The notes beneath the pieces are model-generated. The model was not told the DNA's origin. It did no database searches and was given only the letters and a program-made list of their open reading frames with translations. DNA of 64,000 bases from Bacteroidia bacterium (GTDB lineage Bacteria > Bacteroidota > Bacteroidia > Flavobacteriales_D > Cryomorphaceae), in NCBI GenBank assembly GCA_030427905.1, contig JAUICL010000001.1, positions 186,001-250,000 of the forward strand. The letters are read 5' to 3'. A program made the translations under genes and the position numbers. Below are positions 1 to 64,000 of this stretch, one piece after another. Every line of letters begins with the position of its first letter. Position 1 is the first letter of the stretch.

Positions 1-33
1 TAATCCCAGAATAACAATTAAGCTTTAGTCTTA

Positions 34-61
34 GAGCCCCGATGCTACGGTATCGGGGCTC
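34..61 (+). terminator. Hairpin terminator of an upstream gene
   Basis: A 10-bp perfect stem (GAGCCCCGAT / ATCGGGGCTC) closes an 8-nt loop. There is no strong T run after it. It lies before the first gene of the window, so it probably ends a transcript that enters from the left. The CCCCGAT/ATCGGGG core recurs in the terminator at 2942-2981. Confidence 0.6.
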
Positions 62-79
62 ATATAATTAATCCGAATC

Positions 80-2920
80 ATGTTTTTTAGTAAGTTTTCA
101 CAGTTATTTATTGTAGTAGCGTCTCTTTTATCAGCTCAGCTGGCAATTGGACAGGAGAAAGGATTTTTAAGAGGAAACATCACCGATGGTGATTTTGGTG
201 GCCCGATGATCGGTGCAACCATCGTACTCGCAGACAATCCAGGTGTAGGTACTATTACTGACTTTGATGGGAATTTCTCCCTCTCGTTAGACCCAGGGAC
301 GTACACTGTGAATATTTCTTATATCTCTTATGCAACACAGTCTTTTGCCGACATAGTGATAACCGAAGGAGAAGTAACCCCGCTTGATGCGACTCTGAAG
401 TCGGCTATTGATGAGCTAGACGTTGTAGAAGTTGTTGCAGAAGCAAGAAGAAACACTGAAAATGGTGTCTTGCTCGAAATGAAGAATGCATCGGCCGTAC
501 AGGATGGACTTTCATCCCAGTCGATCAAAAAAGTAGGTGACTCCGATCTTTCAGGAGCAATAAAACGTGTAACTGGTGTAACCGTTCAAGGTGGAAAGTA
601 TGTCTACGTTCGTGGGCTTGGAGACCGATACACAAAAACTACTCTTAATGGACTTGCAATTCCAGGACTCGACCCTGACGTAAACGCCGTCCAAATTGAC
701 ATTTTCCCAACAGCAATTCTGGAAAATGTAAACGTTTTGAAATCATTCACACCGAATGAGTATGGAGATTTTACTGGTGGACTCGTCAATATTGTCACCA
801 AAAAATTCCCTGAACAAAAAGAAACTCAAGTAAGCCTTGGACTCGGTTATGTACAAGGCCAAACTTTTAACAGCGACTACATTCTCTACAACCGTGGTGG
901 AATGGATTGGCTAGGATTCGACGATGGAATGCGCGAGCTGCCGATCGATCAAAACACGGTAGTACCCGTAGAAGTTGAAGTAGACCCTCAACTTGAAACA
1001 ATTACCAGATCATTTGGACGCGACCTAGCTGTTAAAAGTGCTACTGCCCTTCCGAATGGATCACTATCGTTGGTTCATGGAAATCAACTTAACAAAGAAT
1101 CTGGTACTACCTATGGATATAATTTCGTGTTGAACTACCAGAATCAAACGAACTTCTACAAAGATTTTGAGTCTAATGCCTTCCTGAAGGACAACGACAA
1201 CACAGTCAATGAGCTCTTTCAGGATGAGTCGCGGATAGGTGACGTTGGTGTGAACACAGTGCAATGGAGCGCCATGGCTAGTGGATCTATGAAGAAGGAA
1301 AAGTACGCCCTAACAGGTATGCTTCTTAGAAGCCAAAGTGGAGAGACAACAGCGTCTGATCGGATTGTCAGAAACTTTAACCAAACTGGAGCCATTCTTC
1401 AAGAGTACATCCTTACTTACTCACAGCGCTCTCTATCTACTTTCCTCTTAGATGGAAACTTTAACCTTGGGAAATTACAACTCGATGTTGCTGGAGCTGT
1501 ATCTAAATCGCGGGTATACGACCCTGACTTCAGATCTACAGCTTACTCGTTAACTAATGGATCTCCTACTCTAAACCCCGGTGATGGCGCAGGTATCAAC
1601 CGCTTTTGGCGAGATCTGAATGAGTGGAATGAAAACTTCAGAGCTGACGCAACATATACTTTTTCAAAGCAGTTTAAGCTGAAAGCTGGAGCAAACATCC
1701 TTCTGAAGCAACGTGAGTTTGAAACGATAGCGTATATCCACAGCCGAAGAAACCGATCAGATGTTGATCCAGATCCAGACTGGTTCCTTCAAGAAGACAA
1801 TATTTGGACTTCTGATGACCGATCTGGGACTTACACAATTGGAAACCAAGAACCGATCAACAACTTTGAAGCTCGACAAAATGTGATGGCTGGTTACTTG
1901 ATGGCCGAACATCAAATCACTCCACTCTTTAGAGCTATATACGGTTTGCGTGTTGAAAAGGGTGACATGTTCTACACAGGAGAAGGACAAGTTGGTTTAG
2001 ATTACCTATTCTACAATGACGAGAAAACTCTGGACGAGCTGAATTTCCTTCCTTCGGTAAATTTGGTTTACGCAGTAACAGAAAAAACGAACATTCGTGG
2101 ATCCGTGACTCAAACTATTGCCAGACCAAGCTTTAAGGAGAAGTCCATCGCTCAGATTTACGACCCAATCACTAAACGTACCTTTATTGGTAATATCGAT
2201 TTGGAACAAACGGAGATCACTAACTACGACTTGAGATATGAGTGGTTCTTTGGACCAAGAGAAATTCTTTCGGTTGCCGGTTTCTACAAGCAGTTTGATG
2301 GTCATATCGAGCTTGTATCATTCGAAACCGCACCAGATAACATTAAACCAAGAAACTCAGGTGATGCCTTTGTTTATGGAATTGAATTGGAAGCTAGAAA
2401 GCAACTCGGTTTCATTCCTGGAAAATTCTTTGATAGACTTTTCCTAGGTGGTAATGTAACCCTCGTGGAGTCAGGAGTTGACATGAAGCAAGTACAGACT
2501 GGAAACGAAGGTCAAACTGAATACGACCTGCGCACAACAAACTTGCGCGTAGGTGAGACTCTTGATGATACGAGAGATATGGCGGGACAATCACCATACT
2601 CTATCAACGCCAACTTATCTTATGAAATCGTTGAAAAGCAGTTCAACGTTTCTTTGGCATACAACGTACAAGGTGAGCAACTCAGCATTATTGCTTCAGG
2701 TCGTATTCCTGATGTTTACACCAAACCTTTCCACAGCTTCGATTTCAACTCATACATCGGGCTTGGGAAAGAAATGAGATCTAAGCTTAGTTTTGGAATT
2801 CGCAACCTACTCGACGACAAAAGAGAAATGGTTTACAAATCATTCGGAGCCGAAGACGAAATTTACCAGGCGTTCTCACCAGGAAGAACCTTTAATCTGA
2901 AGTATACCTATACTTTCTAG
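80..2920 (+). CDS. TonB-dependent outer-membrane receptor with carboxypeptidase-regulatory domain
   Basis: This 946-residue protein has a signal peptide (about residues 1-24), a carboxypeptidase-regulatory-like beta-sandwich domain (about 28-115), a TonB plug (about 130-245) and a 22-strand-type beta-barrel that ends in an aromatic residue (YTYTF), as outer-membrane proteins do. The plug contains SGAIKRVTGVTVQGGKYVYV followed by RGLGDRY, a subfamily signature of receptors of unknown ligand. It would import a substrate across the outer membrane using TonB-ExbBD energy. It is flanked by a hairpin at each end and has no SusD partner, so it is a single-gene unit and its substrate cannot be read from context. 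The ATG at 80 gives a good signal peptide. The family is sure; the ligand is unknown. Confidence 0.93.
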   Translation: MFFSKFSQLFIVVASLLSAQLAIGQEKGFLRGNITDGDFGGPMIGATIVLADNPGVGTITDFDGNFSLSLDPGTYTVNISYISYATQSFADIVITEGEVTPLDATLKSAIDELDVVEVVAEARRNTENGVLLEMKNASAVQDGLSSQSIKKVGDSDLSGAIKRVTGVTVQGGKYVYVRGLGDRYTKTTLNGLAIPGLDPDVNAVQIDIFPTAILENVNVLKSFTPNEYGDFTGGLVNIVTKKFPEQKETQVSLGLGYVQGQTFNSDYILYNRGGMDWLGFDDGMRELPIDQNTVVPVEVEVDPQLETITRSFGRDLAVKSATALPNGSLSLVHGNQLNKESGTTYGYNFVLNYQNQTNFYKDFESNAFLKDNDNTVNELFQDESRIGDVGVNTVQWSAMASGSMKKEKYALTGMLLRSQSGETTASDRIVRNFNQTGAILQEYILTYSQRSLSTFLLDGNFNLGKLQLDVAGAVSKSRVYDPDFRSTAYSLTNGSPTLNPGDGAGINRFWRDLNEWNENFRADATYTFSKQFKLKAGANILLKQREFETIAYIHSRRNRSDVDPDPDWFLQEDNIWTSDDRSGTYTIGNQEPINNFEARQNVMAGYLMAEHQITPLFRAIYGLRVEKGDMFYTGEGQVGLDYLFYNDEKTLDELNFLPSVNLVYAVTEKTNIRGSVTQTIARPSFKEKSIAQIYDPITKRTFIGNIDLEQTEITNYDLRYEWFFGPREILSVAGFYKQFDGHIELVSFETAPDNIKPRNSGDAFVYGIELEARKQLGFIPGKFFDRLFLGGNVTLVESGVDMKQVQTGNEGQTEYDLRTTNLRVGETLDDTRDMAGQSPYSINANLSYEIVEKQFNVSLAYNVQGEQLSIIASGRIPDVYTKPFHSFDFNSYIGLGKEMRSKLSFGIRNLLDDKREMVYKSFGAEDEIYQAFSPGRTFNLKYTYTF

Positions 2921-2941
2921 AACACAACCGAGAATAGACAA

Positions 2942-2981
2942 AAAACGACCCGCCCCGATAGTCATCGAGGCGGGTCGTTTT
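2942..2981. terminator. Bidirectional intrinsic terminator
   Basis: A 13-bp perfect stem (AAAACGACCCGCC / GGCGGGTCGTTTT) has an inner CGAT/ATCG extension. The flanking A and T runs make it work on both strands. It lies between the convergent TonB receptor and the YwqK-like gene. Confidence 0.9.
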
Positions 2982-3001
2982 ATTTCACGTAGTAGAATCT
3001 C

Positions 3002-3454
3002 TTATTGGTAATCTTTTTCGCTGGTCACGTTGCCATCGGCATCATACATCAACCACTTACCAACGCGTTGACCATTGTTGTACTCCATGTGAATACGGAG
3101 AACATCTCCTTCCCACACTTTCCAAATACCGTCTTTTTGTCCTAGGTTGTAGTACCCTTCAGAAACGAGTTCACCCGCTTCATTGTACTTCATCCATTTT
3201 CCGTGCTTTTGCCCGTTTATAAGAACTCCTGATTCATCTAAAGCACCATTGTCGTGGAACGACTTAATAGATGCTGAAACTTTTCCATCTGCTGATCGCT
3301 TATAAGTTGCGTTATCAGCGTAGTAACTTACATCATCACTTCCATCATTTGAAAGTTGCGTGTATTTAGATTGATCGATTTCACTAAGGTTTTGAGCATT
3401 CGCAACGCTGATCCCTACCATAATCACCAATCCTAGTATCATCCATTTTTTCAT
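3002..3454 (-). CDS. Secreted YwqK/MORN-repeat protein
   Basis: About 150 residues long, with a clean signal peptide from MKKWMILG to ANAQ. It then carries tandem MORN-like units of the form NGQKHGKW-x-x-Y, NLGQKDGIWKVW and NNGQRVGKWLMYD. These are the repeats of the toxin-antitoxin YwqK-type antitoxin family, but here on an exported protein, so an antitoxin role is doubtful and no toxin partner is adjacent. The start at 3454 was chosen over the upstream ATG at 3517 because the upstream frame adds 21 residues before the signal peptide and would begin upstream of the -7 promoter box at 3489-3496. Function unknown; probably periplasmic or surface-exposed. Confidence 0.75.
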   Translation of the reverse strand: MKKWMILGLVIMVGISVANAQNLSEIDQSKYTQLSNDGSDDVSYYADNATYKRSADGKVSASIKSFHDNGALDESGVLINGQKHGKWMKYNEAGELVSEGYYNLGQKDGIWKVWEGDVLRIHMEYNNGQRVGKWLMYDADGNVTSEKDYQ

Positions 3455-3488
3455 AACAATTGCGTTTACGTTAATTGAACTCTTTATA

Positions 3489-3496
3489 CAAAGGTA
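3489..3496 (-). promoter_or_regulatory. -7 promoter box TACCTTTG
   Basis: An exact match to the Bacteroidota -7 consensus TAnnTTTG, 34 nt before the ATG at 3454. No convincing -33 TTTG is visible at the usual spacing. Confidence 0.5.
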
Positions 3497-3582
3497 ATCA
3501 TTTCTTAACGTTTTCATAACATTAAACGACTGAACACAGAAAATGGTTACAACTTATTGATTAAGAAGCAACCCGAAATATC

Positions 3583-3921
3583 TTAGAAAGAAGAAAGGTA
3601 AAATTTCTTAGACGAGCCGTCAGCCTTGACAACCACGTCCTTCACCGTCTGTTTTTCGTAGCTCAATGAGCTCACTTCTACGGTGTAAGTTCCCTCTGGA
3701 AGATTTGGTATCTCATAGGAACCATCAAAAGATGCATATGCAGTAATATCGAGCTCCACAATTTTTATGGTAGCACCAGTAAGCGCTTCGGCACTCATCT
3801 CATCGATGACCCACCCTTGAAGGGCGCCTTTAGGCTTTTCTCCTTCGCTTTTAGCGGGATTTCCAGCTGTCAGCGTAAAACTGATCAAACCAAGGATTAT
3901 GACTAGCGATAACTTCTGCAT
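3583..3921 (-). CDS. Small secreted carboxypeptidase-regulatory-like domain protein
   Basis: 112 residues: a signal peptide (about 1-19) followed by one carboxypeptidase-regulatory-like domain (about 33-109) of the kind found at the N-terminus of TonB receptors. Its hallmarks are GWVIDEMSAEALTGATIKI, a DGSYEIPNLPEGTYTVEVS turn and a final beta strand. The domain stands alone, with no receptor or peptidase fused to it. It lies upstream of the YwqK-like gene on the same strand but has its own promoter. Function unknown; such stand-alone domains may bind other envelope proteins. Confidence 0.8.
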   Translation of the reverse strand: MQKLSLVIILGLISFTLTAGNPAKSEGEKPKGALQGWVIDEMSAEALTGATIKIVELDITAYASFDGSYEIPNLPEGTYTVEVSSLSYEKQTVKDVVVKADGSSKKFYLSSF

Positions 3922-3928
3922 TGCAGGG

Positions 3929-3956
3929 CAAAATTAAGGCGCTATATCGGCTCAAA
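3929..3956 (-). promoter_or_regulatory. Promoter: -33 TTTG and -7 TAATTTTG
   Basis: On the minus strand TTTG (3953-3956) is followed after 16 nt by TAATTTTG (3929-3936). Only 7 nt separate the box from the ATG at 3921, so the mRNA would have almost no 5' leader. Confidence 0.6.
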
Positions 3957-4044
3957 CTTTAACTCATTATTAAGTTCATGCAGCCATTGTTAATCATTTG
4001 TTAAGCGCTCATTTCAGACCGAAGCTTATCTTAGCACGAAAAAA

Positions 4045-5733
4045 GTGCAAAGACATTTTAGCCTAGTATTAGCCTTCTTTTTCGGGTGCATCGCCATGCG
4101 CGCTCAGACCAATGAATCGCCCGATTACCCAACCATCATCGAGACCTTCACGGGTATAGCCGATCAGTTTCCCGAAAACGCAAAATTGTATCAGAATGGC
4201 CAGACCGATTCGGGATTTCCCTTACACACCCTTGTCATTGGTCGGAATGGTCTCAGTTCAGAAGATGTCGCAGCCGCTGGCGATCTTGTAGTACTTGTGC
4301 TTAACGGCATCCACCCAGGAGAGTCTTGCGGAATCAATGCCAGTATCACGTTTGCTAAAGAAAAGGCGGAAACTCCTGATGAAGGAATCACCTATGTGAT
4401 CATACCGGTCTACAATATAGGTGGGTGTCTTGATCGACGCCCAAACACCAGGGCCAACCAAGATGGACCAGAACTACAAGGCTTCAGAGGCAATTACCAA
4501 AATCTAGATCTCAATAGAGACTTCATAAAAGGTGATTCGAAAAACACCAAGGCCTTTGCGGAAATTTTTCATCGATGGAATCCACATATCCTTATCGACA
4601 CTCATACATCAAACGGAGCCGATTACCAACCAACAATGACTCTTTTGACCACTTTTCCCGAAAAGCTTAATAAAATGCAGGCAAACTTTCTAAGCTTAGA
4701 AATGGAGCCGGCGCTCTACACTGGCATGGCAAAGAAGGGGAATAAAATGGTGCCCTATGTCAACACAATAAAAGGCACACCTGATAGTGGAATCAAGGCA
4801 TTCACCGACCTGCCGAGGTATAGCATTGGCTACGCAGCTTTGTTTAACTGCATTGGGTTCACAACCGAGGCGCACATGCTTAAGTCGTTTGATGCAAGAG
4901 TAAATGCTACCTTAGATATTCTTCATGTCGTATCAGATGTAGCCAGAGAAAAATCGAGTGTGATTAAAACACTCAAAAAACTTGCCGATGACGAAGACTT
5001 GACCAGAACGGCATACGCATACAACTGGAAGGTGAGCGAGCAGGTCGATTCACTTCTCTTTCCCGGATACGAAGCCGACAGCATACCAAGTGAAGTAACT
5101 GGACAGCTCAGACTGAAGTACGACCGCACCAAACCTTATGAAAAAAACATACCCTACCTGAAATGGCATGAGTCCAGCTCGTCTTTTGATCTTCCGGCAT
5201 TTTACATTATTAGGCAAAGCGCTGTGAAAGCACTTGAACTGCTCGATGCTAACAATATTGAGTACCGCGTGATGGATACCGACACTATGGTGCAGGTCCG
5301 TACACAGTACATCCAATCTTATGAAACACTGGGCTTTCCTTACGAAGGTCATTACCTTCACTACAACACCGAAGTACGTGAAGGACAAAGCACCATGGCT
5401 ATTCGCGCTGGAGACGTACTGGTACCAGCACAACAAAAAGGATCAAAATACCTTGCGCACGTACTTTACCCCGAATGTGCTGACAGCTTTTTTAATTGGA
5501 ACTTTTTTGATGCTCACCTAGGTCAGAAGGAATACTTCTCACCTTATGTATTTGAAGACACAGCTGCCGACCTTTTGAAGCGTAATAAAAGATTGCGGGA
5601 AGCCTTTGAATCGAAAATTGCATCCGATCCCGAATTTGCCGGTGATAGCTATGCCCAACTCAAATTCGTCTATGAAAACTCACCGTATTACGAGCCATCG
5701 CACAAGCGAATGCCCGTGTATATGATATACTAG
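4045..5733 (+). CDS. Secreted M14-family zinc carboxypeptidase
   Basis: 562 residues with a signal peptide ending at MRAQ (about residue 21). The M14 zinc-binding motif HPGES (HxxE) is near residue 91, the NLDLNRDF segment supplies the substrate-binding Asn-Arg pair near 154, and the third zinc ligand is the His of DTHTSNG near 185. A second domain of about 200 residues follows the catalytic core. It should remove C-terminal residues from peptides in the periplasm or outside the cell. The start is GTG: the next in-frame ATG (residue 18) would destroy the signal peptide. A degenerate -7 box TATCTTAG lies at 4028-4035, 9 nt before the GTG. The 3' end overlaps the convergent regulator gene by 4 bp (CTAG). 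Confidence 0.88.
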   Translation: MQRHFSLVLAFFFGCIAMRAQTNESPDYPTIIETFTGIADQFPENAKLYQNGQTDSGFPLHTLVIGRNGLSSEDVAAAGDLVVLVLNGIHPGESCGINASITFAKEKAETPDEGITYVIIPVYNIGGCLDRRPNTRANQDGPELQGFRGNYQNLDLNRDFIKGDSKNTKAFAEIFHRWNPHILIDTHTSNGADYQPTMTLLTTFPEKLNKMQANFLSLEMEPALYTGMAKKGNKMVPYVNTIKGTPDSGIKAFTDLPRYSIGYAALFNCIGFTTEAHMLKSFDARVNATLDILHVVSDVAREKSSVIKTLKKLADDEDLTRTAYAYNWKVSEQVDSLLFPGYEADSIPSEVTGQLRLKYDRTKPYEKNIPYLKWHESSSSFDLPAFYIIRQSAVKALELLDANNIEYRVMDTDTMVQVRTQYIQSYETLGFPYEGHYLHYNTEVREGQSTMAIRAGDVLVPAQQKGSKYLAHVLYPECADSFFNWNFFDAHLGQKEYFSPYVFEDTAADLLKRNKRLREAFESKIASDPEFAGDSYAQLKFVYENSPYYEPSHKRMPVYMIY

Positions 5734-6416
5734 CGTACGTCGTAGCTATATCCTATACCCTTATAGGTCTTGATATGCCGCGGCCCGATTTTGGTTCGCA
5801 AGTTTCGAATATGTACATCGATCGTTCGCTCACGAACATTCTCTTGATTTGACCAAAGCGATTCTATTATCTCTTCGCGACTGAATACTTTTCTTGGTTT
5901 TGAGACCAAAAGCGAAATAATCTCAAATTCCTTGCGCTGGAGATCAATGGGCTCGTTGTTGACGATAGCCAAAAACTTTTCGTAATCGAGGATCACTTCG
6001 CCAATTGCCCTTGAACTGGGTTTGGTCAGGCTTCGGCATGCACTTTGGCGGAGCCAAGTCTGCAATCGACTTCCAAAAACGCGCTTGTTTACCGGCTTCA
6101 CCCTAAAATCGTCGGCTCCTGCATTCAGGGCGGCTACCTCAACATACTTCTCCTTTCTATCGCTAAATATGACAGATACAATCTGATTACTTAGACCTTC
6201 CGATTTTAATTCATTCAGAAAATCGGTGGCATCCCGCCCGTCAACCAGCAGATCCATTAAAAGCACTGCAGGTACCCGCTCTGCAATGGCAGCCCTAGCT
6301 TCATCAAATGTCTTTACAAGTTGGTAGCTCGCATTACTACCTTCTATGACGGGCATCAACTCATCAAACTGTGAGTTTTCACCTTTAAAGACTAAAACAG
6401 ATTGAGTAGAAATCAT
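5730..6416 (-). CDS. OmpR/PhoB-type response regulator with degenerate receiver
   Basis: 228 residues. The N-terminal receiver (about 5-120) keeps the phospho-acceptor Asp55 (LLMDLL), the Ser/Thr position (Ser85) and the conserved Lys107 (RVKPVN). The acidic pair that normally follows the first beta strand is missing: the strand VLVF is followed by Lys-Gly-Glu. The C-terminal winged helix (about 135-228) is typical, with ERTIDVHIRNLRTKIG as the recognition region and GIGY near the end. No histidine kinase is adjacent. The gene diverges from a Na/Pi cotransporter, across a region with TTAA repeats every 11 bp that may be its binding site. A TACTTTCG box (6437-6444) lies 20 nt before the ATG. 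Phosphorylation may be weak or absent. Confidence 0.88.
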   Translation of the reverse strand: MISTQSVLVFKGENSQFDELMPVIEGSNASYQLVKTFDEARAAIAERVPAVLLMDLLVDGRDATDFLNELKSEGLSNQIVSVIFSDRKEKYVEVAALNAGADDFRVKPVNKRVFGSRLQTWLRQSACRSLTKPSSRAIGEVILDYEKFLAIVNNEPIDLQRKEFEIISLLVSKPRKVFSREEIIESLWSNQENVRERTIDVHIRNLRTKIGPRHIKTYKGIGYSYDVR

Positions 6417-6454
6417 TTGTGGTAAAACCTGGAGTCCGAAAGTATCTTGGCTTA

Positions 6455-6512
6455 GTTAAATAAGCTTTAACCCCTTGTTAATTAATACTTATTACTTGTT
6501 AAGAACGTTAAC
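6455..6512. promoter_or_regulatory. Candidate regulator-binding repeats (TTAA every 11 bp)
   Basis: TTAA occurs at 6456, 6467 and 6478, TTAT at 6489, and TTAA at 6499 and 6508. The first four are exactly 11 bp apart, which is the geometry of direct repeats bound by PhoP/OmpR-family winged-helix proteins. CTTGTTAA itself is repeated at 6474-6481 and 6495-6502. The site lies between the divergent response-regulator and Na/Pi transporter genes. The region is AT-rich, so chance remains possible. Confidence 0.4.
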
Positions 6513-6601
6513 TCAAAATGCATTCAAGTAATCATTGACGCCACCCACTCTACTTAACACAAGCATAACCTTTTAGGGCATATTTTCGATTTTTATAATC
6601 C

Positions 6602-6609
6602 TACCTTTG
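6602..6609 (+). promoter_or_regulatory. -7 promoter box TACCTTTG
   Basis: An exact TAnnTTTG box 18 nt before the ATG at 6628. An apparent in-frame TTG start at 6607 lies inside the box, so it cannot be the start of translation from this promoter. Confidence 0.6.
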
Positions 6610-6627
6610 CCGGCTATACATTTTCGA

Positions 6628-8679
6628 ATGGTGCGGACTATTAAACTTTTCTTAAGCCTTTTCTTAATACTTCTCTCGGTGAACCAAATTCACGCAGAAG
6701 ATGCATTAGAATTGCATGGCCCTGTCATCACTGACAAAAGTGTTCGCATAACGTGGATGATCAATTGCCATGCAAGCGAAGTTCCCGACTCCGTTTTTTT
6801 GAGATACAATGGTTCGGCTAGCTTGGCCAACGAAGGAGAAGTGTGGAAATACACTAAGCCAGTGCCCTTTACGCAAGGGCACATCGATATCTCCAACCTT
6901 TCATCACTGACTTCATACGTTTATCAAGTTGGATATCAAAACGACGATGGCGAGTACGTTTGGACCAAGCGATCGAACTTCAAGACTGGTATTCCATGGG
7001 GAATTACTCGATTCCTGCTGATGGTAGGAGCGTTGTGTCTCTTTATTTATGGGATGAAAACCATGAGCGAAGGGATTCAGGCTTCGGCAGGTGTCAGATT
7101 GCGAAGAGCTCTTGAGCGCATGACTAAGAATCGGTTTAAGGGCGTGCTGTCGGGCTTCTTTCTAACGGGATTGCTCCAATCGTCTAGTGCAACTACGGTT
7201 ATGACGGTGAGCTTTGTCAACGCAGGACTTATCACCCTTACCGAGTCTGCTGGTATCATGATGGGAGCCAATATCGGAACCACGATTACGGGTTGGCTCG
7301 TTTCCCTGCTCGGTTTCCGTGTGGATATTAGTGTTTATGCCCTTATAATCTTTGCTTTTGCCATCCCGCTGCTGCTGTTGAAACGCTACCAAAGTCGGTC
7401 TTGGAGTAATGCAATGATTGGTTTTGCCTTGCTCTTCATGGGGCTCGGATTTCTGAAGCAAACGGTACCAACTCTAACACAAGACTCAGCTCTTGTTCAA
7501 TCCTTCTTATCCTACTCCAACATCCCAGTGCTTGGCACCCTGATGTTTGTCGCTCTTGGAATGATTGTTACCATCATTGTTCAAAGCTCATCTACAGCAT
7601 TTGCGCTAACCATGACGCTTTGTGTGAGCGGTGTAATTCCCTTTGAAGTTGCTGCAGCCATGGTACTAGGTGAGAACATTGGTACAACAGCTACGGCCGA
7701 AGTAGCCGCCCTGGTAGGAAACGTTCACGCAAAAAGAAGTGCCCGAATTCACACCCTGTTCAATGTCATTGGTGTAGCCTGGATGATTTTCGCCATGCCG
7801 TTTGTTTTGAAGGCCATTGGTGAGTTTTTGCCGGCCGATCCGTTTGCCAACACCGATGTCGGTAGGCAAGCAGCTACTACAGGGTTGGCCGCCTTTCACA
7901 CTGTTTTTAACACGGTCAATCTGTTGATTCTAATTTGGTTTACTCCATTGCTAGTCAAACTCGCATCTAAGACGGTTCGATCGAAGGGCGTTGAAGACGA
8001 AGAGTTTAGACTCGAATTCATCGACACATCCATTGAAATCTCCGAGATTTCAATCATTGAAGCCAAAAGGGAGTTGTCGAAGTTTGCCGAGCTCACAAAG
8101 CGTATGTCGGGATTTGTGCGGTCACTGCTTATCCAAACTGACCAAAAAGATCAATCTCCTATTCTCAAGCGGATTAAGAAGTATGAGAAAATAACCGACC
8201 GAATGGAGGTGGAAATTGCCGAATACTGTCGTGAGCTTTCTCGACGTGAACTAAGTGCTGCAGCTTCGGAAAACATCCGAGCTATTCTCGCCATAAGTGG
8301 AGAGCTCGAACGCGTGGGCGATGTGTTTTATCAGATGTCCATGGTCTTAGAAAAAAAGACGACCGCACGGATTTGGTTCACACCAGAACAGCGCGACAAT
8401 ATCATCGAAATGTTTGATTTGGTAGACAAAGCGCATGCTGTGATGATGGCTAATCTTTCGAAAGAAGAGACTGAACAGGTCAACATGGAGAAAGCGGAGG
8501 AACTGGAGCAAAAGATTGATGCTTTCAAGGAAACGCTGCGAAAAGATTACATGAAAAAAGTGGAGCGTGGAAGCTACAATATGCGAAGCGGCGCCATTTA
8601 CAGCGATCTATTTTCTTCGCTGGAGAAAATCGGTGATCACATTCACAATGTGAGCGAAGCCCTTTCGGGCGAAATCTAG
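6628..8679 (+). CDS. Na+/phosphate cotransporter (PNaS family) with PhoU-like tail
   Basis: About 683 residues. A signal peptide or first membrane segment is followed by a roughly 100-residue fibronectin-III-like extracytoplasmic domain (about 25-120). Next is the paired inverted Na/Pi cotransporter core with the two diagnostic QSSS motifs (about 184-187, QSSSATT, and 319-322, QSSST) and the GANIGTT / GENIGTT partners. The cytoplasmic PhoU-like helical domain (about 455-680) is also present. It should take up phosphate with sodium. The start at 6628 was chosen because the longer frame begins inside the -7 box. It diverges from an OmpR-type regulator, which suggests regulated phosphate uptake. 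Its stop overlaps the convergent lipoprotein gene by 4 bp (CTAG). Confidence 0.92.
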   Translation: MVRTIKLFLSLFLILLSVNQIHAEDALELHGPVITDKSVRITWMINCHASEVPDSVFLRYNGSASLANEGEVWKYTKPVPFTQGHIDISNLSSLTSYVYQVGYQNDDGEYVWTKRSNFKTGIPWGITRFLLMVGALCLFIYGMKTMSEGIQASAGVRLRRALERMTKNRFKGVLSGFFLTGLLQSSSATTVMTVSFVNAGLITLTESAGIMMGANIGTTITGWLVSLLGFRVDISVYALIIFAFAIPLLLLKRYQSRSWSNAMIGFALLFMGLGFLKQTVPTLTQDSALVQSFLSYSNIPVLGTLMFVALGMIVTIIVQSSSTAFALTMTLCVSGVIPFEVAAAMVLGENIGTTATAEVAALVGNVHAKRSARIHTLFNVIGVAWMIFAMPFVLKAIGEFLPADPFANTDVGRQAATTGLAAFHTVFNTVNLLILIWFTPLLVKLASKTVRSKGVEDEEFRLEFIDTSIEISEISIIEAKRELSKFAELTKRMSGFVRSLLIQTDQKDQSPILKRIKKYEKITDRMEVEIAEYCRELSRRELSAAASENIRAILAISGELERVGDVFYQMSMVLEKKTTARIWFTPEQRDNIIEMFDLVDKAHAVMMANLSKEETEQVNMEKAEELEQKIDAFKETLRKDYMKKVERGSYNMRSGAIYSDLFSSLEKIGDHIHNVSEALSGEI

Positions 8680-9203
8680 TTGGCCGGAACGAATAGCTCT
8701 CCCGTCTCAGCAGGTATACTTTCGTTCTTAGCCCGATCTACTAATGTTACGATAAACTTGATGGTATCAGATTCTGCCGTAGGGTAAGGAATATCGGCCG
8801 AAAGATCGTTCGTGATGACCACTTCCAATTGTTTGTTTTGCCCGGTAGGAGTCAACACGGGCACGCGAAAATTGAAGGTGTTTTCCGGCTCAACCAATAC
8901 CCATTCCCCTTCTTGTTTCTCATAATAGTCGATCCACAAATTGGTGTAGTACGGGTTAAGCTCCGTGCTATCAGGATCAAGATACTGCGGGAAGTCTGGA
9001 TCATCACCATCAATGCCAAAATCACCATCACCATCGGTAAATTCAATTACCATAGACCTGATGTCCGTATCAAACTCGAGTTTTGTGATCACAGGTTCAT
9101 CGGGAAACCCGTCGCTTCTATCGCACGACACAGTCACCCCTCCAAGAAGAAAGGCAAGAACCACGAATGTGATCAGATCGGCGTATTTTCTGCGCAAGTC
9201 CAT
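8676..9203 (-). CDS. Predicted lipoprotein of unknown function
   Basis: 175 residues with a hydrophobic leader and a lipobox-type Cys27 (VTVSC). It is therefore probably lipidated and anchored in the envelope. An acidic stretch around residues 55-73 (DGDGDFGIDGDDPD) resembles a calcium-binding loop. The remainder looks like one beta-rich domain. The 3' end shares CTAG with the stop of the Na/Pi transporter gene. The promoter region abuts that of the divergent LuxE-like gene. I do not recognise a characterised family. Confidence 0.8.
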   Translation of the reverse strand: MDLRRKYADLITFVVLAFLLGGVTVSCDRSDGFPDEPVITKLEFDTDIRSMVIEFTDGDGDFGIDGDDPDFPQYLDPDSTELNPYYTNLWIDYYEKQEGEWVLVEPENTFNFRVPVLTPTGQNKQLEVVITNDLSADIPYPTAESDTIKFIVTLVDRAKNESIPAETGELFVPAN

Positions 9204-9204
9204 C

Positions 9205-9221
9205 TATCTTTGCTAAAAGTA
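9205..9221. promoter_or_regulatory. Face-to-face -7 boxes of a divergent gene pair
   Basis: TATCTTTG (9205-9212, plus strand) serves the LuxE-like gene at 9247. TACTTTTA (9214-9221 read on the minus strand) is a one-mismatch box for the lipoprotein gene at 9203. One base separates them, so the two polymerases could not sit there together. The same layout recurs at 41461-41476. Confidence 0.45.
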
Positions 9222-9246
9222 CAAACTTATCTGAAGCCTTCCCTAC

Positions 9247-10236
9247 TTGAAAGACTTAAGTGAAATTGAAAAAGCCATTTTTGAAATTGACTCAGAAGAG
9301 TCATTTAACGAAATGGCTCTCGAAATATTTCGTTTCCAATCGGTCAACTGTGCTCCCTACGCCAAGTACATCCAATTTTTAGGGCTTGATCTGAATGAGG
9401 TAAAACGGGTTGATCAGATTCCGTACTTACCGATTGAGCTATTCAAAACACATCGGATTTACGCTTCAGAAAGAGCACCCCTCCTGGAGTTCACCAGCAG
9501 CGGCACCACAGGAAGTGTTACCTCAAGTCATTTTGTGGCAAAACCAGATCTGTACGAGCGATCTTTCACCCTAGGGTTTGAAAGCTTTTATGGTCCGATC
9601 CAGGAATTTCGCATCTTAGCACTTCTGCCATCCTACCTCGAGCGTACGGGCTCATCCTTGGTGTACATGGCCGATCAGATGATCAAAATGAGCCATGATC
9701 CAGAGTGTGGATTTTTTCTAAACGATTTCTCCAAACTGTCTTCATTATTGAAGCAAGATGATAAGCCAACGCTTTTGATTGGCGTAAGCTTCGCCCTTTT
9801 GGACTTAGTTGAACAAGAGAGCTTCAAACTCAAGAACACCATCGTAATGGAAACCGGAGGGATGAAAGGAAGGAAAAAAGAAATTACACGTGAGGAGCTT
9901 CACCAAAAACTAAAAGCGGGATTTGGTGTAAATCAAATCCACTCAGAGTATGGAATGACGGAGCTTCTATCACAGGCTTATTCAAAAGGTGGCGGGAAAT
10001 TTGAAACACCTGCTTGGATGCGTTTGCTTACCCGAGATGTGAACGACCCACTCTCTCCTTCCAAAGCCGGACATACCGGTGGGCTCAACGTAATTGACTT
10101 AGCCAATATTTACAGCTGCTCCTTTATCGCCACCAGCGACCTGGGAAGAATCAACCCAGACGGCAGCGCCGAAATACTCGGACGGTTTGATTTTAGTGAA
10201 ACGCGTGGCTGCAACCTCATGGTTGCAGCTCCTTAA
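9247..10236 (+). CDS. LuxE-like acyl-protein synthetase / acyl-AMP ligase
   Basis: 329 residues of the LuxE/PaaK adenylate-forming family. The phosphate-binding loop FTSSGTTGS is at about 82-90. The EYGMTELLSQ motif (near 238) is the usual adenylate-enzyme motif, TSDLGRI (near 297) is the hinge Asp-x-Gly-Arg, and a Cys lies close to the C-terminus (RGCNLM), where LuxE proteins carry their acylated Cys. It should activate a carboxylic acid as acyl-AMP and pass it on. No luxCD genes are nearby, so luminescence is not implied. The start must be TTG at 9247: a stop codon lies at 9232-9234 and the first ATG is 22 codons in. The 3' end shares TTAA with the tyrS stop. Confidence 0.8.
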   Translation: MKDLSEIEKAIFEIDSEESFNEMALEIFRFQSVNCAPYAKYIQFLGLDLNEVKRVDQIPYLPIELFKTHRIYASERAPLLEFTSSGTTGSVTSSHFVAKPDLYERSFTLGFESFYGPIQEFRILALLPSYLERTGSSLVYMADQMIKMSHDPECGFFLNDFSKLSSLLKQDDKPTLLIGVSFALLDLVEQESFKLKNTIVMETGGMKGRKKEITREELHQKLKAGFGVNQIHSEYGMTELLSQAYSKGGGKFETPAWMRLLTRDVNDPLSPSKAGHTGGLNVIDLANIYSCSFIATSDLGRINPDGSAEILGRFDFSETRGCNLMVAAP

Positions 10237-11513
10237 TTGAAGCTGACAATAAAATACTTCTTCTTTCCTCGTTGCAAAAGCACGTATTTATCGTTGATCA
10301 AGTCAGATTCGCTCACCACGCAGCCATCATCCACCTTTTCCTTATTCACAGAAATCGAGTTCTCTTTCAAGGCTCGTCGAGCTTCACCTTTCGATGCGAG
10401 AAATCCCGTTTCATCGGCTAGAAGATCGACAATGTGCACGCCTTCGTTAAGTTGAGCTTTGCTCACTTCGGCTTGCTCTACCCCTTGAAAAACATCTAGA
10501 AAATCGCGCTCACTCAACTTCTTAAGGGAGTCTGCCGTGGCTTTCCCAAACAAAATTTGTGAAGCTTCGACCGCCATTTCCAAGGCTTTTTCGCCATGAA
10601 TTCTACTGGTCAATTCTTCGGCCAGTGCTTTCTGTAAAATTCTGAGGTGTGGTGTCTCGGCATGTTCAGCGATTAGGCCTTCTACTTCCCCCTTTCCTTT
10701 GAGCGAGAAAATCCGAATAAAATTGACGATATCATCGTCCGAAGCGTTCAACCAAAATTGGTAAAACTTATAAGGGCTGGTCTTTTCGGCATCGAGCCAT
10801 ACATTTCCGCCTTCCGACTTACCAAACTTGCTACCATCTGCTTTTTTGACAAGCGGAGCTGTAATGGCAAAGGTGTCGCCACCGCCCATTCTTCTGGTTA
10901 GCTCTATTCCCGTGGTGATATTCCCCCACTGATCGCTTCCACCCATTTGCAGTTTGACATTTTTCTCCTTGTTCAGGTGGAAGAAGTCAAACCCTTGAAT
11001 GAGCTGGTAAGTGAACTCTGTAAACGACATCCCGCTTTCAAGTCGGTTTTTTACCGAGTCTTTCGACATCATGTAATTGATGCTGATATGCTTTCCTACT
11101 TCGCGGATAAAGTCGAGAAACGACCAATCTTTAAACCAGTCGTAATTATTGACCACAACAGCATCTGTCTCACCTTCACCAAAGGTCAAGAACTGTTGAA
11201 GCTGTTTTCGCTGGCAGGACAAATTGTGCTCTATCATCTCAGGGCTTAGGAGCTGCCTTTCTTGGGTTTTTCCCGAAGGGTCGCCTACTCTACCCGTAGC
11301 TCCACCGACCAAAACATAGGGTTTATGACCCGCCCGCTGGAGGTGAACCAATAGCATAATGGGCACGAGGTTTCCAATATGTAAGGAGTCAGCAGTAGGA
11401 TCAAAACCAACATAACCACTCGTACATTCCTTTTCTAATTGTTCTTCGGTACCAGGGGTTATATCGTGGATTAGTCCACGCCACTTTAGCTCTTCGATGA
11501 GTGACATAATCAA
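10233..11513 (-). CDS. tyrS: Tyrosyl-tRNA synthetase
   Basis: 426 residues, the usual length for bacterial TyrRS. The class I HIGH motif appears as HIGN (45-48) and the KMSKS loop as KFGKS (about 230). The QMGGSDQWGN segment of the tyrosine/ATP site and a C-terminal S4-like RNA-binding domain (about 365-420) are present. It charges tRNA-Tyr. Translation may begin at the first ATG or at the ATG two codons later (11507). Its -7 box is at 11524-11531. The stop overlaps that of the convergent LuxE-like gene by 4 bp. Confidence 0.97.
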   Translation of the reverse strand: MIMSLIEELKWRGLIHDITPGTEEQLEKECTSGYVGFDPTADSLHIGNLVPIMLLVHLQRAGHKPYVLVGGATGRVGDPSGKTQERQLLSPEMIEHNLSCQRKQLQQFLTFGEGETDAVVVNNYDWFKDWSFLDFIREVGKHISINYMMSKDSVKNRLESGMSFTEFTYQLIQGFDFFHLNKEKNVKLQMGGSDQWGNITTGIELTRRMGGGDTFAITAPLVKKADGSKFGKSEGGNVWLDAEKTSPYKFYQFWLNASDDDIVNFIRIFSLKGKGEVEGLIAEHAETPHLRILQKALAEELTSRIHGEKALEMAVEASQILFGKATADSLKKLSERDFLDVFQGVEQAEVSKAQLNEGVHIVDLLADETGFLASKGEARRALKENSISVNKEKVDDGCVVSESDLINDKYVLLQRGKKKYFIVSFN

Positions 11514-11523
11514 GTATTTTGCG

Positions 11524-11531
11524 CAAAGATA
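11524..11531 (-). promoter_or_regulatory. -7 promoter box TATCTTTG of tyrS
   Basis: An exact TAnnTTTG match on the minus strand, 10 nt before the first tyrS ATG. A TTG lies 20 nt upstream (11552-11554) as a possible -33 element. Confidence 0.6.
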
Positions 11532-11627
11532 ATATTTGATCGGCCCCGACTCAATCCGTTTTTACTGAATGATCAATAGCTTGCGAAAGGAATTCTCAAA
11601 ACCCCACAGTCCTTCTCGTAATTGAAC

Positions 11628-11635
11628 TATTTTTG
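11628..11635 (+). promoter_or_regulatory. -7 promoter box TATTTTTG, near-leaderless
   Basis: An exact box only 4 nt (CCCC) before the ATG at 11640. Transcription would begin at or beside the start codon. An in-frame TTG at 11622 lies upstream of the box and was rejected. Confidence 0.55.
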
Positions 11636-11639
11636 CCCC

Positions 11640-12641
11640 ATGATTTTTATCACAGGTGCTACTGGTCTTTTGGGTTCGCGCGTGGCTTACGATGCTCTTT
11701 TGAGCGGTAAAAAAGTGCGCGCCCTGAAGCGGAAATCCAGTGACTTAAGCAAAGCGGAGTCTTACTTTCGGTTTGCCAACCCGGAGCGCGGCGCTGCACT
11801 CTTCGACCAGATAGAGTGGGTAAACGGAGATATCAAAGACATTCTGTCACTGATGATATGTCTGGACGGAATTGATCAAATTATTCATTGTGCCGCTCTC
11901 GTTTCTTATCAAGCTCGTGATTTTGAGAAGCTGATAGAAGTAAACCAAGACGGAACTTCTAATCTAGTAGATGCGGCCATTGAGAAAGGTGTCAATCGTT
12001 TTTGTCACATCTCTTCTGTAGCCGCGCTTGGCAACCCTGTATCTGGGAATGTGATAGACGAAACATGCTACGGAAAACGCGAAGAATTGCGCTCTGGATA
12101 CGGATTGAGCAAGTATCTGGCCGAACAGGAAGTGTGGCGAGGCGAAGCTGAGGGACTGCGCGTGGTAGTCGTTAACCCAAGCGTCATTTTAGGTCCATCT
12201 CAGCCTGGGGAAAGCTCTGGCCAGCTCATGGATATGTTGAGAAAAGGAACCCCTTATTATCCAGATGGTGGATCCGGTTTTGTGGACGTGGCCGATGTGA
12301 GTCGGGCGTGCTTAGCGCTTATTGAAAACCAGATTGAAGGCGAGCGTTTTATCCTCAATGGCGAGAATCTTCTGTTCCGCGATCTGCTCAACCAAAGTGC
12401 AGAGGTATTCCATCACAAAGAACCAAGTTTTAGAGCTTCGCCTTTTTTACTTGGAATGGCCTGGCGCATACTTTGGGTATGGTCTTTAATCAGTAGAAAA
12501 AGTCCCAGAATCACAAAGGAATCAGCGCGCAGCTCCAGTAGAATCAACAAATATTCGAGCGATAAAATTCAAGAAAAGATCGGTCTTCATTTTACCCCGA
12601 TCAAAGAAGCCTTAACTACCTATCGCGGTTATTTTGAGTAG
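11640..12641 (+). CDS. NAD-dependent epimerase/dehydratase (extended SDR)
   Basis: 333 residues from the ATG at 11640. It begins with the Rossmann motif GATGLLG (6-12). The active-site Tyr-x-x-x-Lys appears as YGLSK near residue 155, and the SSVAALG segment supplies the catalytic Ser. The C-terminal part would bind the substrate. It is related to dihydroflavonol-reductase-like and nucleoside-diphosphate-sugar epimerases; the substrate cannot be told. The 3' end overlaps the convergent DUF4296 gene by 26 bp. The longer reading frame from TTG 11622 is excluded by the promoter box. Confidence 0.85.
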   Translation: MIFITGATGLLGSRVAYDALLSGKKVRALKRKSSDLSKAESYFRFANPERGAALFDQIEWVNGDIKDILSLMICLDGIDQIIHCAALVSYQARDFEKLIEVNQDGTSNLVDAAIEKGVNRFCHISSVAALGNPVSGNVIDETCYGKREELRSGYGLSKYLAEQEVWRGEAEGLRVVVVNPSVILGPSQPGESSGQLMDMLRKGTPYYPDGGSGFVDVADVSRACLALIENQIEGERFILNGENLLFRDLLNQSAEVFHHKEPSFRASPFLLGMAWRILWVWSLISRKSPRITKESARSSSRINKYSSDKIQEKIGLHFTPIKEALTTYRGYFE

Positions 12642-13023
12642 CCTTTGATGTACTGTCTTTTTTCTGTTTTAAGTATTGACCGTACTCCTGCTTTACTTCT
12701 ACATCGAGCTTACTTAGACTATCGAGTACCTGCTCGTACACCACTTCAAAAAGTCCTGGCCTTTCTCGGTAGAACGTAAATGTTTTTTGAAACTCTTCTT
12801 CGGTAACACCGTGTTTTGCAAAGATGTCTTCATACAGCATATTGATAGCACCCGGATTCTTTTTTGTCACGAAAATCTTCTGTGTCTTCATCCCTTCCGC
12901 GAGCTGCACATCAATCATTAAGGCCGTAAACATATCCTGATCTATGGGTGGTTTTTCTTCTTGGACAACGTCAGAACCACATCCATATAAAAAGGCCATC
13001 ACTATGAAAGCAAACCATCTCAT
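12616..13023 (-). CDS. DUF4296 lipoprotein
   Basis: 135 residues with a short leader and lipobox Cys15 (LYGC). The helical domain that follows matches my recollection of DUF4296, small lipoproteins specific to Bacteroidota: it has a conserved MIDVQLAEG helix, a YEDIFAKHGVTEEEF helix-turn and a YERP-like stretch (YRERPGLFEVVYEQVLD). Function unknown. It follows dihydroorotase with a 4-bp overlap, so the two are co-translated. The charged C-terminal tail overlaps the end of the convergent SDR gene. Confidence 0.8.
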   Translation of the reverse strand: MRWFAFIVMAFLYGCGSDVVQEEKPPIDQDMFTALMIDVQLAEGMKTQKIFVTKKNPGAINMLYEDIFAKHGVTEEEFQKTFTFYRERPGLFEVVYEQVLDSLSKLDVEVKQEYGQYLKQKKDSTSKATQNNRDR

Positions 13024-14357
13024 CGGTCGAATAGCAGTCTTTTTCCAAGTTGCGAATCAATAATCAGCCCGCGATCATATACAATTTGCCCATTGACGAG
13101 TGTATACTCCACCGACGACTTGAAACGGTGTCCTTCAAACGGGCTCCAACCACACTTGTACTTAATGTTTTCTTTGGTCACTTCGGTTTCTTGATTCAAG
13201 TTCACGAGTACCAGGTCGGCGGCATACCCTTCGCGTATAAAGCCCCTGTTCTTGATTTGAAAAAGCTTGGCCACCGAGTGACTAGTCTTGTTTACAATTT
13301 GCTCAAGGCTGAACACGCCATCGCGATACATATCGAGCAAGGCAAGTAGAGCGTGTTGAACCAAGGGCCCACCAGAGGGAGCCTTAAAGTAGGTGCCCGA
13401 TTTCTCTTCGATGGTGTGCGGAGCGTGGTCGGTGGCAATGACATCTATTTTATTTGAATTGACCGCTGCGCGAATGGCATCGCGGTCTGCTGCTGTCTTC
13501 ACTGCTGGATTCCACTTGATGCGGCTTCCTTTGGTTAGGTAGTCAGCATCGGTAAACCACATGTGGTGGATGCAAGCTTCAGCCGTAATTCGTTTCTCTT
13601 CTAGTGGAATATCGTTTCTAAAAAGTTCAATTTCTTTTCCGGTAGAGATATGAAGAATGTGAAGGCGCGCATTGTGCTTGGTAGCCAATTCCACGGCTAG
13701 GGATGAAGATTTATAACAGGCTTCAGCCGAGCGTATAAGTGGATGCGCCGCAAACGGAACATCATCTCCGTACTTGTTTCGATAAATCTCCATGTTGGCT
13801 CTTACCGTCGCTTCATCTTCGCAGTGCGTAGCGATTATAGTCGGACTTTCCTTAAAAATCCCTTCGAGAACAGTGCGTGCATCTACCAGCATATTTCCAG
13901 TTGAAGAACCCATAAACACCTTTACCCCACAGACCCTTTTCGGATCCGTTTTTAAAACTTCATCCAAATTCTCGTTTGAAGCTCCCATGAAGAAGGAGTA
14001 ATTGGCCAAACTCACCTCCGCTGCTCTATCGTACTTCTCTTGCAGCAGATCTTGCGTCAGCGCATTCGGAACGGTATTGGGCATTTCCATAAAACTGGTA
14101 ATTCCACCAGCTACGGCAGCACGACTTTCGGTGAATAGGTCGCCTTTGTGGGTCAGTCCAGGCTCTCTAAAATGCACCTGGTCGTCGATCAAACCAGGCA
14201 ATAAGTGAAGCCCATCTGCATGAATAACTGATACTACCCCTTCACTCGGAATGTCTTCGGCGATTTTCTCAATGATACCATCATTCACCAGCACGTCTGA
14301 AACCCACTGCTTTCCTTCGTTCACCAGAGTGGCTCCTTTTATCAAAATCTTACCCAT
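13020..14357 (-). CDS. pyrC: Dihydroorotase
   Basis: 445 residues of the cyclic amidohydrolase family. The signature is IDDQVHFREPG (57-67). In the usual DxHxHxR pattern the first metal-binding His is replaced by Gln here (D-x-Q-V-H). Later ligands look intact: the HCED and ILHIST segments and the catalytic Asp in TDHAPH (around residue 307). It would close carbamoyl-aspartate to dihydroorotate in pyrimidine synthesis. The gene sits in a tight operon between the polyprenol-phosphate glycosyltransferase (1-nt overlap, TGATG) and the DUF4296 lipoprotein (4-bp overlap). Confidence 0.9.
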   Translation of the reverse strand: MGKILIKGATLVNEGKQWVSDVLVNDGIIEKIAEDIPSEGVVSVIHADGLHLLPGLIDDQVHFREPGLTHKGDLFTESRAAVAGGITSFMEMPNTVPNALTQDLLQEKYDRAAEVSLANYSFFMGASNENLDEVLKTDPKRVCGVKVFMGSSTGNMLVDARTVLEGIFKESPTIIATHCEDEATVRANMEIYRNKYGDDVPFAAHPLIRSAEACYKSSSLAVELATKHNARLHILHISTGKEIELFRNDIPLEEKRITAEACIHHMWFTDADYLTKGSRIKWNPAVKTAADRDAIRAAVNSNKIDVIATDHAPHTIEEKSGTYFKAPSGGPLVQHALLALLDMYRDGVFSLEQIVNKTSHSVAKLFQIKNRGFIREGYAADLVLVNLNQETEVTKENIKYKCGWSPFEGHRFKSSVEYTLVNGQIVYDRGLIIDSQLGKRLLFDR

Positions 14358-15067
14358 CAGCTAAATCTCATTTTTAGTACTCCCAAAAAGGCTTCAGTAA
14401 ATATATTCATGCTCATTTTACTCTGCCCCACCTGCCTGTCTATAAAGGTAATAGGAACTTCTACCAATTTAAAACCGGCTTTCATCGCTCTGTACTTCAT
14501 CTCAATCTGAAAGGCATATCCAACGAACTCAATGGAATCGAGATCTATGGTCTCCAAGACACTCCGATGATAGCAAACGAACCCAGCGGTAGTATCCATC
14601 ACGTTGATCCATAAGACAGCGCGTACATACAAAGATGCGAAATACGACATCAGGATCCGAGTCATGGGCCAGTTGCTCACTTTCCCTCCCCGCACATACC
14701 GCGACCCAATGCTCATTCCACGCGATACCATGCAGGCCTCCATCAATCGAGGTAAGTCCTTATAGTCGTGTGAAAAATCGGCGTCCATCTCGAAAATATA
14801 CTGGTAGGACTGGGCGAGGCAATGCTTAAATCCGGCAATATACGCCGTCCCTAAGCCGTTTTTCTCGGCTCGCTCCAAGAGCTGAAGTCGCCCTTGAAAC
14901 TCAATCTGTAAATTTTTCACGATGGCCCCTGTCCCATCTGGTGAACTATCATCTACAATCAGAACGTGGATATCCGGATCCATCGCGAAAACACAGCGCA
15001 GTAGCCGCTCTATATTTCCCGCTTCATTGTAAGTAGGTATGATGACAATCCCTTCCTTCAAAATCAA
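14357..15067 (-). CDS. Polyprenol-phosphate mannosyltransferase-type GT2 enzyme
   Basis: 236 residues of a GT-A fold family 2 glycosyltransferase like DPM1. It has the IIPTYNEAGNIE start, the VDDSSPDGTG nucleotide-sugar site and the metal-binding DAD triad within EMDADFSHD (near 95). No membrane domain follows, as in the short DPM1 type. It should move a sugar from a nucleotide to a polyprenyl phosphate at the inner membrane. The start is TTG (15067, or the TTG two codons later). A TATCTTAG box lies at 15077-15084, 9 nt upstream. It is the first gene of the operon with dihydroorotase. Confidence 0.88.
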   Translation of the reverse strand: MILKEGIVIIPTYNEAGNIERLLRCVFAMDPDIHVLIVDDSSPDGTGAIVKNLQIEFQGRLQLLERAEKNGLGTAYIAGFKHCLAQSYQYIFEMDADFSHDYKDLPRLMEACMVSRGMSIGSRYVRGGKVSNWPMTRILMSYFASLYVRAVLWINVMDTTAGFVCYHRSVLETIDLDSIEFVGYAFQIEMKYRAMKAGFKLVEVPITFIDRQVGQSKMSMNIFTEAFLGVLKMRFS

Positions 15068-15076
15068 AATTTGTGG

Positions 15077-15084
15077 CTAAGATA
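15077..15084 (-). promoter_or_regulatory. Degenerate -7 box TATCTTAG
   Basis: One mismatch to TAnnTTTG on the minus strand, 9 nt before the TTG start of the glycosyltransferase. The M14 peptidase gene has the identical box at the identical distance from its GTG start. Confidence 0.4.
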
Positions 15085-15141
15085 ATTGAAAAGAGATCAA
15101 GAATCAGGCCTTCCTAAAATCGGAGAAAATCCTAACTATTT

Positions 15142-18100
15142 TTAACGAATAAGATTGACGTGACCATTGTAATACTGGGTCTCCGTATTGTACTCTGGCT
15201 TAATAACCAAGTGCCAAGTATAAGCCTGGTTCCGACCAAAATAAGGCTCACCCTCGGCTGTTCCATCCCATTTTGCATTTGGGTCGTTTGTCTCAAACAC
15301 AATCTCCCCACGTCGATCATTAATCCAGAAGTGGTACTCTCTTACATCTACGAATGAAATAACTGGGTAAAAAAGATCGTTGAGTCCATCACCATTCGGT
15401 GTGAATGAGTTGGGGACGTATAAATAGAAATCGTCTTTGACCTTCACCAAGTCGCAAAAGCGATCAATACAGCCGTGCTCATCTACTACTTCGAGACAGA
15501 CTTCGTATTCTTCGCCACCAATTTCAGGGAACGCGTAGAACAAGTGCCTACTGTGATGCTCACCCAAGGTATCGACATACCAAGTAGAGCTGACATTGGT
15601 TGGGGAATTATTCTGAAAATAAGCTTGGGGACTTGATACGGTCGGCAGCTCAGTAACCAGCTCAAATTCAGCGTAGGTTTTAAAAACAGCAATGGGCTGG
15701 GTGGTTGTGTAACCAGAAGTACAGCCATTTTGGGATGTGACAGTCAAACTAATATCATAAGACCCCGCATCATCAAACTGGACGATAGCCATTTCTCCTT
15801 GACTGATTAGCTTTCCTGCGCCCGTCACATTCCAGGCATATTGATTCGTTTCCAAAGGATCATCCGCGTGGAGCAAAAGCTCAACTGGAGCACAGCCCGA
15901 TTCGAGCACCGGATCGAAATAGGCTGTTGGTGATGCATGAATGGTCATTTGTCTGGAAATCTCGTTGGCGCATCCGTAGTCTGACTCTACTAGGAGCGTG
16001 ACCACCTGATCTGCAGGAGCCCAGAATAAGGTGTTGGTGGAATCGGGGTGTGAGAAATACTGAGCTGGCTCCCAATGGCACTGCCCCCCAGTTCCTATCA
16101 ATGAAATAGAATCGCTCGAACAGTATTCATCAGGTCCAAATATGAAGGGCGTAGGCGCACTAGACAATACGATTTCCACGCTATCCGTATTGGTGCATTC
16201 ATTCAGCTCCGACTCGATATAAATGGTGTAGTAATCGGGAAATGGGAGAATATTGGTTTGGGTAAACGAAGCTTGGTTCAGATTGGTCATAAACAAACCA
16301 TCGGTATCCGTCCATTGGTAAGATTGGCCTGGGAAGAAATTGGTCTCAAGCATCACTGTGTCTCCAGAACAAAGGGTTAGGTCTTCTCCCAAATCGAGCT
16401 GGGGAAGGGGTTTCACCGTCAAGTAAAAACTACTGGTATCATCGGCTAGGCAGTTGGCATCGCTGAGATGAACCAGCTCATATTCCCCGGCTGAATAGAT
16501 CGACTGCGAGACCGCAGCACTAGATTCACCTCCTGAATAAAATTCACCATTCAACCAGAGCTCGTAGTCGAAATCCGGAACTCCACTGAACGCCAGCATT
16601 AAGATCGATGTATCGCCAGCACAAATTTCCGCTTCCCCTGAAAGCTCAGCTGTGGGCAGTTCAAAATACTCGACGCGCACTATTCCATCTACATCTCCCG
16701 GACAATAGCCGTCTTGAATGCCAATCAATTCAAACACCCCTGAGTCGGGAACAGAGATTTCAAAACCGGGATTATTCACATCAACCGACTGCGTGCCTGT
16801 GGGAGATTCAAAGGTGAGTGTCAATGGAAAATCGCCTTCTACATTGACCGATATAGCTGACTCAACATTCGGACAAACCAACATATCGCCTGAAATGCTC
16901 GCTTCTGGGGCTTCTCTGTACACAACTGGCGTACCCTCGGCTATGGAGAGCAGCGGGTCGCTTAGATCTATCGCATCACCGGCTACTGTACCAACCACCG
17001 AAGAAATGTAGTAAACCTGATTGTACTCCATTCCAGGTTGTAGCCCGAAAGTCGGCGTTGAATTCCATTGGTAAATGTCGCCCAAGTTTAGTCCTTGATT
17101 CTCATGCAGAACAAAGAGCAACGTATCGTTTGCATCAAGCGTAAAATCTGATGGAATAGCCGCCAATGCCGATTCACCCTCGCAAATGATTAGGGTATCT
17201 TGACTCATAGTGCCAGCGAAGGAAAGCACGGGGCAAAACAAGCTCCCTTCCAGCGTATCATTTCCGCAAATCCCACCATCGGCTAATACCACTTCAACTG
17301 GTGTGTCAGATAAAATGGGATCTGAAGTGAAAGAAAGAGAATTTAGACTTCCAGCAGGCCCTTCCAATGCGTAATTGGCGGTATCACCAAAGCCCAGATC
17401 AAACGTCAAAATAAAGGCGGCATCGGCGCCGGTACAGTCCCAAGAAGGCGTTAATATTTGGGGCGCGCTGTGAAACTCGATTTCAACAAAATCTTGATCT
17501 ACACAAATTCCGTTTTGCTCAATCAACTCTACTGTGTAGGCTCCATACCAATCGGCTTGGATGGTGGCAGCCGAAGCAGTAGGGTTTGAAAATGTCAACC
17601 CCGGGCTATCTATCCATAGGAGTTGGCCTACAGATGGCGTGGCATCGAGTTGGTGCGTGAGCCCACAAATCACCATGTCGGAACCTGCGTTGGCCTGAGG
17701 CTGCTCGTAAAAAGTAATTTCGTAAAAACTGGTATCACGGCACATCCCACCATTCTCCAACACCCAACCAAAATGGTAAGTGCCATCGGCTACTACCGTG
17801 GCCACCGTTTCGGGATCTGAATCATTCGCGAAACTAAGATCTTCATCATTCACCCAGTAGCCCAGATCGGCGGTATTTCCAGCATTCAAGGCCATTTCAT
17901 AATCACAAACGGTATCAACTACCGTGGGCTCAGCAATGGGCTGCTCAATAAAATGAAGCTGAAGCGTATCTGAATCAATGCAACCGTATCCGTTGTCGGC
18001 ATGAAGAATAACTGTGTTCAACCCAAAACCACTGCTGAATTGCGTCGGAAGTGCATCAGTCTCTGAAAGGCTAGCGCCAGCCGGAATCTCCCAAGTCAGA

Positions 18101-20544
18101 TTGCCAATTGGCGTTGTCCCATTGATCTCAATTTGATCAGTACAGTAGGAGCCATCTTCTCCGATATAAACACTAGGCTGCTCTACAAAACGAACTTCGA
18201 CTGTATCCGAAGCTGCGCAAAGACCATTTTCCTCTGCATGTCTTACTACTTCATACAGCCCATATCCGCTGCTATTCAATTCTACGCTTGGATTTTCTAA
18301 TGGGTCTGATGTTGCCAAGCCTGCGGGAAACTCCCAATAGGCTTGACCGAAATCTTCAGAGCCGACTATGGTGGTCTGTAGCCCGCAAACTGAAAAATCA
18401 GGGCCGGCACTGACACTCGGCGTATTGACAAAGGTTACTTCGTGGTCTTCTACCGTTTGGCAAGCTCCATTTGTAGCAATCAGTTCAACGGTAAAGGTGC
18501 CATATGCCGGAGCAATGACGGTTGTATTGGCTGCATTTGGGTCTGAGATCATCAGACCATCTGATGAACTCCAAGAGAAAGTTCCCAATTGAACGCTACC
18601 TTCAGCATCTGCTTCCAAGCCACAAATCGAATCGACAAGCGAAATAGACGGATCAGGATCATCGTAGAATTGAATAAGAACCGTATCGCGATCAAGACAT
18701 CCCCCACCTGCATCTTCGGTCCAAACAAATTGATAATTCCCCGTACCCGAGACTGCCACAACGGTAGTGGGTTCGGTAGAATCGATAAAACTACCTGTCG
18801 TGACACTGGTCCAATACCCGTCACCCACACTCGGCACCGCGCTTAGGGTGTGAGCCTGTCCACAAACATCAGTATCGGAGCCTGCATCGGCTTCTGGAAT
18901 TTGAATTTGGCCCAAATCAAATTCGAAGGTCTTGGAACATCCATTCGCTAGATCTTCGACAACTGCCGTATAAAAGCCGGACTGCATACCGGTTCTATTC
19001 AAAGGCCCTACACCGATATCGCTCCAGGTAACCTGATAATTCCCCGATCCAGTTAACACGTCAATTCCGATGGCCCCATCATTTCCAAGACAGGTTTCCA
19101 AGGCAGTGCTCGTCTCCGCGTTGAGCGGTATTTCGATAAAAACAGAATCTACATGGGAGCACGAAGAGTTTTCGTATGATCCCACAACCTTGTACCAGCC
19201 GGTGGTATCGGGAAGAATTTGTGTGTCGCGACAAGGATTACAGGTTGCTTGGTCAGGAACAGATAAGAGATTATCATCTGGGCCATACCAAGTATAAACG
19301 GTGTCGTTCTCTGCAGTCAGATCTACCCAATCGCCTTGGCAGTAGGTCCCTCCCCCGATCAAATTGATATCTGATCGCATCACGAGCTCGATCGGGTAAT
19401 AAGATTGACCATAGACGGGACAGGCGTCATCGATGGCTGAGATCAAAAAATTTCCACCTGTAAAACCTGGTGGCAGGGTGCCACAGAAGGTAATGCTTGC
19501 AGGGTTCGAACCCGAAATAATCTCGGTTGTACCAGGTATTAAATTGGATATGTTCGATGAAAGGGCGACGTTTACATCAGGATCGGCAGAAGTGAAGTCA
19601 ATCGAAAAGCAAAACTCATCTTCTGGACATAAGCCGATGGTAGCGGGCTCCAGGGGATAACTCCCACCGCTCACATGACTCAGACTCTCAACATCGGGTT
19701 CAGGTGGTGGGAAGACACAATCAATTACGATCATCAGGAAGTCGTAATGTATGGTACCAATCTCTACTCCATTTCGGTATTCTTTGACTTGCACCACAAT
19801 GTTGAAGCGTCCCAACATCGACGGAAGCACTTCAATTTGTCCGGTCACGGGGTCAATAGTAATACCATCAATGGGTTCCATTCCAGAAAGTCCAGCCGTA
19901 TATGCCAAGTCAAATGGAGAGAGCGGAGTCATTGATGCCTGAGCAGTAACTAGGGCATAAGAGAGGCTGTCGCCGTCACTGTCTACAAACCCCAAATTGT
20001 ACAATAAGTTTGAGTTAACACAAACGTAAGGCAGGTTTAACACGGAAAGCTGAGGCGAAGTATTGCAATCTCCAGAAGAATTGTCGAGTTCCGCTTCGAC
20101 ATGGATATTGAAAGTAGCTGGGTTTATGAGGTTTGCAGTTGTTCCATCTCGATTCTGCTCAGCAACTATAATTTTCCAATCAGAGCAGGGTTCAAGCGTC
20201 ACTTCCAACTCGTAGGTGGCCATCTCCACACCAGGTTGAAAACCGCCGTTGCAAGTACTAAATGGCAATTGGTCTTCGCAAAGCTGTGAAACTTCTTGTT
20301 CGCTAGTTTTTGGAAAAGGCATGTATTGACTAGTACCACATGACGAACCAATAAAAACACTAATCTCATCCGGAACTTCCTGTGAATCACCACAGTCATG
20401 AAACAAATTAACAGAAACAAGATATTGATTTCCACCCAGACAAGTGTATTCAACATTGAGCCCCGATATATGTCCTGCCCGACCACTTAAGCTAAGCAAA
20501 GTGGCGGCAATCAGAAGACATAGTATTTGGGCTACATTTCTCAA
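15142..20544 (-). CDS. Giant T9SS type B (gliding-motility C-terminal domain) surface protein
   Basis: 1800 residues. A signal peptide (about 1-23) is followed by a Cys-rich N-terminal region (about 25-280). A block of about six tandem Ig/PKD-like modules of 75-80 residues follows (about 550-1030), each with VCGxxxx..., a W and a strand ending in D-T-V-x-V-x-F. More PKD-like domains come next. A type B T9SS sorting domain closes the protein (about 1708-1800), with the hallmark YVPNSFTPNGDGLNDLF and a Trp-Asp-Gly turn. It would be exported by the type IX system and attached to the cell surface, probably as an adhesin. The start is TTG; a TAATTTTG box is 19 nt upstream. Single-gene transcript. 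Confidence 0.9.
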   Translation of the reverse strand: MRNVAQILCLLIAATLLSLSGRAGHISGLNVEYTCLGGNQYLVSVNLFHDCGDSQEVPDEISVFIGSSCGTSQYMPFPKTSEQEVSQLCEDQLPFSTCNGGFQPGVEMATYELEVTLEPCSDWKIIVAEQNRDGTTANLINPATFNIHVEAELDNSSGDCNTSPQLSVLNLPYVCVNSNLLYNLGFVDSDGDSLSYALVTAQASMTPLSPFDLAYTAGLSGMEPIDGITIDPVTGQIEVLPSMLGRFNIVVQVKEYRNGVEIGTIHYDFLMIVIDCVFPPPEPDVESLSHVSGGSYPLEPATIGLCPEDEFCFSIDFTSADPDVNVALSSNISNLIPGTTEIISGSNPASITFCGTLPPGFTGGNFLISAIDDACPVYGQSYYPIELVMRSDINLIGGGTYCQGDWVDLTAENDTVYTWYGPDDNLLSVPDQATCNPCRDTQILPDTTGWYKVVGSYENSSCSHVDSVFIEIPLNAETSTALETCLGNDGAIGIDVLTGSGNYQVTWSDIGVGPLNRTGMQSGFYTAVVEDLANGCSKTFEFDLGQIQIPEADAGSDTDVCGQAHTLSAVPSVGDGYWTSVTTGSFIDSTEPTTVVAVSGTGNYQFVWTEDAGGGCLDRDTVLIQFYDDPDPSISLVDSICGLEADAEGSVQLGTFSWSSSDGLMISDPNAANTTVIAPAYGTFTVELIATNGACQTVEDHEVTFVNTPSVSAGPDFSVCGLQTTIVGSEDFGQAYWEFPAGLATSDPLENPSVELNSSGYGLYEVVRHAEENGLCAASDTVEVRFVEQPSVYIGEDGSYCTDQIEINGTTPIGNLTWEIPAGASLSETDALPTQFSSGFGLNTVILHADNGYGCIDSDTLQLHFIEQPIAEPTVVDTVCDYEMALNAGNTADLGYWVNDEDLSFANDSDPETVATVVADGTYHFGWVLENGGMCRDTSFYEITFYEQPQANAGSDMVICGLTHQLDATPSVGQLLWIDSPGLTFSNPTASAATIQADWYGAYTVELIEQNGICVDQDFVEIEFHSAPQILTPSWDCTGADAAFILTFDLGFGDTANYALEGPAGSLNSLSFTSDPILSDTPVEVVLADGGICGNDTLEGSLFCPVLSFAGTMSQDTLIICEGESALAAIPSDFTLDANDTLLFVLHENQGLNLGDIYQWNSTPTFGLQPGMEYNQVYYISSVVGTVAGDAIDLSDPLLSIAEGTPVVYREAPEASISGDMLVCPNVESAISVNVEGDFPLTLTFESPTGTQSVDVNNPGFEISVPDSGVFELIGIQDGYCPGDVDGIVRVEYFELPTAELSGEAEICAGDTSILMLAFSGVPDFDYELWLNGEFYSGGESSAAVSQSIYSAGEYELVHLSDANCLADDTSSFYLTVKPLPQLDLGEDLTLCSGDTVMLETNFFPGQSYQWTDTDGLFMTNLNQASFTQTNILPFPDYYTIYIESELNECTNTDSVEIVLSSAPTPFIFGPDEYCSSDSISLIGTGGQCHWEPAQYFSHPDSTNTLFWAPADQVVTLLVESDYGCANEISRQMTIHASPTAYFDPVLESGCAPVELLLHADDPLETNQYAWNVTGAGKLISQGEMAIVQFDDAGSYDISLTVTSQNGCTSGYTTTQPIAVFKTYAEFELVTELPTVSSPQAYFQNNSPTNVSSTWYVDTLGEHHSRHLFYAFPEIGGEEYEVCLEVVDEHGCIDRFCDLVKVKDDFYLYVPNSFTPNGDGLNDLFYPVISFVDVREYHFWINDRRGEIVFETNDPNAKWDGTAEGEPYFGRNQAYTWHLVIKPEYNTETQYYNGHVNLIR

Positions 20545-20563
20545 GAACGGCTGGTTTCTTAGG

Positions 20564-20571
20564 CAAAATTA
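20564..20571 (-). promoter_or_regulatory. -7 promoter box TAATTTTG
   Basis: An exact box on the minus strand, 19 nt before the TTG start of the 1800-residue surface protein. It supports that unusual start codon. Confidence 0.55.
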
Positions 20572-20717
20572 GCAAAGAAACAAGCCCACTCTTGGTGATT
20601 TCAGACTGAATATTAACTTTATATTAAATTGCTGCCTGCGAATGGAATAGACATCGGATTATTCGATCCTTCCACATACTTTCGCGGCGTATTTCTTAAA
20701 CCAAAACAAAATTTAAG

Positions 20718-21617
20718 ATGAAAAAAACTCTACTTTCTTTGGCTGCGGTTGTTGCAGCTTTTGCCGCTGAGGCACAATGTGACCAACTATTCATTTCTGA
20801 ATATGTAGTTGGAACAGGAAACAACAAAGCTTACGAGCTTTACAACCCAACAGATCAGGACATCAACTTGAATGGGTGGGTACTTGAAAGATGGTCTAAC
20901 GGTGAAGGAGCTTCTACCGATGAGACTACACTTATGGGAACTATTCCTGCTTACGGTACTTGGGTAGTAACTAACGGACAAACTGAGGATATCGACCTTG
21001 GAACGTTTATTTCTCCAGCTTGCGACCCTGAACTACAAGCACTAGCTGATCAGCTTGACAATCCTTATCCAGCACCTACATTCATGAATGGTGATGATGC
21101 TCTAGTTCTTATTTACAATGGGTCTACCGTAGGAGACATCTTTGGAAAGCCAGGTGAAGACCCAGGAAGCGGATGGTCTACAGAGGATGGAACGATTATT
21201 ACTAGTGGACACACGATGATCCGTAAGCCTTCGGTAACAGGTGGTGTTCTTACTCCTCCAGATTCATTTGAGCCTTTGGCTGAGTGGGATACTTTGGGAA
21301 CTGATGACTGGTCAAACCTAGGTATGCACACTTGTGACTGTAACGATGTGACTTCAGTAGGTGACAGAGAAGACTTGGACGTACAGGTATACCCAACTGT
21401 GGTAACTGGTGACCAACAAATTACCGTTAAAACGAACTACGCGATCAGAGAAGTTGAAGCTTACGATGCAACTGGAAAACTCGTAAAAACGACGCTTAGC
21501 CTTTCTAATTCAAACAATGGTTCTGTAGTACTAGGAAGCGTTTCTTCAGGTGTTTACATTTTGAACATCATCATGGAAGGAAACGTTGGTTTCTCTACAA
21601 GAATTATCAAAGAATAA
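20718..21617 (+). CDS. Secreted lamin-tail-domain protein with T9SS type A sorting domain
   Basis: 299 residues: a signal peptide ending in AEAQ, then a lamin tail domain (about 22-125) recognised by LFISEYV, NKAYELYNPTDQDINLNGW and the GTWVVTN strand. The C-terminal T9SS type A sorting domain covers about 225-299 (VYPTVV..., LVKTTLSL..., GVYILNI). In Bacteroidota such domains are often found on secreted nucleases and surface proteins; this one has no catalytic domain. It lies just before a TonB receptor and a secreted PLD nuclease, separated by a terminator. It may be a DNA- or surface-binding partner of that pair (inference). A TACTTTCG box is at 20677-20684. Confidence 0.85.
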   Translation: MKKTLLSLAAVVAAFAAEAQCDQLFISEYVVGTGNNKAYELYNPTDQDINLNGWVLERWSNGEGASTDETTLMGTIPAYGTWVVTNGQTEDIDLGTFISPACDPELQALADQLDNPYPAPTFMNGDDALVLIYNGSTVGDIFGKPGEDPGSGWSTEDGTIITSGHTMIRKPSVTGGVLTPPDSFEPLAEWDTLGTDDWSNLGMHTCDCNDVTSVGDREDLDVQVYPTVVTGDQQITVKTNYAIREVEAYDATGKLVKTTLSLSNSNNGSVVLGSVSSGVYILNIIMEGNVGFSTRIIKE

Positions 21618-21632
21618 TTTGATCTTTGATCC

Positions 21633-21665
21633 AAAGGCCTACCAGAAAATGGTAGGCCTTTTTGT
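21633..21665 (+). terminator. Intrinsic terminator
   Basis: An 11-bp perfect stem (AAAGGCCTACC / GGTAGGCCTTT) with a 7-nt loop and a T run. It ends the lamin-tail gene and partly insulates it from the receptor gene 21 nt downstream. Confidence 0.93.
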
Positions 21666-21686
21666 TTAACCAAGATTTTAACCGTT

Positions 21687-24600
21687 TTGAGAAATATTGC
21701 GCTTGCTTTAATTGGCATTTTGTTGTCGGCAACAATTTATGCCCAAAATGGTACTATTTCGGGTACCATATCTGACAAAACCACAGGAGAAACCCTTATC
21801 GGAGCCACCGTACTCTATGAAGAAGGAAAGGGAGTAGTAACCGATATCGATGGAAAATATTCCATTGAACTGCCATATGGGACATATAGCATTAGCGTGT
21901 CGTATGTCAATTACGATCCTATTGTTCAAGAAATTACACTTGACAAGAGTTTTGTAAACCTAGACTTTGCCATGTCAACTACTACACTTCGAGAAATTGA
22001 AGTCGTGGCCGATATGGCAGTTCAAAATGAAACACCGGTTGCTTTTACGAATATCAAGCCCGCACGAATTTCTGAAGAGCTTGGGACGAATGATGTACCA
22101 ATGCTCTTAACCACTACGCCAGGTGTATACGTAACACCTGCCGGTGGAAGCGATGGTGGTGCTCGGATCTCGATTCGAGGTTTCCAGCAGCGCAATATCT
22201 CGGTTATGATCGATGGTATACCCATCAACAACATGGATGATGGCCGGGTATTCTGGTCCAACACCTATGGGCTCGATGCGGTTTTGGCCAACCTCCAAGT
22301 ACAGCGAGGCTTGACATCCTCTAAGCTCGCTCTTCCAGCTATTGGAGGAACAATTAACTACATTACCAAGAGTATCGAAAACGAAGAGAATTTCTTTGTT
22401 CAACAAAGCTATGGTAGCTACAACACACTCAGGACCACTATTGGATACAACTCTGGTCGCCTGAAAAACGGGTGGGGATTCTCCATAGCAGGATCTGCAC
22501 GTACTGGTGATGGATTTTACGAAGCCATGTTCAAAGAAGAGTACTTCTATTACGGAAAAGTGCAAAAGGACTTTGGAAACCACATCGTGTCATTCACTGC
22601 CTCAGGAGCACCGATCAGACAAGGAATTAGAGCGAGTAAGAACAAAATTGTAGTCTACGACAAAGAGTACGCAAGAGACCTTTTCACAGGAAGCGAAGAG
22701 CAATACAGACAATACGCCGAATTTAACGTGATTTCGAATCGAGCGGGTGAAAACGATCAAGAGGCCATTGCACAGCGAAATGCCATTGCTGAAGAGAACG
22801 GGTGGGGAACCTACGACCCCAACACGGGTAACTTCACATACGATAGAGAGTTGTTTCTTCAAGAAGTGAGTCAATACGATTTTATCGACACCACCGGAGT
22901 TATCTCCAAAGGAGTGCGTTACAACAACCACTGGGGATACTTGAATGGCAACAAAAAGAGTGAGCGGTTTAGAGACTATCACAAACCAATTTTTGTGTTG
23001 AGCGACTTCTGGAAAGTCTCTGAACGCATCAGCATGTCAAATAAAGTGTACTACTCTTTCGGGCGAGGTGGTGTAACAAACCGGATCCCTTTCCTTGGTT
23101 TTGGAGATTACGACTCGAGCCTTCAGGTAGACTTTGAAGACGACTGGCACAACAATACAGTAGGTGGGATATTTGGCCCCCCAATTTTCCCAAACTACTC
23201 TGATACAGAATTGCGCTCAAGCGTCATCATGCGAAAGGTATACGACAACCACGAATGGCTTGGCTACCTCGGAATCTTAGATTTTCAAATCAATGAAAAC
23301 TGGTCTTTCGCAGGTGGTCTTGACTTCAGATATTACAAGTCGCATCGCTATGCCGAAGTGAGTGACCTACTCGGAGGCGACTATTTCGTTCCAGAATTGA
23401 GTGGGCTTCCTCAAGACCGTCCTACAGACTATGCCAATCAGATGTACCGCAAGGGCGATAAGTACGATTTTAACAGCGAAAACTACATTCGTTGGGGTGC
23501 CTTCTTTACCGAAACAAAATACAAAAAGGACAAGTGGACCGCTTTCTTAAACCTCTCCGGAGTAATTAGTGGTTACAAGCGAAAAGACTTTTACGGAAAC
23601 AAAGACTTTATCGCTGAAGATGGAACCCGATTTGCCAATGCGATAGGTTATGGAGATGTGCTTTTCTACAATGGAACAAACGTATTGGTTGCTGCTGATA
23701 ACATCAATGAAGGAACATCTTCTTTCTACACATCGGGAGATACCACATTTGTAACCAACCCTTCGCAAAACGAAAACGACTACGCTCCAACTGGTACGCG
23801 CTACATAGTAGGAGCGGAACAAGTTGAATACGATGATGAGCGAAACCAAACATCAGAAACGCCATGGAAAAACATTCCTGGGTTCACTGTAAAAGGTGGG
23901 GTTGGATACGCCATTAATGACCGACACCATGTATTCGTAAACTTGGGGTACCTGAGCCGGACCCCTCGTTTCAGAAACGTAATTGATATCAGCAACATCA
24001 ACCAGTTCTTCAGAGATATTGAAAATGAAAATATTACCTCGTTCGAACTGGGATACAACTACAATTCCAAGAAATTTGCAGCGAGCTTAAATGCCTATTA
24101 CATCGACTGGAGAAACCGCCCATACGAAGGAGGAACATCAGTTAGGCTGCCAGGTAGAGACATTTCGGTGCAAGCTAACATCAATGCCATGAACGCTCGC
24201 CACATCGGTATTGAAGGAAACTTTACATACAACATCAATAAAAACTGGACTGTAGAAGCCTTTGCTTCGATCGGTGACTGGAGATGGACAAGTAAGGACA
24301 CCGTCAATTTCTACGATGATAATGGAAATCTCGTTTATGAAATTGGATCGGATAACCAACCAACTGATGAACCCGTTGAAATTTCATTTGATGCCGACGG
24401 TGTGTACGTAGGAAACTCTCCCCAAACGCAAATTGGTGGTTCGCTTCGATATAGATTCCTGAAAGAAGAAAAAGCTTATTTGGGTGGAAGATACACCTAC
24501 TATGCTCGACACTACTCAGAGTTTGATCCCTTACAATTACAGGGCGAAAAAGCTGGCCGCCAATCGTGGATGATCCCCAACTATGGGCTCCTCAGTCTCT

Positions 24601-24836
24601 ATGCAGGTTACCACTTCGATATTTCAAAAGTCAGATTTGACCTCAACTTTGTTGTAGACAATGTACTTAACGAGCTGTACATCTCTGATTCTGACAACAA
24701 TAGTGGTGGATCGCTTGTAACAACAGATTACCTCGATAGCCCTGCCCCAGCATCTGTTACATTTGATGCCAATTCTGCTGCGGTTTATTTTGGATTACCA
24801 ACTACATACGGAATTACACTAAAAGCTACCCTCTAA
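21687..24836 (+). CDS. TonB-dependent receptor paired with a secreted nuclease
   Basis: 1049 residues: a signal peptide (about 1-19), a carboxypeptidase-regulatory-like domain (about 21-105), a plug domain (about 125-230, with TTPGVYV and the RGFQQRN box) and a large barrel. Only 2 nt separate its stop from the next gene, which encodes an exported PLD-type nuclease, so the two are co-transcribed. The gene order suggests that the receptor imports a product released by that enzyme, possibly oligonucleotides or nucleotides (inference). The start is TTG at 21687: no ATG in the frame would keep the signal peptide. I see no clear TAnnTTTG box between the terminator and the start, so some read-through from the lamin-tail gene is possible. 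Confidence 0.9.
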   Translation: MRNIALALIGILLSATIYAQNGTISGTISDKTTGETLIGATVLYEEGKGVVTDIDGKYSIELPYGTYSISVSYVNYDPIVQEITLDKSFVNLDFAMSTTTLREIEVVADMAVQNETPVAFTNIKPARISEELGTNDVPMLLTTTPGVYVTPAGGSDGGARISIRGFQQRNISVMIDGIPINNMDDGRVFWSNTYGLDAVLANLQVQRGLTSSKLALPAIGGTINYITKSIENEENFFVQQSYGSYNTLRTTIGYNSGRLKNGWGFSIAGSARTGDGFYEAMFKEEYFYYGKVQKDFGNHIVSFTASGAPIRQGIRASKNKIVVYDKEYARDLFTGSEEQYRQYAEFNVISNRAGENDQEAIAQRNAIAEENGWGTYDPNTGNFTYDRELFLQEVSQYDFIDTTGVISKGVRYNNHWGYLNGNKKSERFRDYHKPIFVLSDFWKVSERISMSNKVYYSFGRGGVTNRIPFLGFGDYDSSLQVDFEDDWHNNTVGGIFGPPIFPNYSDTELRSSVIMRKVYDNHEWLGYLGILDFQINENWSFAGGLDFRYYKSHRYAEVSDLLGGDYFVPELSGLPQDRPTDYANQMYRKGDKYDFNSENYIRWGAFFTETKYKKDKWTAFLNLSGVISGYKRKDFYGNKDFIAEDGTRFANAIGYGDVLFYNGTNVLVAADNINEGTSSFYTSGDTTFVTNPSQNENDYAPTGTRYIVGAEQVEYDDERNQTSETPWKNIPGFTVKGGVGYAINDRHHVFVNLGYLSRTPRFRNVIDISNINQFFRDIENENITSFELGYNYNSKKFAASLNAYYIDWRNRPYEGGTSVRLPGRDISVQANINAMNARHIGIEGNFTYNINKNWTVEAFASIGDWRWTSKDTVNFYDDNGNLVYEIGSDNQPTDEPVEISFDADGVYVGNSPQTQIGGSLRYRFLKEEKAYLGGRYTYYARHYSEFDPLQLQGEKAGRQSWMIPNYGLLSLYAGYHFDISKVRFDLNFVVDNVLNELYISDSDNNSGGSLVTTDYLDSPAPASVTFDANSAAVYFGLPTTYGITLKATL

Positions 24837-24838
24837 AC

Positions 24839-27052
24839 ATGAACCTAGCAAAAAACTTATTCGCCATTTGCATTGCCCTAGTCGCATCAACTGGCCTCAC
24901 GGCACAATCAAATATTGCCGACCTGCGTGCAAACTACGACGTAGGTGATGTTGTGACTGTTTCTGGAATAATTATCAATGGGCCGGAGCTCGGTTCTGTC
25001 AGATACCTGCAAGACGAAACAGGAGGAATTGCACTCTACCCTGGCTCAAACTGGTCAGGGCAAGATGCTGAGCCCATCATTGGCGATATGGTAACTATAA
25101 CGGGAGAAGTGACCGAGTTTGCAAACCTATTAGAAATAGGCCCTAATATCTCTTCTATCACTATTGACAGCCAAGGAAATGATCTCCCTGAACCAATCGT
25201 AGTAACTCCTGAAGAGCTCACCGAACAATACGAAGGTATGCTTATGCAGATCAACCAAGCCACTTTCTTTGATGGAGGAGCGATGTTTGGCAGTTCTACA
25301 TACGGTTTTAGTGCGAGTGATGAAGATGGGGTAGCCTATGTTCGAAACGGCTCTCCTTTGATTGGTGAGCTTATTCCTCTTGGACCAATCAATTTGGTAG
25401 GTGTCCTTTCTCAATACAGCAACAATAGCTCCACAGAAGGGTACCAACTTTTGCCAAGAGACTACGATGATTTTATTTTCTCGAGCCCAATCAACTTTAC
25501 TTCTTCTATAGAACAATACAATTTGACCACAACGAGTTTCGACCTCGAGTGGAGTACCGATCTTGAATCGACTACAGAAGTGGAGTATGGCCTGACACCC
25601 GATTTAGGCAGTTTCGCTAGTGCAGAAGGAGAAGGGTTCGACCACTATCTAACATTGGAAGGCCTAGAGCCAGGCTATCCGTACTACTGTCAAGTGTTTT
25701 CTGTAGCAGGCGAAGACACCGCACGCAGTACGGTAGGTGTTTACAGCACAGTATCCGAATCTTCTGGCGAGATCAAAGTCTACTTCAACCGATCTGTAAA
25801 CACTGACTTTGCAACTGAAGAAGAAGCCGTTGGTCTATTTGGACTAACCGACGACACCTTAGCCGCTTATATCGATCGAGCACAGCATACCCTCGACATC
25901 GCTGTGTATAATCTGAACAGTTTTACCATTGTTGGCGCCCTAAATGACGCAGCCGAAAGGGGTGTTGATATCAGATACGTTTCTGAAGCACAAACATCCA
26001 ATACCGGATTCAATAGCTTGGATGAAAGTATCACCACCTTTGTTCGCCAGGGAGCTACATCGAGCGGTATGCACAACAAGTTTATGGTGGTAGATAGAAA
26101 CGTCGTTGACAGTGCCATCGTACTGACTGGTTCGACCAATTGGACCACGAACAACTTACTTCTCGACCCGAACAATATGGTGATCATCCAAGATCAAGCT
26201 CTTGCGAGAGCTTACACCATCGAATTCGAAGAAATGTGGGGAAGTTCAACCATGACACCAGATCCGGAAAACGCTCGCTTTGGCGCTCTCAAAATGAACA
26301 ATACTCCCGAAAAGTTCATCATTGGGGGGAGCAATGTTGAGCTCTACTTTTCACCTTCGGACAATACAACTAATGCCATTGTTGAAGCAATCGAATCGGC
26401 AAACAATAATCTTGATTTCGCTCTACTCGTATTCACTAATGATATGTTACGAGATGCGGTTATTGATCAAACCAATATCTTTTTGACTCCACGGGGAATA
26501 ATAGAGCAAGTAGGTGGTTCGGCTTCAGATGTACCCGCACTTATCGATGCCGGTGTGGATATCTACTCGCATGCTGATGTGGATGCCCAGCTCCACCACA
26601 AATATGCGATTATAGACCATAGCAATCCGAGCTCCGACCCTATAGTTGTCACAGGCTCACATAACTGGAGCGCATCAGCAGAATCAAACAATGATGAGAA
26701 TACGCTCATCATTCACGATGCCCGTGTAGCAAACCTCTTCCTTCAAGAGTTTATGGCACGACTAGAAGAAACTACCCTCAGTGTGAATGACTTGGATCAA
26801 ATGAATTTCAAGATGTACCCGAATCCAGCTCAATCGCAAGCGCATGTTCAATTTTCACTTGAAAGCTCAAAAACTATTTTGCTTCAAGTTTTTGATCTGA
26901 GCGGAAAACGACTTTCCTCAGACCAATTTGTAGCTGTAAGTGGTGAAAACCGAAGAGAAATTAATACGGCGCAATTAGCAAATGGAGCCTATGTGGTGGC
27001 CATTCAGTTCGATGAACAGATTACATTCCAAAAGCTAATCGTAAAGCACTAA
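24839..27052 (+). CDS. Secreted OB-fold / phospholipase D-type nuclease with T9SS type A domain
   Basis: 737 residues. A signal peptide ends at LTAQ. An OB-fold-like N-terminal region (about 23-210) carries VGDVVTVSGII and RYLQDETGGIALY and resembles DUF5689/YhcR-type nucleic-acid-binding domains. A fibronectin-like linker follows (about 215-300). Two complete HKD motifs follow: His412-x-Lys414-x4-Asp419 with GSTNW, and His586-x-Lys588-x4-Asp593 with GSHNW. The C-terminal T9SS type A sorting domain starts near 657 (MYPNPAQSQ). Two HKD motifs in one chain are enough for one active site. Substrates of the family include phospholipids and DNA; the OB domain and the lamin-tail neighbour favour DNA. 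It is translated right after the TonB receptor. Confidence 0.88.
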   Translation: MNLAKNLFAICIALVASTGLTAQSNIADLRANYDVGDVVTVSGIIINGPELGSVRYLQDETGGIALYPGSNWSGQDAEPIIGDMVTITGEVTEFANLLEIGPNISSITIDSQGNDLPEPIVVTPEELTEQYEGMLMQINQATFFDGGAMFGSSTYGFSASDEDGVAYVRNGSPLIGELIPLGPINLVGVLSQYSNNSSTEGYQLLPRDYDDFIFSSPINFTSSIEQYNLTTTSFDLEWSTDLESTTEVEYGLTPDLGSFASAEGEGFDHYLTLEGLEPGYPYYCQVFSVAGEDTARSTVGVYSTVSESSGEIKVYFNRSVNTDFATEEEAVGLFGLTDDTLAAYIDRAQHTLDIAVYNLNSFTIVGALNDAAERGVDIRYVSEAQTSNTGFNSLDESITTFVRQGATSSGMHNKFMVVDRNVVDSAIVLTGSTNWTTNNLLLDPNNMVIIQDQALARAYTIEFEEMWGSSTMTPDPENARFGALKMNNTPEKFIIGGSNVELYFSPSDNTTNAIVEAIESANNNLDFALLVFTNDMLRDAVIDQTNIFLTPRGIIEQVGGSASDVPALIDAGVDIYSHADVDAQLHHKYAIIDHSNPSSDPIVVTGSHNWSASAESNNDENTLIIHDARVANLFLQEFMARLEETTLSVNDLDQMNFKMYPNPAQSQAHVQFSLESSKTILLQVFDLSGKRLSSDQFVAVSGENRREINTAQLANGAYVVAIQFDEQITFQKLIVKH

Positions 27053-27058
27053 AAACAA

Positions 27059-27088
27059 ACAAGGGTCTACTCGTTCGTAGACCCTTGT
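27059..27088. terminator. Bidirectional terminator
   Basis: A 12-bp stem (ACAAGGGTCTAC / GTAGACCCTTGT) with a 6-nt loop between convergent genes. The minus-strand side is followed by TTTGTTTTTA, so it is strongest for the hydrolase transcript. Confidence 0.85.
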
Positions 27089-27144
27089 CTTAATCACCAA
27101 TTAAACCTTATTAATGAAATCCGGATTCTATTACGGAACTCCAT

Positions 27145-27903
27145 CTATAGGGTTACAAATTTTTTAACTTCCTCGTAAAATCCTTCGGGATCTTCGGCAT
27201 GAACCCAATGGTGGGTGGGCAATGAAGAAAACACGGCTTCGGAAAACTGAGCCGTGATAGAACCAAATTCTTCTGGAACTACGTAGTTCGACTTCTCGCC
27301 GTAGAGAAACAAAGTTGGCACATCGACCTGTCCTGCCGGTAGCGGCTCTAGGATGCGGTCCATCTTCTCTTCCAGCACTTTCACATTGGGACGCCAGCCA
27401 AATTGGGTGGGCGTGACTCTATACAGGTTTTTTAGAATAAACTGACGCGTGCCAAAATCGGGTAAGTATTGAGCCACTGCTTCCTCTGCTTGCTTCCGAG
27501 AAGTGGTGTTTGGTAAATCGACACTGTGAAATGCTGCCAACACATCTTGATGGTGTGGCGGATACGACTTGATACCCATATCTACAACAATCAGCTTCTC
27601 GACATATTCGGGATATTTCTGAGCAAAGCGCATCGCTGTTTTACCGCCCATCGAATGTCCGACAACAATGGAGTGTCTAATATTGTGCGAAGAGCAGAAG
27701 TCTTCCAAATCGTCGGCTAGGATATCGTAGCTAAACTCGTCGCTGTGTGGCGACTTTCCATGGTTTCGTTGATCGACCAAAAACACCTGGTAATCTTCCG
27801 CAAAACGCCTTCCTAGCGTCTGCCAATTGTCTGAAGAGCCGAACAAACCATGAAGGATAATCATAGCTTGACCTTCGCCCATTGATCGGTAAGCTAAATT
27901 CAT
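27145..27903 (-). CDS. Alpha/beta hydrolase (YbfF-type esterase)
   Basis: 252 residues of the alpha/beta hydrolase fold. The oxyanion loop is [10 protein letters not shown] (18-27), the nucleophile elbow is GHSMGG (Ser about 84), the acid lies in the [10 protein letters not shown] strand region, and the base His is in the [10 protein letters not shown] segment near 228. The DQRNHGKS segment is typical of the YbfF/esterase subgroup. The exact ester substrate is unknown. It overlaps the end of pdxJ by 4 bp, so it is the second gene of a pdxJ operon, an order common in Flavobacteriia. Confidence 0.88.
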
Positions 27904-28616
27904 TTCATCAAGCGCTTTTGGTACATTCTAATCGTATTTTCGAGTCCGAGGTAAAGCGCATCGCACACCAATGCGTGGCCTATGGAAACCTCGTCGAGAT
28001 GGGGAACATTCTGAGCAAAGAACTTGAGATTCTTCAAATCCAGATCATGTCCCGCATTCACCTTCAGGCCGAGTTTATGGGCGTATTCGGCCGCCTGGGC
28101 ATAAGGCTTCACCGCATCCGTATTACCTTTTGCAAACTCCACCGCATAGCCCTCCGTGTAGAGCTCAATACGATCGGCTCCTACCGCTTTAGCACCTTCA
28201 ATCATCTCTTCAATAGGATCAATAAAAAGGCTCACCCTCGCACCGGTCGACTTGAGCCTTTCGACCTCGGCTTGTAGAAACTCCTTATTTCTTATGGTAT
28301 CCCAACCAGCGTTTGAAGTTAGAACATCAGGACCATCTGGCACGAGTGTGACCTGCTCTGGCTTCGTATCGCTCGCAAGCTTAAAAAATCGATCATCAGG
28401 AAAGCCTTCGATATTGTATTCCGTAGTGATAATCGGCTTTAGATTGTATACATCTTGGGCGGTAATGTGACGCTCATCGGGCCTTGGATGAATCGTTATC
28501 CCATCCGCACCGAAGCTTTGACAATCGATGGCTACTTGAACCAAATTGGGGTTGTTTCCTCCCCTGGCATTTCGAATTGTCGCAATTTTGTTAATGTTTA
28601 CGCTTAGCTTTGTCAT
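27900..28616 (-). CDS. pdxJ: Pyridoxine 5'-phosphate synthase
   Basis: 238 residues, the normal PdxJ length. It begins [17 protein letters not shown] and contains the [12 protein letters not shown] active-site loop (His and Arg ligands) and the [10 protein letters not shown] segment of the phosphate site. It condenses 3-amino-2-oxopropyl phosphate with deoxyxylulose 5-phosphate in the DXP-dependent vitamin B6 pathway. It is followed by the alpha/beta hydrolase with a 4-bp overlap and diverges from the CBS-domain gene. Its TACCTTTG box is at 28652-28659. Confidence 0.96.
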
Positions 28617-28627
28617 CTATTTTAGAG

Positions 28628-28643
28628 TATATTTCGAAATATA
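28628..28643. promoter_or_regulatory. 16-bp perfect palindrome between divergent genes
   Basis: TATATTTCGAAATATA is identical on both strands. Each strand reads TATATTTC, one mismatch from the TAnnTTTG box. It could be an operator, or a pair of weak overlapping promoters for pdxJ and the CBS gene. Confidence 0.35.
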
Positions 28644-28651
28644 GACGGCCA

Positions 28652-28659
28652 CAAAGGTA
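28652..28659 (-). promoter_or_regulatory. -7 promoter box TACCTTTG of pdxJ
   Basis: An exact TAnnTTTG match on the minus strand, 35 nt before the pdxJ ATG. The palindrome at 28628-28643 lies in the predicted 5' leader. Confidence 0.5.
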
Positions 28660-28667
28660 AGGATGTA

Positions 28668-29357
28668 TTGGCCAGTTTAAAGATTCAATTTGGAATGCGA
28701 GCAGGAGATCTCATAAGTGATGAAATTCCAACCCTAAAAGGGTCTGACAATGTATTGTTTGCCATGCAGCTGCTTGATGAGTATAAAATGACTCATCTGC
28801 CCGTAGTAGAAAATGGAGAATTTCTTGGACTGCTCTCAGACGACGCAGCGCTGGAAGTGGAAAATTACGACGCCAATCTAGCGAGCTTGCGCCCCGCCTT
28901 GAAACGCGTTTTCATCTTCAACACCCAGCATGTTTACGACATTGTCAATCTCGCCGCCCAATTTCAACTGAGTGCTGTGCCCATTCTCGATGAAAAAGAA
29001 GCATACGTAGGTGTGGTGAGTATCTATTGCCTAGTGAGAGAGCTGGCCCAATTGGCAGCCATGAAAGATCCGGGCGCCGTTTTGGTACTGGAGTTAAATC
29101 AAAGTGACTATTCGCTCTCAGAGATTGCACAGATCGTAGAAGGAAACGACGCCAAAATACTGAGTGCCAATGTAACTTCGCATCCCGACTCTACAAAAAT
29201 GGAGTTGACTTTAAAGATAAACCGGGCCAATATGGATGGAATTATCCAAACGTTTGGGCGCTATGACTATCAGATTAAGGCATCTTACCATCAGTCATCG
29301 CACGAAGACATGATACACAGGCGCTACGACGAATTGATGCGCTACCTTAAAATCTAG
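28668..29357 (+). CDS. CBS-domain pair protein
   Basis: 229 residues with two CBS motifs (about 15-70 and 85-140: THLPVVENGEFLGLLSDD and SAVPILDEKEAYVGVVS) followed by an ACT-like C-terminal region (about 150-220). CBS pairs bind adenine nucleotides, so a regulatory role is likely, but the partner is unknown. The block CBS protein / Omp85-like / nadK / DUF6089 / uppS / bamA is a conserved Flavobacteriia neighbourhood. The start is TTG at 28668, preceded by TAAGGA (28658-28663). An ATG eight codons later (28692) fits the usual family length slightly better and cannot be excluded. Confidence 0.85.
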   Translation: MASLKIQFGMRAGDLISDEIPTLKGSDNVLFAMQLLDEYKMTHLPVVENGEFLGLLSDDAALEVENYDANLASLRPALKRVFIFNTQHVYDIVNLAAQFQLSAVPILDEKEAYVGVVSIYCLVRELAQLAAMKDPGAVLVLELNQSDYSLSEIAQIVEGNDAKILSANVTSHPDSTKMELTLKINRANMDGIIQTFGRYDYQIKASYHQSSHEDMIHRRYDELMRYLKI

Positions 29358-29366
29358 TCCCTTTTA

Positions 29367-30782
29367 ATGGCCAGGGCGCTTTTCATTTTCTTTTCAAGTT
29401 TGTTTTTATGCCTTTCTGCTTCTGGGCAGCAGGTAGAATCGCTTCAGCTCGATACCATTGGCAAAAAGTACATCCTCGACATTACCATTGAAGGAAACGA
29501 CAAAACCAAAGACCGCGTCATCCTTCGGGAAGTTTCCCTACAACTAGGCGACTCGCTGTATTGGTCCAACATTTTGGCTGGAGTGGAGCAAACCCGAAAC
29601 AACGTTCAGAATCTGAATCTATTCAACTTCGTGGAAGTGACACCCCTCCAAATTGGCAACGATCAAGTCATTGTCTTGATCAGCGTCCAAGAGCGATGGT
29701 ACATATACCCCATACCTATATTAGAATTAGCTCAAACCAACTTCAACACTTGGTGGGAGACTAAGGAACTACGGTGGCTGAACTACGGCCTGGTACTCGA
29801 ACACAAAAACTTCAGGGGTTTGAACCAACGCGTATCCCTCACTGCCCGATTTGGATACACCAAAAAGTTTAGCGCGAGTTGGGCTATTCCCAATCTCAAC
29901 AAAAAGCAAACCTTGAGTCTCTACCTCGCCGGTGGGTACTACGAAAATGACGAAATTGTCTACAACACGCTTGATAACAAGCGCGAATTCTATCGGGTGT
30001 TTGATGAAGGAAAAGCTCGCGAATACAGCAAATTTGAAGTAGGGCTTGGGTACCGCGAAGACATATTCTTGAGGCATTACGTGCAGCTGGGTTACTTCAA
30101 TGCACACGTTCAAGATACGGTGGTGACTCTGCAACCAGATTATTTCACAGGGAATGTATCTCGATCCCAATTCTTACGCGCATCCTACCTGATAAGCTAT
30201 GACACGCGAGATTATAAGGAGTATGCGCTCAACGGGCTATTGCTTTCAGCGACATTACAGCAAGATGGACTGGGGATGGTAAACAAAGAAGGACTAAACC
30301 TTTTCACAACTTATCTCACTTTTCGGCATCACCTAAAGTTAAGCGATAGGTTTTATTTTGGATATGCCGGTACAGGTAAAACCAATTGGTCAACCCCTCC
30401 CTACTATCTTACCCAAGCCTTGGGATATAGTAAAAACCTTCGTGGTTACGAATACTATGTCATAGATGGAACGGGTTATGGACTTTTTCAAAGCAATTTG
30501 AAATTCGCGCTGGTTAAGCGCAAAAATTTCAAACTCCCAGCCATTAAGGCACAAGAGTTTGGCAGGGCTCACATCGCCATTTACGCCAACTGGTTTGTGG
30601 ATGGAGGCTTTGTGTGGGGTGAAGATTTTGAACAGCGTAATTCCCTCGTGAATGAATACCTTTACAGCACTGGCCTTGGACTCGACTTTGTAACATACTA
30701 CGATCGGGTATTCAGAGTAGAAGGGGCCATTAATGCATTGGGAGAAACAGGATTGTTCATCCACTTTAAACAAGCGTTCTGA
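29367..30782 (+). CDS. Omp85-family outer-membrane protein with one POTRA domain
   Basis: 471 residues: a signal peptide ending ASGQ (about 20), one POTRA-like domain (about 35-110, with ITIEGNDKTKDRVILREV), then a 16-strand-type Omp85 barrel. The lid-loop motif appears as LRGYEYY near residue 358. It is much shorter than BamA, which is encoded 2.5 kb downstream, so it is a paralogue with its own role in the outer membrane. The start codon follows the CBS stop by 9 nt, and its own stop overlaps the nadK ATG by 1 nt (TGATG). Confidence 0.85.
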   Translation: MARALFIFFSSLFLCLSASGQQVESLQLDTIGKKYILDITIEGNDKTKDRVILREVSLQLGDSLYWSNILAGVEQTRNNVQNLNLFNFVEVTPLQIGNDQVIVLISVQERWYIYPIPILELAQTNFNTWWETKELRWLNYGLVLEHKNFRGLNQRVSLTARFGYTKKFSASWAIPNLNKKQTLSLYLAGGYYENDEIVYNTLDNKREFYRVFDEGKAREYSKFEVGLGYREDIFLRHYVQLGYFNAHVQDTVVTLQPDYFTGNVSRSQFLRASYLISYDTRDYKEYALNGLLLSATLQQDGLGMVNKEGLNLFTTYLTFRHHLKLSDRFYFGYAGTGKTNWSTPPYYLTQALGYSKNLRGYEYYVIDGTGYGLFQSNLKFALVKRKNFKLPAIKAQEFGRAHIAIYANWFVDGGFVWGEDFEQRNSLVNEYLYSTGLGLDFVTYYDRVFRVEGAINALGETGLFIHFKQAF

Positions 30783-31660
30783 TGAAAATTGCCATTTACG
30801 GTAAACCTTATGAGAACTCGCTAAATCAGCGAGTGAATGATCTGATCTCGACCATTCTTGCGGCGGGATTTGACTACGCCGTGTACGATAAGTATGCCGT
30901 GTATCTCGCCGAACAAGGCTTTATGCCAACCACATCCGAACGTTTCTCCAAAGAAGACGTCGCTATCGAAGAATTTTCCTGCCTGGTGAGCATTGGTGGC
31001 GATGGTACCTTGCTCGAAACTGCAACCTTGATCAGAGACTCAGGTGTACCTGTGATAGGTATCAATGCTGGCCGTCTGGGCTTCATATCAAGTGTGACAA
31101 TGGAAGAGTTTGAAGGTGTTCTCGAGACCATAAAGGACAACTCCTTTGTGTGTGATGAAAGAACCCTGCTTCAGGTAGAAACTGAGCGCGGACTCTTTGG
31201 TGACTCAAATTTTGGTCTCAACGAATTGACCATTCACAAAAAAGACACCGCGGCCATGGTGAAGGTCGAAACGTATCTCGATGGTGAGTTCCTGAACAAC
31301 TACTGGGCAGATGGACTCATTGTGGCCACACCTACAGGTTCTACCGCATATAGCTTAAGCTGCGGTGGGCCTATTATTGTTCCCGGTTCCGAAAATGTGG
31401 TACTCACGCCCATAGCCCCGCACAATCTGAATGTACGACCGGTAGTTCTTTCAAATAACCACCGTCTGTCCTTTAAAGTTAGAGGCCGCAGCGACAGTTA
31501 TTTGATCGCCTTGGATAGCCGCACTGAAATATTGGAGCCAAACGAAGAAGTGATTGTTTCGCGGGCCCCATTCAGCTTTAGGTTGATCAGACCAGCTGGT
31601 AGCTCCTTTTTGAATACCATGCGCAAAAAGCTCGCATGGGGTCTCGATAAGCGCAATTAG
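30782..31660 (+). CDS. nadK: NAD kinase
   Basis: 292 residues. The diphosphate-binding GGDGT motif is at 72-76, followed by NAGRLGFIS, and the second conserved segment TPTGSTAYSLSCGGP is near 186-200. It phosphorylates NAD to NADP in the cytoplasm. The start overlaps the preceding Omp85-like gene by one base, indicating translational coupling. Confidence 0.97.
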   Translation: MKIAIYGKPYENSLNQRVNDLISTILAAGFDYAVYDKYAVYLAEQGFMPTTSERFSKEDVAIEEFSCLVSIGGDGTLLETATLIRDSGVPVIGINAGRLGFISSVTMEEFEGVLETIKDNSFVCDERTLLQVETERGLFGDSNFGLNELTIHKKDTAAMVKVETYLDGEFLNNYWADGLIVATPTGSTAYSLSCGGPIIVPGSENVVLTPIAPHNLNVRPVVLSNNHRLSFKVRGRSDSYLIALDSRTEILEPNEEVIVSRAPFSFRLIRPAGSSFLNTMRKKLAWGLDKRN

Positions 31661-31662
31661 AT

Positions 31663-31670
31663 TAATTTTG
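31663..31670 (+). promoter_or_regulatory. -7 promoter box TAATTTTG, near-leaderless
   Basis: An exact box right after the nadK stop and 8 nt before the ATG at 31679. It would give the DUF6089 gene its own, nearly leaderless transcript inside the operon. Confidence 0.5.
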
Positions 31671-31678
31671 GGCCCTAC

Positions 31679-32557
31679 ATGGATTCAACCAACACAATAA
31701 AAGGCCACAATAGTCGATTTAGAGTTGTGAAGCAGTTACTTGCCATATTCTGTTGCTTTTGTGGGCTCTCTACGTACGCTCAATACCATGAGATTGGGTT
31801 GATGGTCAACACGTCCTATTACATAGGCGATCTGAACCCAGCGTTTAAGTTTCCGAGCAAGTACTATCCCGGCGGTGGACTGATTTATCGCTATAATTTT
31901 AATGACCGCCTGGCCTTTAAGGCAAACGTCCTTTACGGAAGAATTTACGCCCACGATAAAGACGCCGAATCGGATTGGCAGAAGAATAGAAACCTGCATT
32001 TCAGATCAGATATCTTTGAAATAAGTGCTCAAGTAGAAATCAACTTTCTGACCTATGAAATCGGCGACCCGAAAAGGCCGAGCACCCCTTACCTGATGAC
32101 GGGGATATCTATTTTCCGATTCAACCCTCAAGCTGAGTTCAACGATAATTGGGTTGATCTTCAGCCGCTTGGAACCGAAGGTCAAGGTATAGAAGGATAT
32201 GACGATCCATACACCCTTACACAGATCAGCGTCCCGTTTGGTATTGGCTTTAAGTTCAATATCTGGAGGGGTTTGGCAGGTTCTGTAGAATGGGGAATGA
32301 GACGAACATTTACCGACTACCTCGATGATGTGAGCTCGGTGTACGTTGACCCAAACACCTTGAGAATTGAAAATGGACTGCTGGCAGCCGAATTGGCTGA
32401 CCGCACCTTAACTCCGCTCAATCCAGACCCAGATGGCCCAAACACAGGGTATCAGCGCGGTGAAACAAACCGGGAAGACTGGTACGTTTTTGCTGGATTC
32501 ATGCTGACATATAAGATTGGAAAGCCCAGAGTTAAGTGCCCTTCAACATATAATTAA
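31679..32557 (+). CDS. DUF6089 outer-membrane beta-barrel (PorG-like)
   Basis: 292 residues. A charged 18-residue n-region precedes a hydrophobic leader ending STYAQ; an 8-strand-type barrel follows, starting YHEIGLMVNTSYYIGDLNP, which is typical of DUF6089. As I recall, this family includes PorG, an outer-membrane part of the type IX secretion system, and the locus between nadK and uppS is its usual place. The window encodes at least five T9SS cargo proteins, so a PorG role fits, but the match is by family and context only. The odd n-region could mean that a GTG at 31727 is the true start. Confidence 0.75.
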   Translation: MDSTNTIKGHNSRFRVVKQLLAIFCCFCGLSTYAQYHEIGLMVNTSYYIGDLNPAFKFPSKYYPGGGLIYRYNFNDRLAFKANVLYGRIYAHDKDAESDWQKNRNLHFRSDIFEISAQVEINFLTYEIGDPKRPSTPYLMTGISIFRFNPQAEFNDNWVDLQPLGTEGQGIEGYDDPYTLTQISVPFGIGFKFNIWRGLAGSVEWGMRRTFTDYLDDVSSVYVDPNTLRIENGLLAAELADRTLTPLNPDPDGPNTGYQRGETNREDWYVFAGFMLTYKIGKPRVKCPSTYN

Positions 32558-32607
32558 GTGGGCTTTTTCATTTGGCCTAAAATGCTGACCTTTGCGTTCG
32601 CTTTTTT

Positions 32608-33351
32608 ATGAGCTACAAAGAGAAGATACATAAAGACAGATTGCCTCGTCACGTCGCCATTATTATGGATGGCAATGGACGATGGGCAAAAAACAAGGGA
32701 GAAGCCCGTGCTTTTGGTCATCTCAATGGGGTGAATGGAGTGCGTGAATCCTTGAAAGCTGCAACCGAAATTGGTATTGAGTACCTGACGCTCTATGCAT
32801 TTAGCACTGAAAATTGGGATAGACCGCCAGAAGAAGTCGAAGCACTCATGGACCTTTTGGTGCAAACCATCATCAAGGAAATAGACGAGCTCGATGAAAA
32901 CGAAGTGAGTCTCCAAGTGATCGGCGACATCGAAAAACTTCCGATGAAGTGTGGCGAAGCGCTCAAAGACGCCATTCGGAGAACGAGCGGAAACAAGCGT
33001 ATCACACTCATCTTGGCTCTGAGCTACAGCGCTCGCTGGGAAATGACACAAGCGATGAAAAATCTCGCAATAGATGTTAAAAACGGTGAAATAGACCCAA
33101 AGGAGATCAATGAGTCGATCATAACTCAATATCTTCAGACCCGAAATTTTCCTGACCCCGAACTATTGATAAGAACAAGTGGTGAAAAGCGAATCAGCAA
33201 TTTCCTCCTTTGGCAAATTGCCTACAGCGAGCTTTATTTCACCGAAACCCTTTGGCCCGACTTTGGAAAAGAAGACTTCTTTAAAGCGGTTCATGCGTTT
33301 CAAACAAGAGAACGAAGATTTGGCAAGATCAGCGAACAGGTTAATTCTTAA
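32608..33351 (+). CDS. uppS: Isoprenyl (undecaprenyl diphosphate) transferase
   Basis: 247 residues. The signature IIMDGNGRWA is at 18-27 with catalytic Asp21, then FGHLNG, YAFSTENWDRP and the final RTSGEKRISNFLLWQ segment. It makes the undecaprenyl diphosphate carrier used for peptidoglycan and surface glycans. A near-consensus -7 box GACCTTTG (32587-32594) lies 13 nt upstream. The 3' end overlaps the start of bamA by 59 nt in another frame. Confidence 0.97.
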   Translation: MSYKEKIHKDRLPRHVAIIMDGNGRWAKNKGEARAFGHLNGVNGVRESLKAATEIGIEYLTLYAFSTENWDRPPEEVEALMDLLVQTIIKEIDELDENEVSLQVIGDIEKLPMKCGEALKDAIRRTSGNKRITLILALSYSARWEMTQAMKNLAIDVKNGEIDPKEINESIITQYLQTRNFPDPELLIRTSGEKRISNFLLWQIAYSELYFTETLWPDFGKEDFFKAVHAFQTRERRFGKISEQVNS

Positions 33352-35863
33352 AATAGCTTTTCTACTTACCGTCGGTTTTTTTGGACTCGCGGAAACTGGT
33401 TTTGCTCAAACAGGAGTTGGGTCCTTCAACCTAGACTACCGCACACCCAAAGAGTTTACAATTGGTGGAATTACCGTAGCTGGAGCTCGAAACTTCGATG
33501 CCCAAGCCATCATCCTTTTCTCTGGACTTAGCGTAGGTCAAACCATTACCCTTCCTGGTGAAGAAATTTCGCAGGCGATTAAGAGTCTTTGGAAACAAAA
33601 ACTCTTTGACAACATTCAAATAAAGCTCACAGAAATTCGTGGAAGTGAAATATTTCTAACCATCGAATTGACTGAACGGGCACGCTTATCCCGATTTAAG
33701 TTCGAAGGACTAAGCAAGGGTGAAGCTGAAGATGTTCGAGAGAAAATAAAGCTGATTCGCGGGACAATTGTCAACGAAAACCTATTGACCAATACATCGA
33801 ACATCATCAAGAAACACTACCGTGAGAAAGGATTTCTTGACACCGAAGTTCACATTAGCCAATTTCCCGACACCTTGGTTGCCAATAGCGAGTACCTCGT
33901 GATTGATGTCGACAAGAAGTCCAAAGTGAAGATTGGAAACATCGACATCGTTGGAGCAGAGAAACTCAGTCCGCAAAAGCTGAAGAAAGCCCTGAAAAAG
34001 ACCAAAGAAAAGGCCTTTTACAGATTCTGGAAACGAAGTAAGTACATCGACTTTCTCTACAAAGAAGACCTTGAGAATATGATGACCAAGTATAGCGCTG
34101 AAGGTTATCGAAATGCCAAAGTGGTGAGCGACTCGGTATACCGAAATCCCAACGGGACAGTGGGTATCAAGATCGATCTCTACGAAGGGAATCAGTTCTA
34201 CTTTGGTGACATCACGTGGGTGGGAAACACGAAGCATACGAGCAGCAAACTCTCATCGATTTTGGCCATTGAGCGCGGAGAAATCTACGATGAAGACAAA
34301 TTCCAATCGCGGCTGTTCATGAACGCAGCGGGAGGCGATGTGAGCTCGTTGTACCTTGATGATGGTTACCTCGCATTTCAGGCCATCCCCATCGAAAAGA
34401 GCGTAGAAAACGATACCATCGACGTGCAGATTCGGATTTACGAAGGCCGTCAATACCGTATCAATCGAATTATTGTAAAGGGTAATACCAAAACCAACGA
34501 CCACGTTATAAGACGTGAGATCCGTACAAAGCCTGGTGATCTCTTCAGCCGATCAGACATCATCCGTACGCAACGTGAGTTGGCCCAGCTCGGATACTTT
34601 GACCCGGAAGCATTCGACATCAACCCGATACAAAATGATCAGGATGGAACGGTAGACGTCGTATATACGGTAGCAGAGCGCCCGTCAGATCAGATTGAGC
34701 TCTCAGGTGGATGGGGAGCAGGTACAATTGTAGGAACACTGGGAGTTTCGTTTACCAATTTCTCTATGCGAAACTTCTTCAAGAAAGGGGCCTGGGATCC
34801 ACTTCCAGCAGGTGATGGGCAGCGTCTTTCTTTGAGAATGCAGACCAATGGTGCTCAGTACCAGTCTTACAACATGTCGTTTACTGAGCCGTGGCTCGGT
34901 GGTAAAAAACCCAATTCATTCACCGTCAGCCTTCAGCACTCGGTACAGGTTCCAAGCGGATTGACCAAAAGAGAAGCCGACAAACTGGGAATCGAGCGTC
35001 AGTCGTTGAAGATATCAGGAGGTAGCGTAAGCCTTGGGAAGCGCCTGAAATGGCCGGATGATTACTTCCAGATGATGGTGGGAATTAGCTATCTGTACTA
35101 CGACATCAACAACTATACAAGTGCGAGTAGAACTGGGGTCTTTGTTTTGACAGATGGATCATCAAACAACCTGGCTCTGAACTTCAATATTTCCAGAAAT
35201 TCCATCTTCGACCCGATCTTCCCACGTTACGGGTCTAACATTAGGTTGAACACTAAAATCACGCTCCCATACTCGCTTTGGGACGGTGTAGATTACGGTG
35301 GCGATATTCTAGACCGAACGCGTTACAAATGGGCAGAGTACTACAAGTGGAAACTCGTAGCCGAATGGTACAACGAACTTGTACCGAAGCTCGTCCTTCT
35401 CACACGTAGTGGTTTTGGATTCTTGGGTTACTACAACAAAGACAAAGGAATCTCTCCGTTTGAGCGTTTTTATCTCGGGGGTTCTGCCCTATCTGGTTTT
35501 GCACTCGATGGACGTGAGATTATCGGTCTTAGGGGGTACGACGATTTGAGTCTTTCTCCAAGTGTTGGATCCAATATTGTCGTAAAACAAACGTTTGAAT
35601 TACGCTACTTGATTTCTCCAAATCCATCGGCGACCATTTACGCCCTGACCTTCTTGGAAGCGGGTAATACGTACGATGGAATTGAGAACTTTGACGCCTT
35701 CAGAATGTACCGTTCTGGTGGGGTTGGTTTGAGAATATTCCTACCGATGTTTGGTATCATGGGACTGGATTATGGGTGGAGGTTTGACGACGTTCCTGGA
35801 CGGCCATCGATGCCCCAAGGACAATTCCACTTTACGATTGGTATGAATCTTGGAGAACTCTAA
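33293..35863 (+). CDS. bamA: Outer-membrane protein assembly factor BamA
   Basis: About 856 residues from the ATG at 33293: a charged n-region, a leader ending TGFAQ, five POTRA domains (about 50-450, with repeated ITVAGARNFDAQ, IDIVGAEKLSPQ, ITWVGNTKHTSS and IIVKGNTKTNDHVI starts) and an Omp85 barrel with the lid motif GLRGYDD near residue 750. It folds and inserts outer-membrane barrels. The start at 33293 was chosen because the frame that opens at 33179 would run 38 residues deeper into uppS. The 59-nt overlap with uppS suggests coupled translation. The ompH genes, coding for periplasmic chaperones, follow. Confidence 0.95.
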   Translation: MRFKQENEDLARSANRLILKIAFLLTVGFFGLAETGFAQTGVGSFNLDYRTPKEFTIGGITVAGARNFDAQAIILFSGLSVGQTITLPGEEISQAIKSLWKQKLFDNIQIKLTEIRGSEIFLTIELTERARLSRFKFEGLSKGEAEDVREKIKLIRGTIVNENLLTNTSNIIKKHYREKGFLDTEVHISQFPDTLVANSEYLVIDVDKKSKVKIGNIDIVGAEKLSPQKLKKALKKTKEKAFYRFWKRSKYIDFLYKEDLENMMTKYSAEGYRNAKVVSDSVYRNPNGTVGIKIDLYEGNQFYFGDITWVGNTKHTSSKLSSILAIERGEIYDEDKFQSRLFMNAAGGDVSSLYLDDGYLAFQAIPIEKSVENDTIDVQIRIYEGRQYRINRIIVKGNTKTNDHVIRREIRTKPGDLFSRSDIIRTQRELAQLGYFDPEAFDINPIQNDQDGTVDVVYTVAERPSDQIELSGGWGAGTIVGTLGVSFTNFSMRNFFKKGAWDPLPAGDGQRLSLRMQTNGAQYQSYNMSFTEPWLGGKKPNSFTVSLQHSVQVPSGLTKREADKLGIERQSLKISGGSVSLGKRLKWPDDYFQMMVGISYLYYDINNYTSASRTGVFVLTDGSSNNLALNFNISRNSIFDPIFPRYGSNIRLNTKITLPYSLWDGVDYGGDILDRTRYKWAEYYKWKLVAEWYNELVPKLVLLTRSGFGFLGYYNKDKGISPFERFYLGGSALSGFALDGREIIGLRGYDDLSLSPSVGSNIVVKQTFELRYLISPNPSATIYALTFLEAGNTYDGIENFDAFRMYRSGGVGLRIFLPMFGIMGLDYGWRFDDVPGRPSMPQGQFHFTIGMNLGEL

Positions 35864-35905
35864 AAAAACAGTATTTTCGCTCACCCGAAACAGCAGCTTG
35901 ACGAT

Positions 35906-36520
35906 ATGAAAAAGCTCATTCTCACACTCGTAATTGGACTCGCCTTAGGATTCGCGGCCAATGCCCAGCGTTACGCCTACGTAGACACCGATTATATTTT
36001 AAGCAATCTGCAGTCGTATGACGACGCACAAAAAGAACTCAATCGCCTGTCGAAACAATGGCAAAATGAAATTGAGCAACGCTACGATGCAATCGACCGA
36101 CTTTACAAAGCGTACCAAGCAGAGAAAGTTCTTCTGACAGAAGAAATGAGAAAACAACGCGAAGATGAGATCGTGCGCAAGGAGCAAGAAGCAAAAGAAT
36201 TGCAACGAAAGCGATTTGGGGTAGATGGCGATCTTTTTCAGAAGCGCCAAGAGCTGATTCAACCAATTCAAGAAGAAGTATTCAATGCAATCAAAGAAGT
36301 TGCGACAGGTGGTGGGTTCTCAGTCATTTTCGACAAATCAGGACAATCTAATATTCTCTACGCCGACCCGCGATACGACAAAAGCGACCGTGTATTGAGT
36401 CGTCTTGGAGTTAGTGCAAGAGACCGAGATCAAAATGATTCTGACAGCGACTCTGACTCTGGAACCAGAGATACTGGCGGTCAAAGTTCACCAATGAAAA
36501 GCGGTGGAGACCGCAAATAA
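35906..36520 (+). CDS. OmpH/Skp-family periplasmic chaperone
   Basis: 204 residues: a signal peptide ending ANAQ, then the OmpH core of a first strand (RYAYVDTDYIL), a long charged coiled-coil (about 40-115) and the closing ATGGGFSVIFDKSG strand. The low-complexity C-terminal tail (DSDSDSDSG, then Gly/Ser/Lys-rich) is not part of the fold. Skp proteins hold unfolded outer-membrane proteins for BamA, which is encoded just upstream. A TATTTTCG box (35872-35879) may give it its own promoter. Confidence 0.93.
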   Translation: MKKLILTLVIGLALGFAANAQRYAYVDTDYILSNLQSYDDAQKELNRLSKQWQNEIEQRYDAIDRLYKAYQAEKVLLTEEMRKQREDEIVRKEQEAKELQRKRFGVDGDLFQKRQELIQPIQEEVFNAIKEVATGGGFSVIFDKSGQSNILYADPRYDKSDRVLSRLGVSARDRDQNDSDSDSDSGTRDTGGQSSPMKSGGDRK

Positions 36521-36550
36521 TTCGAATATACATCTAGAAATAAACACACA

Positions 36551-37045
36551 ATGAAGAAGCTGATTTTATTAGCAGTACTTGCCCTTGGGGTAGTGACGCA
36601 AGGAGTAGCTCAAAAACTAGGACACGCTGATTTTCAGGCAATCGTTCAATTGCTTCCGGAAAGAGCTGCAGCAGAGAAAGAAGTACAGGATCTTCAGCAG
36701 AAGCTAGAAGGCAGACTTCTGACCATGCAAGAAACTTACCAATCTAAAGTAGCCGAATTTCAAACGGATACAACGCTTACTGAGTCAATGAGATTGAGTC
36801 TTAGAGATGAAATCGTTGATATGGAAAGACGTATTCAGGAATTTCAGCAAACCGCCTACAACGAAATGGAGGTCAAGCAGAATCAGTTGATGAACAACAT
36901 GATCGAAAAAGTGCGACTTGCATCTGTAGAAGTGGGTAAAGCCAACGACTTCACGTACATCTTTGACTCTTCGGCTAGTGGTGGATTGCTCTACGCTGGC
37001 GGAGAAGACGTAACTGGACTTGTAAAAACTCACCTTGGAATTTAA
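36551..37045 (+). CDS. Second OmpH/Skp-family periplasmic chaperone
   Basis: 164 residues, a paralogue of the preceding gene: a signal peptide ending GVAQ, KLGHADFQAIVQLLPE as the first strand and helix, a coiled coil (about 40-115) and the NDFTYIFDSSASGG closing strand. It lacks the acidic/Ser tail of its neighbour. Tandem ompH genes after bamA are usual in Flavobacteriia. A strong terminator follows. Confidence 0.93.
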   Translation: MKKLILLAVLALGVVTQGVAQKLGHADFQAIVQLLPERAAAEKEVQDLQQKLEGRLLTMQETYQSKVAEFQTDTTLTESMRLSLRDEIVDMERRIQEFQQTAYNEMEVKQNQLMNNMIEKVRLASVEVGKANDFTYIFDSSASGGLLYAGGEDVTGLVKTHLGI

Positions 37046-37071
37046 TTCTTAGGAAAGAACTTTAAAAAGAG

Positions 37072-37099
37072 AAAACATCCCTATTTTGGGATGTTTTTT
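37072..37099 (+). terminator. Intrinsic terminator after ompH
   Basis: A 10-bp perfect stem (AAAACATCCC / GGGATGTTTT) with a TATTTT loop and a T6 run. It ends only 5 nt before the murI ATG. Confidence 0.92.
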
Positions 37100-37104
37100 C
37101 GTTT

Positions 37105-37911
37105 ATGGGTGACTCTAGACCAATAGGAATTTTTGACTCCGGAATCGGAGGGCTCACGGTAGCTTCGGCCATAGCGCGCAAGATGCCGAATGAGCGTTTG
37201 GTGTACTTTGGCGATACAGCTCATTTGCCTTATGGAGAAAAGTCAGCATCGGCTATTCGCGATTATTCCGAGCGCATCTTTCACTTCCTGAAAGAAAAGA
37301 ATTGCAAGGCCATTGTTATTGCATGTAACAGTGCCTCGGCAGTAGCCACCCAGCGGGTTAAAAAGCTTGCCGGCAAGGATATCCCCGTGATCAACGTTAT
37401 CGACCCCACTTCAAAGCACGTAGCGAATCTTTATCAAAACGAGAAGGTTGGTCTAATTGCGACGAAAGCCACGGTAAATAGTCGGATTTATGCCAAGCGA
37501 ATCGGCAAGCTAAACGAAAGCCTAAAAGTGACCATGTTGGCTACTCCGCTTCTTGTCGGGATGATTGAAGAAGGATACTTCAACAACAACATCTCACAAG
37601 CCATTATCAACGATTACCTCAGCAGATCTAATTTGAAGGGCATTCGGGCTCTGATACTCGGCTGCACCCATTTTCCGCTAATCAAGAATGAAGTAGCCAG
37701 CTTTTACAAAGGCTCTGTAGACGTAATCGATTCAACCGAAATAGTGGCTCAATACACCGCCAACGTTCTTAAAAAGCGGAATTTGCTTCACTCCGGAACC
37801 CCTAGAAACCATCATTTCTACGTTTCCGATCTTACACCATCTTTCGGAAAAAGCACCAAGATATTCTTCGGAAAAGAATTGAAGCTCGAAAAAAAGAGCC
37901 TCAAGGCTTAA
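37105..37911 (+). CDS. murI: Glutamate racemase
   Basis: 268 residues. The catalytic pair Cys74 (ACNSASA) and Cys187 (GCTHFPL) and the DSGIGGLTV loop (11-19) are intact. It makes D-glutamate for peptidoglycan. Its start lies 5 nt after the ompH terminator, so it should need a separate promoter; the only TA-rich candidate sits in the terminator loop. The stop shares TTAA with the convergent gamma-carbonic-anhydrase gene. Confidence 0.96.
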   Translation: MGDSRPIGIFDSGIGGLTVASAIARKMPNERLVYFGDTAHLPYGEKSASAIRDYSERIFHFLKEKNCKAIVIACNSASAVATQRVKKLAGKDIPVINVIDPTSKHVANLYQNEKVGLIATKATVNSRIYAKRIGKLNESLKVTMLATPLLVGMIEEGYFNNNISQAIINDYLSRSNLKGIRALILGCTHFPLIKNEVASFYKGSVDVIDSTEIVAQYTANVLKKRNLLHSGTPRNHHFYVSDLTPSFGKSTKIFFGKELKLEKKSLKA

Positions 37912-38435
37912 CGATACCAGGAAGCATAGTGTACGTAGCCTGCGGCCATCTGCTTCATCTGTTCGATGGATTGCTGACTGTCCAAAACTTTCACTTGCTT
38001 GGCGGGAACCCCGGCCCAGATAGTGTTCGGCGGTATCAACGTATTTTCTAAAACCACAGCTCCGGCAGCCACAATAGCTCCCGTACCTACTTTAGCATTG
38101 TCCAAGACGATAGAGCCCATCCCAATCAAAGCATAGTCTTCTACTTGACATCCGTGTACAATAGCGCGATGTCCGATGGTAACACCTCTGCCTATTTCAA
38201 CAACGCTCTTTCCGGTAGTGGTGTGAACTACTGCTCCATCTTGAACATTAGACTCATCGCCAATGTGAATATGTCCAACATCGCCACGCAAAACGGCTTG
38301 ATACCAAATGCTACAACGCTCGCCTAAAACGACTTCTCCCACTAAAGTCGCGTTGGGTGCAACCCAAGTATTGCGCCCAATAGTGGGAGAAACGCCGTTT
38401 AGTGATTTGATCTCTGGCTTATTCACAGACTCCAT
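37908..38435 (-). CDS. Gamma-carbonic-anhydrase-family hexapeptide protein
   Basis: About 175 residues forming a left-handed beta-helix of hexapeptide repeats (PNATLVGEVVLGERC..., AIVAAGAVVLENTLIPPNTIWAGVPAK). The three zinc-site His residues of the family appear in VVHTT and IGHRAIVHG. It may hydrate CO2 or serve another acyltransferase-like role; many close homologues are uncharacterised. The ATG at 38435 is preferred because it matches the usual N-terminus and reduces overlap with the upstream gene; an ATG at 38462 is the alternative. It overlaps the metal-binding gene upstream and so may be last in the metal operon. Confidence 0.87.
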   Translation of the reverse strand: MESVNKPEIKSLNGVSPTIGRNTWVAPNATLVGEVVLGERCSIWYQAVLRGDVGHIHIGDESNVQDGAVVHTTTGKSVVEIGRGVTIGHRAIVHGCQVEDYALIGMGSIVLDNAKVGTGAIVAAGAVVLENTLIPPNTIWAGVPAKQVKVLDSQQSIEQMKQMAAGYVHYASWYR

Positions 38436-38757
38436 CGGCTTTGCAGCAACCGTGAAGCGCATCGTAAGCTTCCTTAGTAGGCTTCATATCATCGGCCACA
38501 TAGCCAAGCTTGGTAATCGCTTCTTTCACTTCCTGCTCCGTGATTTTGCTGTCGTTGTACTTCACATAAATCTTGTTGGCTTTTACATCTACACGCACCG
38601 TTTTGATGCCTTCGGTGTACGCCAGACCTTTTTCAATCGTATTCTTACACATTCCGCATACGATCGAAGATGACACTTCCATTTCAACATTACCGCCACT
38701 TGCGTAGGTCGATAAGCTGATTCCAAATACCATAAGTAATAGTGCTAACTTTTTCAT
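38419..38757 (-). CDS. Secreted heavy-metal-associated (HMA) domain protein
   Basis: 112 residues: a signal peptide ending TYAS, then a ferredoxin-like HMA domain with the metal site Cys34-Gly-Met-Cys37, followed by a C-terminal Cys cluster (GCCKADGVC). HMA domains with CxxC carry Cu(I) or similar soft metals. Here it is exported, so it would act in the periplasm. It overlaps the end of the TonB receptor gene by 4 bp, which ties it to metal uptake through that receptor. Confidence 0.88.
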   Translation of the reverse strand: MKKLALLLMVFGISLSTYASGGNVEMEVSSSIVCGMCKNTIEKGLAYTEGIKTVRVDVKANKIYVKYNDSKITEQEVKEAITKLGYVADDMKPTKEAYDALHGCCKADGVCE

Positions 38758-40982
38758 TTCTCGTTGTTTTTCAATTTAAGTTTATATCTAATTCCTCCAT
38801 AAATGACCCTTCCATTTAGTGGGCCATAAATCATTGTTGCATCAAAGTGCGATCCAAAGGGATTCTCAGCGTCTACGATCGCATCTTCTTGAATAAAGTT
38901 ACCCAAGTTTTCAGCCCCAACATAGACTTCAAGATCACCAAATATTCTCGTGATCTGGCCATTCACTAGGAAAAAAGTTTCTGATTTTTCTCCAAGTTGA
39001 AATTCCTCTGGATTGCTAGCTGTACTTGGTAGTCTCGACATCCCGTAGTAATTTCCAGTTAGATCGAAATACCACTTTCCTTGGGGCGTTGTGTAACCGA
39101 TATTGAGCAAGGCACGGTGCTCCGGAATAAGCGGCGATTTGAGTTTTCCACCAATATAGTCGGTCTCTACAATCTGATACTTATACGACGCTTTCACAGC
39201 CAAGCCCTTTAGCACTTCCACCTGAAAATCTCCTTGAAAACTATGGGCAGTTGACTCTCCATCCAAATTGTAGAATCTGAGTTGTTGCGGATCAAAATCA
39301 CGGTCGGCCACCAATTGATTCTCAAAAAAGGTGAAGTAGTAGTTGAAATTCAGCACAGCTTCACCAGCCAATAGGTTGAACTTCTTCAAGAAGGACCCAC
39401 CAAAATTCCAGGACTTTTCTCGATCGAGATCTTCCTGAATGGAAATGACCCGAGAGCTGGCAAACATTCCCAATTGATCGGCAAATACATTGGGCGTTCT
39501 GAATCCGCTACCAGCAGAAAACCGCACGGTGGTTAATGGCTGCAAATTGTACTTTAAATGCACCCTTGGCGTAAACTCGGTACCGTAGATATTGTGCTCA
39601 TCGAGCCTTACTCCTATAACCGTTGAAAATCGCGGTCTATCATAGTTATACTCCGCCAAAACACCTGGCACACGCTCTATACGGCGTCGTTCTGCTAAAC
39701 CGTCCTTGTCATAAAATTCGGAGATATCGTCGTAGACAAACTGTCCACCTAGATTGAATGTATGATCAGAAAACTGGTTGGTTTTTGTGGTCCAAATAGC
39801 TGTGAACCTGGCGCTCTCCTGAAGCCCACTATACGGGTTATTCCCAAAGTAGGCATCCACATCTGTACGCACGTATTTCGCGCGCAGTCCCAGGCTTTGG
39901 TCTTCTCTCTTCTTAGATAGAATACCCATTTTCCAGATGGCTTCTGCATGCTCTACATCCATACCAAATCCGTAAAAGTTTGCCGTTCCGTAGTCCCGGT
40001 TGTGGTCATATCCAACCTGGCCAGAGTTGCGCTCTTCATTAATATACCTCAACATAATCTGGCTGCGCAGGTACTCGCCTTTGTACTTCCAGCGATTCAT
40101 AATGTTGTAGCTGTTTCGTGTGGGCATATCCAGGAAGCCGTCCTTATTATTGTCTACTTCCTTTTGCTGGTCGGCATAGTTCACAAATAAAGCTGTAGAC
40201 CACTTGTCATTAATAGGCTGTGTCCAAATAACATTCCCTTCATAACGGGACTGGTTGTTGGCGAAAAAATCCAGGTGGATTTCGGGTTCCGTATCTGGTT
40301 TAATGTATTCCACATTTATTTGGCCAGTCATGCTCTCGTACCCGTTTTGCACCGTACCAACTCCTTTTGTAAGCTGCACTGAAGAAAGCCAGGGTCCCGG
40401 GATTTGATCAAATGCGAGTACATTGCTCAAGCCTCTTGAAAAAGCCACATTTTCAAAAAGGTTCTGAACGTAGATCCCATCGAGCCCCAACATTTGGATT
40501 TTTCGTGTTCCAGTGATTGCATCGTTCATCACCACATCTACTGATGCCGATGTCTCAAAACTTTCAGAGAGATTGCAACACGCTGCCTTTCGCAAAACGG
40601 CTCTGTTGATCTCTTCGGTATTGAGTTTTGTTGCGGCCGATACCGAAAAGGCATCCTTTCTCTCTTCAACAACAAACTCATCCATATCGATCGAGGAAGA
40701 AAGTTGCACATCGAGCATTCCTGGCCCTTGAACCTGAAGAGTGTCTGAATTGTACCCCACAAAACTGATAATCAGCATGGCGGGTAGTTCACGGGGCAAA
40801 TCGATTTCGAATTGCCCGTTTTCATCCGAAAAAGCTCCGCTGCTAGCGCCCTGCCAATACACATTCGCGCCAACAATTAGCTCTTTCGAGTTTTTGTCTT
40901 TGATCGTACCTTTTACCGTCTGCGCACCAGCAGCGCTAAAAAAGCCAAAGAAGATTAGTAATAGAAAATATTTTGTGTTCAC
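38754..40982 (-). CDS. TonB-dependent receptor, probable metal (copper) transporter
   Basis: 742 residues: a signal peptide ending AGAQ, a carboxypeptidase-regulatory-like domain (about 22-98), a plug (about 110-215) and a barrel. The plug holds an unusual Cys pair (Cys135-Cys136 in KAACCNLSESFETS) that could bind a soft metal on the way through. It is co-transcribed with an exported HMA protein (4-bp overlap) and an upstream HYC_CC_PP protein (43 nt), both Cys-rich. Copper or a similar ion is the likely cargo, from context rather than proof. Confidence 0.9.
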   Translation of the reverse strand: MNTKYFLLLIFFGFFSAAGAQTVKGTIKDKNSKELIVGANVYWQGASSGAFSDENGQFEIDLPRELPAMLIISFVGYNSDTLQVQGPGMLDVQLSSSIDMDEFVVEERKDAFSVSAATKLNTEEINRAVLRKAACCNLSESFETSASVDVVMNDAITGTRKIQMLGLDGIYVQNLFENVAFSRGLSNVLAFDQIPGPWLSSVQLTKGVGTVQNGYESMTGQINVEYIKPDTEPEIHLDFFANNQSRYEGNVIWTQPINDKWSTALFVNYADQQKEVDNNKDGFLDMPTRNSYNIMNRWKYKGEYLRSQIMLRYINEERNSGQVGYDHNRDYGTANFYGFGMDVEHAEAIWKMGILSKKREDQSLGLRAKYVRTDVDAYFGNNPYSGLQESARFTAIWTTKTNQFSDHTFNLGGQFVYDDISEFYDKDGLAERRRIERVPGVLAEYNYDRPRFSTVIGVRLDEHNIYGTEFTPRVHLKYNLQPLTTVRFSAGSGFRTPNVFADQLGMFASSRVISIQEDLDREKSWNFGGSFLKKFNLLAGEAVLNFNYYFTFFENQLVADRDFDPQQLRFYNLDGESTAHSFQGDFQVEVLKGLAVKASYKYQIVETDYIGGKLKSPLIPEHRALLNIGYTTPQGKWYFDLTGNYYGMSRLPSTASNPEEFQLGEKSETFFLVNGQITRIFGDLEVYVGAENLGNFIQEDAIVDAENPFGSHFDATMIYGPLNGRVIYGGIRYKLKLKNNEK

Positions 40983-41025
40983 ATGTTTGATTTTTAGATA
41001 GTTAGTTAATGCAACTACCTATAAA

Positions 41026-41454
41026 TCAAATTGTCCACTTAGAAATTGAAGTTAGAATCTGGCGACCTGAGGGCTTGGGCGGCCCAGTAGAAGGTGGCCA
41101 AATATTCTGCTTTTCCGATTCAAATACGATGTAGCGGAAATCATGCGTTTCGGTGAAAGGTGGTACCGCAACAAAATCGAGATCCGAACTCTGAGAAATA
41201 AAGTTGAAGGTCTTTGAAATGGTCTGAAAATCGCAACAGGCAGATTTTTCAATCCCGAAACTTTCAACATCCAGCTCACAACACGTATCAAACTCGCCTA
41301 CAGCTACCTTTTTTTGTCCAGTGGCATCGCAAGACATGGTGTTGATGGAAACAAAACTCGCCTGCATGGACAGTGCCAATGCCAAAACCACAGCAATTGC
41401 TGATGATAGAACAAGTTTTATTTTTTCAATCGAGTTCAATGCGGTGTCGTGCAT
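41026..41454 (-). CDS. HYC_CC_PP-family protein
   Basis: 142 residues. An uncleaved or signal-like hydrophobic segment (about 12-33) is followed by a Cys motif (SCDATGQKK), two Cys-Cys pairs (TCCELD and ACCDF) and a terminal Pro-Pro segment (GPPKPSGR). This matches the small HYC_CC_PP family that accompanies certain TonB receptors in Bacteroidota. It is first in the operon with the metal receptor and HMA protein. It may pass metal between them (inference). Its -7 box TACTTTTG at 41469-41476 abuts the box of the divergent nfu gene. Confidence 0.78.
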   Translation of the reverse strand: MHDTALNSIEKIKLVLSSAIAVVLALALSMQASFVSINTMSCDATGQKKVAVGEFDTCCELDVESFGIEKSACCDFQTISKTFNFISQSSDLDFVAVPPFTETHDFRYIVFESEKQNIWPPSTGPPKPSGRQILTSISKWTI

Positions 41455-41460
41455 TCAGTT

Positions 41461-41476
41461 TAACTTTGCAAAAGTA
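41461..41476. promoter_or_regulatory. Face-to-face exact -7 boxes: nfu versus metal operon
   Basis: TAACTTTG (41461-41468, plus) and TACTTTTG (41469-41476, minus) touch without a gap. The two start sites would lie inside each other's promoter, so the Fe-S scaffold gene and the metal-uptake operon cannot both initiate at the same moment. Confidence 0.55.
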
Positions 41477-41493
41477 CAAATTATTGTGTTGAT

Positions 41494-42099
41494 ATGTTTC
41501 CAACTACCTTATATGCCGAGCTGACTCCCAATCCTAATACGATGAAATTCGTTTCAGACAGAGTCATATTCAAATCAAATTTTCCGGCAGAATACAAATC
41601 GGCGGCCGAAGCGAAAGACTCGTCAAATCTAGCTTTGGAACTTTTCAATTTTCCGTTTGTGACTGGGGTTTTCATCGCATCCACTTTTGTGACGATTACA
41701 AAAAGTGGAGATGTCAGTTGGGATCTGATCACTTTCGAGCTTCGCGAGTTTGTGCGCACTTACTTACTGAAAAACGAATTTGCCGTAGAAAAAGCACCCG
41801 AATTGAGTGAAGGTGGAGTGGAAAGCTCATCAACCGAAGTCAAGAAACCTAGAAATCTTACCCCATCCGAATTTGACAACGCGATTGAGGGTATTCTCCA
41901 CGAGTACGTAAAGCCAGCCGTAGAAAGTGATGGTGGCGCCATTGACTTTGTTTCATTCCACGAAGGCACTGTTACCGTGCAGCTCCGCGGCTCTTGCTCT
42001 GGTTGTCCAAGCTCTACTGTCACGTTGAAAGACGGTATTGAAAAGCTCCTAAAAGCGGAGATTCCAGAAGTAAAAGAAGTGGTAGCCGAGTCGGTTTAA
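41494..42099 (+). CDS. NifU-like Fe-S scaffold (Nfu)
   Basis: 201 residues with the two-domain Nfu architecture: an N-terminal Nfu domain (about 5-92, starting YAELTPNPNTMKFV) and a C-terminal NifU domain with the cluster-binding CSGC (168-171) and CPSS. It would carry 4Fe-4S clusters to target proteins. It diverges from the HYC_CC_PP/TonB metal operon over abutting promoters. The stop shares TTAA with the convergent DinB gene. Confidence 0.93.
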   Translation: MFPTTLYAELTPNPNTMKFVSDRVIFKSNFPAEYKSAAEAKDSSNLALELFNFPFVTGVFIASTFVTITKSGDVSWDLITFELREFVRTYLLKNEFAVEKAPELSEGGVESSSTEVKKPRNLTPSEFDNAIEGILHEYVKPAVESDGGAIDFVSFHEGTVTVQLRGSCSGCPSSTVTLKDGIEKLLKAEIPEVKEVVAESV

Positions 42100-42632
42100 G
42101 ACAAGTCGTACCGCTCTTGGATAATGCCCAGATGGTGTAGGTTGTGTCCGGGAATAACATATAGAATAGCGCCAATGGTAATGTGATTTCCATTGGTGAT
42201 TCCCGCTTTGGCAAAGTCGCTTTCAGTAAAACTGCGAAACAAAGCCCGGGTAGAGTTTCTCAAGTACTTCCACTCCGCTTCTAATTCTTCGAGCTTTCGT
42301 TCGTTGGCCCGCGAGGCTACTACGTACGCGTCGTGATCAAACCCTTGGATTGACTGCTTCTCGCCACGGGCTATCATCAGTGCCCGACTTGTGAAAATCC
42401 GTTCCACATCCATGCAATGCTGTATTACTTCTTTCACAGTCCATTTACCGGGTGCGTATCCTTTTGTGCTATTGCTATCATTGAGTTTCGAAAAGAGTAT
42501 TCCCATTTCGGCAACATCAGCTTTAAGTACAGTTTCAAAATTTGACGGTTTGATTTTCGCTACATAACCGGCGTAGTAGTCGGCGTAATCACCCTCTGAG
42601 ATGTGAATATTAGAAAGCGAGACAAGTTCCAT
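42096..42632 (-). CDS. DinB-superfamily protein
   Basis: 178 residues forming a four-helix bundle of the DinB/YfiT type. The three metal His residues are recognisable: VIQHCMDVER (helix 2), the FDHDAYV region, and the late HNLHHLGIIQERY motif. Family members are metal-dependent, sometimes thiol or damage-related enzymes; no substrate can be named. A TACTTTTG box (42670-42677) lies 37 nt before the ATG. Confidence 0.87.
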   Translation of the reverse strand: MELVSLSNIHISEGDYADYYAGYVAKIKPSNFETVLKADVAEMGILFSKLNDSNSTKGYAPGKWTVKEVIQHCMDVERIFTSRALMIARGEKQSIQGFDHDAYVVASRANERKLEELEAEWKYLRNSTRALFRSFTESDFAKAGITNGNHITIGAILYVIPGHNLHHLGIIQERYDLS

Positions 42633-42669
42633 TCTTTAACCTTTAGAGCAACATTAAAACTGCATTTAT

Positions 42670-42677
42670 CAAAAGTA
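42670..42677 (-). promoter_or_regulatory. -7 promoter box TACTTTTG of the DinB gene
   Basis: An exact TAnnTTTG match on the minus strand, 37 nt before the start codon at 42632. Confidence 0.5.
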
Positions 42678-42719
42678 CAAGTTAATAGAATCTGGTCTAG
42701 GAAAAGCTCTGTTGAATTG

Positions 42720-42810
42720 GAAATTAAGAATGAAGGACACTATTTAGGTTAAAAACGGTCAACCTATGCTAGGGAATGACTCGCCCTGGTCATTCCAAAT
42801 TCTTAATTTC
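42720..42810. repeat. Nested inverted repeat (outer stem plus two inner hairpins)
   Basis: The outer arms GAAATTAAGAAT (42720-42731) and ATTCTTAATTTC (42799-42810) are perfect 12-bp complements. Inside lie a TAGGTT/AACCTA stem (42745-42766) and a perfect GGAATGAC/GTCATTCC stem (42773-42796). It occupies most of the 212-bp gap between two minus-strand genes. No T run follows on either strand, so it is not a classical terminator. It may be a REP/MITE-like palindrome or a structured RNA. Confidence 0.6.
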
Positions 42811-42844
42811 TGTTATTTCCTGCCCGCTTTGGGCCGCTCAGCTT

Positions 42845-44320
42845 CTAGTAATACGATCTACTCGTTTTCTTGTCTTTTTCAAAAATGGAAATATTCACAC
42901 CAAAATTGATTCGGATGTCATTGGGATTGGAGAAATACATGATGGATGCTTCGCGCTCTCCTGTCTGATCGTCTACCACATTTACTTGAGTCATATTCGC
43001 AAAACGCATATTCTCAGCCATAAAATAAATTACAGCAGGGCCCGATGACAGAGCAATCCCGCCACCAAAACTACCCGTCGCATTCGATCTTTTTGAGTAA
43101 TGAAGACCAAGCTGGATGTTTCGCCAAAACGTATGGTTGTATCCAACAGCAAAGGAGAAAGGCGTTTGACTCTCAAAAACTCCATGCATAGCATTGGCCC
43201 ATACTTTACCTCTCATTTTTTGAGTTTTCAAGAGTTCCCAGCTAGCTGCATATCGCAAGTAACCGTTAATATTTGTCGTAAACTCCTCCTCCGTCTTCTC
43301 AAACTCGTATCGGTCCTCAAGGTCAGAAAGAAGGGAGTCAAGCTCATTTTCCAAGGCATCGTCAAACTCAGAATCTGTTGCGAAGATAAAGTCTGTCAAG
43401 CTAATACCATTGTAAGCAAACTCACCGTTTCCTGTGGTGTAATTGGCCACATCCGATTTCCATTTAATCATTCCAAAGTCATTGGCAGAAAACTCGAGTT
43501 GCAACTTTTCTGTAGGGTGATAAACTAATCCTAGATCTGCGCCAAACCCGTGGTTTTTGAGACCAGATACGTAGGTTTTCATGTCGGAGTGAATAGCCTC
43601 CGAATCTTCATCCATAGCTCCATAAACACCTGCCGTGTTCACCGCAAAAGTTCCGCTCGATGTCATTTGAAAAGTTAGCGGATCGGTGTAAATTTTTAGG
43701 TTCGACGTCTCCGTTTGGATTCTTTCCATACCATATAAGTACTTGGCAGCAATACCAAATGTCCATTTTTCATTAGGAGAAAAGCTATATCCTAAGGTGT
43801 ACTCACGGTAGTGAATTCCATCTAAATTCAATTCACTAAAATCGGCCGTATTATTGTCCAAAGTATTGTTTCCAGTATTCCCATATACCGCTAGAGCAAA
43901 CACATCTCGTGGAATTTTGATACTCGCTTGGGCGCGCTCAGTCGCTCGCACATGAATGTAGTGCTTTTCCTTAAGCTTAAAGCCCACGTGTAGCAATTCA
44001 ACCCCTACTCCTTGACTCGTTTCAGCAAAATCATCGATCTGAGACAGAATGGCTTCTCCACTTAGGGTTGCCACACCTTGCTCGTCAGTAGTCATATACG
44101 CATTCGGGTTATACCAATTGTTGTGGTGACCCACGTAAACTCCACTCAGCGCAGGGATCCCCACGTTCAGTTTTCCAGCTGGGCGGAGCGCTGGGTTGGC
44201 ATAAATGCTTTGAGGGAGCATGTCGAATGCTCCAAGTTGCCCGCTGTGCTGAGCAAGAGTCTGTGCCGGAACCACCCCAATCAAGGCGATCACTACGGCG
44301 AAAAATATCTTAGTTTTCAT
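42845..44320 (-). CDS. DUF5723 outer-membrane barrel-like protein
   Basis: 491 residues: a signal peptide ending TLAQ (about 24), then DUF5723, with the opening FDMLPQSIYANPALRPAG-type segment and a beta-rich body. Amphipathic strands suggest an outer-membrane barrel of the FadL/PorV-like type. A helical acidic insert (about 310-350) is visible. It overlaps the upstream lipoprotein gene by 11 bp, so the two probably act together at the outer membrane. Function unknown. Confidence 0.8.
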   Translation of the reverse strand: MKTKIFFAVVIALIGVVPAQTLAQHSGQLGAFDMLPQSIYANPALRPAGKLNVGIPALSGVYVGHHNNWYNPNAYMTTDEQGVATLSGEAILSQIDDFAETSQGVGVELLHVGFKLKEKHYIHVRATERAQASIKIPRDVFALAVYGNTGNNTLDNNTADFSELNLDGIHYREYTLGYSFSPNEKWTFGIAAKYLYGMERIQTETSNLKIYTDPLTFQMTSSGTFAVNTAGVYGAMDEDSEAIHSDMKTYVSGLKNHGFGADLGLVYHPTEKLQLEFSANDFGMIKWKSDVANYTTGNGEFAYNGISLTDFIFATDSEFDDALENELDSLLSDLEDRYEFEKTEEEFTTNINGYLRYAASWELLKTQKMRGKVWANAMHGVFESQTPFSFAVGYNHTFWRNIQLGLHYSKRSNATGSFGGGIALSSGPAVIYFMAENMRFANMTQVNVVDDQTGEREASIMYFSNPNDIRINFGVNISIFEKDKKTSRSYY

Positions 44321-45935
44321 CTAAATCGAGTTTGGTTTTTGCTGCCAGGCTAATTTCAAATTTGTCTTGGGCTCTCAGTCTAATTGGGTGATCGCCGTTA
44401 CCCGCTGTATTTCCGAATACGCGGATTATCATATCTGTTGCAGCTTCTAGATTTGGAATTCGATCGCGGTCAATATTGACCAAGGTGAGCGTCTCAGTTA
44501 CGCCATCTGCGGTACCGTAGTCTGCTGAATTGGGATTAGTTAAATTTATTGGTGCGGCGTGAAAAACGAGTTCGGGATTTTCGAAAAGCGAATCAACCGG
44601 CTGGGCATTTTCATCCAAAAAAACAATTTGAACTCCAGCGTCAACAGGAAATCCGTTTTCGACAAAAAGTCGCATTTCAAGACTCTGGATTTCGCTTAAA
44701 TCGTCCACCGTTTCCAAAAAATCTCCCACTGATAACTCGGTCGTATCAACCATACCAAAATCTGCAATAGAACCAAAAATCGGAATCTCGGCTTCAAAGC
44801 TCAGGTCCATCGCGCTCTCTCTTGAGACAAATGAGCTCGGCTCATTATTGGGATTTACCGTCACCGTCATATCGGCTTGAATCTCTTTTGGAGAGCTCGC
44901 AATCAACGTAGTCAGGTCAGGGTCGAGCGATTCATTGCTGAGGGTAATTACGGTCTCAGCTGGTTCACCCGAAAATTGCCCACCTTCTATGAGCGGAAGT
45001 CGTTCGATATTGTCACCGTCAATCACAAACTCACTTCCATCGTGCGCTCTTCCTGTAAGCTGATCGATTTGCATATCGAGCTCAATACCAAAACCATTTT
45101 TGATATGAAGGTGCAAACGCGGGTCAGCGATAGAAATAGATCCGAAATGGTCATTGCTAAACATATCGATCCCAACCACTTTTCCTTCAAAAGGTACTTC
45201 ACGCGGAGCGATATATCCACCCATGTGGCGAATAGAGAAATCTTCTATGCTAATTTCAAAATCAATCTCACCTACCTGTCCGTTTGGCACGTCGGTGAAT
45301 GTGAGCTCGTATTCGAATCGAACTCCATTTGAAACATTGTCGTTGTTGACCAATTCAAAAAGGACAGAACCCATATCGCTTGTGCTGCTCACTGAAATCG
45401 GAGCTGTATCGTCAGCAAAGGCTACTTCAAAGGCAACCGTGTTGTCGGCCGAGTACATCCTTACAGCACCCGAAACTGGGTAAGTACCCGTTGAATTCAT
45501 TTGGAGATCAAAAACCCCACTATCGAAACGAATCGAATCTAACCGATCGCCTTCACTTGATTCGAATGAATACAAGGCCGATTCTGTGATCGTCAAAGTG
45601 CCGAACTCAATACCAGAAGCCTGATCGAGTTCACTTAAATCGATATCCTGCTCAAAATGCTGATCATCGAGATCGAGAAAAGTTCCCGTCGATAATCCGT
45701 CAAGAGTATCTACGTAAATTATGCTCAGGGTTCCATCTTCACCTGCGTGTACAATACCTTCTTCATCAAAGTTTTGAATGAGCTGATCGGCTTGAATGGT
45801 AGCAAAGGCCAATGGGGCACCAATCTCTGGAGATGCATCAAACTGAACATCTGACACTTCTATCTCTTCTCTTACACATCCCGTAGAAAGAACTAGGAGA
45901 ATGAGACTTCCTAAAATGAGTTTAAAAGGGGTCAT
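44310..45935 (-). CDS. Large lipoprotein of unknown function
   Basis: About 541 residues from the ATG at 45935, with lipobox Cys20 (LSTGC). The rest is acidic, beta-rich and without Cys. It seems to hold several similar beta-sandwich units (repeated SIEDFSIRHMG..., EAEIPIFGSIADFG...). The start at 45935 replaces an upstream ATG at 46043 that adds 36 non-leader residues. Translation is coupled to the DUF5723 gene (11-bp overlap). The pair looks like an envelope complex whose role I cannot name. Confidence 0.75.
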   Translation of the reverse strand: MTPFKLILGSLILLVLSTGCVREEIEVSDVQFDASPEIGAPLAFATIQADQLIQNFDEEGIVHAGEDGTLSIIYVDTLDGLSTGTFLDLDDQHFEQDIDLSELDQASGIEFGTLTITESALYSFESSEGDRLDSIRFDSGVFDLQMNSTGTYPVSGAVRMYSADNTVAFEVAFADDTAPISVSSTSDMGSVLFELVNNDNVSNGVRFEYELTFTDVPNGQVGEIDFEISIEDFSIRHMGGYIAPREVPFEGKVVGIDMFSNDHFGSISIADPRLHLHIKNGFGIELDMQIDQLTGRAHDGSEFVIDGDNIERLPLIEGGQFSGEPAETVITLSNESLDPDLTTLIASSPKEIQADMTVTVNPNNEPSSFVSRESAMDLSFEAEIPIFGSIADFGMVDTTELSVGDFLETVDDLSEIQSLEMRLFVENGFPVDAGVQIVFLDENAQPVDSLFENPELVFHAAPINLTNPNSADYGTADGVTETLTLVNIDRDRIPNLEAATDMIIRVFGNTAGNGDHPIRLRAQDKFEISLAAKTKLDLDEN

Positions 45936-46099
45936 AGTTTTGGGGTTTTGCGCTCTTCGAGCATTCACATCTACGGCAGGTGGCCTTTTTTGGTTGCATT
46001 TTTGAAAATCAGGCTGAGTAATTAACGACGAAATGGTGGTCAAAATTTGACTAACCCAACTATTAAGCCTGATACCCTATTTAACTTGCACCACCTTAA

Positions 46100-49000
46100 A
46101 TGCTTATGAAACGTCTGTTTATTCTCTTCCTACTAGCCGCACAAACTGCGTATGGACAGGAAGAATTCCCATACAATGATCCGCTTCAAAATGACGCGGT
46201 GTACACCCTATTCGAAAATGCAGTGGTGCATCAGGAACCTGGTGTAGCAGACACATTGTCTCTGCTCACCTATCAGGGTAAGGTGATATCCTGTGCGAAA
46301 TCTGAAGAAATCTCCATTCCGGAAAACACCCGGCGGTTCGACTTGAAAAACAAGCATCTCTACCCATCATTTATCGAGATGAATAGTGCTTATGGCATTG
46401 ATCCTTTGCCTGCGAAAAAGCCAAAGAAAGGACCCCAAACAGAGCCACGAGAAAACCTGGCAACCTACTGGAACGACGCCATTCACCCAGAAATGGTGGC
46501 GCTCAATCGATTTTCACCTAATTCAGAACTGGCCGCCAAGTATCGCAAAAAAGGCTTTGGCTACACCTTATCGCACCTTCAAGATGGGGTAGCTCGTGGA
46601 AGTTCGGTACTGGTTCACACCGGTGATGAAAAAGCCAACAAAGCGGTGGTGAAAAGCGAAGTGGGAATGCACTACTCCTTGCGAAAAGGATCGAGTCACC
46701 AAGACTACCCGAGTAGTATGATGGGGTGCATAGCTCTACTCCGACAGAGCTTTTACGATGCGAAGTGGTATGAAACCAATTCTCCCGAATCGGTTAATTA
46801 CAGCCTTGAAGCATACAACCAAAAGGCGGCCTTACCCAAGTTTTTTGCGGTTGACAATGCCTACGACGTAAACCGAATTGAACGATTGGGTAGTGAGTTT
46901 GATGAATCCTTTATCATCGTAGGGGATGGCAAAGCTTATCAGCAAGGCATGAACTATCCTGAGCACGTAGAGGCCATTGTTGCTCCACTGAGCTTCCCGC
47001 ATCCCATTGACATGTCAGACCCCGACTTGGCTCGGCTTGTCAACCAATCCGATCTCCTTCACTGGAAACGCGCCCCTTATAACCCGTTTTACATTCAGGA
47101 AAAAGAGATCGATCTCATGCTTTCATCGGGTGATGATCAAAAGGAAAATGACTTTTGGGAAAACTTGAGGATGGCCGTTGCCCACGGTCTTGACCCAGAT
47201 ACGGCACTTGCAGCTCTCACCACCACCCCAGCACGAATAACCGGGGTCCAAAATATTGGGAAACTCAAAGAAGGCTATCAAGCCAATTTCTTCATTGCAA
47301 GTGGCGATGTGTTCTCCGATCCTAATGCCGAAATATTGAGCCATCAAATAGGTGGGAAAGCTTACATGTATGACGATCCTTATAAAACGGACCTTTCGGG
47401 TACTTACACGCTCAACATTAACGACAACTACCGAATTCTTGAAGTTAAGAAGGGTAAGACCTACAAAGCTCAAGTGGTCTTGGAAGGAGCTACCGACACT
47501 ACGCGGGTATCGGCAACGCTCGCTCAGATTGGTAGCGACGTCAGTTTACAGTTTGTTGATCCAGAACTGGGCAGATTTCGCTTGAGTGGGACTGTGATCA
47601 GCAACAACCGAATATGGGACGGAATAGGGAAGGATGTGGAAGGAAAGGATCTAGTCTGGAGCGCCATTCGCAGAAAAGAAAAAGCGAAGGCTAACGTAGA
47701 TAGCGCAGTGGTAGAGCGGGACAGTATACCGAAGCCGCCACGCATGAAATTTCCGTTGTCAGCTTATGGGTTCGACAGCATACCAAAAGCTGTATGTACG
47801 CTGTTCAAAAATGCGACGATTTGGACATCCGATTCGCTTGGAAAAATAGAGAATGGTCAGCTTTTGATTCTGGATGGAAAAATCGCAGCAATCGGCAGAT
47901 CCATCAATCCGGACGAACATTTAGGGAAAAAAGAAAAAGGAAGTTGCGTGACGCGCGATGTGAAAGGCGCTCATATAACTCCAGGAATCATCGATGAGCA
48001 CAGCCATATCGGGCTTCACCGCGGCGTAAATGAAAGCGGACAGACGAGTTCAGCAGAAGTGCGAATCAGCGATGCGCTCAACCCGAGTGACATCAATCTC
48101 TACCGCCAGCTTTCGGGTGGTGTCACCACATCGCAGCTTTTGCACGGCTCTGCCAATCCGATTGGTGGACAGTCGGCCATTATCAAGCTGCGCTGGGGCC
48201 AGCCTTACGAGATGATGCTGATGGAAGAAGCCGCTCCATTCATCAAATTTGCGCTTGGAGAAAACGTGAAACAATCTAATTGGGGCGATGCCTATCGAAG
48301 TCGATTTCCACAAACGCGAATGGGGGTAGAACAGGTGTTTTACGACATGTTCTACAGAGCTAAGGCCTATGCTGAAAACAAGGCAATCTATGAAGCAGGG
48401 CAGGCGAATCAAAAGAAAAAGCGAAGAAAAAGCTCGGACAAAGAACGAGCCTTCGAAGTAGATTTAGAGCTAGAAGCGCTTAGCGAAATTTTGAATGAAG
48501 AACGCTTTATAACTTGTCACTCCTACGTTCAAAGTGAGATCAATATGCTGATGCACGTAGCCGACAGTATGGGGTTCACACTGAACACTTTCACCCACAT
48601 TTTAGAAGGGTATAAAGTAGCCGACAAGATGAAAACTCATGGAGCTGCCGCATCTACCTTTAGCGATTGGTGGGCGTATAAGTACGAAGTGAACGACGCC
48701 ATCCCTTTCAACGCTAGTCTCCTCACCGAAATGGGCGTTTTGACGAGCATTAATTCAGATGATGCTGAAATGGGACGCCGACTAAACCAAGAAGCCGCCA
48801 AAGCAATAAAGTATGGCGGGATGTCGGAAGAAGATGCCCTAAAAATGGTGACCATCAATCCCGCCAAAATGCTCCACATCGATGAGTACGTAGGAAGCAT
48901 CCATGTGGGAAAACACGCTGATATTGTCATCTGGTCAGATCATCCACTCTCAGTGTACAGCAAAGTAGAAACCACCTACATCGACGGAATTCCCTACTTC

Positions 49001-49156
49001 GATCGGGCTAGATCCGCAAAACTTCACCAGCGCGATGAAACAGAACGAGCGGCAATCGCCAATGAGATGTTGGAGCAAATTAAAAATGGGGCTCCTGCCC
49101 GCAAGCCACAGCAAAAAGAAGAACCACACTATCACTGTGATACGCTACACCAATAA
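46100..49156 (+). CDS. Secreted two-domain amidohydrolase, N-terminal half degenerate
   Basis: 1018 residues: a signal peptide ending AYGQ, then two amidohydrolase units joined by a beta-rich linker (about 435-560). The C-terminal unit has the metal site D632-x-H634-x-H636 (DEHSHIG), later His residues (CHSYVQSE, FTHILEG) and the Asp region NSDDAEMG (about 887), so it should be active. In the N-terminal unit the HxH position reads FIEMNSAYG, so metal binding is lost. Family members hydrolyse cyclic amides or dipeptides; the substrate here is unknown. The start may also be the ATG at 46106. The next gene, 3 nt away, encodes another degenerate unit. Confidence 0.85.
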   Translation: MLMKRLFILFLLAAQTAYGQEEFPYNDPLQNDAVYTLFENAVVHQEPGVADTLSLLTYQGKVISCAKSEEISIPENTRRFDLKNKHLYPSFIEMNSAYGIDPLPAKKPKKGPQTEPRENLATYWNDAIHPEMVALNRFSPNSELAAKYRKKGFGYTLSHLQDGVARGSSVLVHTGDEKANKAVVKSEVGMHYSLRKGSSHQDYPSSMMGCIALLRQSFYDAKWYETNSPESVNYSLEAYNQKAALPKFFAVDNAYDVNRIERLGSEFDESFIIVGDGKAYQQGMNYPEHVEAIVAPLSFPHPIDMSDPDLARLVNQSDLLHWKRAPYNPFYIQEKEIDLMLSSGDDQKENDFWENLRMAVAHGLDPDTALAALTTTPARITGVQNIGKLKEGYQANFFIASGDVFSDPNAEILSHQIGGKAYMYDDPYKTDLSGTYTLNINDNYRILEVKKGKTYKAQVVLEGATDTTRVSATLAQIGSDVSLQFVDPELGRFRLSGTVISNNRIWDGIGKDVEGKDLVWSAIRRKEKAKANVDSAVVERDSIPKPPRMKFPLSAYGFDSIPKAVCTLFKNATIWTSDSLGKIENGQLLILDGKIAAIGRSINPDEHLGKKEKGSCVTRDVKGAHITPGIIDEHSHIGLHRGVNESGQTSSAEVRISDALNPSDINLYRQLSGGVTTSQLLHGSANPIGGQSAIIKLRWGQPYEMMLMEEAAPFIKFALGENVKQSNWGDAYRSRFPQTRMGVEQVFYDMFYRAKAYAENKAIYEAGQANQKKKRRKSSDKERAFEVDLELEALSEILNEERFITCHSYVQSEINMLMHVADSMGFTLNTFTHILEGYKVADKMKTHGAAASTFSDWWAYKYEVNDAIPFNASLLTEMGVLTSINSDDAEMGRRLNQEAAKAIKYGGMSEEDALKMVTINPAKMLHIDEYVGSIHVGKHADIVIWSDHPLSVYSKVETTYIDGIPYFDRARSAKLHQRDETERAAIANEMLEQIKNGAPARKPQQKEEPHYHCDTLHQ

Positions 49157-49159
49157 GCC

Positions 49160-50431
49160 ATGAAAAGATTTTTATTCCTCCTTCTTCTTCTCAGCCCGCT
49201 CTTGAATTCAGCGCAAGACTCAGGTGTTCTTATCACCAACGTGACCTTACACACAGGCACGGGCACTGCCATAGAATACGGAGCGATCGGAATGCGCAAC
49301 GGTAAAATAGACTACGTGGGCAAAGTGGCGGGTGCCGTACAAGCCAACTACACCGAAGTGATCGATGGGAAAGGCGGAGATGTCTATCCGGGATTGATCG
49401 CCATGAACACATCACTTGGCTTGAATGAGATTTTCGCCGTAAGAGCCACCAATGACTACCGCGAGACGGGGTCGTACAAACCCAATGTAAGATCGATCAT
49501 TGCCTACAATGCCGAAAGCCAAATCGTAGAGACTTCACTGGCCAATGGAGTGGTGATGGCACAGGTATGTCCTCGTGGTGGAGTAATCAAAGGAAGTTCT
49601 TCTCTCGTAAAGCTCGATGCCTGGAATTGGGAAGACGCAGCGGTACGTATGGATGAAGGCATCCACATGGATTGGCCGCGAATGGTAAAGCGCAGCAAGG
49701 AGCCCAACACGGCCAATGTCTGGATTCCAGATGAAGAATTTGATGCTAAAATCGAAGAGATTCGCACCTTTTTTGAGAATGCCCGTTCGTACTCAAATCG
49801 AAGTACGACAATAGACCGTGATGTGCGATTTGAAGCCATGCGTGGCCTGTTTTCGGGAGAAAAGCGGCTCTATATTTCAGCCAACAACATCAAGGAAATT
49901 AGGGGAGTGATTGGTTTCAAGCGCGATATGGACATCGATAAAGTGACCATTGTAGGTGGTAATGACGCGTGGATGGCATCAGATCTTCTTCGCGAAAATG
50001 ATATCAGTGTTCTCGTGGGACGCGTTCACCGTTTGCCGAAATATGCCGAAGACCCCGTAGACGCTCCTTTCTCTTTGCCAGCCAAACTTTCGAAGGCCGG
50101 AGTTAAGTTCTCATTTGAATTGAACGGGGATATGGAACCTATCCAAAACCGAAATCTTCCGTTTAACATCGGAACAGCCATAGCCTATGGTCTGGATTAT
50201 GAAAAAGCCGTGAAGGCAGCCACCCTTACTGCGGCAGAGATACTCGGTGTGAGTGATCGTACAGGAAGCCTGCAAGTTGGGAAGGATGCCAACGTCATCT
50301 GGTCGTCAGGCGATCTATTCGATATGAGAACAAGCCTGATACAAGGTGTCTGGTTAGATGGAAAACTCTGCGACATCACAACCCGTCAAGAAGAACTTTA
50401 CCAGAAGTACAAAAACAAGTATGGACTATAA
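49160..50431 (+). CDS. Secreted amidohydrolase-like protein lacking metal ligands
   Basis: 423 residues: a signal peptide ending LNSAQ, the small beta-sandwich strands typical of amidohydrolases (VTLHTGTGTAIEYGAIGMRNGKIDYVG), and a TIM-barrel-like remainder ending in the usual GSLQVGKDANVIW...DG segment. The metal-site His-x-His is replaced by Met-Asn-Thr (GLIAMNTSLG), close to the MNS of the N-terminal half of its neighbour. It is probably a pseudoenzyme or partner subunit of the two-domain protein, with which it is co-transcribed. Confidence 0.83.
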   Translation: MKRFLFLLLLLSPLLNSAQDSGVLITNVTLHTGTGTAIEYGAIGMRNGKIDYVGKVAGAVQANYTEVIDGKGGDVYPGLIAMNTSLGLNEIFAVRATNDYRETGSYKPNVRSIIAYNAESQIVETSLANGVVMAQVCPRGGVIKGSSSLVKLDAWNWEDAAVRMDEGIHMDWPRMVKRSKEPNTANVWIPDEEFDAKIEEIRTFFENARSYSNRSTTIDRDVRFEAMRGLFSGEKRLYISANNIKEIRGVIGFKRDMDIDKVTIVGGNDAWMASDLLRENDISVLVGRVHRLPKYAEDPVDAPFSLPAKLSKAGVKFSFELNGDMEPIQNRNLPFNIGTAIAYGLDYEKAVKAATLTAAEILGVSDRTGSLQVGKDANVIWSSGDLFDMRTSLIQGVWLDGKLCDITTRQEELYQKYKNKYGL

Positions 50432-50589
50432 GTCAATGCTTCAGCAGTGAAGTTTCCGCCCCGTCAAAATCGTGCTATTTGAAGGCGTTACAGCCCTGTC
50501 AATCTTTAATCTAACCCTTCCACTGTCTTTGAATTATGATCGAAGCCAGAATTTTTTCCGTAAATTAAGGCTATTCAAAAGCGCAGATC

Positions 50590-51084
50590 ATGGCTAAATC
50601 GTCCTCCGAAAAGTGGGTTCTCATGACAGAATTAAATGGCGAGCCCCTACTCCATCACTTCAAACTTTCAAACCACGGTCGCGTCGTGCGCATCAAAAAA
50701 GGCATTGGGGAAGAAGAAGCTTTTCTACCCAAAGAAATTGGAGGATATAAATACATTTCTTTCACCACCAGGAATGGATCTAGAGAGACCATCTACCTTC
50801 ATAGATTGGTGGCCGAGTTTTTCGTGAAGCAAAATGGCGATCAAGAAGTCTTCGTCATTCACAAAGACTACAACCGGAAAAACAATCGGTATGACAATCT
50901 GGAGTGGGTCACAAAAGAAGTGCTGTACAAACACCGTTCGGCTAAAGCTGGAAGACTACCTGGCTCATCGAGTAAAAAGCGCAAGCGACTGCAAGAGAGC
51001 GGTGGAATTACCAACGAAAATGTGGCTCGCTCAAGGGATCAATTCAGAAAGCGCTTGTCTCAACACCTCGGGCTAATTCCCTAG
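50590..51084 (+). CDS. NUMOD4 / HNH-type endonuclease-like protein
   Basis: 164 residues. A NUMOD4-like segment (about 8-60: W, then KLSNHGRVVRIKKG and a GYKYISF strand) precedes an HNH_3 segment with LHRLVAEFFV and VIHKDYNRKNNRYDNLEWVT, where the His-Asn-Asn set of the HNH finger is present. A basic tail (SSKKRKRLQ) follows. Such modules come from homing endonucleases and phages, but no intron, phage or integrase is nearby. The stop shares CTAG with trpS. Function in this host is unknown. Confidence 0.8.
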   Translation: MAKSSSEKWVLMTELNGEPLLHHFKLSNHGRVVRIKKGIGEEEAFLPKEIGGYKYISFTTRNGSRETIYLHRLVAEFFVKQNGDQEVFVIHKDYNRKNNRYDNLEWVTKEVLYKHRSAKAGRLPGSSSKKRKRLQESGGITNENVARSRDQFRKRLSQHLGLIP

Positions 51085-52064
51085 GCTCCAGCCCCAACAT
51101 ATCCAAGTTTTGATCGCACACGGCCGATCACTTCGCGACCTACAATTCTGGCCTTATCGGCACCTTTCTTTAGCTCTTGTTCGATTTGTTCAGGATTGGC
51201 CATCAACTCAGCGTACCGCGCACGCTCCTTCTCAAAGCTTGAACAAATCAACTCGTACAACTCCTGCTTGGCATGGCCATAGCCCATACCACCTTTGATG
51301 TATCGATCGCGCAAAGCACTCTCTTGTTCGGGTGAAGCGAGCAATTTGTAGATGGCGAAAACATTGCAAGTATCTGGGTCTTTAGGTTCATCCACATCTT
51401 TGCTATCTGTCACAATCTTCATCACTCGCTTGCGCAGCGCCTTATCCGATTCGAAAATATTGATGGCATTTCCGTAGCTCTTGCTCATCTTTTGGCCATC
51501 AATACCCGGAACAAGTTTTGTGTTTTCCTGCACCTTAGCTTCGGGAATAACAAGCGTTTCGCCTACTTGGCGATTAAATGCCTGCCCGATATCTCGCGTT
51601 ATTTCCAAATGTTGAAGCTGGTCTTTACCTACAGGTACATAATCGGCATCGTACATCATAATGTCCGAAGCCATTAGTACTGGATAATTAAACAAGCCAG
51701 CATTCACATCAGAGAGGCGATCGCTCTTATCCTTGAAACTGTGTGCGTTGGCCAGCATAGGGTATGGCGTGAAACACGACATGTACCAAGTGAACTCACC
51801 AATTTCGCGTATATCGCTTTGACGGTAAAAAGTGTGTCGTTCTGTATCGAGACCAAAGGCAAGCCATGTAGCAGCTACAGCATGTACATTATGAATGCGC
51901 TCTTCAGCGTTCTTGATTGTAGTAAGCGAGTGCAGGTCGGCGATAAAGATAAAAGCCTCGTTACTTCCTTCATCGGCCATCCGAATTGCCGGTCTGACCG
52001 CACCCAAGATATTCCCCAAATGGGGTATTCCAGTACTTTGTATTCCGGTGAGAATTCTTGCCAT
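51081..52064 (-). CDS. trpS: Tryptophanyl-tRNA synthetase
   Basis: 327 residues, the normal TrpRS length. The class I motifs are HLGN (15-18) and KMSKS (192-196), with GIQSTGIPHLGN opening the Rossmann fold and MASDIMMYDADYVPVGKDQLQH-like indole-binding segment (residues 131-152). It charges tRNA-Trp. A TACCTTTG box lies 20 nt upstream. The gene diverges from gatC. Confidence 0.97.
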   Translation of the reverse strand: MARILTGIQSTGIPHLGNILGAVRPAIRMADEGSNEAFIFIADLHSLTTIKNAEERIHNVHAVAATWLAFGLDTERHTFYRQSDIREIGEFTWYMSCFTPYPMLANAHSFKDKSDRLSDVNAGLFNYPVLMASDIMMYDADYVPVGKDQLQHLEITRDIGQAFNRQVGETLVIPEAKVQENTKLVPGIDGQKMSKSYGNAINIFESDKALRKRVMKIVTDSKDVDEPKDPDTCNVFAIYKLLASPEQESALRDRYIKGGMGYGHAKQELYELICSSFEKERARYAELMANPEQIEQELKKGADKARIVGREVIGRVRSKLGYVGAGA

Positions 52065-52084
52065 GGTCTAATTGTAATTGGCGC

Positions 52085-52092
52085 CAAAGGTA
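52085..52092 (-). promoter_or_regulatory. -7 promoter box TACCTTTG of trpS
   Basis: An exact TAnnTTTG match on the minus strand, 20 nt before the trpS ATG. Confidence 0.6.
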
Positions 52093-52142
52093 GCCATTCG
52101 AGATAAAGAATGTGAAAAGGATGAAAAACGAATTTCAAGTGG

Positions 52143-52150
52143 TAAATTTG
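52143..52150 (+). promoter_or_regulatory. -7 promoter box TAAATTTG of gatC, near-leaderless
   Basis: An exact box only 5 nt before the gatC ATG at 52156. It decides the start: the frame open from 52078 begins upstream of the promoter. Confidence 0.55.
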
Positions 52151-52155
52151 TGCCC

Positions 52156-52452
52156 ATGAACGTTGATGACAAATTGATCGATCGCCTTTCTAATCTCTCC
52201 AAACTCGAGTTTGGTACAGAGGAGAAAGAACGGATTAAATCTGACTTAGTTAAAATGCTCGATTTTGTTGCGGCACTTCAAGAAGTAGATACGGATGGAG
52301 TCGAACCATTGATATACGTGAATCCTGAAGTAAATGTATACCGCGCCGATGAGGTAACTGAATCACTCGATCAAAAAGAAGCGCTAAAAAATGCTCCAGA
52401 CCACGATTCATTCTACTTCAAAGTGCCCAAAGTGGTAAGCGGAGGAGAATAG
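52156..52452 (+). CDS. gatC: Asp-tRNA(Asn)/Glu-tRNA(Gln) amidotransferase subunit C
   Basis: 98 residues, the usual GatC size, beginning MNVDDKLIDRLSNLSKLEF, with the conserved DFVAALQEVDTDGVEPL hinge and the late FYFKVPKVV. It stabilises the GatAB amidase during transamidation of mischarged tRNAs. gatA and gatB are not in the window. The start at 52156 gives the standard N-terminus. A bidirectional terminator follows. Confidence 0.93.
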   Translation: MNVDDKLIDRLSNLSKLEFGTEEKERIKSDLVKMLDFVAALQEVDTDGVEPLIYVNPEVNVYRADEVTESLDQKEALKNAPDHDSFYFKVPKVVSGGE

Positions 52453-52472
52453 ATAACAGATACATTGAAATT

Positions 52473-52509
52473 AAAAAGGCGCCCAGAGATTATTCGGGGC
52501 GCCTTTTTT
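52473..52509. terminator. Bidirectional intrinsic terminator
   Basis: A 12-bp perfect stem (AAAAAGGCGCCC / GGGCGCCTTTTT) with a 12-nt loop and flanking A and T runs, between convergent gatC and the outer-membrane barrel gene. Confidence 0.94.
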
Positions 52510-52525
52510 CAATCAAAACTTCCTA

Positions 52526-53446
52526 TCATACTTTGATGAAAAACCCGCTTGAGAACGTGTACACATCAGATGTGTTGGCATTGTCAAAGAGTGGTACCAG
52601 ACCTACTTGGGCAAATAAGGTCAATCTTCTGTAACCCACTCTCACCAAGGCATCAGCCGACCATCGCGTAAAGCCCATGTCGCCTTTCAAGGTTGCCTTT
52701 CGGTCATTGCCGTCTAGCTCGTACTTCTGCTTGTACATATTGCCAATCAATACCTTTCCAATAACCCCAGCTGAGATGTGGAAAGCTCTGTCTTGATCGA
52801 GCGAAGTATTAAACTCCAACATCAACGGCACAGCCAGGTACGAGGCTCTCAGTTTGTTCTTCGTTACGTTCTTTTCACCAGATGGCACTGAAAACAGGCT
52901 GTCTCCACTAAAGACGAAGTCATTAGCTCCACTGTACTTCCAGTTATAAATCTGAAAGGAAAGGCCCGTGGTAATTCCAAAATAATTGTTGGCGATATTC
53001 ACCTTAGCCTGAGCAAAGTTGAACGAGATGTATCGTGATTTACCGTATTTCGGCTCTAAGAATTCAGCATCTTCCTGAAGGTTGAAATCGTGATTTTCAC
53101 TGAGAATTCCATTCACACCAAGGTCTATTCCATTCCACCAAGTAAGGGCGTACTTTGACTCTTTCTTATCATCTTCCCAATCATCGTCATCGCTGCTCTC
53201 TTTGCTCACAATTGTGATATAGGCGTTTTTCAGCTCAATTCTCGTCGTATCCACGTAGTTGGAGTCTACAGTCTGGGTGTAAACATCCCCTTTTATTTTA
53301 CCGTTCTCAATTTTCAGCTCACCTTTCTGGATGGTCATTGTAGTATCTTTGGGAGCGGGTTTTTGAGTCGAGTCTTGGCCAGCTGGTACTTGCCCAAATA
53401 CCGAGATCGAAATGATCAGTGCGAGTGTGGTAAGTACGTTTTTCAT
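52526..53446 (-). CDS. Outer-membrane beta-barrel protein of the ECF sigma locus
   Basis: 306 residues: a signal peptide ending VFGQ, a polar N-terminal region with an acidic stretch (SSDDDDWEDDKK, about 83-96), then an 8-strand-type outer-membrane barrel (about 100-306) that ends in a hydrophobic Val. The start at 53446 follows the leader; the upstream ATG at 53482 lies inside the promoter element. The gene sits after the sigma/anti-sigma pair but has its own copy of the TGTAAC-N17-CGTC element. It is therefore probably a direct target of that sigma factor. Its molecular role is unknown. Confidence 0.8.
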   Translation of the reverse strand: MKNVLTTLALIISISVFGQVPAGQDSTQKPAPKDTTMTIQKGELKIENGKIKGDVYTQTVDSNYVDTTRIELKNAYITIVSKESSDDDDWEDDKKESKYALTWWNGIDLGVNGILSENHDFNLQEDAEFLEPKYGKSRYISFNFAQAKVNIANNYFGITTGLSFQIYNWKYSGANDFVFSGDSLFSVPSGEKNVTKNKLRASYLAVPLMLEFNTSLDQDRAFHISAGVIGKVLIGNMYKQKYELDGNDRKATLKGDMGFTRWSADALVRVGYRRLTLFAQVGLVPLFDNANTSDVYTFSSGFFIKV

Positions 53447-53473
53447 AATGGTATCGTTTAATGTTTGGTATGT

Positions 53474-53500
53474 GACGGTCACTCCTCTTCAGAAGTTACA
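53474..53500 (-). promoter_or_regulatory. Predicted ECF sigma promoter of the barrel gene
   Basis: On the minus strand TGTAAC (53495-53500) is followed after exactly 17 nt by CGTC (53474-53477), continuing ACATAC. The ATG is 27 nt beyond CGTC. The same element with the same spacing precedes the sigma gene. The layout matches known ECF promoters, for example TGTAAC-N17-CGAC of Bacillus sigma X. Confidence 0.65.
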
Positions 53501-53501
53501 A

Positions 53502-54773
53502 TCACTTTCTGGTTTTATGTTGAATTTTAAAATTTCGGATTCTGAGCGTGTAAGTCATTTCTTCTCCACTCTCTGATTCTTCTCGTTTTACTTCAGAATC
53601 GAGCATTGCCGCAGCGCGATCTGTAACTCGCTTTGCTACGGCAAGAGCCATTTGGTCTCTTTCTTCATCTGAAATATTCAGCTGCTCAGCAAGAATGTCT
53701 TGCGTAATCTCGGGTACGGTTCTGTACTTATCGTTTTCTTCTACTTTGGCAGGACTTTCGGCGGGGGTCTCCATAGGAACTTCAGCCGTGAGAATAGGTA
53801 AGTCTTCTAATATTGGTTGTGGAGTATCTGTGCTATCAATCACTTCAATCGGCTCTGGAGTCGATTCTTCCTCACGAGATGGCGCTTCACCTATCTCCTC
53901 TGCGATAAAAGCAGGATCAGGTTCTCTCACTTCCCACTCCTCTATCGGTGGGCTGAGTTTCTTTATTGGGGCAATTGTATCTACGATTTCCTCTTCGATT
54001 ATGCGACGAGGAGCTATCGTGTCTTCGCTTACCACCTTTCTGGTAGAATCTACCCGCTCACCACGCAAAGCATACTGCGCTTCTGGATCTGTGGTTCTGT
54101 TCAGAAAGATCGTAGTAGCCACAAGGCCAATAAGTAAAACAGCAGCTATGCGCCACCAAACCACGACTTTCTTTTCCTTCTTGTATAGCTTATTCTTGTC
54201 TGGATAGAAAACCCCTTTAGGCGCTGCAAGTTTCACATTCTTGGACAAGTTCAAGTCTTGAGCATTGGCATACGCTTCCAGGGCAGCTGTTTCTTCAGCG
54301 TTCAAATCTCCTTCTCCATATGCCCATAAAAACAAGTCATAATTAGCTGGAGTAACAGGGAGTTGCGGTGTGGTAATATAGAGATTGTCGGCCCCGTCCA
54401 TGACCACAGACGTATCGGCATCGAGCTTCGCTTTCTCCCAAGCTTCATACTGCTCTTGGTGCTCTTTTGATTGAAGTGCTTCGTTCAGCTTTTCTTTTTC
54501 AGTTTCAGATGCAGTCCCTTCCACCGACTTAAACATGATATGGTCTAAGTCATCTGAATTAGGCTTCTTTAGTTCTGACCAATCACTAGAAGTTTTCTCA
54601 TCGGGCGATAAGGTAGCCGTATCAGAATAAGAAACAAACTCTTCTAATTCACTTCGCAGCTCTGGATGTTTTGATAGAAAAGCTTCCAAAGCAGCGCTCT
54701 CCGCATCGCTGAGATTTCCCTCGACAAAATCGAGAAAGTAAGCTTCATAATTGTCTAAATTGATCTCCATCAT
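53502..54773 (-). CDS. Membrane anti-sigma factor-like protein with three N-terminal modules
   Basis: 423 residues with one membrane segment (about 203-224, VVVWWRIAAVLLIGLVATTI) dividing a cytoplasmic N-terminus from a periplasmic C-terminus. The cytoplasmic part holds three copies of one helical module of about 40 residues (about 7-46, 75-113 and 144-183), each with Y/H-x-x-F-x-x-x-x-E-G, then an acidic helix ending in a Leu-Glu/Asn-Glu stretch. No HxxxCxxC zinc site is present. The periplasmic part is Pro/Glu-rich (about 255-350) with a charged helical end. It overlaps the sigma gene by 4 bp, the standard arrangement for a cognate anti-sigma factor. Confidence 0.82.
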   Translation of the reverse strand: MMEINLDNYEAYFLDFVEGNLSDAESAALEAFLSKHPELRSELEEFVSYSDTATLSPDEKTSSDWSELKKPNSDDLDHIMFKSVEGTASETEKEKLNEALQSKEHQEQYEAWEKAKLDADTSVVMDGADNLYITTPQLPVTPANYDLFLWAYGEGDLNAEETAALEAYANAQDLNLSKNVKLAAPKGVFYPDKNKLYKKEKKVVVWWRIAAVLLIGLVATTIFLNRTTDPEAQYALRGERVDSTRKVVSEDTIAPRRIIEEEIVDTIAPIKKLSPPIEEWEVREPDPAFIAEEIGEAPSREEESTPEPIEVIDSTDTPQPILEDLPILTAEVPMETPAESPAKVEENDKYRTVPEITQDILAEQLNISDEERDQMALAVAKRVTDRAAAMLDSEVKREESESGEEMTYTLRIRNFKIQHKTRK

Positions 54774-55255
54774 ACCACTAAATCCATTCTTACGATGAAA
54801 TCTTTCAGGGCCTTTCTAGCTCGGAAGATGTATACTTTGACTTGAGCTTCTGACAATCCACATATTTCACCAATCTCCTTGTAGGCATAGCCTTCGTAAT
54901 CGCGTAAGAGAACAACAGACTTCTGTACTTCCGGTAGCTTATCGAGAGCTGTGTGTAGCACTTCGTTTAAGTCTGAATATTGATTGGAGTGCGAAAGATT
55001 CATTTCGTTCACTTCATCAAAATTGCCTTGCTTTTTCTCCCTCCTGATCATATCAATCATGGTGTGATATCCTGTCGAAAACAAATAGCTCTTCGCTTTA
55101 GAACCATCTACTTCATTCACTTTCAACCACATCTTCGCAAACGACTCTTGCACGAGATCGCGAGCCTTTTCGGTATCGCGCACGTGCTTGAGCATAAACC
55201 GATAGAGTCCATCGGCATGATGGTCTACACACTTATTATACTCATCTACGGTCAT
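54770..55255 (-). CDS. ECF-type RNA polymerase sigma factor
   Basis: 161 residues with sigma region 2 (about 10-75, LYRFMLKHVRDTEKARDLVQ then ESFAKMWLKV) and region 4 (about 105-155, YKEIGEICGLSEAQVKVYIF then RARKAL). It lacks regions 1 and 3, as ECF factors do. It should direct RNA polymerase to envelope-related genes when released by the membrane anti-sigma factor encoded next. A TGTAAC-N17-CGTC element 25 nt before its ATG matches that of the barrel gene, which suggests autoregulation. Confidence 0.93.
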   Translation of the reverse strand: MTVDEYNKCVDHHADGLYRFMLKHVRDTEKARDLVQESFAKMWLKVNEVDGSKAKSYLFSTGYHTMIDMIRREKKQGNFDEVNEMNLSHSNQYSDLNEVLHTALDKLPEVQKSVVLLRDYEGYAYKEIGEICGLSEAQVKVYIFRARKALKDFIVRMDLVV

Positions 55256-55280
55256 AGGCTTCTGATGTGGTCACGTGTGT

Positions 55281-55307
55281 GACGGACGAGAAAATGGATT
55301 AGTTACA
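55281..55307 (-). promoter_or_regulatory. Predicted autoregulated ECF sigma promoter
   Basis: On the minus strand TGTAAC (55302-55307) precedes CGTC (55281-55284) by exactly 17 nt; the sequence continues ACACAC. The ATG of the sigma gene is 25 nt beyond CGTC. A GTCAC/GTGAC inverted repeat (55270-55283) overlaps the CGTC part. Confidence 0.65.
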
Positions 55308-55353
55308 GCAAGATGTGAAAAAAGTATGGAATGGCTCTAAATGGTCGTGACTA

Positions 55354-55385
55354 TAGGGTAGTGGGTAGTGGGTAGTTGGTCGAAG
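55354..55385. repeat. Short GTGGGTA heptamer tract
   Basis: AGGGTAGTGGGTAGTGGGTA and a following GTTGGTC make about four 7-bp units. The complement TACCCAC appears in the heptamer tract at 55546-55566, so the two tracts are inverted relative to each other. Confidence 0.6.
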
Positions 55386-55433
55386 GTACAGGGTGAACAC
55401 ATGACCCATTAATTCTCATAAGGTAGCGGGTAC

Positions 55434-55450
55434 CCCGAAGTCATTTCGGG
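55434..55450. repeat. CCCGAA/TTCGGG hairpin
   Basis: A 6-bp perfect stem with the loop GTCAT. The core resembles CCCGAT...ATCGGGG in the terminators at 34-61 and 2942-2981, so it may be a dispersed palindrome of this genome. Confidence 0.45.
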
Positions 55451-55458
55451 CAACTCCC

Positions 55459-55587
55459 TACTCAATTCTCAGTACTGAATGCTCAACACTCAATACCCAT
55501 ACTCAATACTCAGTACTCAATACTCAGTACTCAATACTCAATACCCACTACAAAATACCCACTACTCAATACTCAGTACTCACCACC
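55459..55587. repeat. Degenerate heptamer tandem repeat (ACTCAAT / ACTCAGT)
   Basis: About 17-18 units of 7 bp, mostly ACTCAAT and ACTCAGT, with variants ACCCACT and ACAAAAT. One unit is a base short (ACCCAT). There are no spacers, so this is not a CRISPR array. It ends at the 3' end of lepA. Confidence 0.8.
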
Positions 55588-55590
55588 CCA

Positions 55591-57378
55591 TTAATCCAAC
55601 TGGAGCACGGCCATAAAGGCTTTCTGGGGTATCTCTACGTTTCCGACTTGGCGCATACGCTTTTTCCCTTTCTTCTGCTTTTCTAGAAGTTTTCGCTTAC
55701 GCGTGATATCACCACCATAACACTTGGCCGTAACATCCTTACGCACAGCGCGCACGGTTTCTCGGGCAATAACCTTTGTTCCGATAGCCGCCTGAATAGC
55801 TATTTCGAACTGTTGGCGTGGGATGAGTTCTCTCAACTTGGCGCAAATTCGCTTACCAAGGTCGTAGGCATTATCGCGGTGAATCAGAGCAGATAGAGCA
55901 TCAACTTGATCTCCATTCAAGAGAATATCTAGCTTCACCAATTTGCTTTCCTTGTATCCTATTGGGTGATAGTCGAAGGACGCATATCCTTTTGAAATCG
56001 TTTTGAGCTTGTCGTAAAAGTCGAAAACAATCTCACCGAGCGGCATGTCAAACGAAAGTTCCACTCGATCGGATGTCAAATAAACCTGATTAGTCAAATT
56101 TCCTCGCTTGTCAATACACAGGCTCATGACCTGTCCCACAAAACTCGACTTGGTGATGATTTGAGCCTTAATGTATGGCTCTTCAACCATAGCCAGGTGG
56201 TTTGGGTCGGGAAGTTCTGATGGATTGTTTACTTCAAAAGTCTCGTCATTTGTAGTTGTAGCACGGTACCCAACGTTAGGAACCGTGGTGATAACCGTCA
56301 TATTGAACTCACGTTCGAGTCGCTCTTGGATAATCTCCATGTGAAGCATCCCCAAGAACCCACAACGGAATCCGAAACCGAGCGCAGCAGATGATTCCGG
56401 CTCATAGACTAGTGAAGCATCGTTGAGCTGTAGCTTTTCAAGCGACGCTCTCAATTCTTCGTAATCTTCGGTATCCACTGGGTAGATTCCAGCAAAGACC
56501 ATCGGTTTCACATCTTCAAAACCTTTAATGGCCTGGCCACATGGTCGATCGACCAAGGTGATAGTGTCACCAACTTTAACTTCTTTGGCCTGTTTAATTC
56601 CTGAAATAATGTACCCAACATCTCCGGCAGAAAGCTCTTTGCGGGGCTCCATATCCAATTTGAGCACGCCTATTTCATCGGCACCGTACTTCCGACCTGT
56701 GTTCACAAATTTCACTAAGTCATTCTTTCGGATGGTACCGTTCAGAATTCTGAAATAGGCAATGATTCCTCTAAACGAGTTGAAGACAGAGTCGAAGATC
56801 ATGGCCTGAAGTGGTGCTTCGGGATCACCTTTTGGTGCCGGCACTCTTTCTACTACGGCCTTTAAGATTTCATCAACCCCTTTTCCCGTTTTTCCACTCG
56901 CAGGGATAACGTCGTCAGGATCGCAGCCGATCAAGTCAACGATTTGCTCGGTCACTTCCTCAGGCATAGCGCTATCCAGGTCCATTTTATTGAGGACTGG
57001 TATGATCTCTAGATCGTGCTCAAGGGCAAGATAGAGATTGGAAATAGTCTGTGCCTGGATTCCTTGAGTAGCATCTACGATTAGAAGCGCTCCTTCGCAT
57101 GCCGCAATCGATCTCGATACCTCGTACGAGAAATCGACATGACCCGGCGTATCAATCAAGTTGAAGACGTACTTCTCACCATCGATGGCATATTCCATTT
57201 GGATGGCGTGGCTCTTGATTGTAATCCCGCGTTCTCGCTCCAGATCCATATCGTCGAGAGTCTGCTCCTGGAGCTGACGTTCAGAGATGGTTCCAGTGTG
57301 CTGGAGAAGTCTATCGGCCAGGGTACTCTTACCGTGGTCGATGTGCGCGATAATGCAGAAATTGCGGATGTGCTTCAT
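55591..57378 (-). CDS. lepA: Elongation factor 4 (LepA)
   Basis: 595 residues. The G1 motif AHIDHGKST is followed by the G3 motif DTPGHVDF and the G4 motif NKMDLD, then the elongation-factor domains and the LepA-specific C-terminal region ([33 protein letters not shown]). It acts on stalled ribosomes. The start at 57378 ([10 protein letters not shown]) is the family standard. The longer frame starts with a TTG at 57399 that lies inside the -7 box 57397-57404 and is therefore wrong. Confidence 0.97.
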
Positions 57379-57396
57379 TCGATGAAAACTTGGGTG

Positions 57397-57404
57397 CAAA
57401 AGTA
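57397..57404 (-). promoter_or_regulatory. -7 promoter box TACTTTTG of lepA
   Basis: An exact TAnnTTTG match on the minus strand, 18 nt before the ATG at 57378, the same spacing as the Na/Pi transporter gene. Confidence 0.6.
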
Positions 57405-57530
57405 GTGAAATGCAACATATGGTATTCTTAAAAATTCGATCAGATTATACCATACTGAAGATGGTTCAAAGTGAAGTCATAAAAATCCTATCTATTCCAT
57501 TTTTGAGACTTTCTGATATAAGCATTCTTT

Positions 57531-57538
57531 TATCTTTG
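57531..57538 (+). promoter_or_regulatory. -7 promoter box TATCTTTG
   Basis: An exact box 52 nt before the ATG of the 127-residue secreted protein gene. It is the likely promoter of that gene and the T9SS type B gene after it. Confidence 0.5.
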
Positions 57539-57590
57539 CCATCCTCGGCAACTAATTCCGAAGACAAACGTCACAGAAAAAATTAAACAC

Positions 57591-57974
57591 ATGAGATCCA
57601 TCCTCCTTACATTCTGCCTACTTGTCGGCGGATTGGCTTTTGGTCAAACCGATTTCGATGAGAGGTTACTCGCCAAATTTAGCGAAGAGCGAATCAACCA
57701 GCTTCAAAAAGAGCAACCAGCTGTAATCGAATACTGGACTTACTATTTGGATAATAGTTACCTGATAATCGACTCAAAGGAATCAGGAAAAGAGTTTAAT
57801 GCCGACAAAAAACTCAAAATCAAGAACATGAATGATTTTAACATTCTAGATTTGGGTCTGACAATGGACAGAAATAAATCTCAAGTATTTGCCATAGCCG
57901 GGTCAGAAAAATATCTCATGCTGCTTTCTAACAGCGAATTTGTCAATGGATTTAATAATTCAAGAAAGCAATAA
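57591..57974 (+). CDS. Small secreted protein of unknown function
   Basis: 127 residues: a signal peptide ending AFGQ (about 19), then a compact domain of mixed helix and strand with aromatic stretches (IEYWTYYLDNSYLI). It has no Cys after the leader and no sorting domain, so it may stay in the periplasm. Only one base separates its stop from the next ATG, the start of a 999-residue T9SS type B protein, so the two are co-transcribed. I do not recognise the family. Confidence 0.78.
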   Translation: MRSILLTFCLLVGGLAFGQTDFDERLLAKFSEERINQLQKEQPAVIEYWTYYLDNSYLIIDSKESGKEFNADKKLKIKNMNDFNILDLGLTMDRNKSQVFAIAGSEKYLMLLSNSEFVNGFNNSRKQ

Positions 57975-57975
57975 G

Positions 57976-60975
57976 ATGAAGAAGCTACAATTATCACTTG
58001 CCATCCTATTTGGACTTTCAACAAGTATTGCTTTTGGGCAGACTATTCAGGAGTATGCTATTTCGGACGGGGGAGTTCAAGACTCCGACAACTGTCAAGA
58101 GTATTTTGTTCTAACTGACAGTAATGCCGATGACGGTGATTACGAAGAAAATGAGAACTACGAAATAACACTTTGTCTAACTGACATTGAAATGAGCTCC
58201 GCTCAAGTTGCGATTATGCCAACAAACCCTGAAACAGGTTCAGTTTGGGACGTAGATGAAAACAGCTCACTTTTTATTTATGAAGGGACAGGAACGGGAG
58301 GAACGTTACTCGGAGAATTCAACTCAATTTCTGATCCGGAAGGTGTGTTCTTTACCACCAATGCAAGTTGCTTAACCTTTGTTTTTGTTTCGGGTGAAGG
58401 TAGTTCTGGTGCTGGATTTGTTGCCGAAGTAAAATGTGTTGAACCACGCCAACCTTTCGATCTTACCGTTGTGCCTGAAGCACCTTTAGAATGGTCAGAT
58501 GTTGATTTTGAAGGAATTCCAGAAGATGCCTTTGTTTTGACAATTTGTTATGGTGATACCATTCGTCTAAACTCAATTCTTGATTTTCCACTGTCAGACG
58601 CAACTGGAAACGGATACGAGCAATCCTTAGAAACAACGACAATAACATATTCGTGGGGAGATAATTCAAGTGATACAGATCTCGGTCTCGATCAAGGAAT
58701 ACATGCTTACGAGCCCGAAGGTGGCTTTTACGTGATCGTTTCTGCTGAAGACGAAATGGGTCAAATCGAAACAGTTGAGATTTACGTTTTAGTTTCACCT
58801 AGACCAGACTTCTCTGGATTCCTATTTGATGATATTTTGTGTTTAGGTGATACGACACGGATTACTGGTGGTATTTTAGATCAAGATACGGTAGGTGTTG
58901 GACCTTCATCTGGTCTTGTAAACCTATTCTTTGAATTCAATGATTCACTCGCTCTTCCTGATGGAAGTGGAGTACTTTATAGCACAACAGTTGATGTTTT
59001 TGGGTATTCAGGTTCGCCAACCCTCCAAGGTTTAGATGATCTTGAATCTATATGTCTGAACATGGAGCACTCGTATTTGGGTGATCTCGAAGCTTGGATT
59101 ACTTGTCCAGATGGAAGCACAAGCCTTTTATTTGACGGGTATGGCGCTACTGGCCAATACCCAAATGGTGAAACTGGGTTTGGGGGGAATGGAACTTTTC
59201 TAGGGGATCCAGTTGACAATGACGGCACCCCGGATGTTCAAGGAGTAGGTTTTGACTATTGCTTCTCATCTTCATTCGCTGACTTGGGGACCATGGCTGA
59301 TGAGCATGCTTCTGGAAATACAACTCCAGTAACTACAGGAAACGCCATGGTAGAAGGCACATATCTTCCATCGGAAGGAGAAGGTTTCGAAAACTTAATT
59401 GGCTGCCCGCTAAACGGGCCTTGGACTCTCTCAATTGCTGATAACATTGGATCAGACAATGGGTTTATTTTTGGCTGGAACATTTCATTCGCAGATGAGT
59501 TTGCGCGAGACACAATCAGATATTCTCCCGACATAGTAGACGCTTACTGGCTTGACAATCCCGATATCGTTTCAAATAATGACACGATTATTACCGTTCT
59601 ACCAAGTACGGCCGGAAACAACTCCTTTACCTTCGTTGCCGAAGATAGCTTCGGGTGTTTGCACGACACAACTTTCGTGGTTTTCGTCCGTCCAGAAGTC
59701 CAAATCAACGACGCTATAGCCTGTGACCTGACACACCTTTTAGCCCCAATTAACGACGGTGAAGGTGGTGTATGGGAAGTGCTAAGTACTCCAAGTGAAA
59801 ATTCAACAGTTTCCTTTAACCCAACTGGAAATGGGGCGGACACTGAGATTGTTGTGAATGAATACGGTCTGTATACATTTGAGATCACTGAAAACTCAGA
59901 ATGTGGTTACTCTGATCAAGCAGTGATTGACTTTAGGCCGAACCCACAAGTGGCACCTTTGGTTTCGGACACCACTCTATGTAGCGGTGCAGAAATTGTA
60001 CTCGATGCAGGGCCGCAGTTGCCAAACTCCGACAACTTTAGTGTAATCTGGACAAGAGATGGGGGCCAGGTGGCTACAGGAACGTATACCTACACGGCTG
60101 ATGAAACTGGGCTCTATGTAGTTCAAATTGCAGGTGTATGTGGTACTGCAAGCGATACAACCGATGTTACATCTATTTCGATTGTAATGGAAGGGAACAC
60201 TATATGTGGTCAACAAACTTTCGGATCAGTAAATGTAACACCTGATGGAAACGGTGTTTGGTCTGCTGAATCTGCAGATATTTCCTTTTCGAATGCAAAC
60301 CTGCAGAGCACGCAAATATCTTCACTGAACTATGGCTTGTATAACATCACTTATACTGATAACCGTTGTGTGAACGATGGTGAGACTCGCGAGTTTAGGT
60401 TTGTAGATCAACCCACAATCGTCATTCTTCCAGAAATGCCCGATTTCTGTGTAGATGCAGATAGTCTAGAGTTGACAGCAACGATAACTGGAAGTGCAGT
60501 AGGCACGGCAGTGACTTGGACGACTAATGGTGTGCTAGAGTTCGATCACTCAAGTGATACCATCGTATATCCACCAAACACGTTCCCACCCCTTGAAATG
60601 AACGTGGTAACAGCTACAGCCGATGATCCGTTTGGCGTATGCCCTCCAGGTACGGGAAGTCTTTCTTTTGAAGGTGACTGGTGTAATTATACTATCCCGA
60701 ATGTTGTAACTATAAACGGGGATGGAAGGAATGACTTCTTTAACATCTACGGACTTGAGTTTATTCGCGATGCGCGTATCAGAATATACGACCGTTGGGG
60801 TAAGCTTGTGTTCGAAAATGACGACTACGGTTTTTATCAAGCAGAGCGTGGTGCCGGAGGTGGTTGGGATCCAAAAGACCATGGAACCGGAACTTACTTT
60901 TACGAGCTAACCCTGCCAACGATCTCTGAGCAAGAATCTGGATACGTTCAGGTTCTGGATGGAAGCGCAGACTAG
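57976..60975 (+). CDS. T9SS type B surface protein with CUB-like and P-domain-like modules
   Basis: 999 residues from the ATG at 57976: a signal peptide ending AFGQ, a CUB-like domain (about 25-155, with a Cys pair and SLFIYEG), a PKD-like domain (about 180-290), a proprotein-convertase P-domain-like module (about 310-510, CLNMEHSYLGDLEAWITCPDG then GPWTLSIADN), Ig/PKD modules, and a type B sorting domain (about 905-999). In that last domain the usual NVFTPNGDGxND reads NVVTINGDGRND. It should be exported by the type IX system and stay on the surface. The upstream frame from 57940 overlaps the small protein and was rejected. Confidence 0.88.
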   Translation: MKKLQLSLAILFGLSTSIAFGQTIQEYAISDGGVQDSDNCQEYFVLTDSNADDGDYEENENYEITLCLTDIEMSSAQVAIMPTNPETGSVWDVDENSSLFIYEGTGTGGTLLGEFNSISDPEGVFFTTNASCLTFVFVSGEGSSGAGFVAEVKCVEPRQPFDLTVVPEAPLEWSDVDFEGIPEDAFVLTICYGDTIRLNSILDFPLSDATGNGYEQSLETTTITYSWGDNSSDTDLGLDQGIHAYEPEGGFYVIVSAEDEMGQIETVEIYVLVSPRPDFSGFLFDDILCLGDTTRITGGILDQDTVGVGPSSGLVNLFFEFNDSLALPDGSGVLYSTTVDVFGYSGSPTLQGLDDLESICLNMEHSYLGDLEAWITCPDGSTSLLFDGYGATGQYPNGETGFGGNGTFLGDPVDNDGTPDVQGVGFDYCFSSSFADLGTMADEHASGNTTPVTTGNAMVEGTYLPSEGEGFENLIGCPLNGPWTLSIADNIGSDNGFIFGWNISFADEFARDTIRYSPDIVDAYWLDNPDIVSNNDTIITVLPSTAGNNSFTFVAEDSFGCLHDTTFVVFVRPEVQINDAIACDLTHLLAPINDGEGGVWEVLSTPSENSTVSFNPTGNGADTEIVVNEYGLYTFEITENSECGYSDQAVIDFRPNPQVAPLVSDTTLCSGAEIVLDAGPQLPNSDNFSVIWTRDGGQVATGTYTYTADETGLYVVQIAGVCGTASDTTDVTSISIVMEGNTICGQQTFGSVNVTPDGNGVWSAESADISFSNANLQSTQISSLNYGLYNITYTDNRCVNDGETREFRFVDQPTIVILPEMPDFCVDADSLELTATITGSAVGTAVTWTTNGVLEFDHSSDTIVYPPNTFPPLEMNVVTATADDPFGVCPPGTGSLSFEGDWCNYTIPNVVTINGDGRNDFFNIYGLEFIRDARIRIYDRWGKLVFENDDYGFYQAERGAGGGWDPKDHGTGTYFYELTLPTISEQESGYVQVLDGSAD

Positions 60976-61000
60976 TTCTGATAGAATAATAAATTAAGTT

Positions 61001-61029
61001 CAAGCCCGAGAATAGGATTCTCGGGCTTG
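61001..61029 (+). terminator. Strong intrinsic terminator
   Basis: A 13-bp perfect stem (CAAGCCCGAGAAT / ATTCTCGGGCTTG) with a 3-nt loop. It ends the T9SS type B gene, before metF. Confidence 0.88.
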
Positions 61030-61060
61030 TCATTTATATTAGCCCCTTAATTTCTTTTTT

Positions 61061-62017
61061 GTGAAAGTTACAGAGCATCTAAAACAAAGTGAGAAAACAC
61101 TCTTCTCATTTGAAATCCTTCCCCCACTTAAGGGAAAGGGAATCGAAGCTATTTTTGAAGGAATTGATCCATTGATGGAATTCAATCCCCCCTTCATCAA
61201 TGTGACTTACCACCGAGAAGAATATATCTACAAGAAGTTCCCGAACGACTTGCTCCGCAAAGTGAGCATTCGAAAAAGACCGGGCACGGTTGGAATCTGT
61301 GCTGCGATCATCAACAAGTACAATATTGATGCGATTCCCCATTTGATCTGTGGTGGATTCTCAGTAGAAGAGACTGAAAACGCCTTGATTGACCTTCAGT
61401 TTCTTGGAATAGACAATGTACTTGCGCTAAGAGGTGACCCCATCAAAACGGAGTCTACATTCGTAGCTGAACCCAATGGGCATAGCTATGCGGTAGACCT
61501 TATTGGGCAGATCCATAACATGAACCAAGGGAAATACCTCTACGATGAAGTAGAGAACTCTCAAAAGACCGATTTCTGCATCGGTACCGCCGGCTACCCC
61601 GAAAAGCACTACGAGTCGATGAATATGAAAACAGATCTCTTTTACCTCAAGAAAAAGGTAGAAGCAGGAGCTGAGTACATCACTACGCAGATGTTTTTTA
61701 ATAATCAGAAGTACTACGATTTTGTGGAACAGTGTCGCAAAATGGATATCCATGTTCCCATATTGCCTGGCATTAAGCCAATCACCAATCTGAGACACAT
61801 TGCCTTTCTACCCAAAACATTTTACATCGACTTGCCTGATGAACTAGCCGACAAGCTGATGAGCTGCAAAACCAATAATGATGTCAAAAAAGTGGGGATC
61901 GAATGGGCCATCAAGCAGAGTCAAGATCTGATCGAAAATGGCGTGCCAGGAATTCACTATTACACCATGGGCAAATCGGAAGCGGTGAAAGAAATCGCGA
62001 CGAATGTCTTTAAGTAA
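61061..62017 (+). CDS. metF: Methylenetetrahydrofolate reductase
   Basis: 318 residues with the TIM-barrel FAD enzyme motifs: FSFEILPPLKG at the start, VTYHREE, DNVLALRGDP, and TTQMFFNNQKYYDF with PGIKPI. It makes 5-methyltetrahydrofolate for methionine synthesis. The start is GTG at 61061, 18 nt after a TATATTAG box (61035-61042). Three bases separate its stop from the convergent riboflavin synthase gene. Confidence 0.95.
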   Translation: MKVTEHLKQSEKTLFSFEILPPLKGKGIEAIFEGIDPLMEFNPPFINVTYHREEYIYKKFPNDLLRKVSIRKRPGTVGICAAIINKYNIDAIPHLICGGFSVEETENALIDLQFLGIDNVLALRGDPIKTESTFVAEPNGHSYAVDLIGQIHNMNQGKYLYDEVENSQKTDFCIGTAGYPEKHYESMNMKTDLFYLKKKVEAGAEYITTQMFFNNQKYYDFVEQCRKMDIHVPILPGIKPITNLRHIAFLPKTFYIDLPDELADKLMSCKTNNDVKKVGIEWAIKQSQDLIENGVPGIHYYTMGKSEAVKEIATNVFK

Positions 62018-62020
62018 TGC

Positions 62021-62608
62021 CTAACGGCGATTTAGCAACTCAGCCACGTATTTCCCAATAATATCAAATTCGATATTCACCTGATCACCGGGGGTAACTT
62101 GGCCTAGGTTGGTATGTTCGTAGGTATATGGAATGATCGCGACGGAAAAGCCCGAAGGAGAACTATCGACTACGGTAAGGCTGATTCCATTGATGGTCAC
62201 AGATCCTTTCTTGACTGTCAGGTTTGACTCAGATTCGGGATGCTTAAAGTAGAATCGCCAGCTACCGTCTTCCTGTTTCACGTCTTCGCACTCCGCTACC
62301 GTATCTACGTGCCCTTGAACAATATGCCCATCGTAACGACCATTGGCAATCATACATCGCTCCAGATTTACCCGACGCCCTGTTTTCCAGCTTGAAAGGT
62401 TTGTAACATCAAGTGACTCCTTGATGGCGGTAACCCTGTGAACTCCAGGCTCCAAATGAATGACAGTAAGACAAACCCCATCGTGAGCTACGCTCTGGTC
62501 TATTTTCAACTCGTCACTAATATCCGAGGCAATATCAAAGTGAACATTACTTCCTTCTTCTCTCAAGGCAACGATCTCACCTTGACTTTCAATGATTCCA
62601 GTAAACAT
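62021..62608 (-). CDS. ribE: Riboflavin synthase, alpha chain
   Basis: 195 residues made of two lumazine-binding repeats. The first starts MFTGIIESQGEIV and the second includes GHIVQGHVDTVAE and the INGISLTVVD segment. Two molecules of dimethylribityllumazine dismute to riboflavin. It follows a T9SS type B gene by 1 nt, so it is probably expressed from the same transcript although the functions look unrelated. Confidence 0.95.
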   Translation of the reverse strand: MFTGIIESQGEIVALREEGSNVHFDIASDISDELKIDQSVAHDGVCLTVIHLEPGVHRVTAIKESLDVTNLSSWKTGRRVNLERCMIANGRYDGHIVQGHVDTVAECEDVKQEDGSWRFYFKHPESESNLTVKKGSVTINGISLTVVDSSPSGFSVAIIPYTYEHTNLGQVTPGDQVNIEFDIIGKYVAELLNRR

Positions 62609-62609
62609 A

Positions 62610-64000
62610 TTAATCGGTTGGATTACCCCCTTCTACTATCACGGTCACATAGCCTGTGAGCTGGACAGGCTCGATGCCTGAAAGGCGGATTGAATTGACT
62701 GTACAGGTATAGAAATAGACCCCGTCGGTAACGAGTTCTCCCGTTTGCTTATTCCGTGCATCCCATAAGATGTCGGGGTCGGTGGTCTGAAAAACGATAC
62801 TCCCCCAACGGTTCATTATGGTCATATCGATAGACTCCACAGACCTATAAGGGAAGGGGATAAAAAAGTCGTTGCGCCCATCACCGTTTGGTGTTATGAC
62901 ATTGGGAAGGACGTAGTGCGGGCAATTGTCGAAGCACACCACATTGCTCAGTTCACTTTCGTTTTGAACCAACTCACCATCAGGCCATGTATTCAGAGAG
63001 TCGAGCGCTGTAACGGCATAACACCCAGCTATCGAGTTTTCGAATATGAAATCAATAATGGTGCTATGATCACCAACCAGGGTCTCGACCAACTCAAGTT
63101 CTTCATTTTCTGTCGGGGCGTAATAGAGATTATATTCCGTCACGTCATCCGTCTCAGGGCAAGTCAGATTCGGGTTGGTCCATTCCAGATCTACCGTAAA
63201 CAATTCGCAATCGCCATCACCCACGAGTACAGGTGGGCAAGGTGGCGTGCGGTCGTACGGCATAGAACAAATCTCTTGAGAGAAATTGATCAGTGTATCA
63301 TTTTCAAGATCGGTGCCATAAGAGCCATAACTGATCACGTAGTAACAGTAGTCCAATCCATTGACAAGCGAAGTGTCTAAGAAGCTTGGCTCCACTGACG
63401 AATCATAGAATGAATAATCACTTTCTCCGGGGGCGCGTCGATAGATATCGTATCGAAAATTGACCCATGGAATTTCTTCTTCCCACTCCAAAAAGACTTC
63501 ATTATCATTCGGCGTATCGACTAAGAACAACGAAGAAGCTCGATTCGATGTGCTCACCAGAACCCCATTGCTATAAAGCTCTACTGCATAAGTATTGGAT
63601 TGGGTTTCGGTATCGAGTCCAGTCACAGTTCTATCAGCCTCGAGATCTTCAAAATCGGTTACTACTGCCGTCTCATATATCAGCTCATCTGGTACGCCGA
63701 ACCCGTCACCTCGATACAATTTGTACTGATATGGGCCCGAGAAAAAGTCCAAGTCAATATCTTCGGGGCTTCTCCATCGCAATGTATCTACCCCAACAGT
63801 CTCGCTCGTAACTCCAACACTGTTTTTCTTCATAATGGGGATTACAAAGCCCACTTCAGCACAGGCTTCATTACTGGCATAACTTTCGGCTCCGTCGGCA
63901 AAATAAGCGATCACCATATAGCAAACATCCCTCCCGAAGAAAATTTCGACGTCTGTAAAAGAAGTATTGTTCACACCGTTCACATCGGCTATAAACTCAT
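62610..64000 (-). CDS. T9SS type B surface protein, C-terminal part (runs off the window)
   Basis: A partial gene: the frame is open to the right edge, and the apparent GTG start at 63983 is only an internal codon, because sense codons continue beyond it. About 460 residues are visible: fibronectin-III-like modules (FRYDIYRRAPGES, YCYYVISYG, YNLYYAPTENEELELVE) and a type B sorting domain (about the last 90 residues) with NVITPNGDGRNDFF and MNRWGSIVF. It is the third T9SS type B protein in the window. It sits 1 nt upstream of ribE. Confidence 0.88.
   Translation of the reverse strand, partial: EFIADVNGVNNTSFTDVEIFFGRDVCYMVIAYFADGAESYASNEACAEVGFVIPIMKKNSVGVTSETVGVDTLRWRSPEDIDLDFFSGPYQYKLYRGDGFGVPDELIYETAVVTDFEDLEADRTVTGLDTETQSNTYAVELYSNGVLVSTSNRASSLFLVDTPNDNEVFLEWEEEIPWVNFRYDIYRRAPGESDYSFYDSSVEPSFLDTSLVNGLDYCYYVISYGSYGTDLENDTLINFSQEICSMPYDRTPPCPPVLVGDGDCELFTVDLEWTNPNLTCPETDDVTEYNLYYAPTENEELELVETLVGDHSTIIDFIFENSIAGCYAVTALDSLNTWPDGELVQNESELSNVVCFDNCPHYVLPNVITPNGDGRNDFFIPFPYRSVESIDMTIMNRWGSIVFQTTDPDILWDARNKQTGELVTDGVYFYTCTVNSIRLSGIEPVQLTGYVTVIVEGGNPTD

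Follow-up and report, generated by a model that had tools for sequence, protein, structure and literature searches.

The locus described here lies within a 64,000-nucleotide stretch of DNA that was analysed as a whole (hereafter, the window). It raises the question whether two matching bipartite sites, one in front of a sigma/anti-sigma operon and the other in front of the adjacent gene for an outer-membrane barrel (Table 1), are promoters, which sigma factor reads them, and what the encoded system might do, in a phylum, the Bacteroidota, where ECF signalling is poorly understood. Comparison of sequences and predicted structures suggests, as the best reading, an autoregulated envelope-sensing sigma system.

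Table 1. Features of the sigma/anti-sigma/barrel locus (window positions) and of one target elsewhere in the genome
Feature	Position	Strand	Basis or remark
-35 element TGTAAC, sigma operon promoter	55302..55307	-	sequence; orthologous position kept in 37/40 and 69/80 loci
-10 element CGTC, sigma operon promoter	55281..55284	-	17 nt from the -35 element
ECF sigma factor, 161 aa	54770..55255	-	Sigma70_r2 and Sigma70_r4_2 over Pfam cut-offs; TIGR02937
Anti-sigma factor, 423 aa	53502..54773	-	position and domain plan, model me13cc29d464f, orthologue alignment; 4-nt overlap with sigma gene
Predicted transmembrane helix of anti-sigma, residues 201-226	54096..54173	-	model helix and hydrophobic stretch in alignment
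Folded periplasmic C-terminal domain of anti-sigma (predicted), residues 353-423, two helices and three strands	53505..53717	-	predicted model
Conserved C-terminal beta-hairpin of anti-sigma, residues 405-422, EMTYTLRIRNFKIQHKTR	53508..53561	-	tail HMM; profile match to small exported protein
-35 element TGTAAC, barrel promoter	53495..53500	-	sequence and conservation; 1 nt past anti-sigma stop codon
-10 element CGTC, barrel promoter	53474..53477	-	17 nt from the -35 element
Outer-membrane beta-barrel protein, 306 aa	52526..53446	-	PF13568, 36.3 bits (cut-off 27); structure model m63d222521a7d
DTTRIELKNAYITIV motif just before the barrel	53207..53251	-	barrel homologue alignment; conserved
Small exported protein and its promoter (L167)	C5:1084465-1084811	-	100 aa; outside the window

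The sigma ATG lies 25 nt beyond TGTAAC-N17-CGTCACAC and the barrel ATG 27 nt beyond TGTAAC-N17-CGTCACAT; the coordinates, both 17-nt spacers, the form CGTCACA(C/T)AC and the two start-codon distances given in the preliminary description are all correct. The barrel promoter fills the 55-nt gap between the anti-sigma and barrel genes. An alternative upstream start, GTG 53482, precedes the -10 element, which favours ATG 53446 as the likely start of the barrel gene; this ATG opens a normal-looking signal peptide. Pattern searches recovered TGTAAC-N17-CGTCACA twice in the 3.81-Mb genome (G000, 3,808,640 bases), both times in the window and at the distances from the start codons just given; when up to two mismatches (0, 1 or 2) were allowed, the window still yielded these two sites only. 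The earlier remark that no third copy appeared holds for the window but fails for the genome, where a site of the form AGTAAC-N17-CGTC is found (see below). The shorter TGTAAC-N17-CGTC occurs three times genome-wide, once within a 1009-aa reading frame in addition to the window pair, the extended form TGTAAC-W-N16-CGTC-N-Y-A matches exactly at the window sites only, and the refined pattern GTAACWW-N14/15-CGTCNYA gives 3 matches in the genome vs none for the reversed-pattern control. The count of the short motif in this genome is no higher than that of its reversed control, and the argument therefore stands on position, not on abundance.

In the order set, homologues of the sigma factor were collected by protein similarity, with the motif unused; they are present in 69 of 100 related genomes, and 40 loci were read at length. 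GTAAC-N16/17-CGTC is located 35-94 nt before the sigma start in 37 of these 40 loci, all from the same order, and about half of them carry a second copy 1.5-1.95 kb on, before the gene that follows the anti-sigma gene. The phylum set, a second collection of 80 Bacteroidota loci obtained by scanning named genomes, includes Flavobacteriales, Bacteroidales, Marinilabiliaceae, Marinifilum and Carboxylicivirga and partly overlaps the order set (contigs L193, L209, L210 and L232 are common to both). There, 69 of the 80 loci have the motif no more than 160 nt ahead of the sigma gene, with a spacing of 17 in 40 cases and 16 in 29, and no site with a spacing of 10-15 or 18-24 was detected upstream of the sigma gene. 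Since related genomes do not supply independent loci, these counts are not to be read as probabilities. Because homologues chosen by protein, without recourse to the motif, retain the sites, promoter function is supported, and the pair of sites before the same two genes across the phylum almost certainly represents, judging from this comparison, the promoters of one stress-type sigma factor. In the order alignment, GTAAC and CGTC are invariant; these letters defined the sites, so that the flanks alone are informative, and they show T-rich positions behind the -35 element and, behind the -10 element, a Y-A step. The earlier description, with its 17-nt spacer, needs widening here: a length of 16 nt occurs as well as 17, and conservation is confined to GTAAC...CGTC.

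Among the 35 downstream sites of the phylum set, 31 are followed, 14-67 nt on, by a readable gene, and the products of 30 of these match the profile of the window barrel (E<1e-44, against none for the reversed control). In the reverse direction, 31 of the 38 barrel homologues that lie near the sigma gene in the 80 loci have a second copy of the motif. Four of the seven exceptions (L215, L233, L234 and L254), which are without the motif, start 15-22 nt past the anti-sigma stop and hence can share the first promoter of the sigma operon; in another exception, L179, the motif stands ahead of a frame that is split. The barrel model has small-barrel matches in the PDB. Covariation of the N16/N17 spacing between the sigma and barrel promoters, apparent within the order (p=0.0018), failed phylum-wide and was dropped.

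The sigma factor belongs to the ECF group (sigma-70 group 4): regions 2 and 4 both exceed the curated cut-offs (PF04542, 47.3 bits against 24; PF08281, 65.8 against 25.7), as does TIGR02937 (88.1 bits against 42.9); the neighbouring gene, with a 4-nt overlap, encodes, in an arrangement kept in orthologues, a putative cognate anti-sigma partner; and the bipartite promoter appears to be autoregulated, as judged solely by conservation. The nearest curated models are TIGR02950, the SigM subfamily (111.4 bits, below the 147.95-bit cut-off), and NF058625, the GFO_1088/PG0214 sigma family (110.5 bits, below the 130-bit cut-off). Roughly 20 genes of the sigma-70 family pass the cut-off in this genome, and of these the window sigma gene alone has the full motif directly upstream. 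From this linkage, combined with the conservation, we infer that the window sigma reads both sites directly. The persistence of the sites at orthologous positions lends strong support to the proposal of the preliminary description, in which this factor drives the barrel gene as well as its own operon.

The most substantial alternative, although still improbable, is that the promoters are mainly read by another sigma factor, for example, the paralogue encoded downstream of a DUF4252 gene (C1:537981-539304). The operon of this paralogue (sigma gene at C1:538855-539304) is preceded by TGTAAC-N16-CGTC, with the same hexamer and -10 element, and orthologues of the window sigma tolerate N16 as well, so that the two factors may overlap in part in promoter recognition. 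Against this possibility, the motif stays, phylum-wide, with the window-type sigma gene and the neighbouring barrel, and, within the family, the window sites have N17 and the paralogue N16. In the same region of C1 (L002, L146), the DUF4252 protein that precedes the paralogous sigma gene bears a type IX secretion sorting tail, and this arrangement recurs in four relatives (L081, L084, L094 and L096).

The sites could also be viewed as operators of a dimeric regulator, given that each reads, in this genome, as an imperfect inverted repeat, TGTRAC-N18-GTYACA, and matches its own reverse complement with 3 mismatches. However, conservation fails for the ACA that completes the repeat, and with it for the ACA(C/T)AC extension of the window sites: CGTCTTAC, CGTCCTAC and the like are seen in relatives, with GTAAC and CGTC unchanged. 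Because the second arm is lost in this manner, the operator interpretation is rejected as very improbable. Least credible of all, to the point of being negligible, is chance resemblance: single TGTAAC-N16/17-CGTC sites do occur within coding regions, but the fixed spacing and the conservation at orthologous positions refute it. In the phylum set, there are 69 copies in 12.8 kb of upstream windows vs 4 copies in 661 kb of the antisense strand.

The regulon seems to extend beyond the locus. A third site, AGTAAC-N17-CGTC at C5:1084782-1084811(-), lies upstream of the gene for a small exported protein, 20 nt from its ATG; no Pfam family could be assigned to this protein. Orthologues of this protein are present in 12 of 100 relatives, from two families of the order, and the motif, with A or C as its first letter and a spacing of 16 or 17, precedes all nine of the readable ones, a count that leaves out L173, L175 and the weak match L176; five of the nine were found by protein alone and were unused in defining the motif. 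On this sequence evidence, the small protein probably belongs to the same sigma regulon. The two-member regulon envisaged originally is accordingly too small; both of its members are supported by conservation. A 190-aa probable outer-membrane protein (C4:122567) is a weaker candidate target. In other families, the same pattern appears before DUF5686 and M1 peptidase genes, according to motif-search lists that are less certain, and no match to the DUF5686 target was detected in the window genome at E 1e-20. A separate site, TGTAAC-N16-CGTC at C2:43758-43783 (L003), sits almost directly ahead of a dapB-like gene, 3-4 nt from its ATG, and possibly yields a leaderless transcript; this arrangement is also seen in a second genome (G003, L103), and G004 and G006 have matching sites.

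The anti-sigma factor matches no Pfam family over the cut-off (the zinc-binding anti-sigma family zf-HC2 scores 16.7 bits, below the cut-off of 22.2), and a Foldseek comparison of its model with the PDB returned nothing significant. The model, to be taken for its domain plan only (mean pLDDT 70.9, pTM 0.29), comprises helical modules (residues 1-196), the membrane helix, a disordered tether (about 233-347) and the folded end, with pLDDT values near 80 in the C-terminal blocks vs 40-50 in the tether. The protein is accordingly predicted to have an inhibitor part in the cytoplasm, a single membrane helix and, in the periplasm, a disordered tether that leads to a folded C-terminal end. Within the order, the tail HMM and the alignment show that nearly every orthologue retains the final hairpin. 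The small exported protein has a C-terminal hairpin that resembles it, and the profile of this protein aligns to the anti-sigma hairpin only (E=5.6e-4). When the tails of the small proteins were compared with shuffled sequences, five of seven were at or below 3/500; that of the window genome itself (35/500) is one of the two not separated from shuffles. A profile comparison of the barrel, with its DTT motif, and the anti-sigma tail was not significant (E=0.27); it gave no support for contact between the two, and their homology, considered at one stage, is an impression only.

Several known systems put these features into perspective. In Bacillus subtilis, the sigma X promoter consensus is TGTAAC-N17-CGAC, and the likeness noted previously holds in form only: TGTAAC and the 17-nt spacer are shared, but both window sites have CGTC in place of CGAC, and Bacillus belongs to another phylum and has no outer membrane. 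The Escherichia coli RpoE/RseA pair combines an autoregulated ECF sigma, a membrane anti-sigma and envelope targets, all of which are proposed here for the window system, whereas the promoter sequence differs and no RseA-like periplasmic part is recognised in the window anti-sigma. Closer phylogenetically, in Flavobacterium psychrophilum, SM6 promoters with a CGT -10 box have been assigned to ECF factors, with targets that include one sigma/anti-sigma pair, outer-membrane and secretion proteins, and several type IX secretion genes, and the responsible sigma was left open by the study (PMC9723704). The -10 box, the sigma/anti-sigma target and the outer-membrane targets are common to SM6 and the window system, and the several type IX secretion genes set SM6 apart (PMC9723704).

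It is highly probable that the window sigma reads both core promoters, those of an autoregulated sigma/anti-sigma operon and of the barrel gene, along with a third promoter for the small exported protein. Under this scheme, the sigma, once released by the anti-sigma, would transcribe its own operon, in a positive autoregulation with a built-in shut-off, as well as the barrel gene, from the second promoter, and the small protein gene, from the third. How release could be triggered is a more tentative matter. The C-terminal end of the anti-sigma might dock at the outer membrane, with the barrel as its simplest partner; if the docking partner were lost or misassembled, the sigma would be freed; and newly made barrel, together with the small protein and its similar hairpin, would restore or tune the inhibition. 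Taken together, these steps are plausible, with the odds falling somewhat short of even.

A further parallel comes from the Dma anti-sigmas of Bacteroides, where deletion of dma2 leads to strong induction of the dma2 operon itself and of neighbouring genes (PMC13088901). Common to Dma and the window system are the phylum, the adjacent sigma/anti-sigma pair and, in the predicted model, an inhibitor part, a membrane helix and a long disordered tether (PMC13088901). Dma ends in its own beta-barrel, whereas a small alpha/beta domain closes the chain of the window anti-sigma, and the barrel is encoded apart, by a gene that has a promoter to itself. By this analogy, the window anti-sigma may work like a Dma, though it is not classed as one. 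One could go further and envisage, speculatively and with considerable doubt, a phylum-wide split Dma, in which the tethered anti-sigma senses a separate, co-regulated barrel and the small protein is a diffusible competitor or adaptor, with feedback across both membranes. If a tethered anti-sigma indeed reads the state of the barrel, this would be a general route of envelope sensing. For a sigma factor that occurs throughout Bacteroidota, the ECF promoter rule obtained here is close to letter-perfect, and its targets are kept at orthologous positions; this renders the promoter, the regulon and the sensing testable in any tractable member of the phylum.

Some additional observations concern the sequences themselves. 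In distant Bacteroidota (L177, L207, L217, L229, L241 and L249), the same barrel is preceded by an extra N-terminal domain that, in our reading, resembles GIN/head domains. Some homologues (L188, L220, L236 and L237) have more than one copy of the DT-x-x-x-x-G motif that precedes the barrel, which gives it the look of a small repeating beta unit. The region that separates the lepA-like gene from the sigma promoter (window 55330-55500) contains short repeats, imperfect and CACTACCC- or GAGTATTGAG-like. Of the three helical modules of the anti-sigma, modules one (residues 1-60, window 54594-54773) and three (about 137-200, window 54174-54365) look like copies of each other, with 1/2000 shuffles as good; module two resembles module one (5/2000 shuffles) but not module three.
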